Shown in pieces: positions 1 to 64,000 of a stretch of 64,000 nucleotides of DNA. The translations under genes were made by a program, and so were the position numbers. This DNA is from Streptomyces xiamenensis (lineage in GTDB: Bacteria > Actinomycetota > Actinomycetes > Streptomycetales > Streptomycetaceae): NCBI RefSeq assembly GCF_000993785.3, contig NZ_CP009922.3:620001-684000 (forward strand), read 5' to 3'. Below the pieces are notes generated by a model, which made no database searches, was not told the DNA's origin, and was given only the letters and a program-made list of their open reading frames with translations. Numbering within the stretch: position 1 is the stretch's first letter; each line of letters starts with the position of its first letter.

Positions 1-177
1 CGCCACCGGGCCGATCCCGAAGAACAGGCCGGTGAACAGGTCCTGACCATCGGTGGCGGCGTCCTGCGCGACGGCCACCAGGGGGGTGGGGGACGGGGTC
101 GCGGAGGCGGAGGCCACGCCGATGCCACCGGCGACGATCGCGGCGGCCGCGGCAGCGGCGATGAAGCGCTTTCTCAC
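1..177 (-). CDS. SdpC-like (sporulation-delaying-protein family) secreted protein, N-terminal part only
   Basis: The gene runs leftward off the window edge, so only the first 59 codons are visible. A GTG start at 177 follows GAAAGG at 8-nt spacing. The product has a basic start (MRKRF), an Ala/Gly-rich hydrophobic stretch at about residues 6-20 and an Ala-Ser-Ala type cleavage region near residue 24, so it is predicted to be secreted. Residues 42-59 read DGQDLFTGLFFGIGPVA, which resembles the conserved start of mature SdpC-family proteins (a D/GE..F.GL.FG.G.V pattern). SdpC of Bacillus is a secreted antimicrobial peptide precursor. The family call rests on this one motif and the signal peptide. 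The rest of the protein, and any SdpI-like immunity gene, lie outside the window. Confidence 0.55.
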   Translation of the reverse strand, partial: MRKRFIAAAAAAAIVAGGIGVASASATPSPTPLVAVAQDAATDGQDLFTGLFFGIGPVA

Positions 178-347
178 GGAGAACACCTTTCTCGGTGTGA
201 TGTGGGGCCGGACGCGTGGAGCGCGGCCGGTATGTCACGGGAAAGGCCTTTTCCCTTTCGGGCAACCGGTTGTACGGCACGACCGCCCGCTTTGTCCGGC
301 CACGGTGCGATCGCCGGACCATTGTGCGGCGCGGAGCCGATCTCCAC

Positions 348-394
348 CATTGCCCGATCGGGCATCGCCGGGGCGGGCATTGCCCAAGTGGGCA
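348..394. promoter_or_regulatory. Twin palindromes (operator-like) in the 389-bp gap between SdpC-like gene and esterase
   Basis: The gap from 178 to 566 has no gene. It contains a perfect 14-nt palindrome, TGCCCGATCGGGCA, at 351-364 and a related site, TGCCCAAGTGGGCA, at 381-394. Both are preceded by CAT, and they repeat exactly 30 nt apart (about three helical turns). A weaker inverted repeat, GTCCGGC/GCCGGAC, lies at 294-300 and 313-319. The spacing suggests a dimeric regulator bound to one DNA face. The target could be the leftward or the rightward gene. No regulator is assigned. Confidence 0.5.
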
Positions 395-566
395 GCGTCC
401 GCAGGCACCGAAGGATTCACCCGCGCGACTGGCTTACGCCATGCGCCCCCTGATGCGCTGTCGAGCGGAAGAGTGGCGGACCGGGGAGTGCGTGCGCTCA
501 GGCGCACACCACGCACGGCCGATAACCCTGACGACGCCCGTCTCACCGACCCCCGAGGAGCCCGTC

Positions 567-1583
567 ATGTCCCCTGCTGTGAGCCGCCGCGGTCTGCTGG
601 CCGGCACGGCGGCGGTGGCCGCCGCCCCCGCCCTGCTGGGCGCCGCCGGAGCACCCCGCGCCGGAGCACCCCGCGCCGAGGTCACCGGGGGCAGGCGCCG
701 GGGCGGCCGGGTGGTGGAGGTGAGCGTCGACTCCCCCGCCCTGGGTGGTCCGGGGGAGATCGCGCTGCTCACCCCGCGCGGCTGGGACCGGCGCCGCCCC
801 GGCGACCGCTGGCCGACCCTCTATCTGCTGCCGGGCGGAGACGGGGATCACCACGTATGGACCGCGGAGTTCGCCGTCCAGGACATCCCCGAGCTGGCCG
901 ATGTGCTGGTGGTGATGCCCGCGATGCCGCTGTTCGGCTTCTGCACCGACTGGTGGAACCACGGCGCCGGCGGCCCGCCGGCCGTCGAGAGCTTCCATCT
1001 GCGCGAGGTGATCCCGCTGATGGAGCGGGAGTACGGGGCGGCCCCGGTCCGCGCGGTGGCCGGTGAGTCGCAGGGCGGGTACGGCGCGCTGTCGTACGCG
1101 TCCCGCAACCCCGGGATGTTCGGCGCGGTGGCGGCGTTCAGCGGCCCCGTCCATCCGCTGGCCCACCCGGAGGTGTGGCTGGCGGGAGCCCGGCTGGTGG
1201 GCGTGGACCCGCTCGCGATCTGGGGCGACCCCGTCGCCCAGCGCCGCAACTGGATCGCGCGCGACCCGTACTACCACGTGCGGGGGCTGCTGGGGACGCC
1301 GGTGTATCTGTCGTCGGGCGACGGCACCCGGGGCGAACGGGAGGGCCCGGACTGGGAGGAGGAGATCTTCATCCCCGGCACCGAGGAGTGGATCGAACGC
1401 CTCCCGGACAACGTGGTGTCCGTGACCGAGGCCATCATCAGCAGGGAGGCCCGCGCCCTGACCGACCGGCTCATCTCGGTGGGCGTCCAGGTCGAAGCCC
1501 ACTTCCACCCGGGCACGCACACCGGCGGCTACGGGCCGGGCGAACTGCGCCGGGCCCTGCCGGTGCTGCTGGGCGCCCTGTAG
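567..1583 (+). CDS. Tat-exported esterase, alpha/beta hydrolase of the esterase D / antigen 85 type
   Basis: 338 aa. The ATG at 567 is preceded by GAGGAG at 6-nt spacing; the longer upstream reading frame has no comparable start. The N-terminus carries a twin-arginine signal (SRRGLLAG followed by an Ala-rich stretch to about residue 32), so export of a folded enzyme is expected. The body shows the family pattern: a YLLPGG oxyanion segment at about residue 90 and the nucleophile elbow GESQGG at about residue 167, with Ser as nucleophile. A late His (about residue 313, EAHFHPGTH) is the likely catalytic base. Such proteins hydrolyse carboxyl esters or act as acyltransferases; the substrate cannot be read from sequence. 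It stands alone, followed by a convergent gene. Confidence 0.8.
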   Translation: MSPAVSRRGLLAGTAAVAAAPALLGAAGAPRAGAPRAEVTGGRRRGGRVVEVSVDSPALGGPGEIALLTPRGWDRRRPGDRWPTLYLLPGGDGDHHVWTAEFAVQDIPELADVLVVMPAMPLFGFCTDWWNHGAGGPPAVESFHLREVIPLMEREYGAAPVRAVAGESQGGYGALSYASRNPGMFGAVAAFSGPVHPLAHPEVWLAGARLVGVDPLAIWGDPVAQRRNWIARDPYYHVRGLLGTPVYLSSGDGTRGEREGPDWEEEIFIPGTEEWIERLPDNVVSVTEAIISREARALTDRLISVGVQVEAHFHPGTHTGGYGPGELRRALPVLLGAL

Positions 1584-1615
1584 TCCGCACCGCGGTCGGC
1601 GCGGCCCCCACGGGG

Positions 1616-2800
1616 TCAGCGGGCGGGCGGCCGGCCGTGGGGTATCGGAGTGCCGTCCCGGGGGTCGCTGCGCGCGGTGCCGCCGGACCGGGGCCCCGGA
1701 GTGGGCCTCACCGGGTGGCCGGCCGGGGGCGGCGGGCCCGCCGCCGGTCCCCGGGGCGGCGCGGGCACGTCGCCCTCGCGCCCGGCCGCGCCGTTCACCG
1801 GGGGCCTGGGCAGTTCCATGGTGATCTCCGAGGACGGCTCCGCGCCCCGGTGCGCGGCGGGCGGCGGCGAGCCCGTCACCGGGTCCCCCGGCTGCCGCGC
1901 CGGCGCCGATGGCAGCCCGGGCTCGCCGTCCGGCGGTAGGCGCAGCCGGGCCAGTTCGGCGTTGAACTGGGCTCCCGCCAGCAACGACAGATTGGTCAGC
2001 CACAGCCACACGAGGAAGACGATCACCCCGGCCAGCGGTCCGTACAGCCGGTTGTAGGTGCTCACGTGCGAGGCGTACAGCGCGAAGCCGGCCGAGGCCA
2101 CCAGCCACAGCAGCATCGCCAGCACCCCGCCCGCCACGCCGCGCCCCGGCGCGCGCCCGGCCGGTGGCCCGGTATGGAAGAGGATCATCACGAGGCCGGC
2201 CACCAGCAGCATCAGCAGCGGCCACTTCAGGGCGCTCCAGCCGGCCGCGACCGCCTCGCCGGTGCCCAGCGCCCGCCCTATGGTGCGCACCGCCCCGCCG
2301 GTGAGGATCAGCGCGGTGGCGGAGACCACCAGCAGTCCCAGCAGGCCGAGCGCGGTGAGCAGCGTGCGGTGGATGTGCCGCCAGGCGGGCCGGTTGTCCC
2401 GCACGCCGTGCATGGCGTGCTGCACCCGCCGGAAGACGCTCAGATAGTTGTACGCCGAAACGACGGCGCTGACCGTGGCCACCACGATCAGTACGGAGGC
2501 CGCCCCGCGCTGGTCGGCCAGGTCGCGCAGCGCGTCGTGCACGTCCGCCCGCGAGTTGGCCGGCACCAGCGCCGTGACGTGGCCGATCAGTTCGGGCGCG
2601 GCGCCGGGCCAGGTGAGGCTCATCACCGACAGCGCGACCAGCAGCCCGGGAAAGAGCGCGAGCACCGTGTAGTACGTGAGGGCCGCCGCCCAGTGATCGA
2701 TGTCGTCGCGCCACAGCGACACCGGCGTGCGCCGCAGCGCCTTGCGCCAGTACGTGGGCGGACGCCGGTGGATGAGCCGCCTGATCCGTGCTCCCCGCAT
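1616..2800 (-). CDS. YihY/BrkB-family inner-membrane protein
   Basis: 394 aa. ATG at 2800 with AGGG 8 nt upstream, 5 nt after the end of the preceding small gene, so co-transcription is likely. The first 280 residues hold about six hydrophobic segments with the family hallmarks: DDIDHWAAALTYYT near residue 30, LYGPLAGVIVFLVWLWLTN near residue 255 and GAQFNAEL. The C-terminal 110 residues are a Pro/Gly/Arg-rich, probably disordered cytoplasmic tail. YihY/BrkB proteins are often misnamed ribonuclease BN; they are integral membrane proteins of unsettled function. Here the gene is third in an operon with Asp23, which argues for a cell-envelope role. Confidence 0.85.
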   Translation of the reverse strand: MRGARIRRLIHRRPPTYWRKALRRTPVSLWRDDIDHWAAALTYYTVLALFPGLLVALSVMSLTWPGAAPELIGHVTALVPANSRADVHDALRDLADQRGAASVLIVVATVSAVVSAYNYLSVFRRVQHAMHGVRDNRPAWRHIHRTLLTALGLLGLLVVSATALILTGGAVRTIGRALGTGEAVAAGWSALKWPLLMLLVAGLVMILFHTGPPAGRAPGRGVAGGVLAMLLWLVASAGFALYASHVSTYNRLYGPLAGVIVFLVWLWLTNLSLLAGAQFNAELARLRLPPDGEPGLPSAPARQPGDPVTGSPPPAAHRGAEPSSEITMELPRPPVNGAAGREGDVPAPPRGPAAGPPPPAGHPVRPTPGPRSGGTARSDPRDGTPIPHGRPPAR

Positions 2801-2805
2801 CGCGT

Positions 2806-3039
2806 TCACCCTGCCTGTCGTACGGCCTCGATCAGGGCGCCGAACGCCCACTGTACGCAGGATAGGACCAGCTCAGCGGTACTGACGCTGCCGGTTACCC
2901 CTCCGCTTGAGTGTTCTGCCGGCGCCGCCGGGCGAGCCGCCGCCTGGACCATGTGCAGGGTCCAGACGACGAGCCCGGCCACGATGACGCCCACGGCCGG
3001 TGAAGTCCGTTGCGTCCAGTGGCTTTTGGCGTGGCTCAC
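2806..3039 (-). CDS. Small membrane protein between Asp23 and YihY
   Basis: 77 aa. The GTG start at 3039 overlaps the stop of the Asp23 gene (GTGA), indicating translational coupling. One clear hydrophobic segment (about residues 15-30) sits near the N-terminus; the rest is polar and Ala/Ser-rich with a short hydrophobic C-terminus. Position suggests a small anchor for Asp23, in the manner of small membrane proteins that tether Asp23 in Firmicutes, but no recognised anchor motif is visible, so that role is inference. Length, coupling and codon usage support a real gene. Confidence 0.7.
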   Translation of the reverse strand: MSHAKSHWTQRTSPAVGVIVAGLVVWTLHMVQAAARPAAPAEHSSGGVTGSVSTAELVLSCVQWAFGALIEAVRQAG

Positions 3040-3542
3040 CGCACCCGTGCCTCGTCGTCCGGGTCCTCCTCGTCGGGCAGCCGTACATCGACGATGGAGA
3101 GGTTGACCTCGACGACCTCGAGGCCGGTCATCCGCTCGACCGCCGCGATGACGTTCTCCCGCACCTCGTGCGCGACATCGGTGATCGGCACCCCGTACTC
3201 GACGACCACGTCGAGGTCGACGGCGGTCTGCTTCTGGCCGACCTCCACCTTCACCCCGCGGGTGACCCCGGAGCGCCCGCCGGGCACCCGGTCGCGTACG
3301 GCGCCGAGCGTGCGGCTGAGCGAACCGCCCAGCGCGGCCACCCCGGGCACCTCACGGGCGGCGAGGCCGGCGATCTTCTCCACCACGCCACCGGCGATGG
3401 AGGTCTGCCCCCGCTCGGCGGCCGGTTCCTGCGTCCCGCTGCGGCCCTCGCTGAGGCTGGTGGTGCCGTCCGAGGGCTCCGCCGCCTGCTGCTCGGTCGC
3501 GGGGGCCGGAACAGCGGTGGGGGAAACTGTCTTGGCTGCCAT
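3036..3542 (-). CDS. Asp23/Gls24-family envelope stress protein
   Basis: 168 aa. The ATG at 3542 (MAAKT...) has GAAGG 6 nt upstream; the reading frame extends further 5' to 3593 without a better start. After an Ala/Pro/Glu-rich N-terminal 45 residues comes the conserved Asp23 (DUF322) core: GQTSIAGGVVEKIAGLAAREVPGV near residues 46-68, VKVEVGQKQTAVDLDVVVEYG near 98-118 and a C-terminal GLEVVEVNLSIVDV. The family is cytoplasmic or membrane-associated and tied to cell-wall stress. It is the first gene of a leftward operon (Asp23, small membrane protein, YihY) divergent from a sigma factor operon that encodes two more Asp23-like proteins. Confidence 0.9.
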   Translation of the reverse strand: MAAKTVSPTAVPAPATEQQAAEPSDGTTSLSEGRSGTQEPAAERGQTSIAGGVVEKIAGLAAREVPGVAALGGSLSRTLGAVRDRVPGGRSGVTRGVKVEVGQKQTAVDLDVVVEYGVPITDVAHEVRENVIAAVERMTGLEVVEVNLSIVDVRLPDEEDPDDEARVR

Positions 3543-3597
3543 GGCGTACCTTCCCGTCATGCGGTGTTGTCGTGCTGACATCCGGTTGGACACGGCG

Positions 3598-3628
3598 CAC
3601 GGCGGATCGTCACGCGGTCACGGCGGAT
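3598..3628. promoter_or_regulatory. 10-bp direct repeat between divergent Asp23 and ECF sigma operons
   Basis: CACGGCGGAT occurs at 3598-3607 and again at 3619-3628, 21 nt (two helical turns) apart, in the 108-bp region between the two divergent starts. It ends in a T7 run, just upstream of the GGAAGGGGG ribosome site of the sigma gene. It may be an activator or autoregulatory sigma site. The regulator is unknown. Confidence 0.35.
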
Positions 3629-3650
3629 TTTTTTCGGAAGGGGGCGGTGC

Positions 3651-4211
3651 GTGTCAGGGAACGGGTCGGCCGGTCACGACGACGCGCTGCTCGCGGTGCG
3701 GGCGGGAGAAGGTGACGAGGATGCCTTTGAGGTGCTGGTACGGCGGCACGGACCGGTCCTCCTGCGGCTCGCGGAACAACTGCTCGGCAGTGCGGCCGAG
3801 GCGGAGGACGCGGTCCAGGAGGCGCTGGTGAGCGCCTGGCGCCGGCTGCCCGAGTTCCGGCGGGAGGCGGCGTTCGGCAGCTGGATGTACCGCATCGTCA
3901 CCAATCGCTGCCTGAACGTGCTGCGGGCCCGGCGTCCCCTCACTCCGCTGGAGGCGGTGGCGGAACCGGCCGCGCCGGAGAGCACCGCCTCGCCCGAGCG
4001 GGCGGCCGTGACGGGGGCGGCGGTGCACGCGCTGCACGAGGCGCTGTCGGGCCTCTCCCCCGAACAGCGGGCATGCTGGGTGTTGCGGGAGTTCCACGAT
4101 CTGTCGTACGAGGACATCGCGAAGACGGTCGGGATCAGTCAGCAGGCGGTGCGCGGCCGGATATTCCGGGCCAGGCGCGCTCTGACGGAGGCGATGGCGG
4201 CATGGCGCTGA
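3651..4211 (+). CDS. ECF-type RNA polymerase sigma factor
   Basis: 186 aa. GTG start at 3651 with GGAAGGGGG upstream. Region 2 lies at about residues 25-95 (DAVQEALVSAWRRLPEFR, then SWMYRIVTNRCLNVLR) and region 4 at about 130-183 (LSPEQRACWVLREFHDLSYEDIA followed by the helix-turn-helix VGISQQAVRGRIFRARRAL). There is no region 1 or 3, as usual for ECF factors. The stop overlaps the next gene by 10 nt (ATG at 4202), so it is translationally coupled to a zinc-finger/Asp23 protein that probably controls it. Expected role: directing RNA polymerase to an envelope-stress regulon that may include the divergent Asp23-YihY operon. Confidence 0.92.
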   Translation: MSGNGSAGHDDALLAVRAGEGDEDAFEVLVRRHGPVLLRLAEQLLGSAAEAEDAVQEALVSAWRRLPEFRREAAFGSWMYRIVTNRCLNVLRARRPLTPLEAVAEPAAPESTASPERAAVTGAAVHALHEALSGLSPEQRACWVLREFHDLSYEDIAKTVGISQQAVRGRIFRARRALTEAMAAWR

Positions 4212-4822
4212 ACGACGGGCCCCCAGAGGAGACCGAGGACGAGCTGCTGCCCTGCGGGCGGTCCCTGATGGAGCTGTGGGAGGACGCCGAGAGCGGGTCC
4301 ACGACGCTGGCGGGGCATCCCGGCGGCTGCCCGCACTGCGCCCGGGCGCTGGAGGAGTTGCACGCGCTGGAGGGCGTCGTCTCGCGTTCGCGCGCCGAAC
4401 AGGAGGCGGCACCGCACCGCGAGCTGTCGGTGACCCGGGTGATGGACATCGTGCGGATGGAGCTGCGGCCCGGACGGACGCTTCCGCTGGGCGAGCCGGA
4501 CGAGGACGCGTGGATCGTGGAGGCGGCCGCCGCCAAGGTGTTCCGCAGGACGGTGGACGCGCTGACGGGGGTGACGGCCGGGAGCTGCCGGATCGCGCCG
4601 CTGGGCGCGGGCGGCCGGGGCTCGGTGGCGCGCGGCCCGGTGCGGGTGCGGCTGGAGGTGGTGGCGGACCTGTCCTGGACGATTCCGGCGCTCGCGGCGA
4701 CGGTGCGGGACGAGGTGGCCCGGGCGGCGGACGAGCGGCTGGGGCTGCGGGTGCACGCGGTGGACGTGGTGGTCGTCGATCTTCAGGAAGCGGACGGGGA
4801 GCGGGGGCGTGGCGCATGGTGA
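4202..4822 (+). CDS. ZAS-like zinc-finger protein with C-terminal Asp23-like domain; candidate anti-sigma factor
   Basis: 206 aa. The ATG at 4202 lies inside the end of the sigma gene. Residues 38-45 give H-x3-C-x2-C (HPGGCPHC), the zinc-binding pattern of ZAS-type anti-sigma factors, followed by a helical segment. From about residue 95 the sequence is an Asp23/Gls24-like fold, with WIVEAAAAKVFRRTVDALTGV and later VVADLSWTIPALAATVRDEV and GLRVHAVDVVVVDL. There is no membrane segment, so it should be soluble. The fusion and its coupling to an ECF sigma factor suggest an anti-sigma factor that senses stress through an Asp23 module. This is inference; the domain calls are from visible motifs. 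Confidence 0.75.
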   Translation: MALNDGPPEETEDELLPCGRSLMELWEDAESGSTTLAGHPGGCPHCARALEELHALEGVVSRSRAEQEAAPHRELSVTRVMDIVRMELRPGRTLPLGEPDEDAWIVEAAAAKVFRRTVDALTGVTAGSCRIAPLGAGGRGSVARGPVRVRLEVVADLSWTIPALAATVRDEVARAADERLGLRVHAVDVVVVDLQEADGERGRGAW

Positions 4823-5172
4823 ACGGTGAACTCGCCGAGCGGGTGCGACGGGCGGCCTTCGCGGCGGCGCGCGGCGTGGAGGGGGTGGCGTTCCTGCGGC
4901 CGGGCCTGGCGGATCTGCTGCGTCCCACGGGGTCGGGGGCGCGGCGCGGGCCGGCCGGGGTCCGGGTGCGGCCGGGCCGGACCGCGGGGAGCTGGGAGAT
5001 CCGGGTCGAGCTGGCGGCGGAGCGCGGCCACCGGGCGGTGGAGGTGACGCGGGCGGTACGGGCGGCGGTGACCGGGGCGGTCGCCGAGGTGCTGGCGCCG
5101 GGCGGTGCCGGGGCCGGCGGCGCCGCGACGGAGCGGGTCGCGGTGTCCGTCACGGTGAGCGATATCGCCTGA
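4816..5172 (+). CDS. Small Asp23/Gls24-like protein
   Basis: 118 aa. The ATG at 4816 overlaps the previous gene by 7 nt, with a GGGAG/GGGGG-rich ribosome site; a GTG at 4819 is an alternative. The sequence follows the Asp23 outline in divergent form: RVRRAAFAAARGVEGVAFLRPG at the start, a beta segment VRVRPGRTAGSWEIRVELAAE, a helix EVTRAVRAAVTGAVAEVL and a final strand ERVAVSVTVSDIA. It is the last gene of the sigma operon. With the divergent canonical Asp23 this makes three Asp23-type proteins within 2.2 kb. Confidence 0.75.
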   Translation: MVNGELAERVRRAAFAAARGVEGVAFLRPGLADLLRPTGSGARRGPAGVRVRPGRTAGSWEIRVELAAERGHRAVEVTRAVRAAVTGAVAEVLAPGGAGAGGAATERVAVSVTVSDIA

Positions 5173-5254
5173 CCGGGCGGTTCATTCGCTCCATTTGCAC
5201 CATGTTTTGGTCAAGTCTGCAACGCTCCCGGATCCCCGGGCTGTCTTTGAAGAT

Positions 5255-6523
5255 ATGAAGATCTCTTTCCTCCTCCATAACGGCTATGGAATCGGAGGAA
5301 CCATCAGAACCACGTTCAACCTCGCGGGGGCGCTGGCCGGACGGCACGACGTCGAGATCGTCTCCGTGTTGCGGCACCGGGAGCGGCCGCACCTCACCCT
5401 CGACCCCCGGGTGCGGATGCGCGCCCTCGTCGATCTGCTCACCGAGCAGGACGACCCCCGGCACGGCCGGCCCTCCCGCGTCTTCCCCTCCGGGGACACG
5501 CGGCGCGCGCAGTACAGCGAGCTGACCGACGAACGGATCGCCGCCGCGCTCGGCACCGTCGACGCCGATGTCGTCATCGGCACCCGGGCCGGGCTCAACA
5601 TCCACCTGGCGCGGCAGGCCCCGGACCGGGTGGTGAAGGTGGCCCAGGAGCATCTGACGCTCGACAGTCACCCCTCCCGGATGCGTACCGCCATGCGCCG
5701 CGTCTACCACCGGCTGGACGGGATCACCACGGTCACCGAGGCCGACGCCGCCTCCTACCGCCGCAAGATGCGGCTGCCCCGGGTCCGCGTCGAGGCGCTG
5801 CCGAACTCCGTGCCCCAGCCCGTGCTGCCGCCGGCCGACGGCCGCGCCCGGGTGGTGATCGCCGCCGGGCGGCTGCACAGGGTCAAGCGCTACGACCGGC
5901 TGATCGAGTCCTGGGCGCTGCTCGCGGAGCGGTTCCCCGACTGGCAGCTGCGGATCTACGGGCACGGCCCGGAGCGGGAGCGGCTGCGGCAGCGGATCGA
6001 CGAGATGGCGCTGAATGACCAGGTGTTCCTGATGGGGCCGGCCACCCCGCTGGAGGCGGAGTGGGTCAAGGGCTCCATCGCCGTGATGACCTCGGAGTTC
6101 GAGTCGTTCGGCATGACCATCGTGGAGGCGATGCGCTGCGGGCTCCCCGTGGTCTCCACCGACTGCCCCAACGGCCCGCGCGAGATCATCGAGGACGGGG
6201 TGGACGGCCTGCTGGTGCCGGTCGGCGATCCGCGCGCGCTGGCGGCGGGGCTGGAGCGGCTGATGGCGGACGAGGCCCTGCGGCAGCACATGGGGCGGCA
6301 GGCCCTGGGGAACGCCGCCCGGTTCGATCCGGTGCCGGTGGTGGACCGGGCCGAGGCGATGTTCGAGGACCTGGTCGCGGCCCGGCGCGGCGGTGCGCCG
6401 CGCCGGGCGGGCGGCGCCCGGCGCGGCATCGGCGCGGCGCTGGTCAGCCGCGGCCACGCGGTGCGGGATCTGACGCTGGCGGCGGGAGCCGCCACTCTGA
6501 AGACGGTGCGGAGGGAGCGGTGA
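5255..6523 (+). CDS. GT4-family glycosyltransferase
   Basis: 422 aa, GT-B fold. ATG at 5255 begins MKISFLLHNGYGIGG, the usual N-terminal strand and glycine loop; the ribosome site (TTGAAG) is weak, and upstream in-frame codons give no better start. The donor-binding domain has IAAGRLHRVKRYDRLIESW near residue 204 and the retaining-GT signature E-x7-E in EFESFGMTIVEAMRCGLP near residue 290, then PNGPREIIEDGVDGLLVP. The cytoplasmic enzyme likely adds a sugar to a surface polymer or lipid; the acceptor is unknown. It is coupled to the next gene by a TGATG junction. Confidence 0.88.
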   Translation: MKISFLLHNGYGIGGTIRTTFNLAGALAGRHDVEIVSVLRHRERPHLTLDPRVRMRALVDLLTEQDDPRHGRPSRVFPSGDTRRAQYSELTDERIAAALGTVDADVVIGTRAGLNIHLARQAPDRVVKVAQEHLTLDSHPSRMRTAMRRVYHRLDGITTVTEADAASYRRKMRLPRVRVEALPNSVPQPVLPPADGRARVVIAAGRLHRVKRYDRLIESWALLAERFPDWQLRIYGHGPERERLRQRIDEMALNDQVFLMGPATPLEAEWVKGSIAVMTSEFESFGMTIVEAMRCGLPVVSTDCPNGPREIIEDGVDGLLVPVGDPRALAAGLERLMADEALRQHMGRQALGNAARFDPVPVVDRAEAMFEDLVAARRGGAPRRAGGARRGIGAALVSRGHAVRDLTLAAGAATLKTVRRER

Positions 6524-7389
6524 TGGGTGTGAACGGGACGGACGAGGAGGCCACCGCGGCCGTGAGCGGGGCGACGGAGACCGGCCCTTTGGTGGCCGAC
6601 TGCGCGGTGGACGCGGCCGGGGTCTTCACCGTGGAACTCGACCTGCCCGGCGGGATCGAGGACGGCACGGCGCGGGTGCTGCTGCGGTCGCGCCCCCGCA
6701 CGGGCGAACAGGCCACGGACGTGACCCTGGAGACGACCCCGGTGCCCGGACGGCCCGGCCGGGTACGGGCCCTGCTGCCGGTCGAGCCGGTGCTGGCCGA
6801 GGGGCACTGGGAGGTCCGTCTCAGCGGTGGCGGCGTGGCGCTGCCGGTGGCGGCCGGGATACGGGATCTGCGCGCCCTGGTGGACCGCACGCCGCCCGTG
6901 AGCGCCGGGCCGCTGGCGGTACGGGTGCCGTACGCCGGCCAGGAGGACCGGCTGATGCTGCGGGTGTGGCGGCGCGAGGGGCATGTGGAGGCCGGCGGGC
7001 TGCGGCTGGCCGACGGGGCGCTGACGGTGCGGGCCCGGCTGGTGGGGGTGGCGCCGGAGCCCGGTGCGCGGGTGCTGCTGCGGCGCCGCGGCAAGGGCGG
7101 ACCGCAGCATGTGGTGGAGCCGCGCACGGATGCCGACGGCGGCATCGTGTTCACGGTGGAGCTCGCCGCGCTGCTGGAGGAGGAGCCGCCGCGCGCCGCC
7201 TACTGGGACCTGTTCTGGCTCCCCTCCCCCACCGCGCCCAGGATCCGGATCTCCCGGCTGCTGGACGATGTGGCCGAGCGCAAGCGGGTCTTCGTCTATC
7301 CGCACACCCGGGTGGCCGGGCACCGGGTGTTTCCCTACTACACGGTGGACAACGACCTGTCGATCGAGGTGAACGCCCCGGCGGGATGA
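6523..7389 (+). CDS. Glycosyltransferase-coupled protein of unknown function
   Basis: 288 aa. ATG at 6523 shares its A with the glycosyltransferase stop (TGATG), so the two are translationally coupled. The protein lacks a signal peptide or membrane segment. It is rich in beta-prone stretches (VFTVELDLPGGI, WEVRLSGGGVALPVAAGIR, TVRARLVGVAPEPGARVLLRR) and ends with a YPHTRVAGHRVFPYYTVDNDLS motif region. Related Streptomyces proteins are commonly labelled simply transferase, without experimental basis. I do not recognise a catalytic motif. Its job is probably tied to the neighbouring glycosyltransferase, as a partner or as part of polymer export. The strong hairpin at 7401 closes the operon. Confidence 0.7.
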   Translation: MGVNGTDEEATAAVSGATETGPLVADCAVDAAGVFTVELDLPGGIEDGTARVLLRSRPRTGEQATDVTLETTPVPGRPGRVRALLPVEPVLAEGHWEVRLSGGGVALPVAAGIRDLRALVDRTPPVSAGPLAVRVPYAGQEDRLMLRVWRREGHVEAGGLRLADGALTVRARLVGVAPEPGARVLLRRRGKGGPQHVVEPRTDADGGIVFTVELAALLEEEPPRAAYWDLFWLPSPTAPRIRISRLLDDVAERKRVFVYPHTRVAGHRVFPYYTVDNDLSIEVNAPAG

Positions 7390-7400
7390 TCCCTCCGGGG

Positions 7401-7435
7401 GCCGGCCGGGGGCGTACCCGTCACCCCCGGCCGGC
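7401..7435. terminator. Bidirectional terminator hairpin
   Basis: A perfect 12-bp stem, GCCGGCCGGGGG (7401-7412) with CCCCCGGCCGGC (7424-7435), and an 11-nt loop sit in the 50-bp gap between the convergent glycosyltransferase operon and the ABC importer operon. Confidence 0.75.
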
Positions 7436-7439
7436 GCTG

Positions 7440-8555
7440 TCACAGATAGCCGAACAGGGAGAGCCAGCGCCGCTGATCGCCCTCGGCGGCGGCAATGAGG
7501 TCCAGTGGCGGGATCCGGACGATCAGCCCGGAGTCCGCCTCGGGCAGTTGGTGGCCCAGGATTTCCGGTGGGCTGACGTCGGTGCGCGCGGGGAACTCGC
7601 CGATCTGGCGGAACACGTCCTGGCCGCGCTGGGACAGGTTCCAGTCGAGGAACAGCTCGGCGGCGGCCTCGTGGCGGGCCGATGAGGTCTTGCCGACGAA
7701 GTAGTCGTAGGCGGCCATGCCTTCCTCGGGGATGACGAAGTCGACCGGGGCGTTCTTGGCGGCGGCGATGTTGACGCTGCTCACCACGGCGGTGGCCACC
7801 GCGACCTCGCCCCTGGCCAGGGATTCCAGCGCGGCGCTCGAGGAGTCGAAGATGCGCGGCTGCTGGTCGGCCAGGGCGGGCAGGAAGTCGGGGCCCAGCC
7901 GCTCCTCCTGGAACCGGGTGAGGGTGAGCGAGGAGCCGCCCGCACCGACCTGGGTGATGCCGAGGCGGCCCTTCCAGGTGTCCTGGGTCAGCTCGTCCCA
8001 CGAGGTGGGGGCTTCCTCCGGGTCGACCAGCACGGTGTTGTAGGCGAAGGTGTACAGCGGGTTGAAGACCCGGTAGAACGCGCCGTCCTGGTAGTTGACG
8101 GTGTCGTCCAGGGTGTCGTAGCCGGGCACCTCGTGGCGGGTGAACACCCCGGCGTCGTACATGCGCATGGCGATGTCGTAGTCGGAGGTGCGCACCACGT
8201 CGGCGCCGAGCCGGCCCGCGCCCTGTTCGCTCAGGACGCGTTCGGACAGCCGGTTGGGCACCAGCCGCACCAGGTTGACCTCGATGCCGGTGTCCCGTTC
8301 GAAGGCCGCGATGACCTGCTTCTCGGAGTTCTCGACATAGCCGCTGTACAGGGAGAGCGAGCCCTCGGCGCGGGCCGCCTCGAACAGCTCGGCGTCCGCG
8401 ATGTGTTCGCCGTCCACCACCAGGCCGTCGGTGGTGTCCACGGTGGCGGACCCGGCGTCCACCACGTTCACGGACGGGGGCGCCGCGCACGAGGCGGCGG
8501 CCAGGGCGATGGGCAGGGCGAGCGCGGCCAGGGCGTACCGGGGGGTCGTTCTCAT
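7440..8555 (-). CDS. ABC importer substrate-binding lipoprotein (ferric iron / phosphonate type)
   Basis: 371 aa. ATG at 8555 overlaps the permease stop (ATGA). The signal peptide ends in a lipobox-like AAASC at about residue 24, so it is probably a lipoprotein. The mature part resembles the periplasmic-binding family of Fbp/AfuA and 2-aminoethylphosphonate binders: LSLYSGYVENSEKQVIAAFERDTG near residue 62, then DVVRTSDY, WDELTQDTWKGRLGITQ and GKTSSARHEAAAELFLDW. It delivers the ligand to the two-domain permease. Because the operon starts with a PrpF-type isomerase, an organic tri- or dicarboxylate is as likely a ligand as iron. Last gene of the leftward operon. Confidence 0.85.
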   Translation of the reverse strand: MRTTPRYALAALALPIALAAASCAAPPSVNVVDAGSATVDTTDGLVVDGEHIADAELFEAARAEGSLSLYSGYVENSEKQVIAAFERDTGIEVNLVRLVPNRLSERVLSEQGAGRLGADVVRTSDYDIAMRMYDAGVFTRHEVPGYDTLDDTVNYQDGAFYRVFNPLYTFAYNTVLVDPEEAPTSWDELTQDTWKGRLGITQVGAGGSSLTLTRFQEERLGPDFLPALADQQPRIFDSSSAALESLARGEVAVATAVVSSVNIAAAKNAPVDFVIPEEGMAAYDYFVGKTSSARHEAAAELFLDWNLSQRGQDVFRQIGEFPARTDVSPPEILGHQLPEADSGLIVRIPPLDLIAAAEGDQRRWLSLFGYL

Positions 8556-10261
8556 CGGGCACCGTCCACGGTCCGTGCTCCCAGGGTTTTGGCCAGCAGG
8601 GCGATGATCCCGATGACGCCGCAGTACAGCAGGCTCACCGAGGCGGCGCCCTGCATGGCGCCGTTGTCGTAGTTGTCGAATATGAGGATGGACAGCAGCC
8701 GGGTGTCGGAGGTGAACAGGAAGAGCGCGGCGGACAGTTCGCGCATGCACAGCATCAGCAGGAGCAGCAGGGTGGAGACCATGCCGACCCGCATCAGCGG
8801 CAGGGTGACCTTGGTGACGGCCTTGACGCGGTGGGCGCCGAGCAGCACGGCGCTGTCCTCCAGATCGCGGTCCACCTGGAGGATGGAGGCGCTCACGCCG
8901 CGGTAGCCCTGGGGCAGGAAGACGGCGAGGAAGGCGACGATCAGCACGATGACCGTGCCGTACACCGGCAGCGGCATGACCAGCCAGGTCCACAGCAGAC
9001 CCAGGCCCAGCACGATGGCGGGCACGGCGAGCGGCGCCATGGCGGCGAACTCCAGTACGCGGCGGCCGGCGGCGCCGGTGCGGTAGACCGTGTAGGCGAG
9101 GGCGAAGCTGAGGGCGGTGCCGATCAGTCCGGCCAGCACGGCGGTGAGCACGCTGTTGCGGGCGGCCTGGAGGAAATCGGGCGAGGTGATCATCTCGCCG
9201 AGCGCGTAGAAGGACAGCGCGCCGGGTTCGGTGAGCTGGCCGAGCGAGGCCACGTACGGGGAGTTCTGCAGCGAGGCGATGAGCAGCGCGCCCAGCGGCA
9301 GGACCACGGCGAGCACGAAGTAGGCGACGGCGGCGGCGAGGGCGGGCAGCCGCCAGCGGCCCAGCGGCACCTTCTTGGGCTTGACGCCCTTGCCGGTGAC
9401 GGTGGTGAACTTGCGGCGCAGGACGGCGCGCTGCTGGATCGCGGTGACGATGAGCAGGACGCCGGTGAGCACGATGGCGACGGCGGCGGCCTCGTTGCCC
9501 CGGGAGGGCGAGGCGTTCATCAGCCGGTAGATGAAGCTGGGCAGGGTGTCGATCTGGGCGGGGTTGCCGATCACCTGGGCGACGGGGAAGTTCTCCATGG
9601 TGAGGGCGAAGATGAGGATGCCGGAGCCCAGGATCGCGGGGAGGGCGAGGGGGAAGGTGACCCGTCGCAGGGTGCGGCGGCGGGTGCCGCCGTGCACGAA
9701 GGCGGCTTCCTCCAGGTCGGGGTTCATGAGGGAGAGCGCGCCGTGCACCAGGAGGAAGGCGTACGGGGCGTAGTACAGCGCCAGGACCATCACCAGGCCG
9801 GGCGTGCTGTAGATGTTGAGGGTGATGTCGAGTCCGGCGCCGTGCAGCAGCAGGTTCAGGAATCCGGTGGCGGGGCTGCCGAGCAGGGACCAGGCCAGCG
9901 CCCCCACCAGGGAGGGCAGGAACATCGGGGCGATGCCGGCGAAGTAGATGAAGCGGCGGCCCGGGGCGTCGGTGCGGGCGGCGAGGAAGGCCAGGCCGCA
10001 GCCGATGGCGAGGGCCAGCACGGAGGCGGAACCGGCGATCAGCAGGGAGTTGCCGACGGCGCCGAGTGCCTGGCTGGAGCCGAAGATCGCGAAGTTGTCG
10101 AAGGACAGGCCGCTGAGGCCGATGGAGCCGGGCCTGGGTATCTCGGAGCTGAACGCGGCGAGCGCGATGAACAGCATGGGGACGATGACCAGCACGCCCA
10201 GGACCAGCAGCAGGACGGAGGTGGGCAGGCCGCGGCGGAGTCTGCCGATGAGGGCGCTCAT
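8552..10261 (-). CDS. ABC importer permease, two fused MetI-like domains
   Basis: 569 aa. ATG at 10261 overlaps the ATPase stop by 4 nt, and its own stop overlaps the binding-protein start. Two homologous halves each hold about six membrane segments; the EAA loops that contact the ATPase are visible as EEAAFVHGGTRRRTLRRVTF near residue 185 and EDSAVLLGAHRVKAVTKVTL near residue 465. A single gene with both permease halves is typical of FbpB-like iron and phosphonate importers. It forms the membrane pore together with the ATPase encoded upstream. Confidence 0.9.
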   Translation of the reverse strand: MSALIGRLRRGLPTSVLLLVLGVLVIVPMLFIALAAFSSEIPRPGSIGLSGLSFDNFAIFGSSQALGAVGNSLLIAGSASVLALAIGCGLAFLAARTDAPGRRFIYFAGIAPMFLPSLVGALAWSLLGSPATGFLNLLLHGAGLDITLNIYSTPGLVMVLALYYAPYAFLLVHGALSLMNPDLEEAAFVHGGTRRRTLRRVTFPLALPAILGSGILIFALTMENFPVAQVIGNPAQIDTLPSFIYRLMNASPSRGNEAAAVAIVLTGVLLIVTAIQQRAVLRRKFTTVTGKGVKPKKVPLGRWRLPALAAAVAYFVLAVVLPLGALLIASLQNSPYVASLGQLTEPGALSFYALGEMITSPDFLQAARNSVLTAVLAGLIGTALSFALAYTVYRTGAAGRRVLEFAAMAPLAVPAIVLGLGLLWTWLVMPLPVYGTVIVLIVAFLAVFLPQGYRGVSASILQVDRDLEDSAVLLGAHRVKAVTKVTLPLMRVGMVSTLLLLLMLCMRELSAALFLFTSDTRLLSILIFDNYDNGAMQGAASVSLLYCGVIGIIALLAKTLGARTVDGAR

Positions 10262-11376
10262 GCGGTCACCTCCGCGGGGAGCACCTGGATGGCGGCGGGG
10301 TCGGCGGTGGCCCACACGGGTTCGCCGACGCCCAGCAGGGAGGTGCCGCGGCGCGGGACGATGGCGTCCAGGTCGGGGCCGTCCTTGAGGGCGACGCGGT
10401 AGCGGACGTAGGAGCCCTGGAAGCTGACCACGTCGACGCGGCCGGGCCAGGTGTTGGCGCCGGTCAGGGGCTCGGGGGTGAGCTGGATGTCCTCGGGGCG
10501 GATGCAGGCCCGGGGGGCGGTGAGGGCGCCGGCGGGGGTGGGGGCGGCGCTGGTGACCTCGGTGGCGTGGCCGGTGAGGCGGAAGGTGGTGGTGCCGGTC
10601 GCTGTGGCGCCGGTCGGGGCGGTGGTTCCCGGGTCGCAGGGGAAGATGTTGGAGACGCCGAGGAAGTCGGCGATGGCCGCCGAGGACGGGGCGTCGTAGA
10701 TCCGCTCGGGGCGGTCGATCTGGACGATGCGGCCGCCCTGCATCAGTGCGATGCGGTCGGCCAGGGCCAGCGCCTCGGACTGGTCGTGGGTGACGTAGAC
10801 GCAGGTGAGGCCCAGGCGCTGTTGGATGTCGCGCAGTTCGACGCGCAGCCGGTCGCGCAGCCGCGCGTCCAGGTTGGACAGCGGTTCGTCGAGCAGCAGC
10901 ACGCTGGGACGCATGACGAGGCTGCGGGCGAGGGCGACGCGCTGCATCTGGCCACCGCTCAGGAGGCTGGCGCCGCGCTCGGCGTAGTCGGTCAGGCCGA
11001 CCAGTTCGAGGACCTCGGCGACCCGCTCGCGGATCTCGGCCTTGGGCAGCCGCTGCTGCTGGAGGGGGAAGGCGACGTTCTGGAAGATCGTGCGGTGCGG
11101 CCACACCGCGTACGACTGGAAGACCATGCCCACGTTGCGTTTGTTGGGCGCCATCCGGATGCCGCGCTCGCTGTCGAAGACGACGGTGTCGCCGATGGTG
11201 ATCCGGCCGCGGGTGGGGGTCTCCAGGCCGGCCACGCAGCGCATGGTGGAGGTCTTGCCGCAGCCCGACTTCCCCAGCAGCACCAGTGACTCGCCGTCCT
11301 CGACCGTGACGCTGAGCCCGTCGATGGCGGTGGCTTCGCCGTAGGCGAGGGTGATGTTCTCCAACTGGACTTTCAC
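10258..11376 (-). CDS. ABC importer ATPase
   Basis: 372 aa. GTG start at 11376 (MKVQLENITLAYG) with AAAGGAG 5 nt upstream. Walker A is GKSGCGKT near residue 36, the Q-loop is VFQSYAVWPHRT, the signature is LSGGQMQRVALAR near residue 139, Walker B is VLLLDEPLSNLDARLRD, and the switch His is in VYVTHDQSEALALAD. The last 130 residues form a TOBE-like regulatory extension, as in POT/Fbp-type importers. It energises the FbpB-like permease encoded by the next, overlapping gene. Confidence 0.92.
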   Translation of the reverse strand: MKVQLENITLAYGEATAIDGLSVTVEDGESLVLLGKSGCGKTSTMRCVAGLETPTRGRITIGDTVVFDSERGIRMAPNKRNVGMVFQSYAVWPHRTIFQNVAFPLQQQRLPKAEIRERVAEVLELVGLTDYAERGASLLSGGQMQRVALARSLVMRPSVLLLDEPLSNLDARLRDRLRVELRDIQQRLGLTCVYVTHDQSEALALADRIALMQGGRIVQIDRPERIYDAPSSAAIADFLGVSNIFPCDPGTTAPTGATATGTTTFRLTGHATEVTSAAPTPAGALTAPRACIRPEDIQLTPEPLTGANTWPGRVDVVSFQGSYVRYRVALKDGPDLDAIVPRRGTSLLGVGEPVWATADPAAIQVLPAEVTA

Positions 11377-11416
11377 GACAGCTCCTTTGCTGCCCAGACA
11401 ACGTGTGCGGTGCCGC

Positions 11417-12541
11417 TCACACGCTTTCCTGGAGTAGTGCGGGGACGAGAAGTTGAGCGGTGGCGATACGGCGGGCGGCCCGGTGCAGGGTGATGAGCCG
11501 GACGGTGCCGGCGGAGTCGGTCTCCGCTTCGGCGGTCACTACTCCGGCCGGGGTTCCCAGCCGGATGACGGAGGCGGACAGCCGGTTTTCGGCCAGCTGC
11601 GCCGGGATCGTGCCGGGCGTCAGCACCGCCGCCGCGACGGCCACTGCGGAGGTCAGCCCGATGGCCGGGTGCGGCGCGTGCATGGACACCATGCGAACGG
11701 CCACATCGTAATCAGACCCCTTCACATGGTCACCCAGCGTGGTGAGGTAGTCGCCTGGCGGCGCCACGACCCCCACTTTGGGGATGGCGTGGCTGACGGG
11801 GTCACGGTCGGTGGCCAGGCCCATGCGCAGTGCCGCGGCGCGGCGCAGGGTGGCGAGGGCCGGCACCAGGGCGGCGAACGCCTCGGGGTGCTCCAGTCCC
11901 GTGGCGCCGAGCGCGGCGGCGTCGGCGAGGACGGCGGGGGCGCCGGCGTCGACCAGGGTGGCCGGAATTCCACCGTCGAGGGTGTCCACGGGGGCGCCGG
12001 TGGGCAGCAGGGCTCCGGTGCTGGCCCCCGAGGGGTGCCGGAAGCCGAGCCCGACGGGGACACCGGTGGCCAGCGAGCCGGGCACGGTCGCGGCGCCGAG
12101 TTCGGGGACGGTGCCGTGCGGGGTGGGGACGGTGGCGGAGAGCCGGACGCCCGTGTTGCGGTTGCGCATCACGACGGTGCTGTGCGGCGCGGTGGCGGGG
12201 GCGAGCCCGTTGAGCAGGGCGTAGAGGCCGACCGCGGTGGCGCAGTTGCCGCAGTTGCTGCCCCACTCGACGCCGGGGGTGCCGATGCCGACCTGGGCGA
12301 ACAGGTACTCGACGTCGACGCCGTCCTCGGTGGAGGGGCGCACGATCGCGGCCTTGGAGGTCGTGGAGGTGGCGCCGCCGACGCCGTCGATCTGGCGCGG
12401 GTCACGGGCGCCGAACGCCGAGGCGAGCACCTCCTCCAGCCGCCCGCCGGCCTCCGTGGCGCCGGGGGGCAGATCGCGGGCGTCGAAGATCCAGCATTTG
12501 CTGGTCCCGCCGCGCATGAGGGTTCCTGGCAGTCGCAACAC
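11417..12541 (-). CDS. PrpF/AcnD-accessory family isomerase (methylaconitate / oxalomesaconate isomerase-like)
   Basis: 374 aa. GTG at 12541 with GGAAGGA 6 nt upstream. Family marks: MRGGTSK at residues 9-15, GGATSTTSKAAIV near residue 55, GSNCGNCATAVG near residue 93 (two cysteines in the active-site region) and a C-terminal ARRIATAQLLVP. PrpF-type enzymes isomerise methylaconitate, 4-oxalomesaconate or related unsaturated tricarboxylates in the cytoplasm. It is the first gene of a leftward operon with the ABC importer (41-nt gap to the ATPase) and is divergent from a LysR gene. This arrangement suggests uptake and isomerisation of a tricarboxylate-like compound. The exact substrate is not readable. 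Confidence 0.82.
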   Translation of the reverse strand: MLRLPGTLMRGGTSKCWIFDARDLPPGATEAGGRLEEVLASAFGARDPRQIDGVGGATSTTSKAAIVRPSTEDGVDVEYLFAQVGIGTPGVEWGSNCGNCATAVGLYALLNGLAPATAPHSTVVMRNRNTGVRLSATVPTPHGTVPELGAATVPGSLATGVPVGLGFRHPSGASTGALLPTGAPVDTLDGGIPATLVDAGAPAVLADAAALGATGLEHPEAFAALVPALATLRRAAALRMGLATDRDPVSHAIPKVGVVAPPGDYLTTLGDHVKGSDYDVAVRMVSMHAPHPAIGLTSAVAVAAAVLTPGTIPAQLAENRLSASVIRLGTPAGVVTAEAETDSAGTVRLITLHRAARRIATAQLLVPALLQESV

Positions 12542-12652
12542 CCGACGTCCTTCCGTACCTGGTCCGAGCGATGTCGAGCATGGACGCCGGGGAGGTTCAG
12601 TACAATCTCGGAAAAGTGGATGCCCCTTCAGAAAAACTTAAGGCTGGCCCCG
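12542..12652. promoter_or_regulatory. Divergent promoter region prpF-like / LysR
   Basis: This 111-bp region separates two divergent starts and is relatively A-rich around 12598-12640 (TACAATCTCGG..., GAAAAACTTAAGG). LysR factors typically bind such divergent regions at T-N11-A sites. I see no single convincing palindrome, so the operator is placed here only by context. Confidence 0.4.
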
Positions 12653-13585
12653 ATGAGACTCGATGTACGGCGGATGCTGCTGCTCGCCGAAGTGGCCGCG
12701 CACGGCTCGCTGACGGCGGCGGCGCAGGCCATGGCGTTCACCCCGTCCGCGGTGTCGCAGCAAATCGCAAAGCTGGAGTCGGAGGCCGGTCAGCCGCTGC
12801 TCGAACGCCATGCCAGGGGCGTCGCCCTCACCCCGGCGGGAGAAGCCCTGGTGCGGCACGCCCAGCGGATCGGGCGGCAGCTGGGCGCGGCGGCGGCCGA
12901 GCTCGACGAGATCGCCGGACTTCGCTCGGGCGAACTGCGCATCGGTTCCTTCCCGACCGCCGGATCCTCGCTGCTGCCACTGGTGGTCCGGCGCTTCGCG
13001 CAGGCCCATCCGGGCATCCGGCTGGTGGTGCGCAGCGCCGTCCTCGACGGGCTGCGGGCGATGCTGGAGAGCCGCGAGATCCAGCTGGCCCTGCTGTGGG
13101 ACTACGACTGGAGCCGGGTGGACGATCCGGCGCTGGCGCTCACCCCGCTGCTGGAGGACGCGACCGCGCTGATCGTCTCGGACCGGCACCCGCTGGCGCA
13201 CCGCGCGTCGGTGACCATGGCGGAGCTGAGCGCGCAGGAGTGGATCACCCGGGCCGACGAGCACCCGGTCGCCGATGTGCTGGCGCGCAGCTGCCGTGCG
13301 GCCGGTTTCCAGCCGTCGATCGCGTTCTTCGCCCACGACTACCAGGAGGCGCAGGCGATGGTCTCGATCGGGCTGGGCGTCGCGCTGGCGCCCGGTCTGG
13401 CGCTGACGAACCTGCGCTCGGGGATCAAGGTGATCGCCCTGGAGCCCTCGGCACCCACCCGCCGCATCCTGCTGGCCCGGCTGGCCGACCGCCGTCCCAC
13501 CCCGGCCGAGGCGGCGGCGGAGACCCTCTTCCACGAGGCGGCGGACACCCTGCGCCGCGACCGCGCACGGCCGACGGCCGGCTGA
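12653..13585 (+). CDS. LysR-family transcriptional regulator, probable regulator of the PrpF/ABC operon
   Basis: 310 aa. ATG at 12653 with AAGG 9 nt upstream. The winged helix-turn-helix covers residues 1-60 (MLLLAEVAAHGSLTAAAQAM, then SAVSQQIAKLESEAG and the ALTPAG wing). The effector-binding domain follows (GELRIGSFPTAGSSLLPLVV, then IQLALLWDYDW and EAQAMVSIGLGVALAPGLAL). Divergent position next to prpF-like is the classic layout for a LysR activator of its neighbour. The co-inducer is probably the transported or isomerised acid. Confidence 0.88.
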   Translation: MRLDVRRMLLLAEVAAHGSLTAAAQAMAFTPSAVSQQIAKLESEAGQPLLERHARGVALTPAGEALVRHAQRIGRQLGAAAAELDEIAGLRSGELRIGSFPTAGSSLLPLVVRRFAQAHPGIRLVVRSAVLDGLRAMLESREIQLALLWDYDWSRVDDPALALTPLLEDATALIVSDRHPLAHRASVTMAELSAQEWITRADEHPVADVLARSCRAAGFQPSIAFFAHDYQEAQAMVSIGLGVALAPGLALTNLRSGIKVIALEPSAPTRRILLARLADRRPTPAEAAAETLFHEAADTLRRDRARPTAG

Positions 13586-13625
13586 CCGCGCCCCGTCCCG
13601 CCTGGCCGGCGGTACGCTCCCGGCC

Positions 13626-14530
13626 ATGAACGCCACCGCACCGCACACCGACTCGCCGCCCCGCATCCCCGCCGGGTTACTGCCCCGCCGGGTGGCGGTC
13701 GCCATGGACGGCAACGGACGCTGGGCCCGGGAGCGCGGCCTGCCCCGCAGCGAGGGGCACCGGGCGGGGGCCGGGCGGCTGCCCGAGCTGGCGCGGGCGG
13801 CGCTGGAGGTCGGGGTGGAGCAGGTGCTCGTCTACGGGTTCTCCACCGAGAACTGGCGCCGCTCTCCGCAGGAGGTGTCCGGATTGATGCGGATCGCCGG
13901 GCAGGTGCTGGCCGTGTCTGAGAGATCCCGCCTGGCCCGCGACGTCTGGCACGGCACCTCGCTGCGTTGTCGAGGCATCCGAGTAGCCCACTACGAGGAA
14001 GCCCCTCCGCCTTGCGATGCACCGCACCAGACGCCGCGGGCCTGACCGGCGCTATCTCTCAGACACGGCCTCGGGCACAGCGCGCCGAGCTGCACGCCAT
14101 GGGCGTACGGGTGCGCTGGTCGGGACGGCCGGGGCGGCTGTGGAAGGGCGTCGTCAGGGAACTGCGGGCCACCGAGGAGCTGACCCGGGACAATGAGCGG
14201 CTGACCCTGGACCTGTGTGTGAACTACGGCGGTCAGGCGGAGCTGGTGGACGCGGTGGCGGCGATCGCGCGGCAGGTCGGGGCGGGGACGCTGCGTCCGG
14301 AGGCCGTCGACGAGGCGGTGGTCGCGCGGCATCTGTACCAGGGCGACAGCGGCGACGTGGAGCTGTTCCTGCGGCCCTCGGGCGAGCGGCGGACCTCCAA
14401 CTTTCTGCCGTGGCAGCTCGCGCACGCCGAGCTGGTGTTCATGGAGGTTCTGTGGCCGGATTTCGAACGGCGGCACCTGTGGGAGGCCGTACAGATCTAT
14501 GCGGATCGCCACAAGCGGCGCGGCGGATGA
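13626..14530 (+). pseudogene. uppS-like: Isoprenyl (undecaprenyl/polyprenyl diphosphate synthase-type) transferase interrupted by a 161-bp MITE-like element
   Basis: The first part (ATG at 13626) encodes the catalytic start: VAVAMDGNGRWARERGLPR with the essential Asp, then VYGFSTENWRR. The second part, after the insertion, resumes at about 14077 with AELHAMGVRVRWSGRPGRLW, then DLCVNYGGQAEL and the substrate-binding LRPSGERRTSNFLPWQ. Reading through the insertion stops at 14045, giving a 139-residue truncated product, and the second part is in another frame. Deleting exactly 13910-14070 rejoins the frames as GLMRIAGQVLRAQRAELHAMG, the spacing expected for intact homologues. Except for the insertion no other lesion is seen, so inactivation looks recent. 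Streptomyces usually have a second cis-prenyltransferase gene, which would make this one dispensable. Confidence 0.88.
13910..14070. mobile_element. 161-bp non-autonomous MITE-like element
   Basis: The ends are perfect 17-bp inverted repeats: GGCCGTGTCTGAGAGAT at 13910-13926 and its complement at 14054-14070. The similarity continues inward with mismatches (CGCC, CCCGCG, CGTCTGG blocks in both ends) for about 50 bp, as in the ends of an insertion sequence. The outermost GGCC is itself palindromic, so it may instead be a 4-bp target duplication flanking a 153-bp element with 13-bp repeats. There is no transposase. It sits inside the isoprenyl transferase gene and adds a stop codon. Most likely it is an internal-deletion derivative of an IS element mobilised in trans. 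Confidence 0.8.
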
Positions 14531-14551
14531 ACATCCGACCGGCCATCCTTC

Positions 14552-14585
14552 CCCGTCCGGCCCGGTCTTAATCGGGCCGGACGGG
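14552..14585 (+). terminator. Terminator hairpin after isoprenyl transferase
   Basis: A perfect 13-bp stem, CCCGTCCGGCCCG (14552-14564) with CGGGCCGGACGGG (14573-14585), has the 8-nt loop GTCTTAAT. It lies 22 nt after the transferase stop and before dedA. Confidence 0.8.
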
Positions 14586-14657
14586 AAATGCGTTGGTAGC
14601 CTGGGGCGAGTGCCCAGGACTGTCGTGTCCGGGCTTCTCCTCAGGGGTTTCCTTCTT

Positions 14658-15377
14658 ATGGTTTCTCTTGCTCTCGGGCCGCAGTGGCTGGACCCGGACT
14701 GGCTCATCCCGACCTTCGGCCTCATCGGCATCCTGGTGATCGTCTTCGCCGAGTCGGGTCTGCTCATCGGATTCTTTCTCCCCGGTGACTCCCTGTTGTT
14801 CACCACGGGACTGCTGGTCGCCACCGGCCAGTACCTGCACTACCCGCTGTGGCTGGTGTGCACCCTGATCGTGATCGCCGCGGTGGCCGGCGACCAGGTC
14901 GGCTATCTCTTCGGCAGAAAGGTCGGGCCCGCGCTGTTCAACCGGCCCGACTCCCGGCTGTTCAAGCAGGAGAACGTGGCCAAGGCGAGCGAGTTCTTCG
15001 CCAAGCACGGCCCCAAGTCCCTCATCCTGGCCCGTTTCGTGCCGATCGTGCGCACCTTCACCCCGATCATCGCCGGGGTGGCGCGCATGGAGTACCGCGT
15101 CTTCGTGCTCTTCAACGTCATCGGCGGCGTCCTGTGGGGCGCCGGTGTGACGCTGCTGGGGGCGGCACTGGGGCAGATCGAGTTCGTCCGGGCCAACATC
15201 GAGTTCATGCTGATCGGCATCGTGGCCCTGTCGGTGCTGCCGATCGTGATCGAGCTGTGGCGGGCCCGCAGGGCGAGCAGGCGTACGGGCGGGGCCGCGC
15301 TCGCCGGTGCCGGTGACGACGACGCGGAAAGCACCGCGCCCCCGGCCGATGGCCGGGGGCGCCATGCGAGACGCTGA
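14658..15377 (+). CDS. DedA-family membrane protein
   Basis: 239 aa. The ATG at 14658 (MVSLALGPQWLDPDWL) matches the usual DedA start; AGGGG lies 12 nt upstream. A GTG at 14610 is an alternative that would add 16 residues. Family marks are the F/Y-x-E-x-x motif region IVFAESGLLIGFFLPGDSLLF near residue 26, GDQVGYLFGRKVG near residue 77 and the G-x3-R pattern HGPKSLILARFVPIVRTFTP near residue 110. About five membrane segments follow. DedA proteins act in membrane lipid homeostasis and undecaprenyl-phosphate or phospholipid flipping; the specific lipid is not determinable. The C-terminal tail is acidic, then basic. Confidence 0.9.
   Translation: MVSLALGPQWLDPDWLIPTFGLIGILVIVFAESGLLIGFFLPGDSLLFTTGLLVATGQYLHYPLWLVCTLIVIAAVAGDQVGYLFGRKVGPALFNRPDSRLFKQENVAKASEFFAKHGPKSLILARFVPIVRTFTPIIAGVARMEYRVFVLFNVIGGVLWGAGVTLLGAALGQIEFVRANIEFMLIGIVALSVLPIVIELWRARRASRRTGGAALAGAGDDDAESTAPPADGRGRHARR
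15337..15361. terminator. Terminator hairpin overlapping the 3' end of dedA
   Basis: A perfect 11-bp stem, CGCCCCCGGCC (15337-15347) with GGCCGGGGGCG (15351-15361), and a GAT loop. It lies inside the last codons of dedA and before the convergent antiporter stop at 15394. A second small hairpin, GCGGGT/ACCCGC, follows near 15389-15405. Confidence 0.65.
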
Positions 15378-15393
15378 GCGTCGCGTGCGCGGG

Positions 15394-16617
15394 TCAGCGA
15401 CCCGCTGACGCGTGCTCTTCCTCGGGTTGCCGCTCGGCCTCTTCCTTGGCCGCGCGGCCGCCGGGGAGGATCCGGGCCACCCAGTGGGAGCGGCCGGCCA
15501 CCAGGGGTGCGACCACCGCCAGGATGAGTACATAGCTGGCGATGAAGGGCGACAGCCGGGGATCGAGCCCGGCCGTGGCGGCCATGGTGGCGAGGATGAG
15601 GGCGAACTCTCCTCTGGCGAGCAAGGTGGTGCCCACATTGGCCGTGGGTTGCGGTCCGAACCCGTAGATCCGGGCCGCGACGATACCAGCGGTCAGGTTC
15701 ATCGCGACGGTGATCACGACGGCGATCAGCACCGGGACGATGACGGATCCCATGTCGCCCGGGTCGATGGACAGACCGAAGGCGAAGAAGAAGATCGCGG
15801 CGAAGGCGTCCCGCAGCGGATGCACCAGATCGCGGATCCGGCTGCCCGAAGCGGTGCTGCCGAGGATCAGACCGACCATGAAGGCACCGATGGCGTCGGC
15901 CACCCCGAACTTCTCGGAGATGCCCGCCACCAGGACGGCCGCACCGAGGAACGAGATGACGAGCAGCTCGTTGTCCTTGATCGCGAACAGCTTGCCGATG
16001 ACCTTGGTGCCGAACCGGGCGGCCAGGGCGAGCAGCAGCAGGAAGGCGAAGGCCTTGCCGATCTGCAGGGCGGTCTCTCCGAAGCCGTCGGCCCCGGAGA
16101 TGATCGGCTGCAGGGCGGCCAGGTAGAGGGCGAGGAAGATGTCCTCCACCACGATGATGCCCAGGATCGGCTTGGTCTCGGGGTTACCGATGCGCCCGAG
16201 GTCCACCAGGATCTTGGTGACAATCGCGGATGAGGAGATTCCGAGGACACCGGCGAAGACGAACGCCTCCGAGGTGCCCCAGCCCATCATGAAACCGAAG
16301 GCGAGACCCGCGCCCACGTTCAGGGCGAGATACATCCCACCCGCGATGGCCATCTTCTTGCCACCGGTCTTGAGGTCGTCCATGTGGAACTCAAGGCCGA
16401 GGTAGAACAGCAGGAGAACCAGCCCGAGGGCGGAGAGCATCTCCAGGTCGTGCGGGTCGTCGAGCAGGACAAAGCCGGGGGTATTGGGTCCGAGAAGTAT
16501 TCCGGCGAGGATGAACAGCGGGATGGTCGGCAATCCGATGCGGCTGCCAAGGCGAGCCAGGACCGCGGCGGCGACGAAGGCGCCACCCATGGCGAGCAGA
16601 GTGTCAGCATGTCCCAT
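15394..16617 (-). CDS. CPA2-family cation:proton antiporter (KefB-like)
   Basis: 407 aa. ATG at 16617 preceded by AGGTGA; a GTG at 16626 in the same frame lacks a ribosome site. About 12 membrane segments are visible. Family marks: GLPTIPLFILAGILLGPNTPG near residue 28, LFYLGLEFHMDDL near 71, LGISSSAIVTKILVDLGR near 125 and IIVVEDIFLALYLAA near 151 with the conserved acidic pair. The C-terminus is short and charged, with no TrkA nucleotide-binding domain, so regulation must come from elsewhere. It exchanges K+ or Na+ for protons across the membrane. It is convergent with dedA and divergent from spo0M. Confidence 0.9.
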   Translation of the reverse strand: MGHADTLLAMGGAFVAAAVLARLGSRIGLPTIPLFILAGILLGPNTPGFVLLDDPHDLEMLSALGLVLLLFYLGLEFHMDDLKTGGKKMAIAGGMYLALNVGAGLAFGFMMGWGTSEAFVFAGVLGISSSAIVTKILVDLGRIGNPETKPILGIIVVEDIFLALYLAALQPIISGADGFGETALQIGKAFAFLLLLALAARFGTKVIGKLFAIKDNELLVISFLGAAVLVAGISEKFGVADAIGAFMVGLILGSTASGSRIRDLVHPLRDAFAAIFFFAFGLSIDPGDMGSVIVPVLIAVVITVAMNLTAGIVAARIYGFGPQPTANVGTTLLARGEFALILATMAATAGLDPRLSPFIASYVLILAVVAPLVAGRSHWVARILPGGRAAKEEAERQPEEEHASAGR

Positions 16618-17058
16618 GGCCGTCACCTGGGGGGTGTGACGGTCGGGAGCAACGGGAAGCCGATGCGGGCGGGCGTCGTCAAGTGGATGTCTCCTCCTGG
16701 GCGTCCGGACGTCTCGGTCAAGTGAGCGTCAAGAAAGCGTTAATAGTTAGCTTACCAAACCATTTTTTGGTCTGGTTTTCTTCCCGTGACCTGCGTCACG
16801 GGTCATCGGACGCTCACAGGGAGAGACGGACGTCCGAACCGCACCCGGCGATCGCACCCCATGTGCACGGGATGCCCCGATGTGGGCGGCCCGGCCCGCG
16901 TACACAGGGAAACACACACCATGGCCGAAAACTTCCGCGCGCCCGTGCGACGGGAACGGCGACGCGGTGCAGGTTAGTTGTGTTCGTGCCCGGATGTGCA
17001 GTCCCCCCGGGGACGGACGCCCATCCCTCATGAACAACACGAAGGAGAGAACGCCGAC
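16618..17058. other. 441-bp divergent intergenic region, antiporter / spo0M
   Basis: No convincing gene is present. The AT-rich patch 16738-16782 contains an imperfect inverted repeat, ACCAAACCA (16754-16762) and TGGTCTGGT (16768-16776), and should hold the antiporter promoter. A CRP-like palindrome follows at 16783. An 18-codon frame from an ATG at 16921 to TAG at 16977 could be a leader peptide for spo0M, but support is weak. Confidence 0.5.
16783..16802. promoter_or_regulatory. CRP-like palindrome
   Basis: CCCGTGAC (16783-16790), CTGC, GTCACGGG (16795-16802): perfect 8-bp arms. The core GTGA-N6-TCAC is the half-site pattern and spacing of CRP/FNR-family operators. It lies upstream of both divergent genes, 166 nt from the antiporter start and 257 nt from spo0M. 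Binding is inferred. Confidence 0.5.
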
Positions 17059-18129
17059 ATGGTGTTCAAGAAGCTGCTCGGAGCCCTCGGAGTGGGTGGC
17101 CCCACGGTGGACACGGTCCTGGACGGCGGGCCGCAGGGCCTCGCCGTGCTGCCGGGCGGCGCCCTGACCGGACGGGTCGAACTGCGCGGCGGCTCCGCCG
17201 AGACGGACATCAACCACATCACCCTCCACCTCGTCGCCCGCGTCGAGGCCGACGGCCAGGGCGTCGGGGGCCGCGACGCCGAGGGCTTCGTCGCCTTCGA
17301 CCAGATCACGGTCGGCGGCGGATTCCGTCTGGGCCAGGAAGAACAGCGCTCCATCCCCTTCACCGTCCATCTCCCGTGGGAGACCCCCATCACCGAGCTG
17401 TACGGGCAGCCGCTGGGTGTCGTCCTCGGCGTCCGTACCGAACTGTCCGTGTCAGGCGCCAAGGACAAGGGCGACCTCGACCCGATGCGGGTGGCCCCGC
17501 TGCCCCTCCAGGAGAAGATCCTGGAGGCCTTCGGCACCCTCGGCTTCGGCTTCCGCACCGCTGACCTGGAGCTGGGACACATTCCCGGCACCAGTCAGAG
17601 CCTGCCCTTCTACCAGGAGATCGAACTCAACCCGTCGCCCCAGTACGCGCACGTGATGCGCGAGATCGAGGTGACATTCCTCACCACCCCGGCCGGCGTC
17701 GAGGTCGTCCTGGAGGCCGACAAGCGCGGCGGCTTCTTCGGACAGGGCGGGCAGGACACCCTGCTGCGCTTCGGCGCCTCGCACGCGGACGCCGAGCAGC
17801 GTGACTGGACGGCCGAGGTGGCGTCCTGGATCGAGCAGTTGGCCACCCGCCAGCAGCAGCGCGGCGCGATGGGGTACGGCGGCCAGCAGGGCGGCTTCCA
17901 GCAAGGGGGTTACCCGCAGGGTGGCTACCAGCAGGGCTACCCGCAGGGCGGTTACCCGGGGCAGCAGCCGCAGCGCTCCGGGCCCGGGATGGGCGGGGTC
18001 GTCGCGGGTGCGGCGGCCGGTGTCGCGGTCGGCGCCCTCGGCGCCTACGCCATCGGCGAGATGATGGACGGCGACGACGGCGGAGACGTCGAAGCCGCCG
18101 AAGAGGACTTCGGCGGCGACGAGGAGTAA
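17059..18129 (+). CDS. Spo0M-like sporulation protein
   Basis: 356 aa. ATG at 17059 with GGAGAG upstream. The first 235 residues form the arrestin-like Spo0M domain: MVFKKLLGALGVGGPTVDTVL at the start, GRVELRGGSAETDINHITLHLVAR near 40, RSIPFTVHLPWETPITELYG near 98 and FLTTPAGVEVVLEADKRGG near 205. A Gln/Gly/Tyr repeat tract (QGGYPQGGYQQGYPQGG type, about 275-305) and a glycine-zipper-like hydrophobic stretch (GMGGVVAGAAAGVAVGALGAY) lead to an acidic C-terminus. Spo0M proteins influence sporulation and cell division. The repeat and zipper tail could mediate assembly or membrane contact. It stands as a single gene with its own terminator. Confidence 0.88.
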   Translation: MVFKKLLGALGVGGPTVDTVLDGGPQGLAVLPGGALTGRVELRGGSAETDINHITLHLVARVEADGQGVGGRDAEGFVAFDQITVGGGFRLGQEEQRSIPFTVHLPWETPITELYGQPLGVVLGVRTELSVSGAKDKGDLDPMRVAPLPLQEKILEAFGTLGFGFRTADLELGHIPGTSQSLPFYQEIELNPSPQYAHVMREIEVTFLTTPAGVEVVLEADKRGGFFGQGGQDTLLRFGASHADAEQRDWTAEVASWIEQLATRQQQRGAMGYGGQQGGFQQGGYPQGGYQQGYPQGGYPGQQPQRSGPGMGGVVAGAAAGVAVGALGAYAIGEMMDGDDGGDVEAAEEDFGGDEE

Positions 18130-18140
18130 GCGGGCCGGGC

Positions 18141-18184
18141 GGGTGGGGGCACGCGGCGGCGCGAACCGCTCCGTGCCCCCACCC
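18141..18184. terminator. Bidirectional terminator, spo0M / GH9 cellulase
   Basis: A perfect 13-bp stem, GGGTGGGGGCACG (18141-18153) with CGTGCCCCCACCC (18172-18184), lies between convergent genes. Confidence 0.75.
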
Positions 18185-18222
18185 CCGGACGGCCGGATCG
18201 CGCCAGCCGGCCGGTCAGCCCA

Positions 18223-20547
18223 TCAGCCGGTCAGGTCGTCCGCGAAGGACGCCACCCAGGCCAGCGGGGCGTTCCAGTTGATGGTGACCTCGTTGGTCGC
18301 GTACGACTCGATGTGGTCGATGTAACACATCGCCGGGGCGCAGCCGGCCAGCCGCTCCTCCGCGACCGGATCCTGGAGCTCCTGGTTGGGGCCGCCGGCC
18401 ACGCTGCCGGGCGGCGGGTTCGGGAGCGCGGGGTTCAGCTGGTTCGCCCAGAACCGGTGGTGCTGGTTCTGCGCGTACCGCTCGCCGTACCCGGTGACGT
18501 ACGACAGGTTCAGCGGGTTGGCGCCCAGCAGGTAGTCGAAGCCGCGCAGCAGCGCGTCCCGGTGGGCGGGATCGCCGGCCAGATCGTAAGCGGTGCCGAG
18601 CACCACCATGTTGTTGAGGACCTGGCTGTTGGAGCCCCAGAAGTAACCGCCGCCGTCCGGCGAGTCGTAGGGCACCCCGTACGCCGAGCCCGCCGAGTCG
18701 GCCGCGAACCCGTCCGCCGCCTCGATCAGCAAAGCACGCACGGCCGCCAGTTCGGCGGCCGGCAGCTCGCTGTCCACGGTGGCCAGGCTCAGCGCGCCCA
18801 GACCGGCCGTGGACTGCCAGGAGAGCCCGTTGCGCGGGAAGACCGCGTCGACGTCACCGTGCAGCTCCGAGCCGAGCAGCGCCTGGCGGTAGCTGTCCTC
18901 GCCCGTGGTGACGAAGAGTTCGGCCGCCGCCCAGTAGAACTCGTCCCGGACGTCGGAGTCCTCGTACGCGCCACCGCCCTGCCCGTCGGTCGGGGGGGCG
19001 TACCGCTCCGGGTTCGCCAGCGCCGCCTGCCAGGCCGTGGTGGCCGTGCTCGCGCAGCGGTCGGCGAACTCCGCGTCGTAGGGCGCGTACAGCCGGGCAC
19101 ACTGCGCCGCCGCTGCCGCCAGGTTGAGCGTGGCGGCGGTGGACGGCGGGGCCAGCTCGCGCGGCTGCGGGTCCTGGTCGGGACGCAGCGGAAGGCCGGT
19201 CCACTCGCGGTCGTGCAGCTTGTGGTGCGCCATGCCGGCCAGCGGCTCACCGGCCGGGACCTGCATCCGCAGCAGGAACTCCAACTGCCAGCGCGCCTCG
19301 TCCAGAATGTCCGGGACACCGTTGCCCTGCTCGGGGATGGCGAGGGTGCCGTCCCCCAGCGCGTCGCCGTCGGCGCCGTCGGCGGTCAGGGTGCGCTCGT
19401 AGGAGGACATCAGCTGGGCCACCGAGATACCGCCGTTGACGACGTACTTGCCGTGGTCGCCCGCGTCGTACCAGCCGCCGTGCGCGTCCAGGGTGTAGTC
19501 GCACTGCCCGGGGCGGCAGGGCACCTCGAAGTCACCCTGGTTGGCGCCCTCGTTCAGGTGCCCGGCAGGGCGGGCGTACTGCTCCCCGACGTACTGCGCC
19601 TCGATCTCGATGCCACTGCGGTTGTGGTAGAAGTACGCCAGCGCGTCGGTGCGCAGCGTCGAGTAGAGGTCGTCGCCGATGGCGAACGGCTCGCTCACCT
19701 CCCCGTCGACCGCGACCGTGTACCCCTCCCCCGGTTCGGCGAACGCCCCCAGGTCGAAGGTGTGGACGTGCTGCTCGGAGGTGGGGTCGACGCCGACGGG
19801 AGTGGTGCTGCCGGTGGCCCGCTCCGTGCCGTCCGCGTCGCGCAGTGACCAGCTCAGGGGTGAGGTGGCGTCGCTGACCAGGGTGCCCCGCTTGGGCCCT
19901 TCGGTGAGGTAGCCGACCTGGTTGACGCGCACCGGCGATCCGGTGTCCGGCTCGTACACGGGGGGTTCGGCGCCGCCGCGCAGCGAGACGTCGTCCAGAC
20001 AGAAGGTGTACGGCTGCTGGTGACCGCCGAGTTGGAAGGCCAGCTGGGCGGCGGTGTTGTCGCTCTTGGCCGTGAAGACGTGGGTGACCGGCTCGGGGTC
20101 GGACCCGATGGGGTCCACGGCGGCCAGCTCGGTGGTCCAGGGCTCCTCGGCCAGTTGGACGAGGCTGCGGATGGCGACCGGGGCGGAGGCGGTCGCGGTG
20201 TAGGTGAGGGCGTACGTCTCGCCCTCGGTGAGCGGAAGATCGTCCTGCCCGATGATGGCGTCCCAGGCGTTCAGGGTGCCGCCGGGCACGTCGGCGCACA
20301 GCTGTCCGTCGACGACGGCGGCGGGGCTTCCCGGGGTCCACCACCAGGGGGCGGTGCCGTTCGAGAAGTCGCCGTTGACGATGAGTTCGGGTCCCTCGTC
20401 GGCGCCGGTGGCCTGGAGGGCGTGGGGGCTGCTGTCGGCGCTGGCGGTGGCCGAGACGGCGACCAGCGAACCGGCGAGCAGGGCGGTGACACCGGCGATG
20501 ACGGGCAGCCGGCGTCTGCGATGGCGTCCGGAAGGTGCTGAGGACAC
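18223..20547 (-). CDS. Secreted GH9 endoglucanase (cellulase) with N-terminal CBM4-like and Ig-like domains
   Basis: 774 aa. GTG start at 20547 with GGAAGGA 8 nt upstream. A basic, hydrophobic signal peptide (RHRRRRLPVIAGVTALLAG) occupies residues 8-40. Domain order: carbohydrate-binding CBM4/9-like (ELIVNGDFSNGTAPWWWTPG, about 55-195), CelD-type Ig domain (VRVNQVGYL, about 205-295) and the GH9 (alpha/alpha)6 catalytic domain. The catalytic acid pair is in GGWYDAGDHGKYVV; the C-terminal signatures are YVTGYGERYAQNQHHRFWA and the acid-bearing HIESYATNEVTINWNAPLAW. It hydrolyses beta-1,4-glucan outside the cell. A perfect CebR operator lies 43 nt upstream, so induction by cello-oligosaccharides is expected. 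Confidence 0.93.
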   Translation of the reverse strand: MSSAPSGRHRRRRLPVIAGVTALLAGSLVAVSATASADSSPHALQATGADEGPELIVNGDFSNGTAPWWWTPGSPAAVVDGQLCADVPGGTLNAWDAIIGQDDLPLTEGETYALTYTATASAPVAIRSLVQLAEEPWTTELAAVDPIGSDPEPVTHVFTAKSDNTAAQLAFQLGGHQQPYTFCLDDVSLRGGAEPPVYEPDTGSPVRVNQVGYLTEGPKRGTLVSDATSPLSWSLRDADGTERATGSTTPVGVDPTSEQHVHTFDLGAFAEPGEGYTVAVDGEVSEPFAIGDDLYSTLRTDALAYFYHNRSGIEIEAQYVGEQYARPAGHLNEGANQGDFEVPCRPGQCDYTLDAHGGWYDAGDHGKYVVNGGISVAQLMSSYERTLTADGADGDALGDGTLAIPEQGNGVPDILDEARWQLEFLLRMQVPAGEPLAGMAHHKLHDREWTGLPLRPDQDPQPRELAPPSTAATLNLAAAAAQCARLYAPYDAEFADRCASTATTAWQAALANPERYAPPTDGQGGGAYEDSDVRDEFYWAAAELFVTTGEDSYRQALLGSELHGDVDAVFPRNGLSWQSTAGLGALSLATVDSELPAAELAAVRALLIEAADGFAADSAGSAYGVPYDSPDGGGYFWGSNSQVLNNMVVLGTAYDLAGDPAHRDALLRGFDYLLGANPLNLSYVTGYGERYAQNQHHRFWANQLNPALPNPPPGSVAGGPNQELQDPVAEERLAGCAPAMCYIDHIESYATNEVTINWNAPLAWVASFADDLTG

Positions 20548-20589
20548 GGCTCTTGTCCTTCCACGGATGGGTGGGGGGTGGGAGCTCCA

Positions 20590-20603
20590 TGGGAGCGCTC
20601 CCA
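20590..20603. promoter_or_regulatory. CebR operator (14-bp palindrome) upstream of the GH9 cellulase
   Basis: TGGGAGCGCTCCCA is the exact consensus of the cellobiose/cellotriose-responsive repressor CebR known in Streptomyces. It is centred about 49 nt upstream of the cellulase GTG, where it would block promoter access or early elongation. The rest of the gap (20604-20870) shows nothing I can name. Confidence 0.88.
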
Positions 20604-20870
20604 ATGCATCCTGGGGGCGACCCCGTGCCCCGTCAAGGAGTCGCGCGGGCGCCGCATGCGTCCGGGGGGACGTCATGCGCCGTCACGTGGCGCTCCGGGC
20701 TTCCACCGCGAAGACCGCCCCGCAGCCACCGTCGTGGGCCGGCACCCCGGGATGCTCGGGTGCCGGCTACCGCGCCGACGCGGCGCCGAGTGCGGAGACT
20801 GCGCGGTGGGTCGACCGATCCTCCGTCGCCCCGCGGCCGCCACATCGAGCAGTTGCTGGGGCGGCCCACG

Positions 20871-21221
20871 TCACGTCAGTGCGGTCTGACACTCCTCGCA
20901 CCGCCGTACCGCCTGCCGGGCGGTGTTCCCCTCGGTGGCGGTCGCCGGAAAGCTGTCGCTCAATCGGTCCCAGAGCCCGGCCGGAGGTGTGGGGATCCAG
21001 CCCCAGCGAGGCGCGGTCACCAGTTCCTCGGTCAGGTGCGTACAGGCTCCGGGAAGGTGCGCGTAGCGTGTCGGGGAGATCAGAATCGTGTCCACGGGGA
21101 AGCGCCGCCACTCCCGACGGGGCGAGGCCGAGGGATCTTCTTTCGGCGCGGATCCGTCGATCGGGCAGGCACAGCCCATTCCGATGACGAAGTCACACCG
21201 GTCACAACGTACTTCTGTCAT
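20871..21221 (-). CDS. Hypothetical protein with an N-terminal cysteine cluster
   Basis: 116 aa. ATG at 21221 with GAGG upstream. The N-terminus has C-x2-C (CDRC, residues 6-9), then CAC at 18-20; a further C-x2-C (RRCEECQTALT) closes the protein, so a zinc ribbon built from both ends is plausible. The middle contains PVDTILISPTRYAHLPGACTHL. There is no signal or membrane segment. It stands alone, 185 bp downstream of DUF4291 on the same strand. I do not recognise the family. Confidence 0.6.
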   Translation of the reverse strand: MTEVRCDRCDFVIGMGCACPIDGSAPKEDPSASPRREWRRFPVDTILISPTRYAHLPGACTHLTEELVTAPRWGWIPTPPAGLWDRLSDSFPATATEGNTARQAVRRCEECQTALT

Positions 21222-21406
21222 GATGCCGCCTCACTCTGCGTCGTACCGAACCCCTCACGATAGACGCATCGCTCATGACACGCTGTGACGCGATGATGCG
21301 ACGACCAGCACTGATGTCCCGGCGATGGACGCAATCCCGGCCCTCGCCGATGTGGCGTGCTCAGTCTTCCGCCGACCGCGCGGGCCCTCCGTGCGCGGGC
21401 GGGCGG

Positions 21407-22042
21407 TCAGGTGCTCGGTACGCGGTCCGGGGCGGGGCCGACCGGGAGTTCGGGGCGGAGGTGGCGCAGGAATCCGTCGGGCACGGGGTAGGGACGTTCC
21501 TCGGGCAGCAGAGCGCGAGCCGCGTCCAGCTCTCCGACCCGTACGTGGGCGTGGACGGTGTGCGCGAGGTCGGTGACGTCCGTGATGGAGACCGTCCACG
21601 CGTCGGCGTAACGGTGCGCGGCCTCGCCGGTGAGGCCGAGTTGCAGAGAACGGTGGGGCAACGGGTTCAGCCGCAGGTCGCGTTCGGGGTCCCACTGCAC
21701 CCGGGCCGGAGTCTCGCGCAACTGCCGTTTCCAGGTGGCGTGGTCGGGGTGGATCCCGGACGCGTAGTGGGACAGGCAGGCGTGCTCCAGCGCCCACTCG
21801 AAGCCCTCGCGGGTGATCTCGACTGCGAGGACGGTCTCCTGATCGTTCTTGGTGCCCCAGCCGCAGCGGTACATCATCCACAGGAAGGACGGTTTGATCC
21901 ACGTCATCCGGTCCCGTTTCCAGGTCGCGGGGAATCGTCCCTCCCGGGCGGCGGGCAGGCCGATGGCCGGTGCGTACGCCTGGTAGACGGTGACCGTGGT
22001 GGCGGTGTGCTGGGCGCGGATCTCGTACGTGGGTGTGGTCAC
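21407..22042 (-). CDS. DUF4291-family protein
   Basis: 211 aa. GTG at 22042 (TTPTYEIRAQH) is chosen because DUF4291 proteins begin with an I/R-R-A pattern there; the frame is open further upstream, and the ribosome site (TGGG) is weak. Family marks: VYQAYAPAIGLPA near residue 19, KRDRMTWIKPSFLWMMYRCGWG near residue 41 and REGFEWALEHACLSHY near residue 78. The family is widespread, probably soluble, and has no proven biochemical function. The neighbours do not suggest a pathway. Confidence 0.85.
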   Translation of the reverse strand: MTTPTYEIRAQHTATTVTVYQAYAPAIGLPAAREGRFPATWKRDRMTWIKPSFLWMMYRCGWGTKNDQETVLAVEITREGFEWALEHACLSHYASGIHPDHATWKRQLRETPARVQWDPERDLRLNPLPHRSLQLGLTGEAAHRYADAWTVSITDVTDLAHTVHAHVRVGELDAARALLPEERPYPVPDGFLRHLRPELPVGPAPDRVPST

Positions 22043-22190
22043 AGCGCCCAGCGTGGTGACATCTGGCGACCGACGCCATCGAATTACCGGGCACGCCGGC
22101 TTGTTGAGCCTCCTCCGATGCACGCGTGGGGAAGCCGGACGCATCGGCCCGGCTCCTCCACGGCGCGCGTCACCGGCAGCCGGAGAACGC

Positions 22191-22391
22191 TCAGACCACG
22201 CGATCGGCGACCCCGGACACGAAAGCCGACCAGGCACCGGCACGGACGATCAGAACCGGGCCGCGTCCTTCGTGCTTGCTGTCCCGCGCCATCACCTGAC
22301 CACCAAGGAACGCCGCTTCCACGCAGTTCCCGTTTCCGTTGCTGTAGCTGGATTTCCTCCACTGCGCGTGTCGCACATCAACCCTGTCCAT
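22191..22391 (-). CDS. DUF397 protein paired with XRE regulator
   Basis: 66 aa. ATG at 22391 lies inside the end of the XRE gene (14-nt overlap). It shows the DUF397 signature AQWRKSSYSNGNGNCVEAA followed by VLIVRAGAWSAFVSGV. DUF397 proteins are small partners of XRE/DUF5753 regulators across Streptomyces. Some members of such pairs influence development and antibiotic production or act in toxin-antitoxin-like fashion; no specific role can be read here. Confidence 0.88.
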   Translation of the reverse strand: MDRVDVRHAQWRKSSYSNGNGNCVEAAFLGGQVMARDSKHEGRGPVLIVRAGAWSAFVSGVADRVV

Positions 22392-23265
22392 AGCTCCCTG
22401 CCACCTCAGCGATCAGCACTCTCGACGCCCGCTCATCGAGCGCCGTCTCCCACGTTCCCTCGAACGCCTGCTCGTACTGCTGTACTTCCCTCGGCTTGTC
22501 CAGATACAAGCCTCCCGTATAGCCATCCGCGTACACGGTCGGCGGCTCCGAGTCGTTCCCGTCAGCGTTGAGGGGGAAGCGCAGAATCACGAAAGGTCCC
22601 GTGACGAGTCCCGCATGGGCTCCCGCCACGAACGGGACCACGCGCACCGTGATGTGTGGGAGTCCGGACATGTAGATGAGATGGGCCAGTTGCTCGACCA
22701 TCACACTGTCCCCGCCGATGGGCCGTCGGAGTACCGCCTCGCTGAGAGCGACACGCAGCTCCGGTGGGTCGGTGACCCGGGTGAGCAACGACTGTCGCTC
22801 GACGCGCAGGCGTACCCGGCCTTCAAGCTCCTCCTCGCTTATCCCGCGAAGGTGAACGCGGATGATCTCGCGCGCGTAACGCTCCGTCTGGAGCAGCCCC
22901 GGCACGACCTCGTTCTCGTAGGTAGCGAGACGCGTCGCCGCCTCTTCGAGTCCGACGTACACGTCGAATCCCTCCGGGATCACATCACCGTAGGCATGCC
23001 ACCATCCCCGCGCCTTGGTCTCCTTGGCCAGCCCCATCAGTGCCTCGGTGAGATCCGATGGAGCGCCGTAGACGAAGCACATGGCCTGAACATCGAGACT
23101 GCGCAGTGGGGTTTGTCCGGTCTCGATGCGCCACATCTTGGCCTCGGACCACTCCAGCTTGCGAGCGGCCGCACGCACCGTGAGCCGCGCCCGACTCCGC
23201 AGTTCTCTGAGATTCCGGCCGAGTTGGCGTCGTGGCACCGTCGATCCAGTGGGCCCTGCGACCAT
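22378..23265 (-). CDS. XRE-family regulator with DUF5753 domain
   Basis: 295 aa. ATG at 23265 (MVAGPTGSTVPRRQLGRNL) with GAAGGGG 6 nt upstream; an upstream start at 23307 lacks a site. The helix-turn-helix lies at about residues 15-70 (RNLRELRSRARLTVRAAARK, then SEAKMWRIETGQ). The DUF5753 domain follows, with VVPGLLQTERYAREIIRVH near residue 120 and RQSLLTR, LSEAVLRRPIG and PHITVRVVPFVAGAHAGL. It binds DNA and is functionally linked to the overlapping DUF397 gene. It is a paralogue of the regulator at 37238. Confidence 0.9.
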   Translation of the reverse strand: MVAGPTGSTVPRRQLGRNLRELRSRARLTVRAAARKLEWSEAKMWRIETGQTPLRSLDVQAMCFVYGAPSDLTEALMGLAKETKARGWWHAYGDVIPEGFDVYVGLEEAATRLATYENEVVPGLLQTERYAREIIRVHLRGISEEELEGRVRLRVERQSLLTRVTDPPELRVALSEAVLRRPIGGDSVMVEQLAHLIYMSGLPHITVRVVPFVAGAHAGLVTGPFVILRFPLNADGNDSEPPTVYADGYTGGLYLDKPREVQQYEQAFEGTWETALDERASRVLIAEVAGSYGQG

Positions 23266-23551
23266 CCTTCGCCCCTTCACTGACTCGCCATGAGAGATTC
23301 CCGCCACTCACGATGCAAGCAGTCACGTACCCGCCATACAAGACGAATCATCAGTTCGAGACTATTACCGCGATGAATCGTCACGAAGTCTTGCACCGTG
23401 CATGGTCGCACCGGCACTCTGGCGATGCCGTCGCTCGGTGTACAAGTGCCGTGACTTCGCGTCACTTTGACGCGCCATCGGTGCCGCACTGCTCCGCGTC
23501 GGCCGGCACGTGCCCGGCTGCGCCGGGCTGATCCATGGCAGGTGAACCCTG

Positions 23552-23734
23552 GTGCACACCGTGAATCCGGAGCGAGTACAGGACGGCGAGGAGCCGGACG
23601 AGGCCGAAGAGCTGCCGCCGGAGGATGACGATCACGCCGAACTGCGGGAGATGGTCCGGCACATCAACGCTTCCAGTGAGACCGGGCTCGGCATCAAGAG
23701 CGGTGGCCGGGCGCTCGGTGGGGGTGTGCGGTGA
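23552..23734 (+). CDS. Small acidic protein, first of three coupled unknown genes
   Basis: 60 aa. GTG at 23552 with AGGTGA upstream. The sequence is strongly acidic in the middle (GEEPDEAEELPPEDDDHAEL) with a short helix REMVRHINAS and a Gly-rich end. Its stop overlaps the next gene start (GTGA). The 286-bp gap upstream to the XRE gene contains the arms GTGAC/GTCAC at 23451-23465. No family is recognised; coupling and position support a real gene. Confidence 0.55.
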   Translation: MHTVNPERVQDGEEPDEAEELPPEDDDHAELREMVRHINASSETGLGIKSGGRALGGGVR

Positions 23735-23943
23735 GCGGGTGGCCCGAGGCGGTGGAGATCACCGCCGAGACCGTACTGGTCGGGGATGTGATCTCGGTCG
23801 GCGGCCGGCCGCTGGTGGTGGTCGATCTGGTGCTGACGACCCGGGGCGGGCGGCGGCTGGAGTTCGCCACCGGGGAGGCGCTGACGCTGCACTCCCGGTC
23901 GCGGCTGAACGCGACCCGCACGAGCGGCCGGGGACGCCGGTGA
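23731..23943 (+). CDS. Small beta-rich protein, second of three coupled unknown genes
   Basis: 70 aa. GTG at 23731 in a GTGA overlap with the previous stop. The sequence alternates hydrophobic and polar residues (TAETVLVGDVISVGGRPLVVVDLVLTT in outline), suggesting a small beta-barrel, and ends with a basic tail. The ending of the strand pattern (GGRRLEFATGEALTLHSRS) resembles small nucleic-acid-binding or SH3-like folds, but this is only a shape argument. Its stop overlaps the next start. Confidence 0.55.
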   Translation: MSGWPEAVEITAETVLVGDVISVGGRPLVVVDLVLTTRGGRRLEFATGEALTLHSRSRLNATRTSGRGRR

Positions 23944-24323
23944 TCACGGCGGCCGGGACCCGGCCCGTCCCACCACGGCTGGGGGACCGCTCGGAGTGGG
24001 TACTCGGGCGCTGCTGGCTGTGGTGCGGGAACCGGCACACCTGGGTGCTGTGGCTGGGACAGGCCAGGACCACCGGCCACCACGCCCCGCTGTACGCCTG
24101 CGAGGAGTGCGTGGACCGGCTGCACCACACGATCATCGACTACGGCGAGGCCATGACGGACGCGCCGGTGGATGGATCGGGGATACGGGTCCCCCTGTAC
24201 CTGGCGGCCGATGAGACGCCGTGGCCGGGGCCCGTACGGTATCGGCGCGGACGGCACCGGCGCCCGCGGACGGCGCTCGGCCGGTTGTGGGAACGGGTCA
24301 TCACGGGGCGTTCCGCGCGCTGA
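23940..24323 (+). CDS. Cys/His-containing protein, third of three coupled unknown genes
   Basis: 127 aa. GTG at 23940 overlaps the previous stop (GTGA). Residues about 20-65 contain RCWLWCGNRHTWVLW and YACEECVDRLHHTI: C-x3-C plus C-x2-C with nearby His, a likely zinc site. The C-terminal third is basic (RYRRGRHRRPR). No signal peptide is seen. The trio of overlapping genes ends in a strong hairpin at 24332. The function is unknown. Confidence 0.6.
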   Translation: MITAAGTRPVPPRLGDRSEWVLGRCWLWCGNRHTWVLWLGQARTTGHHAPLYACEECVDRLHHTIIDYGEAMTDAPVDGSGIRVPLYLAADETPWPGPVRYRRGRHRRPRTALGRLWERVITGRSAR

Positions 24324-24331
24324 GAAGGCCG

Positions 24332-24363
24332 CCGGTCCGGGAGCGCGCACGCTCCCGGACCGG
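24332..24363. terminator. Bidirectional terminator hairpin
   Basis: A perfect 14-bp stem, CCGGTCCGGGAGCG (24332-24345) with CGCTCCCGGACCGG (24350-24363), and loop CGCA. It separates the small-gene trio from the convergent ABC operon. Confidence 0.8.
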
Positions 24364-24389
24364 TGCCGGCTCCGGAGGCGATGTCCGGT

Positions 24390-25247
24390 TCAGGAGACGA
24401 TGTCCTTGGTGCGGAAGCCCCGGAAGGCGAGGGCGAACAGCACCAGCGCGAAGGACACCGACACCGAGGCGCCCTTGAGCATGCCGGTCCACTCCAGTTG
24501 CGGCTGGAGAGCGTCCAGCCAGGCGAAGGCCCAGTGGGCGGGCAGGAATTCACGCCAGTCGCCGAGCGCCGTGATGGCGTCCAGGATGTTGCCCACGATG
24601 GTGAGGCCGATGGCGCCGCCGACCGCGCCCAGCGGGGCGTCGGTGACCGTGGACAGCCAGAACGCGAGCGCGGCGGTGACCAGTTGGCTCACGAACACAT
24701 AGCCGGTGATGAGCGCGATCCGGCCCACCGATTCGCCCGCGGCGATGCTGCCGCCGGTGGGCAGCTGGAGCGGTCCCCAGCCGTACGCCGCCGTTCCCAC
24801 GCCGAGCGCCACCAGGGGCAGCAGCACCATCGCGGCGGCGCTGAACAGCAGTGCCACGGTGAGCTTGCTGGCCAGCAGCCGTGAACGCGGCACCGGCGCG
24901 GCCAGCAGATAGCGCAGGGAGGACCAGCCGGCCTCCGAGGCGACGGTGTCGCCGCAGAACAGCGCCACCGGCAGCACCAGCAGGAAGCCGGCGGACAGGA
25001 AGAGGCAGGTGATGGCGAAGTTGGGGCCGGAGACGGTCGCCACGTCCATGATGCTGGGCGCGGAACGGTCGGCACGGCCGCCGCCGATGGCGAAGGCGAT
25101 GGCCACCACGAACGGCAGCGCGATCAGGATGCCCGCCACCACCTGGGTGCGGCGGCGGCGCAGTTGCCGGGCGGCCTCGACCCGCAGCGGGAGGGTGCGG
25201 CGGGGGCTGTAGCCGGGGGCGACAACGGTGTCGGTCGAGGCGTTCAC
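24390..25247 (-). CDS. ABC-2 type permease subunit
   Basis: 285 aa. GTG at 25247 overlaps the stop of the upstream hydrolase-ATPase gene (GTGA). About six membrane segments, beginning near residue 37 (VVAGILIALPFVVAIAFAI). The pattern is that of ABC-2 exporters: SEAGWSSLRYLLAAPVPRSRLLASKL near residue 115 is the coupling region. It should form the membrane channel powered by the fused ATPase upstream. The exported or removed substrate is unknown. Confidence 0.85.
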   Translation of the reverse strand: MNASTDTVVAPGYSPRRTLPLRVEAARQLRRRRTQVVAGILIALPFVVAIAFAIGGGRADRSAPSIMDVATVSGPNFAITCLFLSAGFLLVLPVALFCGDTVASEAGWSSLRYLLAAPVPRSRLLASKLTVALLFSAAAMVLLPLVALGVGTAAYGWGPLQLPTGGSIAAGESVGRIALITGYVFVSQLVTAALAFWLSTVTDAPLGAVGGAIGLTIVGNILDAITALGDWREFLPAHWAFAWLDALQPQLEWTGMLKGASVSVSFALVLFALAFRGFRTKDIVS

Positions 25248-28063
25248 GCCGCGCCTCCGATCAGGGTGAGGAAGGCGTCCTCGAGACGGCGGTGCGGGCC
25301 GATGGCCGACACCGGGACCTCCAGCCGGACGAGTTCGGGAAGGAGTTCGGTGGAGGTCATGCCGTCCAGCCGGATGAGCAGACCGTCGTCGGTGGGCCGG
25401 ACGTCGGCCACGCCGGGCAGGTCGGCGATCTTGTCGGTCAGGGCGTCGGGCACCGGGCGGGCGAGGGTGGCCAGCACGGTGTTCCCGGTGCCAGTGATGT
25501 CGGCGACGGGGCCCGCCTGGACGAGCTGTCCCCGGTCCATGACGACCAGATGGGTACAGGTCTGTTCCACCTCGGCCAGCAGGTGGCTGGAGACGATCAC
25601 GGTGCGGCCGGCCTCCGCGTAGCGGATCATCACCTCGCGCATCTCGCGGATCTGCGGCGGGTCCAGGCCGTTGGTGGGCTCGTCGAGGATCAGCAGGTCC
25701 GGCAGCCCGAGCATGGCCTGGGCGATGGCGAGCCGTTGCCGCATGCCCTGCGAGTAGGTGCGCACCGCCCGTTCCAGGGCGTCGCCGAGGCCGGCGATCT
25801 CCAGCGCCTCTGCCACGTGGGCGTCGGCGGTGGGGCGGCCGGTGGCGCGCCAGTACAGGTCGAGGTTGGCGCGGCCGGAGAGATGGGGCAGGAAGCCGGC
25901 GCCCTCGACGAAGGCGCCGACCCGGGAGAGGACCGGGGCGCCGGGGGTGATGCGCTGTCCGAAGACCCGGATCTCCCCGGCGTCGGGGGTGATCAGGCCC
26001 ATCAGCATGCGCAGGGTGGTGGTCTTGCCCGCCCCGTTGGGGCCGAGCAGGCCGAGGACCTGTCCGCGTTCGACCGAGAAGCCGAGGTCGCGCACGGCGT
26101 AGCGGTCGCTGGCGCCCGCGTAGCGCTTGGTGAGACCGGTGATGCGCAGCGGTGCGGGTTCGTTGCCGGCGGGCGTGCCGGTCGCGGCGTCGTCGGCGGC
26201 CTTGGCGGGGGCGGGCACCGGTGCGGCGGGCGTGCCGGTCGCGGCGTCCGCCGTCGCGTCGCCGTCCCCGGCGTCGCCGTCCGGCGTGCCGCTCGCCGCG
26301 GTGGCCGGGGCCGCGCCGGCGGGCGGCGGCGCGGTCGTGCGGCGGCGGCCGGTGAGCAGCAGGGCGGCGGCGATCGCCGCGGCGATCAGGGGCAGGCCCC
26401 AGGTCCACCAGGTGAGGGTGGCCGGCAGCAGGGTGGCCTGCGGCGCGGTGGGGACGGTCAGGGCCTGGTCGCCGGCCAGGGCCACGGTGTGGACGGCGGG
26501 GGCGGCCGGGGAGGCGTAGCCGAGGTCGGTGGTGGAGACCACCAGCCGCATGCGGTGGCCCGCTTCGAAGGGGTAGTCGATGGCGGGGAGCGGCAGGTCG
26601 GCGGTGGTGCCCTCCCCGTCGGTGCCGCTCACCCGCACGGGGGTGACGAGCTGGGCGGGCAGCGACTGGGTGCTGCCGTCCGGGGAGACGTCGTACACCT
26701 TGAGGAAGAGCACCGCCTCGGGGGCGTCCGAGGCGATGTGCAGGCGGACGCCGGGCGAGCCGGTGACCCGGACGGTGTCGGTCAGCGGCGCGGAGTCGAA
26801 GGTCGCGGTCTGGCCGGGGAAGTCCAGGGCCAGGCCCAGGCCGAGGGTGGACAGTCCGCTGAGCGAGCCGAGGCCGGGGACGGCGGAGATCGAGGGCGGG
26901 GTGCCGCCGGCCGGGTTGGTGAAGGTCTGGGGCTCGCCGCTCAGCTCCACCTGGCGCGGGTCGCCGTGCAGGCCGGGGTAGGTGTCGGCCTCGGCGCCGC
27001 GCAGGTTGGTGTCGCCGTTGGTGGTGTCGATGCCGGAGATGCGGGTGACCCGGAAGGCCGGTCCGGTGTCGGTGCCCTCCTCGCCCTTGAGGTAGTGGTC
27101 GAACCAGGCGGTGACGCGGTCCTGGACCCGGCCGCTCTCGGAGACGCCGCCGTCGTGTCCCGCCCAGGTCCAGTCGACGGCGACCGGGGCGCCGTTGGCC
27201 TCGATGGCCTCGGCCATGGCGTCGGCGTGGTCCAGGGGGAAGAGTGAGTCGTGCTGGCCCTGCACGATGAGGGCGGGGACGTCGATGCGGTCGGCGACGG
27301 CGGAGGGGCTGCGCTCGGTGAGCAGCGCGGTGGCCTCGTCGTCGGGGGCGCCGGCGACGGCGACGCGTTCGTACATCGCGCACAGTTCGGCGGCGAAGTT
27401 CCCGCAGCCGGGGGCGCCGTTCTCGCTCGCGCCGGTGGCGAAGAAGATCCCGGCCCACAGCTTCTTGAAGACGCCGTCGGGGAAGAGCGCGTCGGCGAGG
27501 TTCCAGTAGGTGATGCGGGGCGCGATGGCGTCGACCCGGTCGTCGTACCCGGCGGCCAGCAGCGAGATGGCGCCGCCGTACGAGTCGCCGCTGATGCCGA
27601 CCCGGGGGTCGCCCTCGGCGTCGAGCTGGACCTCGGGCTGCTGGGCGAGCCAGTCGATGAGGCGGCTGACGTCGGCGACCTCGGCCTCGGGGTCGTTCAG
27701 GCCGATCTGCCCGCCGGAGTCGCCGAAGCCGCGCGCGGACCAGGTGAGGACCGCGTAGCCGTCGCGGGCGAGTGCCTCGGCCTGGCCGCGCAGGTCGTGC
27801 TTGCTGCCGCCGAAGCCGTGGGCCAGCAGGACGGCGGGGCGGGGGGTGCCCGGGTCGCCGGAGGTGAAGTAGGAGGTGTCGATCCCTATGGAGTCACCGT
27901 CCGCGTCCGGCATCTGGGCCATCCGGTCCTGGCGGTGCACCTGGGGCCCGCTGTCCCCTGCGGCGACGGTCCAGGTGCCGGCTCCGACGAGGACGGCGGC
28001 CAGGGCTGCGGCACCCGCGAGCAGCCGCCCGCGCCGCCATGGCCTAGGAGGGGTCATGGGCAC
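25244..28063 (-). CDS. Fusion of extracytoplasmic serine hydrolase (CocE/S15-like) with membrane anchor and ABC ATPase
   Basis: 939 aa, unusual single polypeptide. GTG at 28063 has GGAAGGA 5 nt upstream; the in-frame ATG at 28057 is too far from it. Residues 11-35 are a signal-anchor. The alpha/beta hydrolase follows: AHGFGGSKHD near 81, nucleophile elbow GDSYGG (Ser161), late Asp in GQHDSLFP and His in WAGHDGG. A beta-sandwich domain like the C-terminal part of CocE/X-Pro peptidases comes next, then a membrane segment near residue 550 (WWTWGLPLIAAAIAAALLL) and an Ala/Pro/Thr linker. The last 300 residues are an ABC ATPase with GPNGAGKTT, signature YSQGMRQRLAIAQ and LILDEPTNGLDP. The expected topology places the hydrolase outside and the ATPase inside. 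Confidence 0.88.
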   Translation of the reverse strand: MPMTPPRPWRRGRLLAGAAALAAVLVGAGTWTVAAGDSGPQVHRQDRMAQMPDADGDSIGIDTSYFTSGDPGTPRPAVLLAHGFGGSKHDLRGQAEALARDGYAVLTWSARGFGDSGGQIGLNDPEAEVADVSRLIDWLAQQPEVQLDAEGDPRVGISGDSYGGAISLLAAGYDDRVDAIAPRITYWNLADALFPDGVFKKLWAGIFFATGASENGAPGCGNFAAELCAMYERVAVAGAPDDEATALLTERSPSAVADRIDVPALIVQGQHDSLFPLDHADAMAEAIEANGAPVAVDWTWAGHDGGVSESGRVQDRVTAWFDHYLKGEEGTDTGPAFRVTRISGIDTTNGDTNLRGAEADTYPGLHGDPRQVELSGEPQTFTNPAGGTPPSISAVPGLGSLSGLSTLGLGLALDFPGQTATFDSAPLTDTVRVTGSPGVRLHIASDAPEAVLFLKVYDVSPDGSTQSLPAQLVTPVRVSGTDGEGTTADLPLPAIDYPFEAGHRMRLVVSTTDLGYASPAAPAVHTVALAGDQALTVPTAPQATLLPATLTWWTWGLPLIAAAIAAALLLTGRRRTTAPPPAGAAPATAASGTPDGDAGDGDATADAATGTPAAPVPAPAKAADDAATGTPAGNEPAPLRITGLTKRYAGASDRYAVRDLGFSVERGQVLGLLGPNGAGKTTTLRMLMGLITPDAGEIRVFGQRITPGAPVLSRVGAFVEGAGFLPHLSGRANLDLYWRATGRPTADAHVAEALEIAGLGDALERAVRTYSQGMRQRLAIAQAMLGLPDLLILDEPTNGLDPPQIREMREVMIRYAEAGRTVIVSSHLLAEVEQTCTHLVVMDRGQLVQAGPVADITGTGNTVLATLARPVPDALTDKIADLPGVADVRPTDDGLLIRLDGMTSTELLPELVRLEVPVSAIGPHRRLEDAFLTLIGGAA

Positions 28064-28198
28064 GGGGTTCCTTCCACGGGCGGATCACCAACCTAACCGA
28101 TCACCCGGAGGGACCCCGCCCGCCCCCTGCTGGTTGATTCGCCGGGTGATACTCGGGGGACATTACGGATCATCACGGGCTATTCCGGGAGGCCGGGC

Positions 28199-28426
28199 AT
28201 GGGTCAGGGTGTGCACGTCACGGATCTGCCGGGGGTCGGGAAGCGGTACGACATCGATCTGGAGCGCGAGGACGAGCGGGTCTCGGTGGTGATCAGGTCC
28301 GGCGGGATGCGTGATCTGTACGTCTTCACCTCCCGCTCCGCCGACCCGACGGCGGTCCTGGAGCTGACGGAGGAGCAGGCCCGCAAGGTCGGGGCGGTGC
28401 TGTCGGCGACCTTCTTCGAGTCGTGA
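28199..28426 (+). CDS. Short TrkA-C-like regulatory subunit for cation:proton antiporter
   Basis: 75 aa. ATG at 28199 (MGQGVHVTDLPGVGKRYDID). It matches the small regulatory proteins encoded before CPA2 antiporters: an N-terminal segment ending in G-x-G-x-R/K-Y followed by short strands (VSVVIRSGGMRDLYVF) and a helix (EEQARKVGAVLSATFF). Longer homologues (KhtT type) carry a full TrkA_C domain, which is missing here. It lies 15 nt before the antiporter gene, so it is probably its cytoplasmic regulator. Confidence 0.75.
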   Translation: MGQGVHVTDLPGVGKRYDIDLEREDERVSVVIRSGGMRDLYVFTSRSADPTAVLELTEEQARKVGAVLSATFFES

Positions 28427-28441
28427 GGAGGCGGCGGGCGG

Positions 28442-29920
28442 GTGCCGGAAGCTGATCTGCTCGGCCTGGGTGCCGCCGTACTGGTCGCGGGGCTGCTGGC
28501 GCGGCTGGCCCGCCGGTACGGGCTTCCGTCCGTGCCCTGCTACATGCTGGTGGGTATCGCGCTGGGCCCCGGTACACCGGGCCCGGTACTGATCTCCCAC
28601 CCGGACGATCTGGCCCTGATCGCCGCGCTCGGGCTGGTGCTGCTGCTCTTCCACCTGGGCGTGGAGTTCCCGGTGGACGAGGTGCTGGGCGGCGGGCGCC
28701 GCCTGGTGGTGGCGGCGGGCTGCTACATCGGGCTGAACATGACGGCCGGGCTGCTCTTCGGCTTCGCGCTGGGCTGGGGCGCGTCCTCGGCGCTGGTGAT
28801 CGCCGGGGCGCTGGGCATCTCCTCGTCCGCGATCGTCACCAAGCTGCTGATCGAGCTGCACCGGCTGACCAACGCGGAGACCCCGGTGATCCTGGGGATC
28901 ATCGTGCTGGAGGACCTGTTCCTCGCCTTCTATCTGGCGCTGCTCGCCCCCGTGCTGTCGGCCGGTGACACCCCGGGCCGGATCGCCCGGGACGTCGCCA
29001 TCAGCTTCGGGATGCTGGCCGGGCTGCTGCTGGTGGCGCGGTTCGGGGCCCGGGCGGTGGGGCGGGTGCTGGACTCCCGGGAGGACGAGGTGCTGGCGGT
29101 GGTCACCATCGGTCTGGTGGTGCTGGTGGCCGGGACCTCGCAGGAGGCGGGGGTCTCGGACGCCGTCGGGGCGCTGCTGACGGGTCTGGTGGTCTCCCGC
29201 ACGCGGCTGCGGGAGCGGGTGGAGCGGCTGGTGACACCGCTGCGGGACGTGTTCGCGGCGGTGTTCTTCGTGGCGTTCGGGCTGAGCATCGACACCGGAC
29301 ACCTGGGCGCGGTGGCGGTGCCGGTGGCGCTGGCCGTCGTGGTGACCGTGGTCGCCAATCTGAGCGCGGGCATCGTCACGGCGCGGCTGTTCGGCTTCAA
29401 CCAGCGCGGCGCGGCCAACATCGGGCTGACGGTGCTGGGGCGCGGCGAGTTCTCGCTGATCCTGGCCACGCTCGCGCTGGCGGCCGGCCTGGACTCGCGG
29501 ATCGGCCCGTTCGTGGCGCTGTACGTCCTGGTGCTGGCGGTGCTCAGTCCACTGTTCGCGGCGCGTTCGCGCTATCTGGCGCGGGTGATGCCGGACTGGC
29601 TGCTGCGCCGTGACTGGACGTATGTGCGTGAGGAGACGATCAGCACCTCCTGCACGCATCTGGATCAGATCCGGGTCACCGAGACGGATGCCGAGGAGTG
29701 CCCGGAGTGCGTGGCCACCGGGAGCGACTGGGTCGCGCTGCGGCTGTGCATGACCTGCGGTTACGTGGGGTGCTGCGACGACTCCCCGCACCGGCACGCC
29801 AGCACCCACGCGGCCCGGGCGCGCCATCCGATCATCCAGTCGGCGCAGCCGGGTGAGGACTGGCGCTGGTGTTTCATCGACGAGACCCTGGTGCGGGCGC
29901 CGCTGGGCACCAAGCGCTGA
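28442..29920 (+). CDS. CPA2 cation:proton antiporter fused to a C-terminal UBP-type zinc finger
   Basis: 492 aa. GTG at 28442 with GAGGAGG upstream. Residues 1-390 are a CPA2 exchanger with about 12 membrane segments: GLPSVPCYMLVGIALGPGTPG near 29, LFHLGVEFPVDEV, LGISSSAIVTKLLIELHRL near 123 and IIVLEDLFLAFYLALLAP. From about residue 400 a zinc-finger domain begins: CTHL, then CPEC, CMTCGYVGCCDDSPHRHASTH and the ending RWCFIDE. This is the Cys/His layout of ZnF-UBP domains, which bind ubiquitin C-termini in eukaryotes and have unknown ligands in bacteria. It lies in the cytoplasm and could sense a ligand or pH. Confidence 0.9.
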   Translation: MPEADLLGLGAAVLVAGLLARLARRYGLPSVPCYMLVGIALGPGTPGPVLISHPDDLALIAALGLVLLLFHLGVEFPVDEVLGGGRRLVVAAGCYIGLNMTAGLLFGFALGWGASSALVIAGALGISSSAIVTKLLIELHRLTNAETPVILGIIVLEDLFLAFYLALLAPVLSAGDTPGRIARDVAISFGMLAGLLLVARFGARAVGRVLDSREDEVLAVVTIGLVVLVAGTSQEAGVSDAVGALLTGLVVSRTRLRERVERLVTPLRDVFAAVFFVAFGLSIDTGHLGAVAVPVALAVVVTVVANLSAGIVTARLFGFNQRGAANIGLTVLGRGEFSLILATLALAAGLDSRIGPFVALYVLVLAVLSPLFAARSRYLARVMPDWLLRRDWTYVREETISTSCTHLDQIRVTETDAEECPECVATGSDWVALRLCMTCGYVGCCDDSPHRHASTHAARARHPIIQSAQPGEDWRWCFIDETLVRAPLGTKR

Positions 29921-29945
29921 CGAAGCGCCGGTCAAGCTTTCACCA

Positions 29946-29971
29946 AAGCATTTACATGTAGCAAGCAACTT
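29946..29971. promoter_or_regulatory. AT-rich promoter/operator region of MarR-efflux operon
   Basis: AAGCATTTACATGTAGC contains the palindrome TACATGTA and stands out in GC-rich DNA directly upstream of the MarR gene. The decamer AAGCATTTAC recurs at 34730-34739 before the FMO gene. MarR autoregulation at this site is likely but inferred. Confidence 0.45.
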
Positions 29972-29988
29972 GTCGTACGGTCGAATCC

Positions 29989-30441
29989 GTGACCGAGCAT
30001 GCGACGAGCTCCTACGCGGAGCTGGGCCGCCATCTGTGGGCCGTGGGAGCGATCAACCGGGAGATGGGGCGATCCCTGCCGCACGACTGTCCCCCGGCGA
30101 CGCTGGCGTTGATCTCGATCCTGGCGCGGAAGGGGGAACTGCGCATGGGCGGGCTCGCCGACCTGATCGGCGTCGACATCTCGGTCGCCAGCCGCTACGC
30201 GACCCACGCGGTGGAGCGCGGCTGGGTGGAGCGCACGCCGGACCCGGACGACAAACGGTCCCGGCTGCTGCGGGTGACCGACAGCGGCGAGGAGCTGCTG
30301 GCCGAGCTGTCCGAGCGCTACGCCGAGGCCCTGTCCCGCTATCTCGCCGACTGGTCGGACACCGACGTCAGACACCTCATTGAACTGCTGATCCGCCTGC
30401 GGACGAGCTTCGACAGCTGCCGCGCCAAGCCGGCGGAGTAA
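29989..30441 (+). CDS. MarR-family transcriptional regulator
   Basis: 150 aa. GTG at 29989; no clear ribosome site, so the transcript may be nearly leaderless. Winged helix-turn-helix at about residues 35-100: LALISILARKGELRMGGLADLIGVDISVASRY and the wing DPDDKRSRLLRVTDSG. MarR proteins are dimeric repressors released by small phenolic or drug ligands. It precedes a DHA2-type efflux pump by 28 nt, so local repression of the pump is the likely role. Confidence 0.9.
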   Translation: MTEHATSSYAELGRHLWAVGAINREMGRSLPHDCPPATLALISILARKGELRMGGLADLIGVDISVASRYATHAVERGWVERTPDPDDKRSRLLRVTDSGEELLAELSERYAEALSRYLADWSDTDVRHLIELLIRLRTSFDSCRAKPAE

Positions 30442-30469
30442 CCAACCAGGGAAGAAGCACCCGAAGCGT

Positions 30470-32080
30470 ATGTCCTCACCTCGTCCTGCCCCCGCGCGTC
30501 ACGACGCCGCCCCCGCCGCCGCCCCGCCCGAGGCCGCGCCGGAGGGCGCCGCCATGACGCACCGGGAGATCCTGCGGGCGCTGTCCGGGCTGCTGCTCGG
30601 CATGTTCGCCGCCATCCTCTCCTCCACCATCGTCACCAACGCGCTGCCGCACATCATCGCGGACCTCGGCGGCGGCCAGAGCGCGTACACCTGGGTCATC
30701 ACCGCGACCCTGCTGGCCATGACGGCCTCCATGCCGCTGTGGGGCAAGCTGGCCGACCTCTTCAACAAGAAGCTGCTGATCCAGCTGGCGCTGATCATCT
30801 ACATCACCGGCTCGGTGATCGCCGGGCTCTCGCAGAACTCCGCGACGCTGATCGGCGTACGGGTGGTGCAGGGCATCGGCGTGGGCGGACTCGCCGCGCT
30901 GGCGCAGATCATCATGGCCGCCATGACCACCCCGCGCGAGCGCGGCCGGTACGGCGGTTACTTCGGCGCCACCTTCGCCGCCGCGACCGTCTCCGGGCCG
31001 CTGATCGGCGGGGTCATCACCGACACCCCGGGGCTCGGCTGGCGCTGGTGCTTCTACATCGGGGTGCCGATAGCCGCGGTCGCCCTGGTGGTGCTCCAGC
31101 GCACGCTGAAGCTGCCGGTGGTCCGGCGCAAGGTGCGCATCGACTGGCTGGGCGCGCTGCTGCTGTCCGGCGCCGTCTCCCTGCTGCTGATCTGGATCAC
31201 GCTGGCCGGCGACTCGTACGCCTGGGCCTCGTGGCAGACGGCCGTGATGACCGGAGGCTCGGTGGTGCTGGGCCTGCTGTTCGTGCTGGCCGAGTCGCGG
31301 GCCAGTGACCCGATCATGCCGCTGCGGCTGTTCCGGGACCGTACGATCACGCTCTCCTCGCTGGCGTCCCTGTTCGTGGGGATCGCGATGTTCAGCGGCA
31401 CGGTGTTCTTCAGCCAGTACTTCCAGCTGGCGCGCGGCGAGTCCGCGACCATGTCGGGAGTCATGACGATCCCGATGATCCTGGGTCTGTCGGTCTCCTC
31501 CACCGTCTCGGGGCGGATGATCTCGCGCACCGGGCAGTGGAAGAACTGGCTGGTCGCGGGCGGTCTGCTGATCAGCTCCGGGATGCTGCTGCTGGGCACC
31601 ATCCGGTTCGACACCGCGTACTGGCAGGTCGCCGTCTTCATGACGCTGCTGGGTCTGGGCATCGGCATGATGATGCAGAACCTGGTGCTGGCCTCGCAGA
31701 ACCAGGTGCAGCCCTCCGACCTGGGCGCGGCCAGCTCGGTGGTGAACTTCTTCCGTTCCTTCGGCGGCGCCCTGGGCGTCGCGGCGCTGGGCGCGGTGCT
31801 CGCCAACCGGGTGAGTCAGTACACCCGGGAAGGGCTGGCGCAGCTCGGCGTGGACGCCGGTGATGGAGCCGTCGGGGGCGGCGGCATCCCGGACCTGAGC
31901 CAGCTCCCCGACCCGCTGCGGGCGGTGCTGGAGACGGCGTACGGGCACGGGGTCGGGGACGTGTTCCTCTTCGGCGCCCCGGCGGCGGTGCTGGCCTTCG
32001 TGATCACGCTGTTCATCAAGGAGGTCGCGCTGCGCGGCAGCCAGCAGGCGCCGCAGGCGAGCGGGACCGCCTCCTCCTGA
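30470..32080 (+). CDS. MFS multidrug efflux transporter, DHA2 (EmrB/QacA) family
   Basis: 536 aa. ATG at 30470 after AGGGAAG. About 14 membrane segments, the number typical of DHA2 exporters. Motifs: SSTIVTNALPHIIADLGG near residue 45 (motif D1), LWGKLADLFNKK near residue 89 (motif A) and GVRVVQGIGVGGLAALAQI near residue 126 (motif B). The proline/glycine motif C appears as GPLIGGVI. It exports drugs or metabolites in exchange for protons and is probably controlled by the upstream MarR. The C-terminal end is polar. Confidence 0.92.
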   Translation: MSSPRPAPARHDAAPAAAPPEAAPEGAAMTHREILRALSGLLLGMFAAILSSTIVTNALPHIIADLGGGQSAYTWVITATLLAMTASMPLWGKLADLFNKKLLIQLALIIYITGSVIAGLSQNSATLIGVRVVQGIGVGGLAALAQIIMAAMTTPRERGRYGGYFGATFAAATVSGPLIGGVITDTPGLGWRWCFYIGVPIAAVALVVLQRTLKLPVVRRKVRIDWLGALLLSGAVSLLLIWITLAGDSYAWASWQTAVMTGGSVVLGLLFVLAESRASDPIMPLRLFRDRTITLSSLASLFVGIAMFSGTVFFSQYFQLARGESATMSGVMTIPMILGLSVSSTVSGRMISRTGQWKNWLVAGGLLISSGMLLLGTIRFDTAYWQVAVFMTLLGLGIGMMMQNLVLASQNQVQPSDLGAASSVVNFFRSFGGALGVAALGAVLANRVSQYTREGLAQLGVDAGDGAVGGGGIPDLSQLPDPLRAVLETAYGHGVGDVFLFGAPAAVLAFVITLFIKEVALRGSQQAPQASGTASS

Positions 32081-32132
32081 GCGGCGGCGGTGCCGGGAGG
32101 AGACGGTCCGGTGGCGGGTGCGGGCCCCTGGA

Positions 32133-33623
32133 TCAGCGGGTGGAGGCGGCGGGCGCGTGGGGCGCGGACACCGGCCCCTCCCCCGCCTCCCCGTCCGGCT
32201 CCCGCTCCCCGGACCGCTCGGCGCGGGGCACCTTCCAGCCGGTGATCGCGTACAACAGCGAGAACGCCATCGACAGGAAGACGAAGAAGTAGAACGGCAG
32301 ATACGTCAGGGTGGACACACCCAGCACCCCGGCGACGAAGACCCCGCCGCTGGACCACGGGAAGACCGGGTCGTTCGCGGTGCCGGAGTCCTCCAGGATC
32401 CGGGAGAGATTCCTGGGGTCGAGGCCGAACTTGTGGTACAGCGGCAGCAGCAGCGAGCCGGACATCACGGCGGCGAAGCTGAACGAGCCGCCCAGCGCCA
32501 CCAGCGCGGGCACCAGGAAGATGCTGGTCACCATCAGCCGGCGGGGTGTGGTGATCCAGCGCAGCGTCGGGGTGATCAGCGCCAGCAGCATCCCGGAGCC
32601 GGTGAGCAGTCCGGCCATCCCGATGGCGAACAGGAACAGGGCCACCATGCCCATCATGGACATGACGCCGCCGCCGGAGACCAGGGAGTCGACGGTGGCG
32701 GTGCCGGTCTCCATGACGAAGCCGTTGTAGAGAACCGACAGGGTGTCGCTGACGGAGGCACCCTGGTACAGCACCGCCACCAGGGCCCCGGCGAGCGCGC
32801 CGACGAAGATCGAGGGCCAGGCCGGTTTGCGCATCAGCAGCAGCACCAGGACCACGACGATCGGCAGGAACGCCGGCAGGCCCAGGGAGAAGTTCTCCGA
32901 CAGGGCCGCGTTGATGGCCTCGGCCTCGGCGACGGAGCCCCGGCCGTGCGAGGTGGTGAACCCCAGCACCGTGAAGATGCCGCCGCACAGCAGGATGGTG
33001 GGGACGGTGGTCCAGGTCAGATGCCGGATGTGGCGGGTGAGGTCGGTGCCCACCAGGGCGGCGTTGAGGTTGGTCGAGTCGGAGAACGGGGACATCTTGT
33101 CGCCGAAGTAGGCGCCGCAGACGATGGCGCCGGCGGTCATCGCCACCGGGTAGCCCATCCCCTCCCCCACCCCCATCATGGCGACGCCGACCGTGCCGAT
33201 GGTGCCCCAGGAGGTCCCGGTGGCCATCGACGCGAGAATGCACAGCAGCAGCGTGGTGGGCAGGAAAAGCTGCGGGGAGAGCACCGACAGGCCCAGGTGC
33301 ACGAGGGCGGGGATGGTGCCGGATTCCGCCCAGGAGCCGATGAGCGCGCCCACCGCCATCAGAATCATGATGAGACCGAGCACGCTGCGTATCGCTCGGA
33401 ATGCGAAATTCTCGGCGTCATCGAAGCTGTACCCCAGACGCATCACCAGGGGGACCAGCGCGACCATGGAAATGAACAGCAGCAGCTGGATATCCGCGTC
33501 GAATCCCAGGGATCCGACGAGAAGTATGGCGACAACGATAAGGACGGAACCGGCGGCATAGGCAAATCCCGGCTCCTTCGCGGTGGCCGCCGTCGCCGGT
33601 TCCCCGGAGGTCTGCGTACTCAT
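32133..33623 (-). CDS. Na+/H+ antiporter of the NhaC family
   Basis: 496 aa. ATG at 33623 (MSTQTSGEPATA); the open frame extends to 33731 but without a ribosome site. About 11-12 membrane segments. Family marks: LIGSWAESGTIPALVHLGL near residue 95, SMATGTSWGTIGTVGVAMMG near residue 133, GAYFGDKMSPFSDSTNLNAA near residue 175 and the late SGTANDPVFPWSSGGVF. Such proteins exchange sodium for protons or, in MleN, for malate/lactate. It is convergent with the efflux pump and divergent from a LysR regulator, which may control it. Confidence 0.9.
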   Translation of the reverse strand: MSTQTSGEPATAATAKEPGFAYAAGSVLIVVAILLVGSLGFDADIQLLLFISMVALVPLVMRLGYSFDDAENFAFRAIRSVLGLIMILMAVGALIGSWAESGTIPALVHLGLSVLSPQLFLPTTLLLCILASMATGTSWGTIGTVGVAMMGVGEGMGYPVAMTAGAIVCGAYFGDKMSPFSDSTNLNAALVGTDLTRHIRHLTWTTVPTILLCGGIFTVLGFTTSHGRGSVAEAEAINAALSENFSLGLPAFLPIVVVLVLLLMRKPAWPSIFVGALAGALVAVLYQGASVSDTLSVLYNGFVMETGTATVDSLVSGGGVMSMMGMVALFLFAIGMAGLLTGSGMLLALITPTLRWITTPRRLMVTSIFLVPALVALGGSFSFAAVMSGSLLLPLYHKFGLDPRNLSRILEDSGTANDPVFPWSSGGVFVAGVLGVSTLTYLPFYFFVFLSMAFSLLYAITGWKVPRAERSGEREPDGEAGEGPVSAPHAPAASTR

Positions 33624-33767
33624 GAGAGGCACCACTTTCGCTTTCCGCACCCGGAGACGCGTTACCAATAAATTAACGGGTGGGGTGTCTTTGATAGACC
33701 GGTACGCTACGGGCAGCCTGGCCCCCGGCACAGTCTCAATCCACAGCGCTTCCTCAAGGGATCACCT

Positions 33768-34706
33768 ATGGCACAGCCGACCCTGATGCAGTTGAGCTAC
33801 TTTCTGGCGGCGGTCAGCCATGGCTCCTTCTCCGCGGCGGCCGATGCCCTGCACATCGCCCAGCCGAGCCTGTCCGAGCAGATCAGACGCCTGGAGCACA
33901 CGCTGGGTGTGGTGCTGTTCACCCGCACCAACCGCCGCCTGCAACTGACCGACGCCGGCCGTACGCTGCTGCCGCACGCCGAGCGCACCCTGGCCGATGT
34001 CCGCGAGCTGGGACAGGCGGTGCGCGAGGTGCGCACCCTGTCCGGCGGCACCGTCTCCTTCGGTGCCTTCAACAGCGCGCACCTGTATCTGCTCACCCCG
34101 CTCATCCGCGACTTCCACGAGCAGTACCCGCAGGTGCTGGTGCGGGTGGTCGGGCTGAACTCCGCCGAGGTCGCCGACGCGGTGCGCGGCGGCGAGCTGG
34201 AGGCGGGACTGGTCCAGCTGCCGATCAAGGACCACGGCCTCTCGGTGGGAGCGCCGGTCCTCACCGACACCGTGGTGTACGTCAGCGCCGACCCGGAGCG
34301 GGCCCGGGTGCCGGTCGGCATCGAGGCGCTGGCCGCCGCCCCGCTGGTGCTCTCCGAAGCCCGCTGGGAGGACGAGGACCCGCTGCGCCGGGCGCTGACC
34401 GAACGCGCCCAGCGGGCAGGGGTGACGCTGCGCCCGTACGCCGAGGTGGAGTTCCAGACGCACGCGGTGGAGCTGGCCGCGCACGGGGTCGGCGACTCGC
34501 TGGTGTCCTATCTGGTGGCCCGCTCCCAGGGGTACACGCGGCGCCTGCACTGGGCCCAGCTGGACCCGCCCGTGGAGGAGCACTTCGCCTTCATCACCCG
34601 CTCCGGCGGAGCGCTCTCCCCGGCCACCCGGATGTTCATGAAGATCGCGCACAAGCACATCGCGGCCCTCCAGCGGCGCGCGAAGCGCGGCCTGGCCCAA
34701 GGCTGA
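33768..34706 (+). CDS. LysR-family transcriptional regulator
   Basis: 312 aa. ATG at 33768 with AAGGGA upstream. Helix-turn-helix at residues 1-60 (LSYFLAAVSHGSFSAAADAL, then PSLSEQIRRLEHTLG and QLTDAG). The effector domain starts near residue 88 (GGTVSFGAFNSAHLYLLTPL). It lies between the divergent NhaC gene (144-bp gap) and the codirectional FMO-SDR pair (64-bp gap), so it could regulate either. The LysR/NhaC divergence is the more usual regulatory geometry. Confidence 0.88.
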   Translation: MAQPTLMQLSYFLAAVSHGSFSAAADALHIAQPSLSEQIRRLEHTLGVVLFTRTNRRLQLTDAGRTLLPHAERTLADVRELGQAVREVRTLSGGTVSFGAFNSAHLYLLTPLIRDFHEQYPQVLVRVVGLNSAEVADAVRGGELEAGLVQLPIKDHGLSVGAPVLTDTVVYVSADPERARVPVGIEALAAAPLVLSEARWEDEDPLRRALTERAQRAGVTLRPYAEVEFQTHAVELAAHGVGDSLVSYLVARSQGYTRRLHWAQLDPPVEEHFAFITRSGGALSPATRMFMKIAHKHIAALQRRAKRGLAQG

Positions 34707-34722
34707 GGCTATCGATGGTGCT

Positions 34723-34739
34723 GTAAATCAAGCATTTAC
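34723..34739. promoter_or_regulatory. AT-rich inverted repeat upstream of FMO gene
   Basis: GTAAAT-CAAGC-ATTTAC (34723-34739) is a 17-nt inverted repeat 32 nt before the FMO start. It contains the decamer AAGCATTTAC that also occurs in the MarR promoter at 29946. Confidence 0.45.
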
Positions 34740-34770
34740 CGGAGATGGCCGCTGTCGTGATACTCCGCAC

Positions 34771-36063
34771 ATGGGAACCAATCACCGACAGCGGGTGTGC
34801 GTCATCGGCGCCGGGGCCGCCGGGCTCGAAGCGCTGCGGGTGCTGCGGGCCGAGGGCCTGGAGGTGGACTGCTTCGAACGCACCGGGCGTGTGGGCGGCC
34901 ACTGGCACACCGACTACGAGGCGCTGCACCTGATCACACCGCGCGGCAGTTCGGGCTTCGAGGGCGCGCCGATGCCCGCCGACTATCCGCTCTTCCCCAG
35001 CCGGGACCAGGTACGGGACTACCTGGAGGACTTCGCCGACCGGGAAGGGCTGCGCCCGCACATCACCCTCGACACCGAGATCACCGCGGTGGAACGCGAG
35101 CCGGAGGGCCCGGGCTGGCTGGTGCGCACGGCGGACGGGACGGAGCGGGCGTACGACGCCGTGGTGGTCGCCAACGGCCACCACTGGGACCCCAGACTGC
35201 CCAAGGCCGCCGCCGACTTCGCGGGCCGTTCGCTGCACTCCGGCGAGTACCGCAACACCGGGGACATCGACGGCGAGCGGGTCCTGGTCGTCGGCTCGGG
35301 CAACTCGGGCTGCGATCTGGCGGTGGACGCCGCCAACGCCCGGCTGCGCACCGACATATCGGTGCGCAACGGCCATGTGTTCCAGCCCAAGACGTTCTTC
35401 GGGCGGCCGCGCAACGAACTGCCGCTGGTCCCCCGGCTGCCGGGCCGCCTCGCCGAGCGGGTGACCAGGACCCTGGTGAAGATCTCGGTGGGCACGGCCG
35501 AGCGTTACCCGGGGCTGCCCACCCCGGCCACCGAGAACCTCAACGAGCAGCTGCCGGTGGTCAACGAGCTGCTGCTGTACTGGATCCAGCACGGCCGGAT
35601 CGCGGTCCGGCCCGGCATCGAGGCCATCGAGGGCCGCACGGTGCGCTTCACGGACGGCACCCGGCGTGAGTACGACACGGTGCTGTGGGCCACCGGCTTC
35701 CGGGTGAGCCTGCCATTCCTGCCGCCCGAGCTGCTGACCTGGCAGGGCGGAGCACCGTTGCGCACGGCGGGACTGACCGTGCCGACCGGAGTGCCGGGAC
35801 TGTACTTCGTCGGTCTCGCGAGCCCGCGCGGGCCGCAGTTCCCGGTGTTCTCCGCGCAGTCGCGCCTGGTCGCCCGGCTGATCACGCTGACCGACCGGCT
35901 CTCGGGCCGGCTCGCCCGGCCGCTGCCGGACGTCCTGGAGCGCCGGTTCGGCGCCGATGACCGGATCGACATCCTGCGGCCGGTGTGGAGCGAGCAGATG
36001 CGACGGGTCAACCGCTTCCTGGACGACCTGGAGCGCGGCGCCCGCGCGCGGGGGATCCGGTGA
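34771..36063 (+). CDS. Flavin-containing monooxygenase
   Basis: 430 aa. ATG at 34771. FAD-binding GAGAAG at residues 13-18 and NADPH-binding GSGNSG near residue 173 flank the FMO fingerprint F-x-G-x3-H-S-x2-Y, visible as FAGRSLHSGEY near residue 150. ATGF near residue 311 is the usual second signature. The enzyme oxygenates a soft nucleophile or performs Baeyer-Villiger-type oxidation using NADPH and O2. Next to a ketoreductase-type SDR with 69-nt spacing, it probably works on an alcohol/ketone pair. The substrate is unknown. Confidence 0.88.
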   Translation: MGTNHRQRVCVIGAGAAGLEALRVLRAEGLEVDCFERTGRVGGHWHTDYEALHLITPRGSSGFEGAPMPADYPLFPSRDQVRDYLEDFADREGLRPHITLDTEITAVEREPEGPGWLVRTADGTERAYDAVVVANGHHWDPRLPKAAADFAGRSLHSGEYRNTGDIDGERVLVVGSGNSGCDLAVDAANARLRTDISVRNGHVFQPKTFFGRPRNELPLVPRLPGRLAERVTRTLVKISVGTAERYPGLPTPATENLNEQLPVVNELLLYWIQHGRIAVRPGIEAIEGRTVRFTDGTRREYDTVLWATGFRVSLPFLPPELLTWQGGAPLRTAGLTVPTGVPGLYFVGLASPRGPQFPVFSAQSRLVARLITLTDRLSGRLARPLPDVLERRFGADDRIDILRPVWSEQMRRVNRFLDDLERGARARGIR

Positions 36064-36131
36064 ACCACGACACGAGGCGCACGACAGCGACGACCCACAC
36101 GAGCACGAACACGAACGCGAGGGAGAGCACC

Positions 36132-36842
36132 GTGGACAGGACCGTACTGGTGACCGGCGCCGCCAGCGGCATGGGACAGTCGGTGGCACGGCGGTTCGCC
36201 GCCGGGGGCTGGCAGGTGCTGGCCGTGGACCGGGACGCCGCCGCGCTGGCCGAGGGCGCGCGCGAGGTCGGCGAGTCGTTCATCCCGCTGGCCGCCGACG
36301 TCACCGACCGGGCCGGGCTCCAGCAGGGCCTGATCGGCGCCCTGGGCACCGCCTCGCTGCGTGCCGTGGTCAACGCCGCCGGCGTCTACCCGCCCACCCG
36401 CCTCGATGACTTCACCGAGGAGCTGTACCGGCGGATCTTCGACGTGAACGTGCTCGGCACGCTGAATGTGACGGCCGTGACCACCCCGCTGCTCGCGGCG
36501 GCCGGCGGCGGCGCGGTGGTGAACTTCGCCTCGGTGGACGCCTTCGCGGTCTCCCCCGGGCAGTTGCTGTACAGCGCGTCGAAGGCGGCGGTGGTCTCGC
36601 TCACCAAGTCCCTCGCCATCGAGCTGGCACCGGACAACATCACGGTGAACGCCGTCGCTCCGGGCTGGGTGGACACCCCGGGCAACGCGGCGACCGGACG
36701 GATGGCGGACGTGGCGCAGAACATCCCGCTGCGGCGGGTGGCCCGTCCCGAGGAGATCGCCGACTGGGTGTGGGCACTGGTGCACGGCGGCTACGTGACC
36801 GGCGAGTCGCTGGTGATCGCGGGCGGCAGCGTCATGCGGTGA
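36132..36842 (+). CDS. Short-chain dehydrogenase/reductase (SDR)
   Basis: 236 aa. GTG at 36132 with a strong GAGGGAG site; an in-frame GTG at 36060 would add an unlikely Thr/Asn-rich leader. Classical SDR: TGAASGMG (residues 8-15), NAAG in AVVNAAGVYPP, catalytic Ser in NFASVDAF, YSASK with Tyr and Lys, and VNAVAPGWVDTPG. It is an NAD(P)(H)-dependent oxidoreductase, soluble. It follows the FMO gene and is closed by a strong hairpin at 36901, so the two form an operon. Confidence 0.9.
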   Translation: MDRTVLVTGAASGMGQSVARRFAAGGWQVLAVDRDAAALAEGAREVGESFIPLAADVTDRAGLQQGLIGALGTASLRAVVNAAGVYPPTRLDDFTEELYRRIFDVNVLGTLNVTAVTTPLLAAAGGGAVVNFASVDAFAVSPGQLLYSASKAAVVSLTKSLAIELAPDNITVNAVAPGWVDTPGNAATGRMADVAQNIPLRRVARPEEIADWVWALVHGGYVTGESLVIAGGSVMR

Positions 36843-36900
36843 CAGGTGCCGCCCGCAGGAACACGGCGGGGCCGCGCGGCCGCGGCACTGCGCCCGCCGT

Positions 36901-36929
36901 CCGGTCCGGCCCCGCGAGGGCCGGACCGG
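36901..36929. terminator. Bidirectional terminator hairpin
   Basis: A perfect 12-bp stem, CCGGTCCGGCCC (36901-36912) with GGGCCGGACCGG (36918-36929), and loop CGCGA, between the SDR gene and the convergent DUF397 gene. Confidence 0.8.
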
Positions 36930-36976
36930 GGGCTCACCGGCGGGGGCGGCCGGGGCCGCGCCCCCGGGACCGGTGC

Positions 36977-37234
36977 TCAGGTCAGCAGGAAGTCCGCCTC
37001 GCCGTGCTTGGCGCCACGGATGAAGGTCTCGATCTCGTGCGGGGTGTAGATCAGCGCCGGGCCCTCGGGGTCGGTGGACTGACGCAGGGCCACCCGGCCG
37101 TCGGCCAGTTTCATGGCTTCCACGCAGTTGCCGCCATTGGTACCGCTCCAGGGCTTGCGCCAGCCCGCGTTGCCGAGTTCCTTGGCGGGCATCCCGTTGT
37201 AGATGTGGGGGGGAGGAGAGGGCGATATACCCAT
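36977..37234 (-). CDS. DUF397 protein of the WhiJ/AbaA-like locus
   Basis: 85 aa. ATG at 37234, 3 nt after the stop of the XRE gene. Signature GWRKPWSGTNGGNCVEAMKL near residue 24 followed by ALRQSTDPEGPALIYTPHE and a C-terminal FIRGAKHGEADFLL. It forms, with the XRE gene and the divergent ATP-binding protein gene, the three-part layout known from whiJ/abaA-like loci in Streptomyces, where such proteins affect sporulation or antibiotic production. Confidence 0.9.
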   Translation of the reverse strand: MGISPSPPPHIYNGMPAKELGNAGWRKPWSGTNGGNCVEAMKLADGRVALRQSTDPEGPALIYTPHEIETFIRGAKHGEADFLLT

Positions 37235-37237
37235 GAG

Positions 37238-38095
37238 TCACAGCTCCTTGCGAATCTCACCGAGGATGGCCACGGTGTCCTGTACAGACGCGGCCTGCGC
37301 GCCCATGCGGTCCAGCACCTCCAGATAGGCGATGGTGTCGGGGCGTTCATCGTGGTACACCGCACCGGTGAGGCTCTCGGTGTAGATGATGTCCGGCAGC
37401 TCCGGGATCTCGAACCGGAACAGCTGGAAGGGCCCGAACATGCCGGGGTGGGGCCCGGCACTGAACGGCATGATCTGTAGCGTCACGTTCGGCAGGGACG
37501 TGATCTTGAGCAGATGGTCGATCTGCTCCCGCATGACGGCCGGATCCGGCAGCCGTCTGCGCAGTACGTGTTCCTCCATGACCGCCCACACCAGCGGCGG
37601 CCTGGTGCGGGTGAGCAGATCCGCGCGCTCCATGCGCAGCGCGACCCGGCGGTCCAGTTCCTCCTCGCTGCCGTGCGGGAAGCCGGTCCGCAGCAGCTCG
37701 CGGGCGTAGGCGGGGGTCTGCAGCAGTCCGGGAACGCAGTGCGGTTCGTAGGACCTGATGAGGCGGGCCTCGCCCTCCAGGGAGACGTAGAGGCTGAACC
37801 AGTCGGGCAGCACGTCGCGGAAGTTGTGCCACCAGCCGGGCTGGTTGGCCTCCTCGACCAGGGTGAGAAAGGCGTCCGCCTCCGCGCCGCCGACCCCGTA
37901 CCGCTCCAGCAGCGCCTTCACGTACAGCGGTTTGAGGCCGACCTCGGCCTTCTCCATGCGCCGCACGGTGGTGGTGTTGACGCTCAGCGCCTTGGCGGCG
38001 TCCGCGAAGGTGCAGTCGGCCCGCTCACGCAGATCCCGGAGGCGCAGACCGAGGACGATCTGTCCCACGGTCGGCCCCGAGCGCGCTTCCGCCAC
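37238..38095 (-). CDS. XRE-family regulator with DUF5753 domain (WhiJ-like)
   Basis: 285 aa. GTG at 38095 with GGAGGAG upstream. Helix-turn-helix at about residues 12-65 (LRLRDLRERADCTFADAAKAL, then VNTTTVRRMEKAEVGL). The DUF5753 domain has HCVPGLLQTPAYARELLRTG near residue 118 and LVWAVMEEHVLRRRL, PNVTLQIMPFSAGPHPGMFG. A 19-nt perfect palindrome at 38214 lies between it and the divergent ATP-binding gene and is a good candidate operator. Confidence 0.9.
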   Translation of the reverse strand: MAEARSGPTVGQIVLGLRLRDLRERADCTFADAAKALSVNTTTVRRMEKAEVGLKPLYVKALLERYGVGGAEADAFLTLVEEANQPGWWHNFRDVLPDWFSLYVSLEGEARLIRSYEPHCVPGLLQTPAYARELLRTGFPHGSEEELDRRVALRMERADLLTRTRPPLVWAVMEEHVLRRRLPDPAVMREQIDHLLKITSLPNVTLQIMPFSAGPHPGMFGPFQLFRFEIPELPDIIYTESLTGAVYHDERPDTIAYLEVLDRMGAQAASVQDTVAILGEIRKEL

Positions 38096-38213
38096 GGTGT
38101 CTCCTCCAGCGCCCTGTCAGCCACGCCTTGTTGGTGTACGCAATGCGACCGGTCCCGGCCCTCAGGGCGTAAGTGTGCCACAGCGGTAATGGCATCGACA
38201 GAGATCGCTTCGC

Positions 38214-38232
38214 GTTCTGCGAATCGCAGAAC
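38214..38232. promoter_or_regulatory. 19-nt palindrome between XRE and ATP-binding protein genes
   Basis: GTTCTGCG (38214-38221), AAT, CGCAGAAC (38225-38232): perfect 8-bp arms in the divergent promoter region. It is the likely binding site of the adjacent XRE regulator. Confidence 0.6.
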
Positions 38233-38321
38233 TCCCCTTGCGCTCTGCGCACATCAGAGCTCATAGTGAACACGTGACCCGGCTCACGCTGGCCCCGGTT
38301 CCATGGAAGGCGCACCCGCTC

Positions 38322-38782
38322 GTGTTCTCATCCCCCCGCACGACGCCGCTCCCGGTATCCCTCCCGCTCCCCGCCACGCCCCTGGCGGACCCCCCGGGAG
38401 AGAGATTCGAGCTGCCGTCCCGACCGGCCTCGGTCGCCGCCGCGCGGGAGGTCGTACGGCACCGGCTGAGCGGCTGGGGGTGCCGCGCGACCTGATCGAC
38501 ACCGGGCGCCTGGTGATCTCCGAGCTGGTCACCAACGCGCTGCTGCACACGGACAGCGAGCGCATCGTGTGCCGGATCGAGCGCCGCGGATTCCAGGTGC
38601 GGATCGAGGTCGCCGACCAGGGGCCCGGCATCGACCCCTGTGCGCCGCGCTGCTGCCCGGCGGATCCGGACGCCGAGGGCGGGCGCGGACTGCTGCTGCT
38701 GGACGCGATGGCCACCCGGTGGGGTGTGATCTCTCCCGACCAGGGCGCCGGATGTACGGTCTGGGCGGAAATCGCCCCCTGA
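38322..38782 (+). pseudogene. Anti-sigma-type ATP-binding protein (HATPase_c), frameshifted
   Basis: The protein is split over two frames. The first frame carries the family start FELPSRPASVAAAREVVRHRLSGWG and hits a stop at 38493. The second frame, from about 38480, continues with VPRDLIDTGRLVISELVTNALLH (the N-box), then VADQGPGIDP and GRGLLLLDAMATRWG (G1/G2 boxes). One extra G in the G5 run at 38476-38480 would join them exactly (SGWG-VPRD). Start is uncertain (GTG 38322 or 38274). The ATG at 38303 belongs to the wrong frame. Family members bind ATP and regulate sigma factors or pair with XRE-DUF397 loci. Either a true loss or a sequencing error. Confidence 0.85.
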
Positions 38783-38866
38783 TTCGCAGCCGGGACGTTT
38801 TGCTAGTGTCCCTGGCGTCAGTGGCCTCACCCGGGGCCCCGTCCGCAGCAGCCATCGGGGAGATCC

Positions 38867-40666
38867 GTGTCGTACTCCATACCCCCGCCGCCGGCCCAGC
38901 CACCCACGGTGCACCGGCGGGGCGTCGGGCGTCGGCTCGCGGCCGTTCCCCGGCCGGTGCTGATCAGCGGCGTGGCGTTCCTCGCGCTGGTGTCCGCCGG
39001 GGTCACCGGGTATCTGCTGATGGGCGACGGCATCGCCGAGGGCACCACCGTGCAGGGGGTGGACATCGGCGGGCTCTCCGCGCAGGAGGCGCGCGAGAAG
39101 CTGGAACGTGAGCTGGGCGCGCTGGGCGAGACGCCGCTGACCGTCGTCATCGGCGAGGGAGCGGACGAGGGCGCCGACGCGGACTCCCAGGAAGCCGATG
39201 TCCATGAGCTGGCGCCCGCCGAGGCCGGGCTCTCGCTCGACTTCGAGGCGACCGTCGCCCAGGCCGCCGACCCCTCCCTGCTGGACCGCCTCCTGGGGCG
39301 CGGCGGCGGCGAGATCGAGCTGCTGGTGCACCAGGACGAGGAGCGGGGCCGGGCCGCGCTCACCGAGCTGGCGGAGGACTCCGACAGCACGGTCCGCGAG
39401 GGCGCCATCACCTTCGCCGAGGGGGAGCCCGAGGTCACCCAGCCGCGCGCCGGGGTGGCGCTGGACGTGGAGGGCTCACTGGGCCGGCTGCGCGAGGGCT
39501 ACCCGGCCGCCACCGGCGACGCCGCCCAGCCGGTGCCGCTGCCGGTGACCCGCGCCGAGCCGCTCACCGGGCCGGCGGAGATCGAGCGGGCCCTGGAGGA
39601 GTTCGCCGAACCGGCCGTGTCGGGCCCGGTCCTGCTCACCGCGGGCGAGCGGACCCTGACCATCTCCCCCGAGCTCATCGGCGACCACCTCACCCTGTCC
39701 GCCGACGGCTCCGGCGCCCTGCTGCCGGAGTTCGACGGCGCGGCGCTGGGCTCCGACGAACGTCTCGACGCGGCGGTCGCGGCGGTGGAGACCGAACCGG
39801 TGGAGGCCACGCTGCGGCTGGAGGGCGGCGACGTGGTGGCGGCGAGCCCCGGCAGCGTGGGTTCCACGGTCAGCCGGGAGGCCATCGGCCCGGCCGTCGA
39901 GCCGCTGCTGTTCGCGACCGGTGAGGCCGCCCGTACCGCGCCGGTGGCCACCGAGGAGGTGGAGCCCACCATCAGCCCGGCGAACTACAAGGACCTGGGC
40001 ATCGTGGAGGAGATGTCCTCCTTCACCGTGAACTTCGACGCCGCTCCGTACCGGATCACCAACATCGGGCGGGCCGCCGAGCTGATCAACGGCTCGGTGG
40101 TGGCGCCGGGCGACGAGTGGAGCTTCAACCGCACGGTCGGCGAACGCACCGAGGAGAACGGCTTCGTCGAGGGGATCATCATCCTCGACGACCAGTACAC
40201 CACCGCGCAGGGCGGCGGGGTCTCGGCGGTGGCCACCACCATGTTCAACGCGATGTTCTTCGCCGGGGTCAAGCCGGTGGAGTACGGCGCGCATTCGTTC
40301 TACATCGAGCGCTATCCGGAGGGCCGGGAGGCCACCGTCGCCTGGGGCAGCCTGGATCTGCGCTTCCTCAACGACTCGGGCAACACCATCTACATCCTCG
40401 CCTCCTCCACCGACACCTCGGTGACCATCACCTTCCTCGGTACCAAGCGCTACGACGAGGTCCGCTCGGAGACCGGTCCGCGCACCAACGTGAAGGAGCC
40501 GGGCAGCCGGGAGGGGGCGGAGGGCGACGAGTGCGTCCCGCAGCCGCCGCTGGAGGGCTTCGACGTGGAGGTGACCCGGATCTTCGTCAACGGCGGTGCG
40601 GAGGCCGGGCGCGAGACGTACAACACCACGTACGTCCCGCGCGACGAGGTGGTCTGCGAGGGCTGA
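38867..40666 (+). CDS. VanW-family membrane-anchored protein with PG-binding (YoaR-like) domain
   Basis: 599 aa. GTG at 38867 with GGGGAGA. A Pro-rich cytoplasmic start is followed by one membrane segment near residues 32-52 (LISGVAFLALVSAGVTGYLL), then GTTVQGVDIGGLSAQEAREKL, the YoaR-like putative peptidoglycan-binding repeat. The VanW domain fills about 380-530: GDEWSFNRTVGERTEENGF, GGGVSAVATTMFNAMFFAG and EYGAHSFYIERYPEGREAT. The C-terminal part is outside the cell. VanW occurs in some vancomycin-resistance clusters but its biochemistry is unresolved. It stands alone, closed by a hairpin. Confidence 0.88.
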   Translation: MSYSIPPPPAQPPTVHRRGVGRRLAAVPRPVLISGVAFLALVSAGVTGYLLMGDGIAEGTTVQGVDIGGLSAQEAREKLERELGALGETPLTVVIGEGADEGADADSQEADVHELAPAEAGLSLDFEATVAQAADPSLLDRLLGRGGGEIELLVHQDEERGRAALTELAEDSDSTVREGAITFAEGEPEVTQPRAGVALDVEGSLGRLREGYPAATGDAAQPVPLPVTRAEPLTGPAEIERALEEFAEPAVSGPVLLTAGERTLTISPELIGDHLTLSADGSGALLPEFDGAALGSDERLDAAVAAVETEPVEATLRLEGGDVVAASPGSVGSTVSREAIGPAVEPLLFATGEAARTAPVATEEVEPTISPANYKDLGIVEEMSSFTVNFDAAPYRITNIGRAAELINGSVVAPGDEWSFNRTVGERTEENGFVEGIIILDDQYTTAQGGGVSAVATTMFNAMFFAGVKPVEYGAHSFYIERYPEGREATVAWGSLDLRFLNDSGNTIYILASSTDTSVTITFLGTKRYDEVRSETGPRTNVKEPGSREGAEGDECVPQPPLEGFDVEVTRIFVNGGAEAGRETYNTTYVPRDEVVCEG

Positions 40667-40674
40667 ACCGCCCC

Positions 40675-40695
40675 ACCGGGGCCCGGGGCCCCGGT
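40675..40695. terminator. Bidirectional terminator, vanW / urtE
   Basis: A perfect 9-bp stem, ACCGGGGCC (40675-40683) with GGCCCCGGT (40687-40695), and loop CGG between convergent genes. Confidence 0.7.
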
Positions 40696-40704
40696 CCGCG
40701 GTCC

Positions 40705-41397
40705 TCACACCCGCAGCGCCTCCCGCACCGTCTCCTCCGCGCCGTCCTCCCCGGAGCCCGAGGAGGTGATCCGGCCGGCCTCCAGGACGTAGTAGCGCTG
40801 GGCGGCGCGCAGGGCGAAGCCCACGTGCTGCTCCACGAGCAGGACGGAAAGCCCGCCGCGGCCGCTCAGCTCGATGACGGTGCGCTGGATGTCGGCGACG
40901 ACCGAGGGCTGGATGCCCTCGGTCGGCTCGTCCAGCAGCAGCAGCCGGGGGCGGGTGATCAGGGCGCGGGCGATGGCCAGTTGCTGGCGCTGGCCGCCGG
41001 AGAGCAGTCCGGCGCGGCGGGTGCCCAGCGTCCGCAGCGCGGGGAAGAGGTCCAGCGCCTCGGCCAGCGCCGCCCGGCCGTCAGCGCGGCCGTCGGCGAC
41101 CAGCCGCAGGTTCTCCATCGCGGTCAGCTGCGGGAAGCTCTGCTGACCCTGCGGGACGTACGCCATGCCGCGCCGTACCCGCCGGTGGGCGGGGAGCCGG
41201 GTGATGTCCTCGCCCTCGAACCACACCCGCCCGGCCATGGGCCGCAGCAGGCCGAGCGCCGCGCGCAGCAGGGTGGACTTGCCGGCCCCGTTGTGGCCGA
41301 GGACGGCGGCCACCCCGTCTTCGGGGACCTCCAAAGACACGCCGTGCAGGACGCGGCTGCGGTCGTAGCCGGCCGCCAGTTCCTCGATGCGCAGCAT
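40705..41397 (-). CDS. urtE: Urea-type ABC importer ATPase UrtE
   Basis: 230 aa. ATG at 41397 overlaps the urtD stop (TGATG). LivF-like ATPase: GHNGAGKST near residue 33, MAYVPQGQQSFPQLTAMENL (Q-loop region), signature LSGGQRQQLAIARAL near residue 132, LLLLDEPTEGIQPS and VEQHVGFAL. The sequence VPQGQ..FP.L...ENL is characteristic of UrtE. With UrtD it powers uptake of urea or short amides through UrtBC. It is the last gene of the operon. Confidence 0.92.
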   Translation of the reverse strand: MLRIEELAAGYDRSRVLHGVSLEVPEDGVAAVLGHNGAGKSTLLRAALGLLRPMAGRVWFEGEDITRLPAHRRVRRGMAYVPQGQQSFPQLTAMENLRLVADGRADGRAALAEALDLFPALRTLGTRRAGLLSGGQRQQLAIARALITRPRLLLLDEPTEGIQPSVVADIQRTVIELSGRGGLSVLLVEQHVGFALRAAQRYYVLEAGRITSSGSGEDGAEETVREALRV

Positions 41398-42155
41398 CAC
41401 GCCTCGCTTCCCGCCGGTGCGGTGACCACCGGCTCGCCGAGATAGACCTCCTGGACCCGGGGGTCGGCCCGGACCTCGGCCACGGTGCCCTCGCTGAGCA
41501 CCCGGCCCGCGTGCAGCACCGTGACGCTGCGGGCGACGGCCCGCAGGAAGTCCATGTCGTGTTCGATGACGACGACGGTGCGGTCGGCCGCGATGCGCCG
41601 CAGGAGGGCACCGGTCGCCTCGCGTTCGGCGTGGCTCATGCCGGCGACCGGCTCGTCCAGGAGCAGCAGCCGCACGTTCTGCACCAGCAGCATGCCGATC
41701 TCCAGCCACTGTTTCTGGCCGTGGGCGAGTTCTCCGGCGGGCCGGTCGCGGTGGGCGGTGAGCCCGGTGGTCTCCAGGGCGGCGGCCACCTCGTCGGGGA
41801 TGTTCCGGCGCTGCCGCAGCAGGGTGCGGACGGGCCGGCCGGCGCCGGCGGCGATGTCCAGGTTCTGCAGCACGGTGAGCTGTTCGAAGACGGTGGCGGT
41901 CTGGAAGGTGCGGCCGATGCCGAGCCGGGCGACGCGGTGGACGGGGCGGCCGAGCAGTTCGTGGTCGCCGAAGCGGACCGAGCCGGTGGCGGGGGCGAGT
42001 CCGGTGACGGCGTCCACCAGGGTGGTCTTGCCGGCTCCGTTGGGGCCGATGAGGAAGCGCAGGTCCCCGGGGCGGATGTCGAGGTCGACGCCGTCGACGG
42101 CGGTGAAGCCGTCGAAGGTGACCCGCAGGTCGCGGATGGTCAGCGGCGCGTTCAC
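41397..42155 (-). CDS. urtD: Urea-type ABC importer ATPase UrtD
   Basis: 252 aa. GTG at 42155 overlaps the urtC stop. LivG-like ATPase: GPNGAGKTT near residue 37, GIGRTFQTATVFEQLTVLQNL near residue 80, and the UrtD-type variant signature LAHGQKQWLEIGML near residue 142 in place of LSGGQ, then LLLLDEPVAGMSHAE. The variant signature is normal for this subfamily and supports the assignment. Confidence 0.92.
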   Translation of the reverse strand: MNAPLTIRDLRVTFDGFTAVDGVDLDIRPGDLRFLIGPNGAGKTTLVDAVTGLAPATGSVRFGDHELLGRPVHRVARLGIGRTFQTATVFEQLTVLQNLDIAAGAGRPVRTLLRQRRNIPDEVAAALETTGLTAHRDRPAGELAHGQKQWLEIGMLLVQNVRLLLLDEPVAGMSHAEREATGALLRRIAADRTVVVIEHDMDFLRAVARSVTVLHAGRVLSEGTVAEVRADPRVQEVYLGEPVVTAPAGSEA

Positions 42156-43213
42156 GCGGGGGTTCCCTCCGTACGGGTGCGGCGGCGGGTGAGCAGTTGC
42201 CGCAGCGAGGCCAGGCCGCCGGGCAGGAAGGCGATGACGACGATGAACAGGCCCGCCTGGAAGTACGTCCAGGCGGCGGGGAATTCCTCGGACAGGGTGG
42301 TCTGGGCCCAGGCGACGGCGATGGCGCCGAGCGCGGCCCCGGCGAGCGAGGCGCGCCCGCCGATGGCGGCGCCGATGACGAACTGGATGGAGGGCACGAT
42401 GCCGATCAGCGCCGGCGAGATGATGCCGACCGCCGGGACGAACAGCGCGCCGGCCAGTCCGGCCATGCCGGCGGACAGGGTGTAGGCGGCGAGTTTGACC
42501 CGGGCCGGGTCGTAGCCGAGGAACCGGACGCGTTCCTCGGAGTCCCGTACGGCGACCAGCAGTTCTCCGTAGCGGGAGCGGAACAGCTGGCGGGTGATGA
42601 GCAGTACGGCGAGCAGCGTTCCGGCGATGACGAAGTACACCATCCGCTTGTTGAGTGGGTCGGCGAGGGCGAAGCCGAAGAAGCCCTGGAAGTTGGTGAG
42701 TCCGTTGGTGCCGCCGGTGGTGGCCTGCTGGCCGATGAGCAGGATGGCGAAGGCGGCGGCCAGGGCCTGGCTGAGGATCGCGAAGTAGGCGCCGCGCACC
42801 CGGCGTCGGAAGACGAGGAAGCCGATGAGGGCCGCGGTGGCCATCGGGAGCACCAGCACGGCGGCGAGTGCGAACAGCGGGTTGCGGAACGGCTCCCACC
42901 ACCAGGGGAGTTCGCCGCCGCTGCCGTACAGCAGCATGAAGTCGGGCACGGCGCCGGGCCCGGCGTCGGCGAGCTTGAGGTGCATGGCCATGGCGTAGCC
43001 GCCCAGTCCGAAGAACAGGCCCTGGCCCAGGGTGAGCATGCCGCCGCGTCCCCAGGCGAGGGCGATGCCCACGGCGACGATGGCGAAGCAGAGGTAGCGG
43101 GCGAGCAGGGAGAGCCGGAAGTCGGAGAGGACGGCGGGGGCGACGGCGAACAGCAGCGCGGCGGTGAGCGCGAAGCCGGCCAGGGTGAGGACGCGGGATC
43201 GGGTGTCGGTCAT
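42152..43213 (-). CDS. urtC: Urea-type ABC importer permease UrtC
   Basis: 353 aa. ATG at 43213 overlaps the urtB stop. LivM-like with about 9-10 membrane segments. Marks: AWGRGGMLTLGQGLFFGLGGYAMAMHL near residues 53-80, a periplasmic loop DFMLLYGSGGELPWWWEPF, GGTNGLTNFQGFFGF near residue 163 and the C-terminal IGGRASLAGAALGAIAVAW. It is a half of the membrane channel with UrtB. Confidence 0.92.
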   Translation of the reverse strand: MTDTRSRVLTLAGFALTAALLFAVAPAVLSDFRLSLLARYLCFAIVAVGIALAWGRGGMLTLGQGLFFGLGGYAMAMHLKLADAGPGAVPDFMLLYGSGGELPWWWEPFRNPLFALAAVLVLPMATAALIGFLVFRRRVRGAYFAILSQALAAAFAILLIGQQATTGGTNGLTNFQGFFGFALADPLNKRMVYFVIAGTLLAVLLITRQLFRSRYGELLVAVRDSEERVRFLGYDPARVKLAAYTLSAGMAGLAGALFVPAVGIISPALIGIVPSIQFVIGAAIGGRASLAGAALGAIAVAWAQTTLSEEFPAAWTYFQAGLFIVVIAFLPGGLASLRQLLTRRRTRTEGTPA

Positions 43214-44106
43214 GCCAGGCTCCGGGTGCGTACGGTGGAGATGCCCTGGGGCCGCCACTGGAGGAAGGCCACGATGGCGATGAGCACCGCGACCTTGGCG
43301 AGCGAGACGGTGGTGGAGTACTCGACGACCGCTTGCAGCACGCCCAGGGCGAAGGCGGCGATGACGGCGCCGCGCAGCCGGCCGATGCCGCCGACGACGA
43401 CCACCAGGAAGGCGTCGATGATGATGTTGGTGCCCATGGTGGGGCCGATCGGGCCGATGAGGGTGAGGGCGACGCCCGCGACGCCGGCCAGTCCCGATCC
43501 GATGAAGAAGGTGAGCCGGTCGACGCGGGCGGTGGCGATGCCGGAGGCCTCGGCGAGTTCGCGGTGCTGGACGACTGCGCGGATCCGGCGGCCGAGCGGG
43601 GTGCGGCGCAGGGTGAGGGTGAGGGCGACGACGGCGGTCAGGGCCAGGGTGAGGATGAACAGCCGGGCGTGGGAGAGGGTGAGCGGGTGCTCGCCGCCGA
43701 ACAGGGTGATGCGTCCGGTGAGCCATTCGGGCGCCCTGGTCTGCACGTTGGGGGCGCCGAAGATGTCGCGGGCGAGCTGCTGGAGCAGCAGGGAGACGCC
43801 CCAGGTGACGAGCAGGGTGTCCAGGGGGCGGGTGTACAGCCGCCGGATCAGGGCCCATTCGAGGAGGACGCCCAGGGCCCCGGCCACCGCGAAGGCGGCC
43901 GGGAGGGCGAGCAGCAGCGAGGTTCCGGCGTCCGTCAGGTGCTGTTGCAGGACGTAGGTGGTGTACGCGCCGGCCATGATGAACTCCCCGTGGGCCATGT
44001 TGATGACCCCCATCTGACCGAAGGTGAGGGAGAGTCCGAGGGCGATCAGCAGCAGGACGGCGCCGATGCTGATGCCGGTGAAGGACTGGCTGAGGATGAC
44101 GGTCAT
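43210..44106 (-). CDS. urtB: Urea-type ABC importer permease UrtB
   Basis: 298 aa. ATG at 44106 overlaps the urtA stop. LivH-like with about 8 membrane segments: [26 protein letters not shown] near residues 22-47, [20 protein letters not shown] near 93, and [20 protein letters not shown] near 236. It lacks the long N-terminal extracytoplasmic extension seen in some proteobacterial UrtB proteins. It pairs with UrtC. Confidence 0.92.
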
Positions 44107-45353
44107 CGGGCCAGGCCCTCGGCCCAGTCGTACTCCTTGAGGTAGGGGTCGGGCTTGATGGGCTGATCGGAGGACCAGATCTCGGCGATGGTGCCGTCGG
44201 CCTCGATGCGGCCGATGCGGTTGGTCTTGTGGAGGTGCTGGGTCTCGCCGTCGACGGTGACGGTGCCCTCGGGGGCGTCGAAGGTGATGCCGTCGGCGGC
44301 GGCGCGCACGTCGGCGACCTCGAAGGAGCCGGCCTCCTCGACCATCTCCTTCCACAGGTGGACGGAGGTGTAGGCGGCCTCCATCGGGTCGGAGGTGGGC
44401 CGGTCGGCGCCGTACTTCGCCTGGTAGGCGGCGACGAACGCCTCATTCGCCGGGGACTCGGTGGTCTGGTAGTAGTTCCAGGAGGTCAGCTGGCCGGTGA
44501 GGTACTGGGTGCCGATGCCCTTGACCTCTTCCTCGGCGATGGAGACGGACAGCACGGGCATGGTGTCGGCGGTGAGGCCGGCCGCGTCGTACTCCTTGAA
44601 GAAGGAGACGTTGCTGTCGCCGTTGAGGGTGTTGAAGACCGCGTCGGCGCCGGACGCCTCGACCTTGTTGGCGATGGTGGCGAACTCGGTGGAGCCCAGG
44701 GGGGCGTAGTCCTCGCCGAGGATCTCGATGCCGTGGGCCTCGGCGTACGCCTCGATGATCATGTTGGCGGTGCGGGGGAAGACGTAGTCGCTGCCGACGA
44801 GGTAGAGCGAGGCGACGCCCTGTTCGCGCAGGTAGTCCAGGGCGGGCACGATCTGCTGGTTGGTGGTGGCGCCGGTGTAGAAGATGTTGGGCGATTGTTC
44901 GAGGCCCTCGTACTGCACGGGGTAGAAGAGCAGCGCGCCGTGCTGTTCGAAGACGGGGAGCACGGCCTTGCGGCTGGCCGAGGTCCAGCAGCCGAAGACG
45001 GCGGCGACCTGGTCCTGCTGGATGAGCTTGCCGGCCTTCTCGGCGAAGGTGGGCCAGTCGGAGGCGCCGTCCTCGCCGATGGGCTCGATCTGTTTGCCGA
45101 GGACGCCGCCGTCCGCGTTGATCTCCTCGATGGCCAGGAGGATGGCGTCGCGGACGGTCACCTCGCTGATGGCCATGGTGCCGGAGAGCGAGTTGAGCAG
45201 GCCCACCTTGATGGTGTCGCCCGAGGTGTCGATGGTGGCGGCCCCTGGGGCCGTGTCCTCGTCCCCGGTACGGGCGCCGCAGCCGCTGAGCGCGGCGGCG
45301 GTGGCCAGGGCGAGAACGCATGAGGCCAGACGGTATCCCCGGGCTGTGGGCAT
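44103..45353 (-). CDS. urtA: Urea-type ABC importer substrate-binding lipoprotein UrtA
   Basis: 416 aa. ATG at 45353 with a strong GAGGAGG site. The signal peptide ends in lipobox LSGC near residue 24. UrtA marks: [66 protein letters not shown] near 126, [21 protein letters not shown] and the C-terminal [15 protein letters not shown]. Binds urea (possibly short amides) outside the membrane. First gene of urtABCDE, all joined by 1-4 nt overlaps. No urease genes lie in the window. Confidence 0.93.
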
Positions 45354-45474
45354 CGCGGTTCCTCCTCGGCCCTTGCGGAAGGGCCTGCACGATCGGAAGT
45401 TGCCGCCGGGCAGCGCCGCCCGGCGAGGGCATGCCACAGCTTTGGAGGGAGCCGTTTCCGGGGAATGTCACGTT

Positions 45475-45504
45475 CATTAATACTTCCGTCCGGAAGTATT
45501 AATG
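45475..45504. promoter_or_regulatory. 30-nt AT-rich near-perfect palindrome upstream of urtA
   Basis: CATTAATACTTCCG (45475-45488), TC, CGGAAGTATTAATG (45491-45504): perfect 14-bp arms. It lies 121 nt upstream of urtA and 6 nt after the AmiC-like gene stop. Its AT content differs from every other terminator stem here, and the ACTTCC/GGAAGT core looks like a dimeric repressor site (MarR or TetR type). It could also act as a weak terminator for the AmiC-like gene. Confidence 0.6.
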
Positions 45505-45509
45505 GTCCG

Positions 45510-46604
45510 TCAGCCGGTCCACGCGTCCAGGTCGGCGGTCACCCGGAAGTCCAGGCCGTCCGCCTCCGCGAGATAGATGCGCTGCCGTACATGACGGCCG
45601 GTCAGCCGCAGGATGCCCCGGGCGCCCTCGTAACTGACCTCCTGCGCCGTGCCCTCGATCGCCGGGACCGCCCAGGACCCGGCCCGCGCGATCAGCGCCG
45701 CCAGCAGCAGCACGCCCTCGTAGCAGGACTCCCCCAGGCTGCTGGGCGCCGGGGCCGCCGGGCCGAAGCGCCCCGCGTACCGGCCGTGGAAGTCCAGGGT
45801 GTCGGCGGTGGCCAGTGCCCCGAAGAAGCCGGCCGTCGCGGACAGGTTCCGGGTGCCGGCCACCCCGGAGGCGACCAGCATGTTCTCGTCCATCAGGGTG
45901 GACAGCCGCAGCGCCCGCTGATCCAGGGCGGCGGCTCCGAAGGCCCGGTTGAACCGCACCGCGTCACTGCCCACCAGCAGCATCAGCACGGCGTCCGCCT
46001 CGCTGCGCTCGATCGCGCGCAGGGGCGCCGCGAAGTCGTCGGTGCCCAGCGGAAGATAGCTCTCGCCGCAGATCACCGTCCCCGACTCGCGGGCGTAGCG
46101 GTGGGCGGCCCGGGCGGTGTGCCGGGGCCAGACGTAGTCGTTGCCGACCACGTACCAGCGGCGCACCCGGCGTTCGGCGGCCAACAGCCGCATGGCGGGC
46201 CGCAGCTGGCCGCCGGGTGTCTCGCTGGTGAGGTAGACGCCGGTGGTGTTCTCACCGCCCTCGTACAGGGCGGTGTAGACGTACGGGACCCGGTGGGCGA
46301 TCAGCGGGGCCAGGGCCCGGCGCACCGAGGAGATGTGCCAGCCGGTGACACCCTGCACGGCGCCCGCCTCGATGAGGGCGCACACCTCGGCGGCCACCCG
46401 GTGCGGGGGCGCGCCGCCGTCCACGGTGACCAGCCGCAGCGCGCGTCCCATGACGCCTCCGGCCGCGTTGACCTCCTCGGCGGCGAGTTGGGCGCACAGT
46501 TCGCAGCCCGGACCGAAGATCCCGGCCGGGCCCTGCCGCGGCACGACCAGGGCGACGCCGAGGGTGCCGGTGGCGGCGGGGGCGAGCTGTTCCCGGTACG
46601 TCAC
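45510..46604 (-). CDS. Cytosolic AmiC/UrtA-like ligand-binding protein, candidate amide/urea sensor
   Basis: 364 aa. GTG at 46604; the ribosome site is weak and the frame is open upstream, but the region upstream holds the divergent MarR start. The fold is that of periplasmic type-1 binding proteins (GTLGVALVVPRQGPAGIFGPGCELCAQLAAEEVNAAGG in outline, then VTGWHISSVRRALAPLIAHRVPY, WYVVGNDYVWPRHTARAAHRYA, GTDDFAAPLRAIERSEADAV). There is no signal peptide or lipobox, so it should stay in the cytoplasm, as AmiC does in the amidase operon of Pseudomonas. Placed between urtABCDE and a divergent MarR gene, a sensory role is likely. Confidence 0.78.
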   Translation of the reverse strand: MTYREQLAPAATGTLGVALVVPRQGPAGIFGPGCELCAQLAAEEVNAAGGVMGRALRLVTVDGGAPPHRVAAEVCALIEAGAVQGVTGWHISSVRRALAPLIAHRVPYVYTALYEGGENTTGVYLTSETPGGQLRPAMRLLAAERRVRRWYVVGNDYVWPRHTARAAHRYARESGTVICGESYLPLGTDDFAAPLRAIERSEADAVLMLLVGSDAVRFNRAFGAAALDQRALRLSTLMDENMLVASGVAGTRNLSATAGFFGALATADTLDFHGRYAGRFGPAAPAPSSLGESCYEGVLLLAALIARAGSWAVPAIEGTAQEVSYEGARGILRLTGRHVRQRIYLAEADGLDFRVTADLDAWTG

Positions 46605-46659
46605 CCGGCCATCATGGCGCGGTTTGTAGGATGGTCGTTCCCGCGGCCCGAGGAGCGAG

Positions 46660-47112
46660 ATGCCCGCTGACGATCTGGCCACGCTGCTCACCCGAGCCGA
46701 ACGGCTCGCGGTCCGCCGGCTGCGTGCCGTGCTGGAGGGCACGGGCTGCACGGTGGACGCCTGGCGGGTGCTGTCGCTGCTCGCGGACGGCGAGGGGCAC
46801 GGCATGACGGCCATCGCCGAGCGGGTGCTGCTGCCGCCGCCCACCCTGACCCGGCTGGTGGATCAGCTGGTGGACGACGGTCTGGTGCACCGTCGCGTGG
46901 ACCCGCTGGACCGGCGGCGGGTGCTGGCCGCGCTGACCCCGCGCGGCACCGAGCACTGGCGGCGGCTGGACGGCCTGGTGCGCGCGGACAACCCCGAACT
47001 GCCGGGCGGTGGCGCGGACGAGGAACTGCTCAGCGCCCTGCTGGCCCGCCTGATCACCCGTCTCGAAGAGGTCGGGGACTCCTCCGCCCCCCGGCTCCCG
47101 GCCGGTACCTGA
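46660..47112 (+). CDS. MarR-family transcriptional regulator
   Basis: 150 aa. ATG at 46660 with GAGGAG upstream. Winged helix-turn-helix at about residues 30-100: WRVLSLLADGEGHGMTAIAERVLLPPPTLTRLVDQLV and wing VDPLDRRRVLAALTPRG. It is divergent from the AmiC-like gene with 55 bp between starts, so shared control of that gene and possibly of urtABCDE is likely. The C-terminal dimerisation helix is short and Leu-rich. Confidence 0.88.
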   Translation: MPADDLATLLTRAERLAVRRLRAVLEGTGCTVDAWRVLSLLADGEGHGMTAIAERVLLPPPTLTRLVDQLVDDGLVHRRVDPLDRRRVLAALTPRGTEHWRRLDGLVRADNPELPGGGADEELLSALLARLITRLEEVGDSSAPRLPAGT

Positions 47113-47129
47113 GCGCGGGCCGCCTGGCC

Positions 47130-47166
47130 CGGGGCCGCCGGCCGGTGCGCCGGGGCAGCGGCCCCG
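47130..47166. terminator. Probable bidirectional terminator
   Basis: Arms CGGGGCCGC (47130-47138) and GCGGCCCCG (47158-47166) with a 19-nt loop lie in the 123-bp gap between the convergent MarR and DUF2330 genes. Confidence 0.4.
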
Positions 47167-47235
47167 CGCGGCAGCGGTTCGTCGGCGAAGGCCACCGCGG
47201 TCAGTGCGGTGGACAGCCCTGGCAGGGCGAAATGA

Positions 47236-48357
47236 TCAGCTCCAGGCCGGTTCCTTCCGTCGCCGCCACTGCCGCACGGCCCACACCACGGGCACCAGGG
47301 CCAGGACGACCACGGCCCCGGTGGTGAGCTGCCAGGCGGGGACGCCGAACCAGTGCAGCAGCCGGTCGTCGTAGTACACCCTGCGGAACTCGGTGTCCTC
47401 GGCCGTGCGGCGCAGCACGTGGTCGCCCTCGATCAGTCCCGGCCGGGCGAACTCCTGGCGGATCACGGTGAGGAAGGCGTCCTCGCCCGCCAGGTCGCGC
47501 AGCGGGCCGGGCGAGGGGGTGAGGCGTCCGGCGAAGGTGACCTCGGGCTGATCGCCGCCGAGGGTGGAGGCGGGCTCCATGCGGTGGGCGGACAGGACGT
47601 AGAGGGTCAGCAGTTGCTCGGTCTCGGCCAGCCGGGACAGCCGCATGGGGTAGACGAGTTCGTCGGAGGCGAAGGTGAGGCTGATGGGGTCCAGGGTGCC
47701 GCCCAGGACCGCGTCCTGCTCGCCGGGCGCGTCCGGGGCGAGCCGCAGCGCCACGTACTCCCACTCCTGCTCGACGTAGGGGGTGAGTTCGGCGGCCATG
47801 TCCGCGGGGAGGGTGAAGCCGTTGTCCCGCAGCCACTCCTCCAGCGCGGTGGGGTCGGTGGCGGTCAGCCGGGCCACGTCGAAGGGGCCCAGGCGGTCCC
47901 GGCTGACCACCCCCACGGGGGGCGCGCCCGTGTCGGGCGCCGCGCCCGCCATCGCGCCGTCGCCCTCCTCGCCGCGCGGCCAGTCACCCGGGCGCGGCCA
48001 GAAGTAGAAGCGGTCGCGGTACTCGGGGGCGGCGGCCGACCACAGTTCGTCGAACAGCCCGGGGTCGCCGAGGGAGACCTCGGCACGGCTGGGCACCGGC
48101 ATGATCCAGGCGGCCTCGGCGGCGTCCCCGCCCACCGTCAGGCTCATGACGATCTGTTCGGTCTCGCCGTCCCAGCGCACCGCCGAGGTCTCCTCCTCGA
48201 CCGTGAGCCGCTGCCCGGGGCCGGTGACCATGCCGCCGCAGCCGCACGCGTACGCGGGCCAGGCGACGGCCACCAGTTGGGTGGCCAGCAGCAGCAGGAC
48301 GAGCAGAACCGACCTGCGGGCCGTGCTCAGGACCGGTGCACGGGCCGGTGTACGCAT
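47236..48357 (-). CDS. DUF2330 membrane-anchored extracytoplasmic protein
   Basis: 373 aa. ATG at 48357. Signal peptide at about residues 15-37 (SVLLVLLLLATQLVAVAWPAYA) directly followed by CGCGGM, the usual cysteine start of mature DUF2330 proteins. The globular domain includes TAWIMPVPS-type and DRLGPFDVARLTATDPTALEEWLRDNGF segments. One membrane helix near residue 340 (LTTGAVVVLALVPVVWAVRQW) anchors the C-terminus, with a short basic cytoplasmic tail. The function of the family is unknown. Confidence 0.88.
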   Translation of the reverse strand: MRTPARAPVLSTARRSVLLVLLLLATQLVAVAWPAYACGCGGMVTGPGQRLTVEEETSAVRWDGETEQIVMSLTVGGDAAEAAWIMPVPSRAEVSLGDPGLFDELWSAAAPEYRDRFYFWPRPGDWPRGEEGDGAMAGAAPDTGAPPVGVVSRDRLGPFDVARLTATDPTALEEWLRDNGFTLPADMAAELTPYVEQEWEYVALRLAPDAPGEQDAVLGGTLDPISLTFASDELVYPMRLSRLAETEQLLTLYVLSAHRMEPASTLGGDQPEVTFAGRLTPSPGPLRDLAGEDAFLTVIRQEFARPGLIEGDHVLRRTAEDTEFRRVYYDDRLLHWFGVPAWQLTTGAVVVLALVPVVWAVRQWRRRKEPAWS

Positions 48358-48376
48358 GTCTCCCCCTCAGTGTTGC

Positions 48377-50029
48377 CTACAGCGCGCGGGCGGCGGCACG
48401 GCCGGCCGCGCGGCCGGAGAACAGGCAGCCGCCCAGGAACGTCCCCTCCAGGGAACGGTATCCGTGCATGCCGCCGCCGCCGAAGCCGGCCGCCTCGCCG
48501 GCCGCGTACAGGCCGGGCAGCGGTTCGCCGTCCTCGCCCAGGACCCGGCCGCCGAGGTCGGTGAGCAGGCCGCCGAGCGTCTTGCGGGTGAGCAGGTTCA
48601 GCCGGACGGCGATCAGCGGGCCGGCCTTGGGGTCGAGCAGCCGGTGCGGGGCGGCCACCCGGATGAGCTTGTCGCCGAGGTAGCGCCGGGCCCCGTGCAC
48701 CGCGGTCAGCTGGAGATCCTTGGAGAACGGGTTGCCGATCTCCCGGTCACGTGCCTCGATCTCACGGCGCAGCAGGGCCTCGTCGATCAGTCCGTCGCCG
48801 GTGACGCCGTTCATGCCGCGGGCCAGCGCGGCCGGGTCGCCCGCGACGACGAAGTCCGCGCCGTGCTCCAGGAACGCGCGCACCGGGGCGGGGGCGCCCG
48901 ACCGTGCCCGTCCCAGGACCTGGCGCACACTCTTGCCGGTCAGGTCCGGGTTCTGTTCGGAGCCGGAGAGGGCGAACTCCTTCTCGATGATGCGCTGGGT
49001 GAGCACGAACCAGGTGTATTCGTGTCCGGTGCGCATGATGTGTTCGAGGGTGCCGAGGGTGTCGAAGCCGGGGAAGAGCGGCACGGGCAGCCGTTTGCCG
49101 GTGGCGTCCAGCCACAGCGAGGACGGTCCGGGCAGGATGCGGACGCCGTGCCGGGCCCACACCGGATTCCAGTTGTGGATGCCCTCCGTGTAGTGCCACA
49201 TCCGGTCCCGGTTGACCAGGCGCGCCCCGGCCCGTTCGGCGATGCCCAGCATCAGGCCGTCGACGTGCGCGGGCACCCCGGTGAGCATCCGGCGCGGGGC
49301 GGTGCCCAGCCGCTGGGGCCAGTGGGCGCGCACCAGTTCGGGGTTGCCGCCGATGCCGCCGGTGGTGATGACGACGGCCTGGGCGCGCAGTTCGAAGGCG
49401 CCGGCCACCTCGCGGCTGCTGGCCGCTCCGCGCGGCACGGAGTCGGGGGTGAGCACCTCGCCGGTGACGGTGTCCACGGTGCCGTCGGTGGTGGCCAGTG
49501 CGGTGACCCGGTGCCGGAAGCGCAGGTCCACCAGACCGGTGGCCGCGGCCTCCCTGACCCGGCGTTCGAAGGGGGCGAGCAGGCCGGGACCGGTGCCCCA
49601 GGTGATGTGGAAGCGGGGTACGGAGTTGCCGTGCCCGCCGGCGTCGCCGCCGCCGCGCTCGGCCCAGCCGACGACGGGGAAGAAGCGCACCCCCTGGCCG
49701 TGCAGCCAGGCGCGCTTCTCCCCCGCGGCGAACTCGGTGTAGGCGCGGGCCCAGCGGCGCGGCCAGGTGTCCTCCTCGCGGTCGAAGCCCGCCGTGCCCT
49801 GCCAGTCCTGCCAGGCGAGTTCGCGGCTGTCGCGGATGCGCAGCCGGCGCTGCTCGGGTGAGTTGACGAGGAACAGGCCGCCGAAGGACCAGTGGGCCTG
49901 GCCGCCCAGGGACGCCTCGGGTTCCTGGTCGAGCAGGATCACCGTGCGGCCGGCCGAGGCCAGTTCGGCGGTGGCGACCAGCCCGGCGAGGCCGGCTCCG
50001 ATCACGATCACGTCGGCGTCGTACGCCAT
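48377..50029 (-). CDS. FAD-binding dehydrogenase (fumarate reductase / ketosteroid dehydrogenase superfamily)
   Basis: 550 aa. ATG at 50029. FAD motif VIVIGAGLAGLVATAEL at residues 7-23, then LLDQEPEASLGGQAHWSFGGLFL, and the C-terminal FAD-loop LYAAGEAAGFGGGGMHGYRSLEG near residue 505. A conserved internal segment, VITTGGIGGNPELVRAHWP, is typical of this clade, often annotated only as FAD-binding dehydrogenase. Likely a soluble or peripheral desaturase or reductase; the substrate is not readable. It stands 86 bp downstream of the sugar dehydrogenase gene on the same strand. Confidence 0.87.
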   Translation of the reverse strand: MAYDADVIVIGAGLAGLVATAELASAGRTVILLDQEPEASLGGQAHWSFGGLFLVNSPEQRRLRIRDSRELAWQDWQGTAGFDREEDTWPRRWARAYTEFAAGEKRAWLHGQGVRFFPVVGWAERGGGDAGGHGNSVPRFHITWGTGPGLLAPFERRVREAAATGLVDLRFRHRVTALATTDGTVDTVTGEVLTPDSVPRGAASSREVAGAFELRAQAVVITTGGIGGNPELVRAHWPQRLGTAPRRMLTGVPAHVDGLMLGIAERAGARLVNRDRMWHYTEGIHNWNPVWARHGVRILPGPSSLWLDATGKRLPVPLFPGFDTLGTLEHIMRTGHEYTWFVLTQRIIEKEFALSGSEQNPDLTGKSVRQVLGRARSGAPAPVRAFLEHGADFVVAGDPAALARGMNGVTGDGLIDEALLRREIEARDREIGNPFSKDLQLTAVHGARRYLGDKLIRVAAPHRLLDPKAGPLIAVRLNLLTRKTLGGLLTDLGGRVLGEDGEPLPGLYAAGEAAGFGGGGMHGYRSLEGTFLGGCLFSGRAAGRAAARAL

Positions 50030-50115
50030 GCCTGCCCCGCCCCATCGCCTCGGCCCCGGACTGGCTTCAGATCTTGGGCGCCCGGCGGGCCGCCGTCAAC
50101 CTTCGGTGCGTGCCG

Positions 50116-51240
50116 CTACTGAAGGGTGACCCGGTGCACGGCGTCGCCGCCGGGGCCGTTGGAGGTGGACAGCCACAGGGCGTCGCCCGAGGGGGTGCTG
50201 AGGACGGTGCGCTGCCGGCCGACTTCGCCCTGGTAGTACGCCTGGGGGGTGCCGGTGTCGGTGCCCTCCACCGGGATGCGCCACAGCCGCTGGCCGCGCA
50301 GCGCGGCCATGTAGAGGGAGCCGTCCGCGTAGGCGAGGCCGCTGGGGGACGCCTCCGCGGTGGACCAGGTCTCCTTGGGATCGGTGAACCCCTCCCGGCC
50401 GCACACGCCTTCGCACTCGGGCCAGCCGTAGTTGGCGCCGGGCTCGATGAGGTTGAGTTCGTCCCAGGTGTTCTGGCCCAGTTCGGAGGACCACAGGCGC
50501 CCTTCGTCGTCCCAGGCCAGGCCCTGGGCGTTGCGGTGGCCCAGGCTGTAGACGGGGGTGCCGAAGGGGTTGCCGGGGGCGGGGTCGCCGTCGGTGGTGA
50601 TGCGCAGGATCTTGCCCTCCAGGGCGGCGGGGTCCTGGGCGAGTCGCGGGACGGCGGCGTCGCCGGTGGTGGCGTAGAGGTGGCCGTCGGGCCCGAAGGC
50701 GAGCCGGCCGCCGTTGTGGATGCTCGCCTTGGCGATGCCGGTGAGGATGGTCTCGTAGCCGCCGAGGGTGTCGCCGTCCCAGGTCAGGCGGGCGATGCGG
50801 TTGTCGCCCGCCGCGGTGTGGAAGACGTACAGCGTCCGGTCGGTGGCGAAGCCGGGGGACACGGCGAGGCCCAGCAGTCCGCCCTCGCCGCCGTGCACGA
50901 CGTCGGGGACGGTGCCGATGACCGTGCGGGTGCCGTCCGGGGCGAGATGCACGACGCGGTGGGTGTCGCGTTCGGTGTACAGGGCGGAGCCGTCCGGCAG
51001 CCAGTCGGCGCCCCAGGGCATCGACCAGCCCGCGGACAGTTCCTCGAGGCCGGCGGGCTCGCTGAACGCGCCGGGCGGGGTGGCCTGACCGGGGCCGGTG
51101 GCCGGGGCGCTGGTGGTGGGGGCCTCGTCGGGGGTCTCGTCCCGGGTCTCGGTGGCGCAGGCACCGCCGGCGGTCAGCAGTGAGACGGTGAGGGCGGCGA
51201 CGGCGGTGACAACGGTTGTTCTGGCCCGGTGGGCGCGCAT
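50116..51240 (-). CDS. Secreted PQQ-dependent sugar (glucose/sorbosone) dehydrogenase-like protein
   Basis: 374 aa. ATG at 51240 with GGGAG 5 nt upstream; an ATG 12 nt further up is too close to its own site. The signal peptide spans residues 1-30 and ends at GGAC, a possible but imperfect lipobox. The GSDH beta-propeller shows GWSMPWGADWLPDGSALYTER, VVHGGEGGLLGLAVSPGF, IHNGGRLAFGPDGHLYATTGD and YSLGHRNAQGLAWD, with catalytic and PQQ-site histidines in these loops. It oxidises aldoses or related alcohols outside the cell. PQQ would have to come from elsewhere. Confidence 0.88.
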   Translation of the reverse strand: MRAHRARTTVVTAVAALTVSLLTAGGACATETRDETPDEAPTTSAPATGPGQATPPGAFSEPAGLEELSAGWSMPWGADWLPDGSALYTERDTHRVVHLAPDGTRTVIGTVPDVVHGGEGGLLGLAVSPGFATDRTLYVFHTAAGDNRIARLTWDGDTLGGYETILTGIAKASIHNGGRLAFGPDGHLYATTGDAAVPRLAQDPAALEGKILRITTDGDPAPGNPFGTPVYSLGHRNAQGLAWDDEGRLWSSELGQNTWDELNLIEPGANYGWPECEGVCGREGFTDPKETWSTAEASPSGLAYADGSLYMAALRGQRLWRIPVEGTDTGTPQAYYQGEVGRQRTVLSTPSGDALWLSTSNGPGGDAVHRVTLQ

Positions 51241-51391
51241 GGCATCTCCCATGTCCCTGGTGAGTACGGCAGTTCGAACCAGCCCCCACGGCGCTCCCGA
51301 TCAGATCACCGGCCGCGCGCACCGTCAATGGGGGCGCTCCCGGCGGCTCCGGGGCGTTGACAGTGGTGAAGGCCGTCAGCATGCTGGGCGG

Positions 51392-51856
51392 ATGGCGGAG
51401 CCGCGGATCTTTGCGTCGGTCGATGAACTGCGGGGCGCCTCCGGCGCCCACCTGGGGACCAGTGACTGGCTGGAGGTCGACCAGCGGCGGATCGACCTGT
51501 TCGCCGAGGCGACGGGCGATCACCAGTGGATCCATGTGGATCCGGAGCGGGCGGCCGGTGGCCCGTTCGGCTCGACGGTCGCGCACGGCTATCTCACGCT
51601 GGCCCTGCTGCCCGAGTTCGTGCGCCGGCTGATCCGGGTGGAAGGGACCAGGCTGGCCGTCAACTACGGAGTGAACCGGGTGCGGTTCCCCGCCCCGGTG
51701 CCGGTGGGCTCGCGGCTGCGCGGCACGGCGGGGATCCATGAGGTGGTGCAGGTGCCCGGGGACGGGGTGCAGCTCACCCTCACGGTGACGGTGGAGCGCG
51801 AGGGCGGGCACAAGCCGGTGTGCGTGGCGGAGACGGTCACCCGGTACTTCCTCTGA
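51392..51856 (+). CDS. MaoC-like hot-dog-fold dehydratase
   Basis: 154 aa. ATG at 51392 (MAEPRIFASVDELRG); the ribosome site is weak. Family marks: WLEVDQRRIDLFAEATGDHQWIHVDPERA with the catalytic Asp/His pair near residues 44-49, then GPFGSTVAHGYLTLAL near 60 and VNYGVNRVRFPAPVPVGSRL. It likely hydrates or dehydrates an enoyl-thioester. It stands alone, divergent from the sugar dehydrogenase. Related stand-alone proteins include nodulation-factor NodN-type hydratases. Confidence 0.88.
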   Translation: MAEPRIFASVDELRGASGAHLGTSDWLEVDQRRIDLFAEATGDHQWIHVDPERAAGGPFGSTVAHGYLTLALLPEFVRRLIRVEGTRLAVNYGVNRVRFPAPVPVGSRLRGTAGIHEVVQVPGDGVQLTLTVTVEREGGHKPVCVAETVTRYFL

Positions 51857-51928
51857 CGCCGGGCCGCTCCCGCGATCCGTGCGCGGTCGCACGCTCCTCC
51901 CCAAGGGTGACATCGCACTGAAATTCTT

Positions 51929-51950
51929 ACCCAATGGTGTGATATTGGGT
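51929..51950. promoter_or_regulatory. Inverted repeat upstream of XRE-TPR regulator
   Basis: ACCCAAT (51929-51935), 8-nt spacer, ATTGGGT (51944-51950): perfect 7-bp arms in an AT-rich patch 70 nt before the regulator start. It overlaps a GATATT that could serve as the -10 element. Probable autoregulatory site. Confidence 0.5.
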
Positions 51951-52019
51951 CAGAATCGGGCGAGCTTGTGCGCCGATGCGCCCTGCCACCCGTGCCCCCG
52001 GTTGTGAGACCAAGAAGGC

Positions 52020-53381
52020 ATGACGGAACGGCGCGGCCCCAATGACCAGCTGCGAGCACTGCTGCGGGAGGCCGGCTGGACACAGGCGGACCTGGCCCGC
52101 GCGGTCAACGCCGTCGGTGCCGAGGCCGGCACCGCGCTGCGCTACGACCGCACGGCCGTCGCGCACTGGCTCTCCGGCACCCAGCCCCGGCACCCCGTCC
52201 CCCAGCTGATCGCCGAGGCGCTGTCGCGGCGCACCGGACGGCCGCTCACCGTGCGCGAGGCCGGCTTCCCCGGCGGGCCGACACCCCCCGCCACCGGCCC
52301 GCAGGCCGCCCGGCGGACCGGCCCCGTACCCCGCTTCGCCCAGCTGTGCCGCACGGACGCGGACGGCGGACGGCGTGCCTCCCTGCTGCGGCAGCGTCCC
52401 TACCGGGTGGCGGACTCCGCGGTACCGCTGCCGGTACCCGGGCCCCGGCCGCCTGTGCCGGAAGGGCCGCCCGCCGAGGCCACCCGCGCGCTGCACGAGG
52501 CGACGGTGTTCTTCGCCACCGCCATGCGCACCCACGGCGGGCGGCACGCCCGCGGCGCGCTCGCTCTGCATCTCGCCGAGGACGTCGCCCCGTTGCTGGT
52601 CGTACCGGGGCGGCCCCCGGCCACCCGCGCCGAACTGCTCACCGGCGCCGCCCGGCTGGCCTTCGTCCTGGCCCGGATGTACGAGGACGGCCAGCGGCAC
52701 GGGCTCGCCCAGCGGTACTTCACCAGCGCCCACCAGCTGGCGGGCGAGGCCGGGGACCGGGCCACCTGGAGCATCGTGCTGCGGGCGATGAGCGGGCAGG
52801 CGCAGCGGCTGGGCCAGCTGCCCTCCGCGCTGCGGCTGGCCGAGGCCGCCGCCCGTACCGCCCGCTGGGCACCGCCCGCGCAGCAGTCGTACATCCAGGC
52901 GCAGCTGGGCGTCGTGCTGGCGCACTGCGGGGACCGGCGCGGCGCCCTCCGGGCGCTGGTGCGGGCCGAGCACGCGGGGCAGCGGGCGGAGGAGCAGGGG
53001 CCGGGGACCGGGGGCCCGTTCGACCGCTATCCCCGCTGGTGCCTGCTGTACCAGACCGCGCTGACGCTGGAGGCGCTCGGCGATCTGCCGGGCGCGCTGG
53101 CGGCGCTGCGCCGCGGGGCGGCCGAGCGGCCCGCCGCCGATGTCCGCGGCCACGCGCTCACCCAGGCGAGATGCGGTCGGCTCCTGCTGCGCGCGGGGCA
53201 TCTGGAGGAGGCGTGCGCGGCCTGGGAGGCGTTCGTGACCGGCCGGGAGCGGCTGCGCTCGGGCGATGTGGAGCTGGCGCTGCGCGCGATGCGGCAGGTG
53301 CTGCGCCCGTACCGGGGCCGGCCACGGGTGGCCAGGCTGCTGGCGCGGTCCGGGCGGCCGGCCGGGGAGGGCGGATTCTGA
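52020..53381 (+). CDS. XRE-type regulator with C-terminal TPR region
   Basis: 453 aa. ATG at 52020. The first 65 residues are a helix-turn-helix typical of Streptomyces TPR regulators: NDQLRALLREAGWTQADLARAVN, then YDRTAVAHWLSGTQPR. From about residue 165 the protein is helical and Ala/Leu-rich with TPR-like units (GLAQRYFTSAHQLAGEAGD, YIQAQLGVVLAHCGDRRGALRAL, ALTLEALGDLPGALAAL). Such proteins act as developmental or antibiotic regulators. Target genes are unknown; a palindrome in its own promoter suggests autoregulation. Confidence 0.85.
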   Translation: MTERRGPNDQLRALLREAGWTQADLARAVNAVGAEAGTALRYDRTAVAHWLSGTQPRHPVPQLIAEALSRRTGRPLTVREAGFPGGPTPPATGPQAARRTGPVPRFAQLCRTDADGGRRASLLRQRPYRVADSAVPLPVPGPRPPVPEGPPAEATRALHEATVFFATAMRTHGGRHARGALALHLAEDVAPLLVVPGRPPATRAELLTGAARLAFVLARMYEDGQRHGLAQRYFTSAHQLAGEAGDRATWSIVLRAMSGQAQRLGQLPSALRLAEAAARTARWAPPAQQSYIQAQLGVVLAHCGDRRGALRALVRAEHAGQRAEEQGPGTGGPFDRYPRWCLLYQTALTLEALGDLPGALAALRRGAAERPAADVRGHALTQARCGRLLLRAGHLEEACAAWEAFVTGRERLRSGDVELALRAMRQVLRPYRGRPRVARLLARSGRPAGEGGF

Positions 53382-53415
53382 ACAAAGGATTCACCACCGG
53401 AACCCGTCCGGGTAG

Positions 53416-53444
53416 TTGACTTGCCACCCTTCGATTCCTACGGT
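53416..53444 (+). promoter_or_regulatory. Promoter of the homogentisate dioxygenase operon
   Basis: TTGACT (53416-53421), 17-nt spacer, TACGGT (53439-53444) matches the housekeeping sigma consensus of Streptomyces. It lies 45 nt before the chosen hmgA start. Confidence 0.65.
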
Positions 53445-53488
53445 CTCTCACAGGAATGATCGTCGGGACCGATGGGCGGGAGCACGCC

Positions 53489-54811
53489 ATGGGCAGCGGA
53501 CAGCGAACGACGGTGGCGGCCGGCGACGGAATCCGCTACTCCACGGGATTCGGCAACGAGCACTCCAGTGAGGCCGTCCCCGGCGCACTGCCCATCGGCC
53601 GCAACTCCCCGCAGCGCGCCCCACTGGGCCTGTACGCCGAGCAACTGAGCGGCAGCGCCTTCACCGAGCCGCGCGACACCTCGCGCCGCTCCTGGCTGTA
53701 CCGCATCAGGCCCTCGGCGGCGCACCCCCCGTACACCCGGATCAGCCAGGGCGCCCTGCGCGGGACGCCGTTCGACGAGACGGTGCCCGACCCGAACCGG
53801 CTGCGCTGGGACCCGCTGCCCGAGCCGCCCGCCGGCACCGACTTCGTCGCCGGGCTGTGGACCCTGGGTGGCAACGGGGACATCCGGCAGCGCTCCGGGA
53901 TGGCGGTGCACCTTTACCACGCCAACGCCTCCATGCGGGACCGGGTGTTCGGCAACGCCGACGGCGAACTGCTGATCGTCCCGGAGCGCGGCACCGTGCT
54001 GCTGCGCACCGAGTTCGGCGTGCTGGAGGCCGGCCCCGGGCACATCGCGCTCATCCCGCGCGGGGTGCGCTTCCGGGTGGAGCTGCCGGACGGCGCGGCG
54101 CGCGGGTACGTCTGCGAGAACTACGGCCGCCCCTTCGTCCTGCCGGAGCTCGGCCCCATCGGTGCCAACGGCCTGGCCGCCGCCCGGGACTTCGAGGCGC
54201 CGGTGGCCGCCTACGAGGACGTCGAACGCCCGGTCGAGGTGATCACCAAGTTCTGCGGCCATCTGTGGGCCGCCGTCCACGACCACTCGCCGCTGGACGT
54301 GGTGGCCTGGCACGGCAGCCACGTGCCCTACCGCTACGATCTGCGCCGCTTCAACGTCATCGGCTCGATCAGCTACGACCACCCCGACCCGTCCATCTTC
54401 ACCGTGCTGACCTCGCCCTCGGACACCCCGGGCCTGGCCAACGCCGACTTCGTGGTGTTCGCGCCGCGCTGGCTGGTGGGTGAGGACACCTTCCGCCCGC
54501 CGTACTTCCACCGCAATGTGATGAGCGAGTACATGGGCCTGATCGAGGGCGCCTACGACGCCAAGGCCGAGGGCTTCGTCCCGGGCGGCGGCTCACTGCA
54601 CAACATGATGTCGGCGCACGGTCCCGACCGCGAGACCTTCGAACGGGCCAGCGCCGCCGAGCTCGTACCGGCGAAGGTGGCGGACGGCCTGGCCTTCATG
54701 TTCGAGACCCGCTGGCCGGTGACGCTGAGCGCGGCGGCGGTCGGCGAGCACCGTCCGCAACATGGATACGACAATGTGTGGGAGGGTCTTCAACGGCACT
54801 TCACCGCCTGA
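53489..54811 (+). CDS. hmgA: Homogentisate 1,2-dioxygenase
   Basis: 440 aa, the usual family length. ATG at 53489 has GGGAG 6 nt upstream; the earlier ATG at 53456 has no usable spacing. Start [19 protein letters not shown] is the family signature. Iron ligands are expected in [16 protein letters not shown] (His and Glu near residue 340) and [11 protein letters not shown] (His near residue 377). It cleaves homogentisate to maleylacetoacetate in tyrosine/phenylalanine breakdown, in the cytosol. No fahA or hppD lies nearby. A GntR regulator follows after 24 nt. Confidence 0.95.
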
Positions 54812-54835
54812 GCCCCCCAGTTCCCGGAGCGCGCC

Positions 54836-55591
54836 GTGACCGTCTTCGCCCCCGACTCCCTCGAACTGAACCGCAAGCTGCCCTTGTGGTATCAGGTCTC
54901 GCAGTCGCTGCGGGCGTCCATACTCGGCCGCCCGCCGCAGGCACCACTGCGGCTGCCCACCGAGGAACAGCTCGCCGAGCACTACGGGGTGTCCGTCCTC
55001 ACCATGCGGCAGGCGCTCAAGGAGCTGGAGCTGGAAGGGCTGATCAGCCGGCACCGGCGGCGCGGCACCTTCATCGAACCGGCGGCCAGGCCCGGTTCAC
55101 CGGTACGGCTGCTCGGCTCGGTGGACGCCATCGTGGCCCAGCAGTCGGGCGAGACCACCACCTTGCTCGAACACGGCCCGGTGCCGGTCCCGGTGGAGGT
55201 GGCACCGTACTTCCCCGGCCTCGCCGAAGTCGTCGCCTTCCGGCGGCTGCGGTATGACCGGGAGAGCGGAGAAGCCGCCAACTGGGCGGAGAATTTGCTC
55301 CACCCGGAGGTCGCCGCGCGCATTCGGCCCGAGGATCTGGAACGCTGGCCGATGACCAGGGTGCTGCGGGACGTCGCGGGAGTGACGGTGGGTCGGATCG
55401 CCAACACGGTTCAGGCACGGCTGGCCGACCCGACCACCTCGCAGCTGCTCGCGGTGCCGCTGCTGAGCCCGATCCTGCACATCACGGGGGTGGTGTACGA
55501 CGAGAACGGACGCACCGTGGATGTCGCGCGCATCCACTACCGGGGCGACCGCTTCTCCTTTGCCGTATCGGTGGACTCCTCCCCCGAGTGA
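54836..55591 (+). CDS. GntR-family regulator with UTRA domain
   Basis: 251 aa. GTG at 54836 with GGAGC upstream. Winged helix-turn-helix at residues 15-78 (PLWYQVSQSLRASILGR, LPTEEQLAEHYGVSVLTMRQAL, ELEGLISRHRRRGTFIE). UTRA effector domain from about residue 95, with VVAFRRLRYDRESGEAANWAENLL and a C-terminal HITGVVYDENGRTVDVARIHYRGDRFSF segment. Probably in operon with hmgA and a regulator of aromatic catabolism, perhaps responding to homogentisate. That link is from context. Confidence 0.88.
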   Translation: MTVFAPDSLELNRKLPLWYQVSQSLRASILGRPPQAPLRLPTEEQLAEHYGVSVLTMRQALKELELEGLISRHRRRGTFIEPAARPGSPVRLLGSVDAIVAQQSGETTTLLEHGPVPVPVEVAPYFPGLAEVVAFRRLRYDRESGEAANWAENLLHPEVAARIRPEDLERWPMTRVLRDVAGVTVGRIANTVQARLADPTTSQLLAVPLLSPILHITGVVYDENGRTVDVARIHYRGDRFSFAVSVDSSPE

Positions 55592-55607
55592 CGCGTGAGA
55601 GACCAGG

Positions 55608-55641
55608 CGGCTGGTACGGAAGTGACGTTCCGTATCAGCCG
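55608..55641. terminator. Terminator hairpin after GntR gene
   Basis: Left arm CGGCTGGTACGGAA (55608-55621) pairs with TTCCGTATCAGCCG (55628-55641) with one G-U, loop GTGACG. It overlaps the stop of the convergent small gene, so it may serve both. Confidence 0.7.
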
Positions 55642-55901
55642 TGACTGCCGAAGAGCGTACGCCGCAGCCTCCGCAGCGGGGTGAACAGCCGCACCCGGGC
55701 ACCACGCGTGGTGGTGTTCCTGGTGGACTGCCGATCCCGCGTCGTCAGCTCGCGCATCAGCGTGGTGGCCTCTTCGGTCTCGCGCGCCGGCACGGCAGGT
55801 CCGGACAGCACGCTCAGATGGCGTTCCAGGCGCGTAGAGCTTGCGCCGCTCCCGCAATCGATCGCAGGCACTCGGGGCCTGCCGCGTGTTATCTGCTCCA
55901 T
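55635..55901 (-). CDS. Small basic protein of unknown function
   Basis: 88 aa. ATG at 55901 with GGGAG 4 nt upstream. The sequence has a Ser-rich start (ERHLSVLSGPAVPAR), a short helix ETEEATTLMRELTTRD and a strongly basic C-terminus (RGARVRLFTPLRRLRRTLFG). No family is recognised, and there is no signal or membrane segment. It is divergent from the DUF5925 ATPase gene. A good ribosome site and the terminator at its end support a real gene. Confidence 0.55.
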   Translation of the reverse strand: MEQITRGRPRVPAIDCGSGASSTRLERHLSVLSGPAVPARETEEATTLMRELTTRDRQSTRNTTTRGARVRLFTPLRRLRRTLFGSHG

Positions 55902-56088
55902 GACTCTCCCACCCGTACGAGGGCACCCGGTCCGGGCAGAGTAACCCTAACGCCCCCCGAGTGCGCGCGGGTATCCCGGTCCCAGCTTTCACCTTTCCCC
56001 ACAAGGGTGTTGACGAACATCGTCCTTGCGCGCTTTTGCGTCAGAAATCCGGGTGCGCACCGGGCCGGCGCGGGCAATCATGGCGGGC

Positions 56089-57264
56089 ATGACTCCCGTT
56101 CCCCCGCCCGCCCGACCCGGAGAGGAGCCCGCCCTGCCCGTCACCATCACCGACAGCACCGCGCCCGCCGACATCGTCGACATGCTGCTGGTCAGCGAAT
56201 TCGCCTCGGGACGGCTCCCGTACGCGCGCAGCCGCCGGCTGGAAAAGGTGCGCAGGCACCACCCGCTGGTCCCCGACGGCGCCGAGGTGCACCGCACGGT
56301 GCGCGGCGACGACACCTATGCCGTGCTGGCGAGCGGGCCTGGCTGGATGCTGCGTTCGCGGCGCTGGACGTACGGCGCCCAGGTGACCGTGATCGCCGAA
56401 AGTGATGAACTCGCGCAGCAGGTCCTCAAGCAGACGGTCACCGGTGCCGAAGCGCCGCCGGACCCCGATCCGGGGAACGTGACCATGGGCTTCTGGCATT
56501 TCTCCCCCGGTGGCCGCGGCGCGGTGCGTACCACCCGGCGGATCGCGGCGGAGAGCTGGGAGACCGTGCGCCCCGGGTACTCGGCGCCGGTGGCGCGGGC
56601 CATGGACGACCTGATGGGGGTCACGGCCGCCGATGTGGCCGGCCGGCTGCTGCTGCTCCACGGGCCGCCGGGCACCGGCAAGACCTCGGCGCTGCGCACC
56701 CTGGCCCGCTCCTGGCGGGATTGGTGCCAGGTGGACTGCGTGCTGGACCCCGAGCGGCTGTTCTCCGAGGTCGGCTATCTGATGGACGTGGTCATCGGGG
56801 ACGACGAGGAGGACGAGGACGGCGGCGAGGACGCGCTGCGGTACGAGGAGGAGCCGGCCGGGGAGGGGCAGCCGACACGGCGGGACCGCTGGCGGCTGCT
56901 GATCCTGGAGGACTGCGACGAACTGATCAGGGGCGGCGCGAAGGACGCGGCGGGCCAGGCGCTGTCCCGGCTGCTGAACCTCACCGACGGGCTGCTGGGG
57001 CAGGGCCGCCGGGTGCTGGTGGGCATCACCACCAACGAGGACCTGGAGCGGCTGCATCCGGCGGTGGTACGGCCCGGGCGCTGTCTGGCGCGGATCGAGG
57101 TGGGGCCGCTGACCCGCCCGGAGGCGGTGGCGTGGCTGGGCACCGAGGAGGGGGTGCCGCGCGCCGGGGCCACGCTGGCGGAGCTGTACGCGCTGCGCCG
57201 GGGCACCGCGCCCACGGCGGTGGCGCCGCTGCCCTCGCGCGCGGAGGCGGGGTTGTATCTGTAG
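56089..57264 (+). CDS. DUF5925 AAA-family ATPase
   Basis: 391 aa. Start ATG 56089 or 56080; neither has a strong ribosome site. The N-terminal DUF5925 domain (VTITDSTAPADIVDMLL; later TMGFWHFSPGG) is followed by a AAA ATPase: Walker A GPPGTGKTS near residue 189, Walker B LLILEDCDEL near residue 272, sensor 1 LVGITTNEDLERLHPAVVRPGR with arginine-finger region near residue 315. An acidic insert (DDEEDEDGGED) separates Walker A and B. Conserved in Streptomyces, soluble; the function is unknown, probably protein or nucleic-acid remodelling. Confidence 0.88.
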   Translation: MTPVPPPARPGEEPALPVTITDSTAPADIVDMLLVSEFASGRLPYARSRRLEKVRRHHPLVPDGAEVHRTVRGDDTYAVLASGPGWMLRSRRWTYGAQVTVIAESDELAQQVLKQTVTGAEAPPDPDPGNVTMGFWHFSPGGRGAVRTTRRIAAESWETVRPGYSAPVARAMDDLMGVTAADVAGRLLLLHGPPGTGKTSALRTLARSWRDWCQVDCVLDPERLFSEVGYLMDVVIGDDEEDEDGGEDALRYEEEPAGEGQPTRRDRWRLLILEDCDELIRGGAKDAAGQALSRLLNLTDGLLGQGRRVLVGITTNEDLERLHPAVVRPGRCLARIEVGPLTRPEAVAWLGTEEGVPRAGATLAELYALRRGTAPTAVAPLPSRAEAGLYL

Positions 57265-57305
57265 GAGCCGACAGGGTGTCAGTGGCCGTTCGTAGGGTGA
57301 GGGAC

Positions 57306-57886
57306 ATGGTGAGGAACACGGGGCTGCCGGGCGAGACTCTCGCGGCGGAACTGGCGGCCGGGGCCGCGCGCGGTGAACGGCTGAAGTACCTGTACTTCTG
57401 GGGGCACCGGCCGCAGCGGGACGGCAGCGTGGGGCGGGCTGTCTGAGCCAGTGGTGGCCCGCGCCGTTCACCGTGGCCGGGGAGACCTACGCCACCGCCG
57501 AGCACTGGATGATGGCGGGCAAGGCGCGGCTGTTCGGGGACGAGGAGGCGCGCGCGGAGGTGCTGGCCGCGGGTCATCCCCGCGACGCCAAGGCCGCGGG
57601 CCGCACGGTGCGCGGCTTCGACGAGGAGCGCTGGCGCGCGGAGCGGTTCGCCGTCGTGGTGGAGGGCAGCGTTCACAAATTCGGGCAGCACCCGGCGCTG
57701 GGGGCCTATCTGCTGGGCACCGGGGAGCGGGTGCTGGTGGAGGCCAGCCCGGTGGACCCGGTGTGGGGCATCGGTCTTGCGGCCGACGATGCCCTCGCAC
57801 AGGACCCGGCCCACTGGCGTGGGCTCAATCTGCTGGGTTTCGCGCTGATGGCGGCACGGGAGCGGCTGCGGGCTCCGCAGCCGTAG
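57306..57886 (+). pseudogene. NADAR (YbiA-like) N-glycosidase, frameshifted
   Basis: ATG at 57306 with GAGGGAC upstream. The first frame gives KYLYFWGHRPQRDGSVG, the NADAR start, then stops at 57444. The second frame resumes as CLSQWWPAPFTVAGETYATAEHWMMAGKA, then RGFDEERW, KFGQHPALGAYLLGTG and VWGIGLAADD, all family signatures. One extra G in the run at 57436-57438 restores a continuous SVGRGCLSQWW. Intact NADAR proteins remove riboflavin-pathway intermediates or ADP-ribose groups. The 3' end overlaps the convergent MFS gene by 62 nt. Sequencing error is possible. Confidence 0.85.
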
Positions 57887-59111
57887 CCGGAGCCGCCGGT
57901 ACGGGGCCGGCCGGGGTCCTCGGCCTGCGGGCGGCGGAGGCCAGGGTGCTGACGAGCAGCGCCACGGCGGCGACGGCGAGCATGGCGTGGCGCAGTCCGG
58001 TGTGTTCACCGAGCAGCCCCAGCAGCGGGGGCCCGGCGAGGAAGGCCAGATAGGCGATGGTGGCCACGGCGCTCACCCGGGCGGCGGCGTGGTGCGGGCT
58101 GTCGCCGGCGGCGGAGAGGGTGACCGGGAAGCCGAGGGAGGCGCCCAGGCCCCACAGCACCACGGCGGCGGCGGCCAGCGCGGGGTGCGGGGCGAAGACG
58201 ACGACGAGGATGCCGATGGCGGCCAGGACGGCGCTGCCGCGGACCACGGTGACCCGGCCGAGCCGGGCGAGCACGAACTCCCCGCCGAACCGGCCGGTCG
58301 CCATGGCGGCGGCGAACAGGGTGTAGACCAGCGAGCCGGTGGTGGCGTTCAGCTCGTAGCCGTCGACCATGATCAGCGGCAGCCAGTCGTTGGCGGCGCC
58401 CTCGGCCAGGGCCATGCCGAGCACGATCGCGCCCAGCATCAGGGTGCGCGGCTCGCGCCACACCGCGAGCCGTTCCGCCCTGGTCAGGCGCGGCTCGTCG
58501 GTGGACGCCGCGCCCTCGCGGCCGGTGCCGGCCGGCAGTTGCCGTACCGCCCAGGCGGCGGCCGGGGCGCACAGGGCGGTCACCAGCCACAGATGCCAGG
58601 CGACGGAGAAGTCGACGGCGGTCAGCGCGATGCCGGTGGCGGCGCCGACGACGGTGCCGGCGCTGAAGCAGCCGTGCAGGGCGGGCAGCACGGAGCGGGA
58701 CAGGGCCCGTTCCACGGCGGCGCCCTCGATGTTGACGGCGATCTCCATCAGGCCGCTGCCGGCGCCGAAGATCACCAGGGCGACGAACACCAGCCAGGCG
58801 GAGCCGGTGGCCGCGCCGATCCCCACCAGCAGGGGGCCGAGCAGCAGAACGCCGATGCCGGCAGCGGTGACGGGCCGGCCGCCGAACCGGGCGACGAGCT
58901 GCCCCGAGCTGAGCACTCCGGTCATGGCGCCGACCGAGAGGCCGAAGATGACCAGGCCCATTCCGGCGGTGGAGGCGCCGATGGCGTCACGGATGTCGGG
59001 GGTGCGGGTGATCCAGGACGACATGGAGACGCCGACGATCACGAAAAGGACGAAGAGCCCGGCGCGCCAGCGGCGGATGTCGCTGAGCGGCTGCTCCTTC
59101 CTGCTGGTCAT
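57825..59111 (-). CDS. MFS transporter (YbjJ / fucose-permease-like)
   Basis: 428 aa. ATG at 59111. About 12 membrane segments. N-terminal RRWRAGLFVLFVIVGVSMSSWITRTPDIRDA is characteristic of a subgroup that includes YbjJ; later SVLPALHGCFSAGTVVGAATG near residue 140 and GMALAEGAANDWLPLIMVDGY near residue 232. Ala/Pro-rich C-terminal tail overlapping the NADAR gene. Substrate unknown; sugars or small organic compounds are typical of relatives. Confidence 0.87.
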   Translation of the reverse strand: MTSRKEQPLSDIRRWRAGLFVLFVIVGVSMSSWITRTPDIRDAIGASTAGMGLVIFGLSVGAMTGVLSSGQLVARFGGRPVTAAGIGVLLLGPLLVGIGAATGSAWLVFVALVIFGAGSGLMEIAVNIEGAAVERALSRSVLPALHGCFSAGTVVGAATGIALTAVDFSVAWHLWLVTALCAPAAAWAVRQLPAGTGREGAASTDEPRLTRAERLAVWREPRTLMLGAIVLGMALAEGAANDWLPLIMVDGYELNATTGSLVYTLFAAAMATGRFGGEFVLARLGRVTVVRGSAVLAAIGILVVVFAPHPALAAAAVVLWGLGASLGFPVTLSAAGDSPHHAAARVSAVATIAYLAFLAGPPLLGLLGEHTGLRHAMLAVAAVALLVSTLASAARRPRTPAGPVPAAPATAAEPAAAPVPPSARNPAD

Positions 59112-59361
59112 GAGGTCCTCTCGCAGGGACGTTCGAGTGGTGCCGGTGCCCGGTCAGGCTGTCACGCGGCGCCGGAAACCGGCAAGATCCCCCGGTTTCG
59201 GAGGGGCGGCGCCGGCGGCCGTGTCAGTTTCCTGCCGAGTCTTCCGGACGCCATGGCCAACGCGCGTAGACCTGGGGCAGCATGTCGGGGCACCACCTGC
59301 ACGGTCATCTGATGAAATGCGCCCGCAATCCGGGCGCCCAGCAGGAGGGTTCCCCCCACCC

Positions 59362-59901
59362 ATGAGAATCCGTTCGGTCCTCACCGCTCTCGCCCTCACC
59401 GGTGCCGCGCTGGCCGCCGCCCCGGCCGCCGGCGCGGCGTCCCCGTCCGTGTCCGCGCCGGTGTCCGCGGTCACGGATGTCACGCCGTACGCCACCAAGA
59501 TCACCCACGCGCAGGCCACCTCGATGTTCCAGGCGGTCGGCATCACCTGGTCGTCCTCCGGCGGCTGCTCCAACCGCAACGTGTCCACCTGTACGTCCTT
59601 CGACCAGCTCAACCTGGAGTCGGCCCAGGGCGCCCAGACCCTCAAGCGGGCCAGCGGCTGCGCGCTCAACATCACCGGGGGCACCGAGACCGGGCACGCC
59701 AGCGGCACCTACAGCCACTGGAACGGCTACAAGCTCGACTACGGACTGAACACCTGCATCAACAACTACATCACCGGCAGCTTCACCTTCATCGGCAACC
59801 GGGCGGACGGCGCGGCCCAGTACCGGTCGGGCTCGGGCAACATCTACGCCCGCGAGGGCAACCACTGGGATGTGACCTACTACAACTGCGGCGGCTGCTG
59901 A
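59362..59901 (+). CDS. Secreted M15-like zinc peptidase candidate
   Basis: 179 aa. ATG at 59362; GGAGGG is 12 nt upstream. Signal peptide at residues 1-25 (VLTALALTGAALAAAPAAGA). The mature protein has GCSNRNVSTCTSFDQLN with paired cysteines, then YSHWNGYKLDYG near residue 125, similar to the S-x-H-x2-G-x-A-x-D zinc site of M15 D,D/L,D-peptidases, and NHWDVTYYN at the end as a candidate third ligand. The family assignment is from these motifs alone. It lies upstream of two peptidoglycan hydrolases, which fits a cell-wall role. Confidence 0.62.
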   Translation: MRIRSVLTALALTGAALAAAPAAGAASPSVSAPVSAVTDVTPYATKITHAQATSMFQAVGITWSSSGGCSNRNVSTCTSFDQLNLESAQGAQTLKRASGCALNITGGTETGHASGTYSHWNGYKLDYGLNTCINNYITGSFTFIGNRADGAAQYRSGSGNIYAREGNHWDVTYYNCGGC

Positions 59902-59929
59902 CGCCCCGTCCAGCAGTGTCCGCATCCGG

Positions 59930-59954
59930 CCCCGGTGACGGCATGTCACCGGGG
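59930..59954 (+). terminator. Terminator hairpin after M15-like gene
   Basis: A perfect 10-bp stem, CCCCGGTGAC (59930-59939) with GTCACCGGGG (59945-59954), loop GGCAT, followed by TCTTCC. Confidence 0.8.
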
Positions 59955-60284
59955 TCTTCCCGTGCGCCCATCCGGGCCAGTCCGACCGCGTGTGCGATTA
60001 CCAAGCAACTTTCCGAGTCCGAAAGTTCCCGGAGTCTACGCCCGTTGCACCAGGTCAGCGTCCTTTTCACTGGACTGGTCCACGGGGGGACGCCGAACTC
60101 CCTTTACTGGCGCCGGTTGGTGTGCGTGACTATTGGCGCGCACACTTCAAGACACGCCGAACGTACACCCCCACGTCCCCCCACACGACGACGCGGCGGC
60201 CCGGCCTGCCCTGCCCTATGACCGTCGGGCTGTTTGACTCGCTCTGTGGCACTCACCCCACATCTCTGTGCCAGGAGGTAGTAC
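59955..60284. other. 330-bp intergenic region before GH25 gene
   Basis: No gene is seen. It holds an inverted repeat AACTTTC (60007-60013) / GAAAGTT (60021-60027) in a less GC-rich patch. TTGACT near 60234 could be a -35 element for the muramidase. The strong site AGGAGGT precedes the GH25 start. Confidence 0.45.
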
Positions 60285-61208
60285 ATGTCCATCCGACGTG
60301 CCCGGACCGCCGGATCCCGCCGGCGACGGCTGACCCTCGCCGGTGTCCTCGCCGCTTCCCTCACTCTGCTGGTCGCGCCGCTGAGCGCCACCGCCGCGAC
60401 CGCCGCCGACACCGGGGCCGACGCCCCGGCCGGCGAGCCCACCACCCTGGAGGTGGGCGAGCTGGCCCCCGGAACCGCCTTCATGGGCGCCGGGGAACTG
60501 GCGCACGGCGACGCCACCCCGGACGACGCGCCGCAGTTCACCCCGTACGCGCCGACCGACGGCGTCCAGGGCATCGACGTCTCGCACTGGCAGGGCTCCA
60601 TCAACTGGACCTCGGTGCGCAACTCCGGGATCCAGTTCGCCTGGATGAAGGCCACCGAGGGGACCAGCTACCGCGACCCCAGCTTCAACACCAACTACCC
60701 CGCCGCCCACGCCGCGGGCGTCATCCGGGGCACCTACCACTTCGCGCTGCCGAACTCCTCCAGCGGCGCGACCCAGGCCAACTTCTTCGCCTCCAACGGC
60801 GGAGCCTGGTCGGCGGACAACCTGACGCTGCCCGGCGTGCTGGACATCGAGTCCAACCCGTACGGCGCCCAGTGCTACGGCCTGTCCACCACGCAGATGC
60901 GCACCTGGATCCAGGACTTCTACAACACGTACAAGGCCAGGACCGGCCGTGACGTGGTCATCTACACCTCCCCGAGCTGGTGGAACACCTGCACCGGCAG
61001 CTGGAGCGGCATGGCGAGCCAGAGCCCGCTGTGGGTGGCCCACTGGACCACCGCCAACAGCCCCACCCTGCCCGGCGGCTTCAGCGTGCACACCGTGTGG
61101 CAGTACACCGACTCCGGTTCGGTGAGCGGCGTCTCCGGCAACGTGGACCGCGACCAGTTCAACGGCTCCCGCGACCGGCTGCTCGCGCTGGCCAACAACA
61201 CCCCGTAG
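60285..61208 (+). CDS. Secreted GH25 muramidase (lysozyme)
   Basis: 307 aa. ATG at 60285 with an ideal AGGAGGT. Long signal peptide (RRRRLTLAGVLAASLTLLVAPLSATA) to about residue 40, then a 60-residue Ala/Gly/Pro pro-region. GH25 domain from about residue 95: GIDVSHWQGSINW (catalytic Asp), WMKATEGTSYRDPSF, GTYHFALP, the catalytic D-x-E in VLDIESN near residue 187, and VWQYTDSG. It cleaves the glycan of peptidoglycan outside the cell. Followed by its own terminator and an amidase gene. Confidence 0.93.
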   Translation: MSIRRARTAGSRRRRLTLAGVLAASLTLLVAPLSATAATAADTGADAPAGEPTTLEVGELAPGTAFMGAGELAHGDATPDDAPQFTPYAPTDGVQGIDVSHWQGSINWTSVRNSGIQFAWMKATEGTSYRDPSFNTNYPAAHAAGVIRGTYHFALPNSSSGATQANFFASNGGAWSADNLTLPGVLDIESNPYGAQCYGLSTTQMRTWIQDFYNTYKARTGRDVVIYTSPSWWNTCTGSWSGMASQSPLWVAHWTTANSPTLPGGFSVHTVWQYTDSGSVSGVSGNVDRDQFNGSRDRLLALANNTP

Positions 61209-61216
61209 CGCCCGCT

Positions 61217-61249
61217 CCGGGGAGCCGGCCCGCGCGGCCGGCTCCCCGG
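61217..61249 (+). terminator. Terminator hairpin after GH25 gene
   Basis: A perfect 14-bp stem, CCGGGGAGCCGGCC (61217-61230) with GGCCGGCTCCCCGG (61236-61249), loop CGCGC. Confidence 0.8.
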
Positions 61250-61295
61250 GCGTTCCGTGTCCCACCCCCCGCACGCTCAGCACGAAGGAGATCCC

Positions 61296-61967
61296 ATGTC
61301 CGGTGCCGATCTGACGCGGCGTCGTCTGCTGCTGGCCGGTTCGGCCGGCCTGGTGGCCGGTGGAACCGCCCTCGCCCTGTCCGGAACCGCAAGCGCCGCC
61401 CCCCGGTCGGGCCCCGTCGTGGAGCCGGACATCGACAGCACGGCCGTGTGGGGGGCCCGGCCGGCCTCCGGCACCATCACGGTGCTGGACAACCGGCCGA
61501 ACAAGATCATCGTCCACCACGCGGCCGGTCCCAACAGCACGGACTACTCCCGCGCCCAGGCCCACGCGCACGCCAAGTGGGTCCAGAACATCCACATGGA
61601 CGACAACGGCTGGTCCGACACCGGCTACCACTTCGTGGTCAGCCGGGGCGGCTGGATCACCGAGGGCCGCCACGAGAGCCTGCGCACCCTGCGCGCCGGG
61701 CAGGGACTGGTGCTCGGCGCCCACACCTCCGGGCAGAACTACGACGGCATCGGGATCTGCACCGAGGGCGCCTACCACGACGGGGCCACCCCGCCGCGGG
61801 CCCAGTGGGACGTCCTGGTCAGCCTGTGCGCCTACACCTGCCAGCGGTACGGCATCGCGCCCACCCAGCTGTACGGGCACAAGGACTTCAACGCCACCCT
61901 GTGCCCCGGGGTGCTGCACGACATGCTGCCCCAGCTGCGTACCGAGGTGGCGGCGGCCCTGGGCTGA
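61296..61967 (+). CDS. Tat-exported N-acetylmuramoyl-L-alanine amidase (Amidase_2/PGRP)
   Basis: 223 aa. ATG at 61296 with GAAGGAG. Twin-arginine signal TRRRLLLAGSAGLVAGG at residues 6-22. Amidase_2 domain: IIVHHAAGPN (first zinc His), DTGYHFVVSRGGWITEGR, GAHTSGQNYDGIGICTEGAY, and GHKDFNATLCPG giving the second His and the Cys ligand. It cuts between the sugar and the peptide of peptidoglycan. Third of three wall-hydrolase candidates in a row, each with its own terminator or promoter region. Confidence 0.93.
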   Translation: MSGADLTRRRLLLAGSAGLVAGGTALALSGTASAAPRSGPVVEPDIDSTAVWGARPASGTITVLDNRPNKIIVHHAAGPNSTDYSRAQAHAHAKWVQNIHMDDNGWSDTGYHFVVSRGGWITEGRHESLRTLRAGQGLVLGAHTSGQNYDGIGICTEGAYHDGATPPRAQWDVLVSLCAYTCQRYGIAPTQLYGHKDFNATLCPGVLHDMLPQLRTEVAAALG

Positions 61968-61981
61968 CCCGGCGGCCACGG

Positions 61982-62812
61982 TCAGTACACCACCGTCACC
62001 GACAGCAGGCCGACCGCCTCGTCGGTGCAGCCGGTGACACCCTCACGCGGCAGGAACAGCGCGTCCGTCTCGTCCGGCGGGTAGACCAGCAGCCCGGCGG
62101 CCGGGACGGGCGAGCACTCCTCGGCCGGATAGTTCTCCGCCCGGGCCAGCCGCAGATCGGCGCGGGCCGTGCCCCCGGGCTCCAGCTCCACCCGGAGCGC
62201 CTCGCCGCCCTCGGGCCCGCGCACCGCCGGGGCACCGATCTGCTCGCCGCCCTCGGCGGTCAGCAGCGACACCCCGGGGAAGCCGGTCAGCGTGCAGGCG
62301 GTGTCCCCGGTATTGGTGAAGGCCAGCGTGTACATGAGCGAACCCGCCCCGGCGTTCGGGTTCTCCACGCTGAGCGCGAGCGCCTCGGTGGCACACACCG
62401 AGGGGGTGCTCGCACCGGCCGTCTCGTTCCCCTCCTCCACGGGCGGTGTGTCGCCGGCGTCCGGTTCGGCCTGCCCGGTGGGCGGCGCGGCCGGCTCGTC
62501 GGAGGGTTCGGAGGACGGCTCGGGCGAGGGCTCGGCGCGCTGCTCGTCCCGGGGCGGAGGCTCGGCGGCCACCGGTGCCCGGCCCTGCTCCCCGTCGGAG
62601 CGCGCCATCGCGGCCACCACCGTCGTCCCGCCGGCCGACAGCACGACGGCCGCCGTCACCGCGACCAGCCGGCGTCTGCGCCGGGCGGCGGCGCGGTGCC
62701 GCAGCTCCTCGTACGCGCCCGGCGGCGGGTCCAGCCGCAGCTCGGCCGTGGTGAACGCCTCGGCGATCTCGGAGGGCTCGTGCGGCTGCTCGGAATCACG
62801 TGCTGATCTCAT
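61982..62812 (-). CDS. Membrane protein with extracytoplasmic DUF4232 domain, candidate anti-sigma factor
   Basis: 276 aa. ATG at 62812 overlaps the sigma gene end by 17 nt. Residues 1-46 are cytoplasmic and acidic/basic mixed (EPSEIAEAFTTAELRLDPP), a membrane segment spans about 48-70 (RLVAVTAAVVLSAGGTTVVAA), a Pro/Glu/Ser-rich linker follows, and DUF4232 fills the last 140 residues (ALALSVENPNAGAGSLMYTLAFTN, ACTLTGFPGVSLL). Topology and coupling to an ECF sigma gene are what membrane anti-sigma factors show, but no known anti-sigma domain is recognised. Confidence 0.8.
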   Translation of the reverse strand: MRSARDSEQPHEPSEIAEAFTTAELRLDPPPGAYEELRHRAAARRRRRLVAVTAAVVLSAGGTTVVAAMARSDGEQGRAPVAAEPPPRDEQRAEPSPEPSSEPSDEPAAPPTGQAEPDAGDTPPVEEGNETAGASTPSVCATEALALSVENPNAGAGSLMYTLAFTNTGDTACTLTGFPGVSLLTAEGGEQIGAPAVRGPEGGEALRVELEPGGTARADLRLARAENYPAEECSPVPAAGLLVYPPDETDALFLPREGVTGCTDEAVGLLSVTVVY

Positions 62813-63293
62813 GAAGTCCCCTCAAGGCGGTGCGCAGCCGCTCGCGTGCCTGGTGCAGATCGCCCTTCACGGTGCCCGGGCGCCGGTGCAGCACGGCCGC
62901 GATCTCGGCGATCGGCAGGCCGGCGTAGTAATACAGCAGGACCGGCACCCGCAGCCGTGCGGGCAGCGCCTCCACGAGGCTGCGCAGATCGAATCCCTGG
63001 TCGGCGGCCGGGGCGTGCTCGCGTCGCCCGGCCAGCAGCCGGCGTACGGCGCCGCGCTCGTTCTCGCGTGCGCGCCAGTGGTCCTTGACCAGGTTGGCGG
63101 CGATGCTGAAGAGGTACGACTCGCGCCGGTCCACGGTGCGCCACCGCGCCCACAGGCGGGTGAACGCCTCTGACGCGATGTCATGGGCGACGCCGTCGTC
63201 ATCCACCAGCCCCCGGCACCAGCCGGCGAGCCGCGGGTAGAAGTCGGTGAAGAACTCCTCAGCTTCCCTGTCCACGCCCCATAGACTCCGCAC
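62796..63293 (-). CDS. ECF-type RNA polymerase sigma factor
   Basis: 165 aa. GTG at 63293 with GGAGG 5 nt upstream; the GTG at 63275 is an alternative. Region 2: FFTDFYPRLAGWCRGLVDDDG, DIASEAFTRLWARWRTV and SYLFSIAANLVKDHWRA. Region 4: LPARLRVPVLLYYYAGLPIAEIAAVLHRRPGTVKGDLHQARERL. It is coupled to the downstream DUF4232 membrane protein, probably its regulator. Target genes are unknown; the nearby wall-hydrolase genes are candidates. Confidence 0.9.
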   Translation of the reverse strand: MRSLWGVDREAEEFFTDFYPRLAGWCRGLVDDDGVAHDIASEAFTRLWARWRTVDRRESYLFSIAANLVKDHWRARENERGAVRRLLAGRREHAPAADQGFDLRSLVEALPARLRVPVLLYYYAGLPIAEIAAVLHRRPGTVKGDLHQARERLRTALRGLHEIST

Positions 63294-63339
63294 CGCCGCC
63301 TCCGGTTATCACAGAAGCATAACGAACCCGTGCGGGGTG

Positions 63340-64000
63340 TCAGCGGGTTCCGGCGGACAGGCTCTCCTCGATGGCGCCCACGGTGTCGAGCAGGGCGCGG
63401 CCCACGCTGCGCAGGTCCCGGTTGTGGACCGTGTCCCCGACCACCACCGCGGCCATCGGGCCCGAACGCCCCAGGCTGACGGGGGCGGCCAGTTCGACCA
63501 GTTCGGGGACGCAGCGGCTTCTGGCGTACGACAGTCCGGTGCGCCGGATCCGCTCGAACTCGCGGCGCATCGAGTCGGCGCCGGCCGCGCCGCGCCGGGT
63601 GCCCGCCGGTGCCCCGTCGCTGAAGTCCGCCGGATTGCGCATGGCCTTGGCCAGCAACAGCTTGCCCGCCGCCGACCAGTGCGCCGGGAAGGGGCGGCGC
63701 AGCGCGGTGGCGAGCCGGACGTGCTCCTGCCCGTACAGGGTGCCCACGTGCTGGATCCGGGTGCCGGAGAGCATCCCCAGGCTCACGATCTTGTGGGTGA
63801 GCTGGAACAGCTCGATCAGGTACGGGGTGACCGTGTGGCCCAGGCTGTGCAGCCGGGCCGGGCCGCTGGTGGAGGCCAGCTGGAAGAGATAGGTGCCCAG
63901 TTCGTAGGACTTGGACTCCATGCGGACGGCGAGGCCGAGGTCGGTCAGCACCCGCATGTGGCGGTGGAGTGTCGACTTGGGCTGGTTGACCAGGCGGGAG
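63340..64000 (-). CDS. IclR-family transcriptional regulator, 5' part outside window
   Basis: At least 220 codons are visible; the frame continues past 64000. The ATG at 63957 is internal: upstream codons read RLVNQPKSTLHRHMRVLTDLG, which is the recognition part of the IclR helix-turn-helix. The effector domain follows with LGTYLFQLAS, HVGTLYGQEHVRLATALRRPFPAHWSAAGKLLLA and ELVELAAPVSLG, as in IclR proteins. These regulators respond to small organic acids or aromatics. Its target is not in view. Confidence 0.85.
   Translation of the reverse strand, partial: SRLVNQPKSTLHRHMRVLTDLGLAVRMESKSYELGTYLFQLASTSGPARLHSLGHTVTPYLIELFQLTHKIVSLGMLSGTRIQHVGTLYGQEHVRLATALRRPFPAHWSAAGKLLLAKAMRNPADFSDGAPAGTRRGAAGADSMRREFERIRRTGLSYARSRCVPELVELAAPVSLGRSGPMAAVVVGDTVHNRDLRSVGRALLDTVGAIEESLSAGTR

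Follow-up and report, generated by a model that had tools for sequence, protein, structure and literature searches.

PCAT exporters are ABC proteins with an N-terminal C39 peptidase that lies inside the cell and is joined to the membrane domain, and their cutting is coupled to export. In NosDFY and FtsEX, ATP cycles inside the cell move a domain that lies outside; the outside partner of NosDFY is NosD, a separate chain, and the machine moves this partner rather than exporting. ABC-2 exporters of the LanFEG type have two permease genes, LanE and LanG.

Here we analyse a locus in a 64,000-nucleotide stretch of DNA (hereafter the window) from Streptomyces xiamenensis, a member of a genus studied for drug production. 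Like the PCAT exporters, it holds a hydrolase and an ABC ATPase in one chain, but the enzyme is predicted to lie outside and is joined to the ATPase via one helix. It also departs from NosDFY, whose outside partner is neither joined to the ATPase nor a hydrolase, and from the LanFEG type, which has no outside enzyme, whereas the window has a single permease gene. No description of this fusion was found among the top literature matches listed.

Domain layout and relatives of the fused protein

The fused gene (Table 1) is an uninterrupted frame encoding, in this order, an N-terminal hydrophobic segment, a PaL/CocE-type hydrolase, a membrane helix, a linker, and a complete ABC ATPase. A domain search of the 939-aa protein, proposed in the preliminary description, placed three Pfam families above their cut-offs: Peptidase_S15 (76.8 bits, cut-off 23), PepX_C (51.8 bits, cut-off 22.5), and ABC_tran (residues 658-798, 106.2 bits, cut-off 25); PepX_N was absent from the Pfam families listed. 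The NCBIfam model CocE_NonD, TIGR00976, was also passed (108.5 bits, cut-off 66.3). The GDSYGG elbow starts at residue 159, which makes Ser161 the nucleophile, and Asp272 and His303 complete the triad; the three residues occur together in 69/69 scorable proteins of an alignment of 71 rows, which keeps two broken frames (L046 and L052) that appear as gaps. On the ATPase side, GPNGAGKT, YS[QH]GMxQ (with the signature glycine), DEP, and SSH are present in all 71 rows. The single polypeptide, the intact elbow with Ser161, and the full ABC ATPase of the preliminary description were all recovered.

Table 1. Positions in the window of the fused gene, the parts of its product, and the neighbouring permease gene.
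Feature	Coordinates	Strand	Basis or remark
Fused hydrolase-TM-ABC ATPase gene, 939 aa	25244..28063	(-)	GTG start, TGA stop; alternative ATG at 28057
N-terminal hydrophobic segment, residues 15-33	27965..28021	(-)	Kyte-Doolittle 1.74; signal anchor or signal peptide
Alpha/beta hydrolase core, residues 72-291	27191..27850	(-)	Peptidase_S15 match
Ser161	27581-27583	(-)	Catalytic triad, nucleophile
Cys220-Cys228 pair, probable disulfide	27380..27406	(-)	Both Cys in 69/71 aligned proteins
Asp272	27248-27250	(-)	Catalytic triad
His303	27155-27157	(-)	Catalytic triad; just past the end of the Pfam match
PepX_C domain, residues 416-520	26504..26818	(-)	Pfam
Membrane helix, residues 554-572, then RRR	26348..26404	(-)	Hydropathy
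Low-complexity linker, residues 573-634	26162..26347	(-)	pLDDT <50 for 573-634
ABC ATPase, residues 636-939, with C-terminal extension also aligning with NosF	25247..26158	(-)	Pfam, alignment
ABC-2 permease, 285 aa, NosY-like fold	24390..25247	(-)	Pfam, fold match
Perfect 12-bp inverted repeat, 4-base loop, 3' of permease stop	24334..24361	(-)	By eye

Among solved structures, the hydrolase most resembles the esterase PaL, with which it aligns almost from end to end. The lipase PaL (8YZN/8YZO), whose solved chain has no ATPase, unlike the fusion, matched the whole hydrolase part with Z = 33.0 (rmsd 2.8, 447 residues, 26% identity), and a hydrolase profile (A2, built from 28 loci plus the window and including stand-alone relatives, three of them proteobacterial) matched positions 3-486 of its 505 (E = 2e-115). 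A Pseudomonas alcaligenes lipase called PaL is reported to hydrolyse L-menthyl propionate (PMC9902596); to judge from the shared name, this would be the 8YZN protein. CocE (1l7q) was more distant (Z = 27.6, rmsd 2.9, 450 residues, 21% identity): the CocE/NonD family shares with the window protein the triad, the two hydrolase Pfam domains, and TIGR00976, but its CocE chains have no ATPase. In an alignment with 1L7R, a Tyr44Phe mutant of CocE, position 44 corresponds to Phe84, a column that holds Phe in 69/71 rows; CocE itself has there its oxyanion-hole tyrosine, Tyr44, and by this residue the protein would not be a cocaine esterase proper. The X-Pro dipeptidyl-peptidase comparison gave Z = 27.0 (6nff). 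A CocE/S15-like hydrolase had been proposed initially; the family models bear this out, but the protein lies closer to PaL than to the S15 dipeptidyl-peptidase.

For the ATPase, the best fold matches were TM0544 (Z = 29.7), ABCA4 (29.2), TM_1403 (28.3), and NosF (28.1, rmsd 4.9, 292/298 residues, with the C-terminal extension aligned as well), NosF being one of several near-equal matches behind the other three. Among NCBIfam ATPase families, DrrA and lantibiotic-protection models scored highest, a resemblance to ABC-2 exporters of the LanFEG, BcrA and DrrA type, but all remained below their curated cut-offs, as did the LanFEG models (TIGR03740, 163.7 vs 309.75; TIGR03733, 16.1 vs 117.2; TIGR03732, 15.4 vs 145.2). 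PADLOC matches in the window were confined to the ATPase part, and we claim no defence role.

Conservation of the fusion

That the fusion is an artefact, two separate genes joined through a frameshift in sequencing or assembly, has a negligible probability. Separate genes in the orthologues, with a frameshift at the junction here, would have undone the preliminary description; the orthologues checked are fused. The fused frame was found in 70 loci besides the window (a count that includes near-copies, e.g., L084 and L007, L085 and L006), and 92 of 101 sampled Streptomyces genomes carry the hydrolase in a frame of at least 873 aa. Two of the 70, the drafts L046 and L052, have broken frames, yet the breaks fall inside the hydrolase part, and the C-terminal portion of the hydrolase and the ATPase are still one frame. 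The arrangement extends across several actinobacterial families with its motifs kept. In a pattern-based scan (best 80 of 120 loci, a biased sample), the fused loci were all actinobacterial. Of 20 further regions, selected because their matches were strong or their frames long, 13 were fused, six unfused, and one (L107) ran off its contig. In the fused row L065 a contig end truncates the ATPase. Reference sets A1 and A3 comprised 37/44 and 29/44 eligible references, respectively, each plus the window.

In a tree of 61 rows, the fused proteins clustered and stand-alone hydrolase relatives fell on other branches. The tree omits L001 and L083 (the window itself), L046, L052, L103, L107, L109, L110, L113, and L114, a further 25 loci that were manually removed because they nearly duplicate others, and rows with matches to <400 query residues (L044, L057, L059, L062, and L074). 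No ABC frame above 40 bits was present beside any of 19 stand-alone hydrolases (19/19) in the DNA fetched around each. Some stand-alone relatives carry an N-terminal hydrophobic segment, and one of 15 examined (L055) has a C-terminal hydrophobic stretch and a basic tail without an ATPase; L063 is cut by a contig end. Among four unfused ATPase relatives inspected, two adjoin lanthipeptide-type genes.

Topology, permease and surroundings

The membrane helix noted initially coincides with a hydrophobic stretch, is followed by at least two basic residues among the next ten, and would place the hydrolase outside and the ATPase inside, as had been proposed. This orientation is supported by hydropathy (at least 1.3 for the N-terminal segment in 68/71 aligned proteins), by the basic residues, and by the invariant cysteine pair: the two rows that lack it are L046 and L052, whose frames are broken at that place, and in the 69 others positions 60-545 hold no third cysteine. 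The flexible linker also noted at the outset is indeed long (about 61 residues) and of low pLDDT in the window, but it does not hold as a family feature, since the spacer between helix and ATPase measures 11-22 residues in 64/71 aligned proteins; judged by this alignment, its length in the window is a local peculiarity.

The start of the permease gene overlaps the stop of the fused gene by four bases (GTGA), and the two genes adjoin in 69/70 other loci, which confirms the pairing with an ABC-2 permease as a gene pairing. The permease passed the Pfam models ABC2_membrane_4 (35.1 bits, cut-off 27) and ABC2_membrane_2, and was weakly similar to MutG and MutE models, below cut-off. Its best fold match was NosY (Z = 17.9, 233 of 250 residues), followed by lipid and drug exporters (ABCG2, Z = 16.6, 1.3 behind, and ABCG1), a mycobacterial efflux pump, and PmtCD; a phmmer search against the PDB (E up to 1) gave one, unrelated, match (E = 0.21). 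The inverted repeat beyond its stop is possibly a terminator without a T run, although terminator prediction did not report it; neither a consensus promoter nor a terminator was found by prediction. A TA-rich hexamer near the start was seen by eye in the upstream stretches of nine orthologues.

No third gene naming a substrate, nor a NosD-type partner, was recognised beside the loci in a noisy all-against-all clustering, for which about 570 bases downstream were available at L084-L092. A group spanning 34 loci, at first taken for a Ser/Thr kinase, was rejected as a conserved third gene: tblastn with that kinase gave matches in just 5/70, one of these being weak and upstream, so that spurious frames in high-GC DNA account for most of the group. 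Other groups besides the permease reached up to 14 loci.

Possible roles of the fusion

We tentatively favour an ABC-2 (type V) two-gene exporter in which an esterase sits where the cargo leaves. Such a complex would probably contain two permeases and two fusion proteins and, with the hydrolase outside and the ATPase inside, each ATPase would be linked through a membrane helix to an esterase-like domain across the membrane. ATP use may expel a small, lipophilic ester or acylated molecule, which the tethered enzyme may cut on emergence, and cutting could make export irreversible, release a mature product, or destroy a toxic compound. The exporter reading draws on the recurrence of the fusion, its invariant triad and ATPase motifs, the adjacent permease, the cysteine pair and basic residues, the proximity of the hydrolase to PaL, the likeness of the permease to NosY and then to ABCG2 and ABCG1, the lanthipeptide-type neighbours of two unfused relatives, and the clustering of fused rows; the spacer, short in most of the proteins, suits a helix lying against the permease better than a loosely held one. 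Against it, the best permease match comes from a machine that moves an outside partner, the existence of stand-alone hydrolases with an N-terminal hydrophobic segment indicates that the enzyme does not need a pump, and no substrate-naming gene was recognised in the noisy neighbour analysis. An unlikely alternative, modelled on NosDFY and FtsEX, is that the ABC-2 unit carries nothing and instead acts mechanically: ATP cycles inside would move the outside domain, switching the ectoenzyme on or off or giving it access to envelope substrates. The NosY match, the presence of NosF among the closest ATPases, the covalent link between enzyme and ATPase, and the short spacer would all suit such an actuator, but three other ATPases outscore NosF, and ABCG2 follows NosY closely. 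Slightly less probable still is its strict form, a transport-free ABC-2 machine driving or gating an outside serine esterase via a single helix, which would be, with the same low probability, a covalent version of the NosDFY/FtsEX principle in most sampled Streptomyces genomes.

Equally improbable as the mechanical actuator is self-protection, in which the outside esterase would inactivate a membrane-active compound or an antibiotic while whatever enters would be expelled by the pump, two independent activities kept together. The DrrA and lantibiotic-protection models and the lanthipeptide-type clusters around two of the four unfused relatives point this way, but no secondary-metabolite biosynthetic enzyme was found among eight neighbouring window proteins checked, and the wide occurrence among sampled Streptomyces genomes speaks for a general role more than for immunity of a producer. 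Least probable of these, and quite unlikely, is a mere tether, which would hold a secreted esterase in place and deliver it together with a pump to which it has no functional connection; stand-alone relatives, L055 in particular, and the long disordered linker of the window species agree with it, whereas the spread over several actinobacterial families with motifs kept, and the lack of ABC frames beside the stand-alone hydrolases, do not. If cutting outside were coupled to ATP inside, a tie to transport or permease gating that the preliminary description read from the fusion, the protein would offer a compact one-chain model of pump-enzyme coupling across a membrane. The fusion is also a reminder that a protein's annotation may cover one half of it: a Tsukamurella record labels the fusion 'alpha/beta fold hydrolase'.

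A fused hydrolase and ABC ATPase paired with one permease

The window covers 620001-684000 of a genome assembled as a single contig of 5.96 Mb. The fusion gene contains no internal stops, and a domain search bore out the preliminary description of a hydrolase and an ABC ATPase in a single frame (see table). NCBIfam added a CocE_NonD match above cut-off, the NCBIfam ABC models among the matches listed falling below their own cut-offs. The permease starts inside the stop codon of the fusion (GTGA).

Features of the fusion and of neighboring genes in the window
Feature	Position	Strand	Basis or detail
Fusion	25244-28063	-	939 aa
Hydrophobic segment 1	residues 15-33 of fusion		Kyte-Doolittle scan
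Peptidase_S15	residues 72-291 of fusion		Pfam, above cut-off
PepX_C	residues 416-520 of fusion		Pfam, above cut-off
Hydrophobic segment 2	residues 554-572 of fusion		Kyte-Doolittle scan
ABC_tran	residues 658-798 of fusion		Pfam, above cut-off
ABC-2 permease	24390-25247		285 aa
Glycosyl hydrolase family 9	18223-20676	-	CelD_N and CBM_4_9 domains
Frame upstream of exchanger	start 28199		75 aa
Sodium/hydrogen exchanger	28442-29920	+	one 492-aa frame with C-terminal zf-UBP zinc finger (420-485, 38.9 bits)
MarR regulator, then MFS transporter	29989-32080	+

GTDB genomes were searched by a pattern-based scan with residues 1-604, and the best 80 of 120 loci were retained; among these, the closest named relative at the fusion locus was Streptomyces harbinensis (best segment 82% identity). 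Together with 12 loci from genome searches (L001, L002, L083-L092), two plasmid records and 20 further genome regions, they were checked by phmmer, which found both parts in one frame in 72 loci, two being the window itself. The 70 other fused loci rule out an artefact. A same-strand permease starts within 150 nt of the fusion in 69 of them, confirming the proposed pairing with an ABC-2 permease; the sequence of the remaining locus, L052, has unknown bases there. Frame breaks, all within the hydrolase part, occur in two of the 70 (L046 and L052), both drafts where this part is split across several frames and the ATPase and permease frames remain.

No description of the fusion appeared in the titles and abstract openings listed from the open-access literature, and the architecture may be recorded in further papers outside those listings, in subscription literature or in domain-architecture databases. 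Sections of an alpha/beta hydrolase classification list PepX_C and PepX_N among the extra domains that S15 enzymes can carry, and do not name an ABC ATPase there (PMC11878206).

Conserved residues and predicted topology

In an alignment of 71 proteins (the window and 70 fused loci), the full set of Ser161, Asp272 and His303 is kept in 69, broken frames accounting for the remaining two, and the ATPase motifs GPNGAGKT, YS[QH]GMxQ, DEP and SSH in all 71 (Thr797 in 70). Both active sites are intact, as anticipated. In the 69 rows with intact frames, Cys220 and Cys228 are the only cysteines of the hydrolase part; they point to a disulfide and hence to an outside hydrolase. Hydrophobic segment 2 reaches a hydropathy of at least 1.5 in 69 of 71 proteins (1.43 in L005, none in L052), and at least two basic residues lie within ten after the helix in all 71, though L052 has no real helix. 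Basic residues after a membrane helix typically mark its cytoplasmic side. An outside hydrolase and an inside ATPase are therefore supported at the sequence level.

The flexible linker also proposed is present in the window, where the helix-to-ATPase spacer measures 61 residues, but it is not general: 64 of 71 rows have a spacer of 11-22 residues, making the linker a local elaboration. The other exceptions are L003 (42), L037 (46), L038 (32), L094 (103), L108 (26) and the broken L052.

Taxonomic spread and unfused relatives

Among 101 Streptomyces genomes, including that of the window, 94 gave a hydrolase match at E ≤1e-30, in frames of at least 873 aa in 92, and seven gave none; the match lay in a 505-aa frame in one fragmented genome (G008) and was only weak in G092. 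The ABC part, checked directly in 10 loci fetched from this search, was fused in all. Matches at E 1e-30 were present in 177 of 197 genomes of the order, fusion being checked in part of them; two genomes (G637, G660) had two matches each in frames of at least 884 aa, possibly a second fused copy. In the phylum, 71 of 396 genomes matched at E 1e-25, fused and stand-alone proteins mixed. The fusion is present in Streptomycetaceae, Streptosporangiaceae (Nonomuraea, Planobispora), Pseudonocardiaceae (Actinokineospora), Geodermatophilaceae and Nakamurella. A Tsukamurella plasmid also carries it, and the plasmid record is annotated 'alpha/beta fold hydrolase', then 'ABC transporter permease'.

In the DNA fetched around each of 19 stand-alone hydrolases, no frame scored above 40 bits as an ABC ATPase. 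A quick tree built from 61 hydrolase domains (46 fused, 15 stand-alone), some with long branches and skewed composition, required two label changes; its starred branches force only one, so the fusion may have had a single origin. One stand-alone relative (L055, 1208-3619) has a hydrophobic C-terminal stretch and a basic tail without an ATPase, possibly an anchored intermediate. Of four unfused ATPase relatives inspected, two adjoin a single permease and two lie in lanthipeptide-type clusters. In L118 (2740-4927), such a relative lies beside lantibiotic dehydratase genes and a protein with a weak, below cut-off zincin-peptidase match (DUF3267).

Fold relatives and possible function

The AlphaFold2 model of the fusion (38-row alignment) had a mean pLDDT of 80.2 and a pTM of 0.70, with residues 573-634 below a pLDDT of 50. 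Its hydrolase matched the esterase/lipase PaL (8yzo: Z 33.0, rmsd 2.8, 447 residues, 26% identity) ahead of CocE (Z 27.6) and X-prolyl dipeptidyl aminopeptidase (6nff, Z 27.0). With the hydrolase profile, PaL was matched at E 2e-115 along almost the whole chain and CocE at an E of about 1e-16, and the column of CocE Tyr44 holds Phe in the fusion hydrolases. This relation to PaL speaks for ester rather than X-Pro substrates; a lipase named PaL is reported to cut L-menthyl propionate (PMC9902596).

One chain with intact active sites is paired with one permease. We tentatively prefer to see them as an exporter carrying an esterase at its exit, at somewhat under an even chance. The ATPase could instead drive the outside enzyme as an actuator, by analogy with the mechanism of NosDFY. 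NosY was the best match of the permease model (pLDDT 84.4; Z 17.9, rmsd 3.5, 233 residues), ahead of ABCG2 (16.6), a mycobacterial efflux pump (15.7), ABCG1 (15.5) and PmtCD (15.2), which keeps this reading alive. However, NosF (7o0y_C: Z 28.1, 292 of 298 residues, 32% identity) is one of several near-equal ATPase matches, with TM0544 (Z 29.7, 235 residues), ABCA4 (29.2, 306) and TM_1403 (28.3, 264), and by sequence ABCA transporters came first, NosF being the best small bacterial chain. We therefore lowered our estimate for an actuator slightly, and consider it unlikely. A protection module with two activities seems no more probable, and a simple tether would be a distinctly long shot. For MacB and LolCDE, mechanotransmission has been described (PMC10094684).
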